From assembly GCA_022710245.1 (NCBI GenBank), contig JAKLHH010000345.1, positions 1 to 7,469 of the forward strand: a DNA stretch of 7,469 nucleotides, read 5' to 3'. This document shows, in pieces, positions 1 through 7,469 of this stretch. The stretch's first letter is position 1. Each line of letters opens with the position of its first letter. The notes under the pieces were generated by a model that had not been told where the DNA came from, did not search any database, and saw nothing but the letters and a program-made list of their open reading frames with translations. The position numbers and the translations under genes are program-made. The DNA is from Myxococcota bacterium. Its GTDB lineage: Bacteria > Myxococcota > Polyangia > GCA-2747355 > JAKLHH01.

Positions 1-2382
1 GGGGCGTTCGAGGCGAAGGACGTCGACGCCGACGGCGCGCTGGAGCTGGTCCTCACCCGCGGCACCGCGGACGGCCTGCCCTCGCCCCTGCTGGTCCCGG
101 GCAGCAACCTCGACCGCGCCTTCACCGTCTTCGCCAGCGGCCTCACCCCGCAGAAGGTCGCCGCCGCCACCGGACAGAGCAACGAGCTGCGCTTCACCCA
201 GGGCGCGATCGTCGACATCGACCTGCCCTTCAACCTGAGGCCGGGGGCGCAGCCGCTGCGGGTGATCGAGACCCGGCCCGCCGGCGGCGCCACGGCCAGC
301 GCCCCCACCGAGGCGGTGGTGGTCTTCTCGCGCGAGGTGGACCCGAGCAGCATCGCGGGCAACCTCAAGCTCACCTTCCTCGCCAGCTCGGGCGAGAAGG
401 TGCTGCCGGGGACCTGGAGCCTCAGCAGCGAGCAGGTGGGCGGGCAATCCGGGGACAAGCGCTCGGTGGCGACCCTCGCGCTCTGCGAGCTGGTGAGCGG
501 CAGCTACCGCCTCGACGCGCTGACCGGCCTCAAGGACAGCGAGGGCGGCGCGTTCGACCAGGACATCCGCCCCGGCCCCGACGCCTTCAGCGCCACCTTC
601 ACCGTGGTCGGCGGCACCGGCGAGGGCCCCTGCGCCGAGCACCCGGCCGTGCTGCCGCGAGCGGATCAGCAGACGGCCATCGTCGCCACGCTATGGAAGC
701 AGGTCCCCAAGACCGGACCCGTCGTCTGCTGGACCGCCGCGACGCCGCTCGCCGCCTCGGACAAGGGGCTCTGGGATCGCGGCGGCTACTCGAGCTGCGA
801 CGGCAAGGGCGAGCCGACCTGCGGGAAGGGCTCCCGCCGGGTCGTCACCGCCTCCACGCTGATGCCGGACACCACCACGCTGGAGATCTTCTACGCCTGC
901 GTGCTGACCGGGCAGGTGAAGGCGAGCAAGCTGGTCGCCACGCTCTCCCTCGACCACACCGCGCTCGGGCAGCTCACCTGCCGCACCGCCGCCGACCCGG
1001 CCGCGGCCGCGGTCGGCTACTGGGACCTCGGCGGCTACGCGAGCTGCGCGGGGACCGGCACCGCCCTCTGCACCAACGGCTCGCAGCCGCTGATCACCGC
1101 CGCGATGACCACCTCGGACGGCGGCAGGAAGTACGCGGTCGCCTGCCTGCTCCACGACCAGCCCCGCGACGCCAGCGTGGTCGCCACCCTGCGCGGCCGC
1201 GTCTCGAACCTCGGGGCGCCGGAGTGCACGCTCGCCGGCGATCCTGGCAGCGGCACCTGGGACCTCGACCGCTACGGCACCTGCGACAGCAGCAAGGTCC
1301 CGCTCTGCCAGAACGGCGCGCGCAAGGTGGTCATCGGGATGTACAGCTACCCGCTCTACACCGTCTACCAGTGCGCCTGCGTGATGACCGAGGGGACCGC
1401 GCTGCCGCAGACGAGCCCGCTGGTCGCCACGCTCTCCGGCTCGGGCACCGCGACCAGCGGCGAGAAGTGCTCGACCGGCGGCGACAGCTGGGACCTGGGG
1501 AGCTTCCGCCGCTGCGAGACGACCGGCGTCCCCAGCTGCGACGCGGGCGCGCGCCCGGTCGTCGACGGGATCTCGCTCGACGCCGCCGGCAACACTGTGC
1601 GCGACCTGGGCTGCGTCTTCCCGGTGCTCCTCTCCGGCGCGGAGGCCGGCAGCTTCGCTGACGGTCGCACGCTGGTCGTCTTCGCCCACCAGGACGACGA
1701 CCTCCTCTGGATGCAGCCCTTCTGGCCCTACGCGAGCAAGCTCGTCCTCGCGGCGATGCCGAGCATCCCCCTCTACGACGCCGTCCTCACCGGGTACCCG
1801 GCCTACTACCGGCAGCGCTGGAGCCACCCGCTCGGCCAGGTCACCGAGGCCGAGTTCAGCGCCACCTACCTCGACCCGTGCAAGCGCGAGGCGAAGGTCA
1901 CCCTGGCCTCGATCAAGGCGGCGCTGGAGCCGCTGATCAAGGACGCCGGCGTCGCGCGCGTCGTCACCCACAACCCCTGGGGCGAGTACGGCCACGCCCA
2001 GCACCGGCTGGTCAGCGCCGCGGTCCGCGAGCTGGCGGTCACGCAGCAGAAGGACGTCTGGGCCATCTCGGTGCGCGCCTCGAAGACGGCCGGCGGGACC
2101 TACCAGGACACCGGCGACCTGGGCGGGCTGCAGACCGTCACCGCGCGCTACGACCGCAGCCTGCTCCGCGCGCTGAAGGCCGTCTACCAGAGCCTCGCCA
2201 TCGCCCACGCCGGCGGGTCGATGGACCTCTGGACCTGGCACGACGGCGAGGACGAGTACCCCACCGGCGAGCGCCAGTACGTCAAGCTCGTCTCGGGCGG
2301 CAAGGACCTCACCGTCGGCAACACCGCGATCCAGCAGCTCGTGAGCAGCGTGCCCGAGAGCGGGAGCTGCGCCTCACCCTGA
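1..2382 (+). CDS. PIG-L/LmbE-type deacetylase domain protein with Cys-rich repeats (5' end missing)
   Basis: The frame is open from base 1 to the TGA at 2380-2382, giving 793 visible residues; the true start lies upstream. A GTG at 262 is in frame but lies inside the Ig-like domain, so it is unlikely to be the start. In order: a beta-rich piece with an acidic D-x-D-x-D-G stretch (residues about 7-12); an SbsA/Big_5-type Ig-like region (about 85-205); four tandem Cys-rich repeats (about 227-540); and a PIG-L family domain (about 555-760). The last carries the motif A-H-Q-D-D-D (His563, Asp565, Asp566) and a later H-A-Q-H (His665, His668), matching the zinc ligand and catalytic positions of GlcNAc-PI and MshB-type de-N-acetylases, which hydrolyse N-acetyl groups on amino sugars. 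Many paired cysteines and the Ig-like region suggest export and disulfides. The substrate is unknown. It converges on the methyltransferase gene. The PIG-L call is firm; function and location are inference. Confidence 0.85.
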   Translation, partial: GAFEAKDVDADGALELVLTRGTADGLPSPLLVPGSNLDRAFTVFASGLTPQKVAAATGQSNELRFTQGAIVDIDLPFNLRPGAQPLRVIETRPAGGATASAPTEAVVVFSREVDPSSIAGNLKLTFLASSGEKVLPGTWSLSSEQVGGQSGDKRSVATLALCELVSGSYRLDALTGLKDSEGGAFDQDIRPGPDAFSATFTVVGGTGEGPCAEHPAVLPRADQQTAIVATLWKQVPKTGPVVCWTAATPLAASDKGLWDRGGYSSCDGKGEPTCGKGSRRVVTASTLMPDTTTLEIFYACVLTGQVKASKLVATLSLDHTALGQLTCRTAADPAAAAVGYWDLGGYASCAGTGTALCTNGSQPLITAAMTTSDGGRKYAVACLLHDQPRDASVVATLRGRVSNLGAPECTLAGDPGSGTWDLDRYGTCDSSKVPLCQNGARKVVIGMYSYPLYTVYQCACVMTEGTALPQTSPLVATLSGSGTATSGEKCSTGGDSWDLGSFRRCETTGVPSCDAGARPVVDGISLDAAGNTVRDLGCVFPVLLSGAEAGSFADGRTLVVFAHQDDDLLWMQPFWPYASKLVLAAMPSIPLYDAVLTGYPAYYRQRWSHPLGQVTEAEFSATYLDPCKREAKVTLASIKAALEPLIKDAGVARVVTHNPWGEYGHAQHRLVSAAVRELAVTQQKDVWAISVRASKTAGGTYQDTGDLGGLQTVTARYDRSLLRALKAVYQSLAIAHAGGSMDLWTWHDGEDEYPTGERQYVKLVSGGKDLTVGNTAIQQLVSSVPESGSCASP
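679..1620 (+). repeat. four tandem Cys-rich protein repeats of 81-84 residues
   Basis: Four copies begin at about bases 679, 931, 1177 and 1420, each opening with [ILV]-V-A-T-L. Each then has a cysteine, the signature W-D-x3-[YF]-x2-C, a fixed C-x7-C, a basic or polar [KRQP]-[VPL]-[VI] stretch, and a fourth cysteine near the end. Four conserved cysteines per unit suggest two disulfides per repeat, so an extracytoplasmic module. The copies differ at most other positions, so this is an old duplication under structural constraint rather than recent DNA amplification. I do not recognise a named family for the unit. A carbohydrate- or surface-binding role beside the deacetylase domain is only a guess. 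Confidence 0.85.
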
Positions 2383-2405
2383 CCCCGATCGGCCTCTAGC
2401 TGATT

Positions 2406-2453
2406 TGGTCGCGGCAGCTTCGCCCGACCGCCCGACCTGGGCGGCGCCGCGAC
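2406..2453. repeat. palindromic intergenic element, copy 1
   Basis: An 8-base perfect inverted repeat (GTCGCGGC at 2408-2415, GCCGCGAC at 2446-2453) encloses a second stem (2420-2425 with 2439-2444, including one T-G pair) and an 11-13 base loop. It sits exactly between two convergent genes and abuts the minus-strand stop codon at 2454. Bases 2406-2450 match 6245-6289 at 39 of 45 positions. It may act as a bidirectional transcription barrier, but neither side has a clear T-run, so a plain intrinsic terminator is not well supported. A REP-like dispersed element fits the data better. Confidence 0.75.
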
Positions 2454-3596
2454 TCAGGCCTCGGCGGCGGCGAGGGCGGGCCGCTCGGCCCAGAGCAGGA
2501 AGTTGCCGCGGTGGAGCCAGGAGCTCGCCTGCTCCAGGCGGCAGCGCAGGCCGAGGCCCTCCAGCTCCGCGGCGAGCTCGCCTGCGGTGCGGAAGGAGAG
2601 CCCTGGCCCCTTGTTCCAGCCGAGGCGCACGGCGAGCCCCTCGATGGCTCGGGTGAGCAGCGAGGGCGCGCGGCGATCGGTCTCGCGGATGACCAGCCGG
2701 CCGCCGGGCCGCAGCGCCGCCGCGGCCCGCTCGAGGAGCGTGTGCTGCTCGACGAGCGGGTAATAGTGGAGGAGATCGACGAGGAGGATGGCGTCGGTGG
2801 GCGGCAGCGGGTGCGCCCGCGCGTCGGCCTCGATCAGCTCGACGCTGCCCAGGCCGGCGCACGCCCCGCGCGCGCTGGCGACCTTCTTGCCGTCCCACTC
2901 CACGCCGAGGACCCGCGCTGCCTGGCCGCGTGTCGCGAGGAGCACCGGCAGGAGCGCGAGCCCGGTGCCGAGGTCGACCACCGTCTCCGCCAGACCCAGC
3001 CCCTCGCAGACCTGACGGTAGACCGGATCCATGCGCAGCTTCGAGGCGAGGTAGCCGCGGTGCCCGCGTGAGGCGCCCGCGTAGCGCGCGAGCGCGGCGC
3101 GGCCGGCCTCGCGCCAGGCGGCCTCGCGGGCCGCGGCCTCGGGGGAGGCGGCGCAGCGGCGGCGCCAGCGGATGACGAGCCCGGTCAGCAGCCCGACCGG
3201 CAGCCCGAGCGCGACGCCGACGAGGAGACCGCCGAGGAGCCAGGAGAGGAAGAAGGTGCGGACCAGGCCCGGGAGCCGGGTCAGCGCGAAGTCCGCCGCG
3301 CCGAGGTGGAGCCAGGCGCCGGAGAGGAGGCGCGCGCCGACCTGCACGCTGGCGAAGCCGAGCAGCGGCGCCAGCGGCGGGATGGAGATCTGCGAGCCAA
3401 GGAAGACGGCGACCTTGTTCAGGCGCAGCAGCAGGGCGAGGCCGAGCCCGAGGGGCAGGTGCAGGCCGAAGAAGGGCGAGCAGCCGATCACCACCCCGAG
3501 GCCGACGGCGAGCCCGAGGCGCGCCGGGCTCGCGTGCTCGCGCCAGAGGCGGCGCGCGAGGTGGCGGAGGCTGCGCTTGGGGTCGCGGGGGGCCAT
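2454..3596 (-). CDS. DUF2062 membrane domain fused to SAM-dependent methyltransferase
   Basis: 380 residues from ATG at 3594-3596 to TGA at 2454-2456. Residues about 10-145 form a DUF2062-type domain: a basic amphipathic start, hydrophobic segments at about 27-57, 62-91 and 115-142, the G-C-S-P-F-F-G-L-H patch at 38-46 and R-L-N-K at 58-61. A basic R-W-R-R-R follows at 143-147, as expected at a cytoplasmic membrane edge. Residues about 180-370 are a class I methyltransferase: motif I V-V-D-L-G-T-G (206-212), an acidic ribose-binding position E233 in G-V-E-W-D, A-D at 257-258, D-L-L-H-Y-Y (274-279), and the L-R-P-G-G-R strand. The D-L-L-H-Y form resembles methyltransferases found in aryl polyene and lipid gene sets, so a membrane-held small-molecule or lipid methylase is plausible; the substrate is unknown. 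No Shine-Dalgarno sequence precedes the ATG. It is divergent from the helicase gene. Confidence 0.85.
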   Translation of the reverse strand: MAPRDPKRSLRHLARRLWREHASPARLGLAVGLGVVIGCSPFFGLHLPLGLGLALLLRLNKVAVFLGSQISIPPLAPLLGFASVQVGARLLSGAWLHLGAADFALTRLPGLVRTFFLSWLLGGLLVGVALGLPVGLLTGLVIRWRRRCAASPEAAAREAAWREAGRAALARYAGASRGHRGYLASKLRMDPVYRQVCEGLGLAETVVDLGTGLALLPVLLATRGQAARVLGVEWDGKKVASARGACAGLGSVELIEADARAHPLPPTDAILLVDLLHYYPLVEQHTLLERAAAALRPGGRLVIRETDRRAPSLLTRAIEGLAVRLGWNKGPGLSFRTAGELAAELEGLGLRCRLEQASSWLHRGNFLLWAERPALAAAEA

Positions 3597-3605
3597 CGCG
3601 GCGCG

Positions 3606-3634
3606 AGTCTAATCGACGGGGTGCGCCTCGCGCC
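3606..3634 (-). promoter_or_regulatory. putative promoter of the DUF2062-methyltransferase gene
   Basis: Read on the minus strand, TAGACT (plus 3606-3611) matches the -10 consensus at 4 of 6 positions and lies 9 bases before the ATG. A weak CTGGCG (plus 3629-3634; 3 of 6) sits 17 bases further up. Transcription would begin within a few bases of the start codon. The -35 is poor, so confidence rests on the -10 and its position. Confidence 0.35.
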
Positions 3635-3664
3635 AGGGGCGCGCGGGGACGGACGACTTACCCC

Positions 3665-3693
3665 TTGCCCCTGCCACGCCGAGGGGCTATAGC
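3665..3693 (+). promoter_or_regulatory. putative leaderless promoter of the helicase gene
   Basis: TTGCCC (3665-3670) and TATAGC (3688-3693) each match the sigma-70-type consensus at 4 of 6 positions and are separated by exactly 17 bases. The -10 ends 8 bases before the GTG at 3702, so the start site would fall on or next to the start codon. No purine-rich ribosome binding site is present at a useful distance. Confidence 0.45.
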
Positions 3694-3699
3694 GCCCCT
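3682..3699. promoter_or_regulatory. inverted repeat centred on the helicase -10 element
   Basis: AGGGGC (3682-3687) and GCCCCT (3694-3699) are perfect 6-base inverted copies whose 6-base spacer is exactly the TATAGC -10 candidate. The symmetry could be an operator for a dimeric repressor. If transcripts begin further upstream, it would instead be a hairpin 2 bases before the GTG start. Chance occurrence in GC-rich DNA cannot be excluded. Confidence 0.4.
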
Positions 3700-3701
3700 T
3701 C

Positions 3702-6218
3702 GTGGACTTCGAACGCGAGCTCAACCCACGGCAGCTCGAGGCTGTCCTGCAGACGAGCGGCCCGCTGCTGGTCCTCGCCGGCGCCGGCAGCGGGAAGACC
3801 CGCGTCATCACCTACCGCATCGCCAACCTGATCCAGTCCGGCGTCCCCGCGCACGGCATCCTGGCGGTCACCTTCACCAACAAGGCCGCCGGCGAGATGC
3901 GCGAGCGCGCCGAGAAGCTCCTCGGCGGCAGCGCCGCCGGGCTCTGGATCGGCACCTTCCACTCCATCTGCGCGCGCCTCCTGCGCATGCACGGGCAGCC
4001 GGTCGGGCTCTCGCGCAACTTCACCATCTACGACGACGACGACCAGCTCGCGCTGCTCAAGCGCATCCTCACCGACCTCGGCGTCCCCGAGCGGCTCTTC
4101 GCCCCGCGCGAGATCCTCTGGCGCATCGACCGGGCGAAGAACGAGGGCATCCGCCCGGAGAGCTACCAGGGCGAGGACTACTTCACCGACCTCGTCGCCA
4201 AGGTCTACCCGGAGTTCGAGCGGCGCCTGCTCGCCGCCGACGCGGTGGACTTCGGCAACCTGCTGCTGAAGGCGGTCGAGCTCCTGCGCGTCGACACCCA
4301 GCTCGCCGAGCGGCTCTCGCGGCGCTTCGAGCAGGTCCTCGTCGACGAGTTCCAGGACACCAACGCGGTCCAGTACGAGCTGGTGCGCCTGCTCAGCGCC
4401 CAGCACGGGAACCTCTGCGTGGTCGGCGACGACGATCAGTCGATCTACGGCTGGCGCGGCGCCGACATCCGCAACATCCTCGGCTTCGAGAAGGACCACC
4501 CCAGCGCGACGGTGGTCAAGCTCGAGCAGAACTATCGCTCGACCCAGGTCATCCTCGACGCGGCGGGCGCGGTCATCTCGCACAACGCGGGCCGCAAGCC
4601 GAAGACGCTGTGGACCGACCAGAAGGGCGGCGAGCCGATCACGCTCTACGAGTGCGAGGACGAGCGCGCCGAGGCGAGCCTGGTGCTGACCAAGATGCTG
4701 CAGCTCCGCACCCAGGGGCGCAGCTTCGGTCAGTTCGCCGTCTTCTACCGCACCCACGCGCAGTCGCGCGTGCTCGAGGACGCGCTCCGCTCGGCGCGGC
4801 CGCCGGTCCCCTACTCGGTGGTCGGTGGCATCCGCTTCTACGACCGCGCCGAGATCAAGGACCTGATCGCCTACCTGAAGGTGCTGGTCAACCCGGCCGA
4901 CGAGGTGGCGCTGCTCCGCATCATCAATGTCCCCACGCGCGGCATCGGCGAGAGCACCATCGAGCGCTGCGCGGCGCGGGCGCGGCGGGAGGGGATCTCG
5001 CTCCTCGAGGCGGTGCGCCGCTCGTCCCAGAGTCCCGCGGGCTCATCCCGGAGCCTCCCGCAGGGAGGCGAGGACCAGGACTCGGACGACGACGAGCTCC
5101 GCTCCGGGCCGCGGCGCAAGCTCGCCTCCTTCGTCGAGCTCTACGACGAGCTCGCCGCCGAGGCGCCCAAGGTGCCGCCCTCGCGCCTGGCCGAGGTGGT
5201 GCTCGAGCGGAGCGGCTACCTCGAGCGCCTGGCGATCGACGGCTCCAGCGAGGCGCAGAGCCGGATCGACAACCTCGGCGCCATGGTCTCCTCGCTCCAC
5301 GACTACGAGCGCGAGGCCCACGAGCCGACCCTCGCCGGCTTCCTCGAGCAGGTCGCGCTCGCCTCCAGCGTGGACGCCTACGCCGAGAGCGAGGGGCGGG
5401 TCACGCTGATGACCGTACACAGCGCCAAGGGCCTCGAGTTCCCCGTCGTCTTCATCGTCGGGCTGGAGCAGGGCATCTTCCCGCACAGCCGCTCGCTCGG
5501 CGACCTCGACCAGATGGAGGAGGAGCGCCGCCTCGCCTACGTGGCCATCACCCGCGCCCGCGAGCTCCTCTTCCTCAGCCACGCGCGCGAGCGCGGCGTC
5601 TTCGGGCAGGTGCAGCAGAACGAGCCCTCCGACTTCCTGCGCCACATCCCGGAGCACCTCCTCGCCGCGCCGGCGCAGCGCTTCCGCTCGGTGCACGCGG
5701 CGATGGCGCCGCGGCAGACCGGGCCGATGCGCCCCACCTCGCGCACCGGCCCCGCTGCCTCATCCCGGAGGGGCCCGCAGGGACGCGAGGACCGGGGCCC
5801 GCACCGACCGGTCCGCCCCTCGACCGGCCCGCAGCCGACGGTGGCTCGGCCCGCCGCGCCGCGCCCCGCTCCTCGCAGCGAGGGCAGCGGCCGCCAGGAG
5901 CGCCTGCCCTGGGAGCAGGAGGCGCCGGCGAGCCTGCGCGCCGCCTGGAGCGAGGCGCCCCGCCAGGAGCGCGCGTCCGACGAGGTCTGGGTCGACCGCA
6001 GCTTCGATCAGAGCTCCGGCGACTTCGACCAGAGCGCGCCCGACGAGGACGCGGGCGGCGGGGGCAGCTTCCGCGTGGGCCAGCGCGTGCAGCACCCGAA
6101 GTTCGGCGTCGGCACCATCCGCGTCATCACCGGCGCGCCGCCGAACCAGAACCTCACCATCTACTTCCAGCAGCTCGGGGCGCGGACCATCCGCGCGCAG
6201 TTCGTGCAGCCCGCCTGA
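3702..6218 (+). CDS. pcrA: UvrD/PcrA-type superfamily 1A DNA helicase
   Basis: 838 residues from GTG 3702 to TGA 6216-6218; the start places L-N-P-R-Q (Q-motif region) at residues 7-11, as in PcrA. Superfamily 1A motifs are complete: Walker A A-G-A-G-S-G-K-T (26-33), Ia T-F-T-N-K-A-A near 58, II D-E-F-Q-D-T (215-220), III G-D-D-D-Q-S-I-Y-G-W-R-G (242-253), IV Q-N-Y-R-S-T (276-281), V T-V-H-S-A-K-G-L-E-F (571-580) and VI E-R-R-L-A-Y-V-A-I-T-R-A-R (608-620). The family unwinds DNA 3' to 5' using ATP in excision and mismatch repair, and removes RecA filaments. The C-terminus (about 790-836) is the Tudor-like domain that in PcrA/UvrD contacts RNA polymerase. It exceeds the roughly 720-residue PcrA length because of an approximately 20-residue insert near 445-465 and a long Pro/Arg/Ser-rich linker at about 665-788. 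Both extras contain copies of one palindromic DNA element. The ATPase appears intact. Confidence 0.96.
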   Translation: MDFERELNPRQLEAVLQTSGPLLVLAGAGSGKTRVITYRIANLIQSGVPAHGILAVTFTNKAAGEMRERAEKLLGGSAAGLWIGTFHSICARLLRMHGQPVGLSRNFTIYDDDDQLALLKRILTDLGVPERLFAPREILWRIDRAKNEGIRPESYQGEDYFTDLVAKVYPEFERRLLAADAVDFGNLLLKAVELLRVDTQLAERLSRRFEQVLVDEFQDTNAVQYELVRLLSAQHGNLCVVGDDDQSIYGWRGADIRNILGFEKDHPSATVVKLEQNYRSTQVILDAAGAVISHNAGRKPKTLWTDQKGGEPITLYECEDERAEASLVLTKMLQLRTQGRSFGQFAVFYRTHAQSRVLEDALRSARPPVPYSVVGGIRFYDRAEIKDLIAYLKVLVNPADEVALLRIINVPTRGIGESTIERCAARARREGISLLEAVRRSSQSPAGSSRSLPQGGEDQDSDDDELRSGPRRKLASFVELYDELAAEAPKVPPSRLAEVVLERSGYLERLAIDGSSEAQSRIDNLGAMVSSLHDYEREAHEPTLAGFLEQVALASSVDAYAESEGRVTLMTVHSAKGLEFPVVFIVGLEQGIFPHSRSLGDLDQMEEERRLAYVAITRARELLFLSHARERGVFGQVQQNEPSDFLRHIPEHLLAAPAQRFRSVHAAMAPRQTGPMRPTSRTGPAASSRRGPQGREDRGPHRPVRPSTGPQPTVARPAAPRPAPRSEGSGRQERLPWEQEAPASLRAAWSEAPRQERASDEVWVDRSFDQSSGDFDQSAPDEDAGGGGSFRVGQRVQHPKFGVGTIRVITGAPPNQNLTIYFQQLGARTIRAQFVQPA
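5031..5084 (+). repeat. in-gene palindromic element, copy A
   Basis: This 54-base segment lies inside the helicase gene and matches 5748-5801 at 43 of 54 positions, without gaps. Its ends pair (AGTCC 5031-5035 with GGACT 5078-5082). A central hairpin has seven perfect pairs (5053-5059 with 5063-5069) around a GCA loop. It encodes about 18 residues (S-P-A-G-S-S-R-S-L-P-Q-G-G-E-D-Q-D-S), close to the extra length this protein has relative to PcrA at the same place, in the 2B region between E-A-V-R-R and K-L-A-S-F. It looks like an in-frame insertion in a surface loop. Confidence 0.75.
5748..5801 (+). repeat. in-gene palindromic element, copy B
   Basis: Second copy, 717 bases (239 codons) after copy A, in the same orientation and reading frame. 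It lies in the disordered linker before the Tudor-like domain and encodes G-P-A-A-S-S-R-R-G-P-Q-G-R-E-D-R-G-P. The terminal stem is GGCCCC (5748-5753) with GGGGCC (5794-5799). The central hairpin keeps five of seven pairs around the same GCA loop. Three base pairs differ from copy A by compensatory double changes. Confidence 0.75.
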
Positions 6219-6231
6219 GCTTTGCGTCGCG

Positions 6232-6298
6232 GCCGCTCCTGTTCTGGTCGCGGCAGCTCTGCGCGACTGCCCGGCCTGCGCGGCGCCGCTCCTGTTCT
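6232..6298 (+). repeat. 14-base direct repeats flanking palindromic element copy 2
   Basis: GCCGCTCCTGTTCT occurs at 6232-6245 and again at 6285-6298, 53 bases apart, bracketing the palindromic element. The first copy starts only 14 bases after the helicase stop codon. It may be what remains of an earlier tandem unit, or a trace of insertion. A GTCGCGGC element end also occurs at 6226-6233, just before the first copy. Confidence 0.8.
6245..6289. repeat. palindromic intergenic element, copy 2 (possible helicase-gene terminator)
   Basis: It matches 2406-2450 at 39 of 45 positions. The outer stem is shorter (GCGGC 6250-6254 with GCCGC 6285-6289). The inner stem (6259-6264 with 6278-6283) is fully kept through paired changes. 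Downstream lies a pyrimidine tract with several Ts (6290-6301), so this copy could end transcription of the helicase gene, though the tract is interrupted. Confidence 0.7.
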
Positions 6299-6380
6299 CT
6301 TCACACCTGAGGCGAAGGTGCGACACTCGCCGCGCGCCGCCCACGTGACCCCGCTGCTTTTCGCGCGGCACACCGCTTGC

Positions 6381-6386
6381 TAACCT
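6381..6386 (+). promoter_or_regulatory. putative -10 element of the lipoprotein gene
   Basis: TAACCT keeps the T, A and final T most conserved in -10 elements and ends 7 bases before the ATG at 6394, implying a leaderless transcript. The position 17 bases upstream (TTTTCG, 6358-6363) is a poor -35. No Shine-Dalgarno sequence is seen. The rest of 6299-6393 shows nothing further. Confidence 0.35.
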
Positions 6387-6393
6387 CGCGGGC

Positions 6394-7469
6394 ATGCGAC
6401 TCTCCGCGCTCGCTCGCTCGCTCCCGGCCGTGGCCGTCGCGCTCGCGGCCATCAGCAACGCAGCCTGCTCGCTGCCCGCGGTGCACCCGCGGATGGCCAG
6501 CGACTTCGCCAGCGGCGCGACCCGCGTCCGCTCGGTGGCCGTGCTCCCGGTCGATGTGAGCGTGCAGATCGGCAACCAGGACCCGCGCTCGAGCGGGACC
6601 ATCGCCCTCGACCAGAGGGTGCTCGATCGCGTGCACCGCGGGGTCGCCGCCGCGCTGGCGCGACAGGGCTACGAGGTGAAGGCGGTGGTCCAGCCGGACG
6701 GCCTGGCGACCGAGCCACGCACGGGCGGCGTGCGCATGATCATCCACCCCAAGGACCTCGCCGACCTCCGCGTGGAGCTCCACCAGTCGACGGCGCCGCT
6801 CGGGCCCGGCCCCGGCGCGCTCGCGACGCGGGTCTCCCTCGACCTCACGCGCCAGATCGGCAAGACCACGGGCGCCGACGCCACCCTCTACGCGCGCGGC
6901 TGGGCCTACGTCGGCAACGAGGACGGCGCCGGGATGAAGACGCTCCGCGTGATCCTCACCGTGCTCCTCGTCGTGCTCGTCGTCGGCCTCGTCATCGCCG
7001 TCGTCGCGGGTGGCGGCAAGGGAGGCGGGCACGGCCTCGGCCACGTCGCCGGCGGCGCCGCCCGCGCGGCCGGGACCGCCGCGGCGGTGGCCGGCCACGT
7101 GATGATCCGCACGCTGCCCTTCGTGGTCGCCGCGCACGCCGCGCACCACCACCACATCGAGGTCGTCCCCTGCTATCGCTGCGCCCCGCCGCCACCTCCA
7201 CCACCTCCTCCGGTGCAGCTCGCACCGGCCCCCGTCGAGGGGCCCATCGAGGTCGACCAGCCGATGCCCGCTCCGCCCGTCGGACCACTGCCGCCGGCGC
7301 CCGCCTCGCGTCCCGCCCCGGCCTCGCGCGTCGCGCCGCCGCGGGCCGCCCCCTCCGCGCACGAGGCCTCGCGCTGGCCGGCGCCAGCCGCGGAGCCGCC
7401 GCCGGTCATCCACCTGCGCCAGGGGCCTCCCCTCACCGAGTCGGCCGCGGGCTTCGCCATCAGCCTCGT
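6394..7469 (+). CDS. putative lipoprotein with membrane segment and proline-rich tail (3' end missing)
   Basis: ATG 6394 opens a frame with no stop to the window end: 358 residues are visible. An in-frame TGA at 6346 limits the start, and ATG 6394 gives a signal peptide: Arg2, a hydrophobic core at about 10-20, then S-N-A-A-C with Cys25 as the likely lipidated residue. Asn at -3 is not canonical, so cleavage by signal peptidase I is an alternative. Residues 46-100 contain R-S-V-A-V-L-P-V followed by a helical stretch ending G-Y-E-V. This resembles the start of CsgG/GNA1162-like envelope lipoproteins, which is weak evidence. G-A-D-A-T-L-Y-A-R-G (about 162-171) is followed by a strong hydrophobic segment at 186-205, a Gly/His-rich stretch, a His cluster (His248, His251-254) with C-Y-R-C (260-263), nine prolines (265-273) and a Pro/Ala-rich tail with repeated P-A-P-A-S-R. 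Function is unknown; an envelope-spanning scaffold is possible. Confidence 0.8.
   Translation, partial: MRLSALARSLPAVAVALAAISNAACSLPAVHPRMASDFASGATRVRSVAVLPVDVSVQIGNQDPRSSGTIALDQRVLDRVHRGVAAALARQGYEVKAVVQPDGLATEPRTGGVRMIIHPKDLADLRVELHQSTAPLGPGPGALATRVSLDLTRQIGKTTGADATLYARGWAYVGNEDGAGMKTLRVILTVLLVVLVVGLVIAVVAGGGKGGGHGLGHVAGGAARAAGTAAAVAGHVMIRTLPFVVAAHAAHHHHIEVVPCYRCAPPPPPPPPPVQLAPAPVEGPIEVDQPMPAPPVGPLPPAPASRPAPASRVAPPRAAPSAHEASRWPAPAAEPPPVIHLRQGPPLTESAAGFAISL

What the first reader, a model, noticed from the sequence alone, without database searches (positions are those of the whole stretch)
5031..5801. Palindromic element inserted twice in frame in a helicase gene, with compensatory changes
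Two 54-base copies (5031-5084 and 5748-5801) share 43 positions. Of the 11 differences, six form three paired double substitutions that preserve pairing: 5031/5082 A-T versus G-C, 5033/5080 T-A versus C-G, and 5055/5067 C-G versus G-C. Codon-level selection does not predict this, so the nucleic acid fold itself appears conserved. Copy A accounts for nearly all of an insert of about 20 residues relative to PcrA. Rickettsial palindromic elements inserted in frame in coding genes are the closest known analogy; I know of no such family described for this kind of genome.
Basis: partly seen in the sequence, partly recalled or inferred. Interest (0 to 1): 0.8.

Follow-up and report, generated by a model that had tools for sequence, protein, structure and literature searches.

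The report
Short repeat twice in helicase gene
A stretch of about 54 DNA letters occurs twice, in the same reading frame, in two floppy loops of an ordinary DNA-repair helicase gene; the repeat is real, but the claim that its folded shape is being preserved cannot be shown from two copies, and similar insertions are already known in other bacteria.

Summary
The repeat is real. Copies A (5031-5084) and B (5748-5801) match at 43 of 54 positions, well above codon-shuffled controls. They lie in one orientation and frame of a pcrA/uvrD gene from an uncultured, probably Myxococcota-like bacterium. Both encode flexible linkers: a low-confidence coil between two helices (A) and the disordered tail before the tudor domain (B). 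The loop holding A is 36 residues against a median of 19 in 119 homologues.

The fold claim does not survive a fair test. Neither copy is unusually stable.

No further copy was found in the window, and no convincing one in 377 sampled genomes of the presumed phylum; the window's own genome is not held. Best reading: two intragenic copies of a REP-like dispersed repeat, tolerated in linkers, as published for uvrA, uvrB and UvrD-type genes. A one-off intragenic duplication is a close rival. A second, unrelated stem-loop repeat follows two stop codons in this window.

The parts
5031..5084 (+). Copy A of the repeat; encodes residues 444-461 (SPAGSSRSLPQGGEDQDS)
   Evidence: 43/54 identical to copy B; lies in the coil 443-467 between helices 434-442 and 468-490, mean pLDDT 73, 56 and 73 for residues 441-450, 451-460 and 461-470; loop 36 residues vs median 19 in 119 homologues
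5748..5801 (+). Copy B of the repeat; encodes residues 683-700 (GPAASSRRGPQGREDRGP) in the C-terminal linker
   Evidence: lies inside the segment 658-787 with pLDDT below 50
5042..5076 (+). Best-conserved core of copy A (31 of 35 identical to 5759-5793)
   Evidence: blastn 88.6% over 35
5759..5793 (+). Best-conserved core of copy B
3702..6218 (+). pcrA/uvrD-type helicase gene (838 aa, GTG start) that hosts both copies
   Evidence: ORF; Pfam UvrD-helicase 4.7e-89, UvrD_C 1.2e-75, PcrA_UvrD_tudor 1.8e-7
2400..2450 (+). Separate stem-loop repeat C, starting 18 bases after the end of the stop codon at 2380-2382; unrelated to A/B
   Evidence: 43/51 identical to 6239-6289; 2400-2455 folds at -28.5 kcal/mol
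6239..6289 (+). Separate stem-loop repeat D, starting 21 bases after the end of the helicase stop codon
   Evidence: 6239-6294 folds at -21.7 kcal/mol

Best explanation
The two copies are old, degenerate intragenic insertions of one short (about 43-54 base) REP-like dispersed repeat of this bacterium's chromosome. They survive because each landed in frame in a stretch that encodes a flexible linker of PcrA/UvrD (a loop between two helices, by recall in subdomain 2B, and the tail before the tudor domain), where roughly 18 extra hydrophilic residues are harmless. The element's own spread would depend on a hairpin-recognising activity in trans, as proposed for GTAG REPs and their RAYT transposases. 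Shown: the repeat, its frame, the linker positions and the enlarged loop at copy A. Inferred: that it belongs to a dispersed family, that it moved as an element, and that the protein is unharmed.
For: Repeat beyond chance. Differences fall 4/4/3 on codon positions 1/2/3, so there is no sign that the peptide is what is conserved, although 11 differences are few. Both sites are flexible in the model: low-confidence coil for A, pLDDT below 50 for B. The loop at copy A is 17 residues over the median of 119 homologues, close to the 18 codons of the repeat. Homologues lack the peptide: 5-residue words of A or B occur in 4 of 130 comparison sequences, one word each. A second ~50-base stem-loop repeat in the same window lies just 3' of two stop codons, where REPs usually sit (PMC3733652 section 15). 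Published intragenic REPs include UvrD/REP helicase and genes hit twice, and more than half of those inserts are dimers or groups that encode 20-30 residues.
Against: No third copy in the window (best other match 31 of 54) and no convincing copy in 377 genomes of the presumed phylum with either copy as query. Palindromicity and covariation are within or near chance. Same gene, same strand and same frame also fit a local duplication. No GTAG or CGTC tag shared at one end (read by eye). Loops as long or longer than the one at A occur in 6 of 119 homologues without this repeat's peptide, so the extra length does not itself prove an insertion.
Confidence: 0.5

Rival explanations
1. A one-off duplication inside the gene: a segment of about 50 bases was copied from one linker to the other (template switching or microhomology-mediated repair) and both copies then drifted. 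There is no mobile family.
For: Only two copies known, both in one gene, same strand, same frame, 717 bases apart; none elsewhere in the window and no convincing one in 377 sampled genomes. The loop at copy A enlarges independently in relatives: 13 of 119 homologues have 27 residues or more.
Against: Non-tandem self-matches of this quality are unusual: in 92 GC-rich control chunks the best seen at spacing over 200 is 39 of 54. The chromosome carries another dispersed stem-loop repeat.
Confidence: 0.36
2. A structured RNA or DNA element whose fold is under selection (mRNA regulation, protein binding), conserved in both copies by compensatory change.
For: Three compensated pairs and no broken pair in the RNAalifold consensus of 5030-5085 and 5747-5802; its energy is reached in 4.1% and 5.05% of simulations from copy A.
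Confidence: 0.07
3. A peptide motif with a protein function used twice in the helicase.
For: 10 of 18 residues identical between the two peptides.
Against: No excess of third-position differences (4/4/3); none of 130 comparison sequences shares more than one 5-residue word with either peptide; a search with the copy B region (residues 674-713) returned only the window's own protein, out of 9 candidates scored (a low-power search, and copy A was not searched).
Confidence: 0.05
4. Chance similarity of GC-rich linker-coding sequence.
For: Window is 73.8% GC and linkers are low in complexity.
Against: 44 of 54 against at most 40 in 700 codon shuffles and at most 39 seen in real controls at spacing over 200.
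Confidence: 0.02

Closest known systems
Intragenic REPs of the GTAG and CGTC superfamilies (Di Nocera et al. 2013, PMC3733652)
   Same: Short hairpin-forming repeats inside DNA-repair genes including UvrD/REP helicase; some genes hit twice; the authors suggest insertions may be neutral in flexible linkers or loops. Inserts are often dimers or groups encoding 20-30 residues; the 18 codons and two adjacent hairpins of the consensus fold here would fit a dimer (inference).
   Different: No tag shared at one end of A and B; not shown to be high copy; no RAYT seen; host lineage differs.
Rickettsial palindromic elements (RPE)
   Same: In-frame insertion of a palindromic-looking element in coding genes.
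   Different: Sequences not compared here; lineage differs; the palindrome here is weak and multi-copy status unproven.
Extragenic REP or terminator-like stem-loops (repeat C/D of this window)
   Same: About 50 bases, two copies within the same contig.
   Different: Unrelated sequence, intergenic, starting 18-21 bases after stop codons; copy C forms one long hairpin.

Membership tests
REP (GTAG/CGTC superfamilies) | Palindromic stem-loop beyond background | tested here: inconclusive
   Fold z-scores -1.17 to +0.19; outer stems 6 and 7 bp, helices of 6 bp or more in 42 of 352 windows of the gene
REP (GTAG/CGTC superfamilies) | Unpaired GTAG or CGTC tag at one end | tested here: not met
   Read by eye on the two copies: no GTAG or CTAC in either; GACG (CGTC on the other strand) inside B and just outside A, at non-equivalent places
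REP (GTAG/CGTC superfamilies) | Many copies in the genome, mostly intergenic | not testable with these tools
   Own genome not held; none in the rest of the window
REP (GTAG/CGTC superfamilies) | Associated RAYT transposase (GTAG type) | not testable with these tools
   No genome held; Pfam scan of four ORFs of the window shows no transposase
Rickettsial palindromic element | In-frame insertion in a coding gene, absent from relatives | tested here: inconclusive
   Enlarged loop, and peptide missing in 119 homologues, but the nearest are 68% identical and no relative's DNA with an empty site was read
Rickettsial palindromic element | Sequence homology to RPE families, Rickettsia host | not tested
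   RPE sequences were not fetched; the helicase tree groups the window with metagenome and MAG proteins, some named Deltaproteobacteria or Myxococcales
PcrA/UvrD helicase (host gene) | UvrD N- and C-terminal domains, tudor tail | tested here: met

The most novel reading that the evidence does not exclude
A previously undescribed family of palindromic, possibly dimeric elements in an uncultured Myxococcota-like lineage that inserts into protein-coding genes in a preferred frame, adds a disordered peptide to repair proteins, and is kept foldable by compensatory change.
Probability: 0.12. Interest if true: 0.6.

Novelty: new member of a known kind. Interest (0 to 1): 0.3.

Why it matters
If the repeat is a dispersed family, it adds one more case to the puzzle that intragenic REPs turn up in repair helicases and excinucleases, and extends it to a lineage for which the rows listed by my six paper searches showed no such report. 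If it is a local duplication, it is a modest example of linker growth. It also shows that compensated pairs between two GC-rich copies are weak evidence for a conserved fold.

Tried and rejected
Conserved fold: set aside as unproven after RNAalifold of 5030-5085 with 5747-5802 (56 positions, 13 differences) and 2,000 simulated pairs in each of three nulls.

Other copies: nhmmer and blastn over 87 sequences (window and the loci then held) gave only A and B as significant. Whole genomes, overlapping sets: 4 reached through loci (copy B, best E 0.017); 20 relatives of G003 (copy B, 4 of 20 at E 0.01 or less, best 3.3e-5 in G006); 140 (copy B, 1 of 140 at E 1e-4 or less, the same G006 place); 377 (copy A, 2 of 377 at E 0.001 or less); 377 (copy B, 5 of 377 at E 0.001 or less, G006 among them). 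In some searches at most two candidates a genome were scored. The G006 place lies in an ORF that I recognise by eye as YggS-like and reads as ordinary protein sequence (no family search was run on it). The other places are partial matches of 25-45 bases, one of them 24 of 25 (L131).

Viral contigs: five pattern scans gave 0, 0, 0, 0 and 1 hit (57 was for repeat C/D). The one hit lacks the first half of the element. Plasmids: one marginal match, E 0.4. Peptide search of residues 674-713: the window's own protein only. Rfam: two matches below the gathering score elsewhere in the window, none at the copies.

Closer relatives: among the 30 loci kept from 282 genomes the best helicase is 50% identical, and G003 has 53%.

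Full report
Observation. Copies A (5031-5084) and B (5748-5801) agree at 43 of 54 positions, in the same orientation and frame (spacing 717 bases). The best 54-base pair in the helicase gene, and in the window, scores 44 on this diagonal; codon shuffles reach at most 39 (100 shuffles) and 40 (600 shuffles). In 92 real GC-rich chunks of 2,517 bases from fetched loci of several phyla, with the best pair per chunk kept, scores of 43 or more occur in 4, all at spacing 61-122 bases; the best seen at spacing over 200 is 39. The repeat is therefore real. The copies differ by 20%, so it is not a simple assembly duplication, though only one contig carries this protein.

Setting. The window is a 7,469-base contig whose genome is not held. 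The gene is a complete pcrA/uvrD-type helicase. Its closest proteins are 68% identical (P0002, P0003). A tree of the 120 listed homologues (of 7,999 scored) and 11 loci groups it with metagenome and MAG proteins; the few that carry a taxon name say Deltaproteobacteria, Proteobacteria, Pseudomonadota, Myxococcales or Polyangia. A Myxococcota-like host is inferred, not shown. The phylum searched below is that of G114, reached from a locus titled Myxococcales, and is assumed to be the window's.

Where the copies sit. An AlphaFold2 model from 54 aligned sequences (mean pLDDT 80.4) puts copy A (residues 444-461) wholly in a coil between helices 434-442 and 468-490, with block means 73, 56 and 73; by recall of PcrA/UvrD structures this is in subdomain 2B. 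Copy B (683-700) lies in the segment 658-787 with pLDDT below 50. The loop at A, between fixed anchors and counting them, is 36 residues; the median of 119 others is 19, and P0005, P0007 and P0009 have 22. Six of the 119 have loops as long or longer and 13 have 27 or more; in the nearest of these the sequence is unrelated. The C-terminal linker is 117 residues against a median of 53, more than copy B alone explains.

Is the fold conserved? The three double substitutions are present. Random substitution of A at the same number of random positions gives 3 or more compensated pairs in 122 of 2,000 simulations (6.1%); at the same positions in 409 of 2,000 (20.5%); from B at random positions in 158 of 2,000 (7.9%). 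The consensus energy is reached in 4.1% and 5.05% of the two sets started from A. Each copy alone folds no better than its shuffles. This is suggestive at most. The even spread of the 11 differences over codon positions (4/4/3) gives no sign of selection on the peptide, but the number is small.

Other copies. None in the window (next best 31 of 54). In genomes of the presumed phylum, 2 of 377 matched copy A and 5 of 377 matched copy B at E 0.001 or less, with at most two candidates scored in each genome. All seven are partial; the one in G006 reads as ordinary coding sequence and the others are in or near the score range of shuffled queries. These genomes are distant: the best helicase in the 30 loci kept from 282 of them is 50% identical. 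Some REP families are species-specific (PMC3733652 abstract), so absence there says little about the own genome.

A second repeat. C (2400-2450) and D (6239-6289) match at 43 of 51, start 18 and 21 bases after two stop codons, and fold at -28.5 and -21.7 kcal/mol as 56-base segments. They carry one compensated pair, which is within chance (1 or more in 1,262 of 2,000 simulations; consensus energy reached in 8%). They show that stem-loop repeats of about 50 bases are present on this chromosome in the usual REP position.

Comparison with print. Of PMC3733652 I read the outline and abstract, passages, section 15 and the first of two parts of section 17. It reports REPs inside genes, many for replication and repair; names UvrD/REP helicase, uvrA and uvrB; describes genes hit twice; [quoted passage not shown] and suggests that insertions may be neutral in linkers or loops, while also speculating that repair genes may have been targeted with effect. 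So the analogy is closer than rickettsial elements alone. Of PMC2635572 I saw passages only; other papers I saw as listed rows with the start of the abstract. In those rows I saw no report of this repeat or of intragenic REPs in Myxococcota; the lists were cut at 10-15 rows where more papers matched, and many subscription papers are not held. That RAYTs mobilise GTAG REPs is a published hypothesis (abstract).

Verdict. Most likely two degenerate intragenic copies of a REP-like repeat in tolerant linkers (0.5), with a one-off duplication close behind (0.36). Conserved fold: not established. Membership in the GTAG/CGTC superfamilies is not claimed, since no shared tag was found; it resembles what intragenic REPs do.

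Noticed in passing
window 2400-2450 and 6239-6289: A second, unrelated repeat pair (43 of 51 identical) with a stem-loop, starting 18 and 21 bases after the stop codons of two genes; probably a REP or terminator-like family.
   Followed up: partly
window 765-1516: Four copies of a 35-base repeat at spacing 231-249 bases (D1), apparently repeated cysteine-containing modules in a large protein whose C-terminal part matches PIG-L weakly (E 1.6e-4, below Pfam's cut-off).
   Followed up: no
window 2454-3596, minus strand: ORF with an N-terminal DUF2062 domain and a C-terminal methyltransferase domain in one protein.
   Followed up: no
homologues P0002, P0004, P0006, P0008, P0022: The same loop carries long insertions of unrelated sequence in several of the nearest homologues, so it may be a hot spot of linker growth in this clade.
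   Followed up: partly
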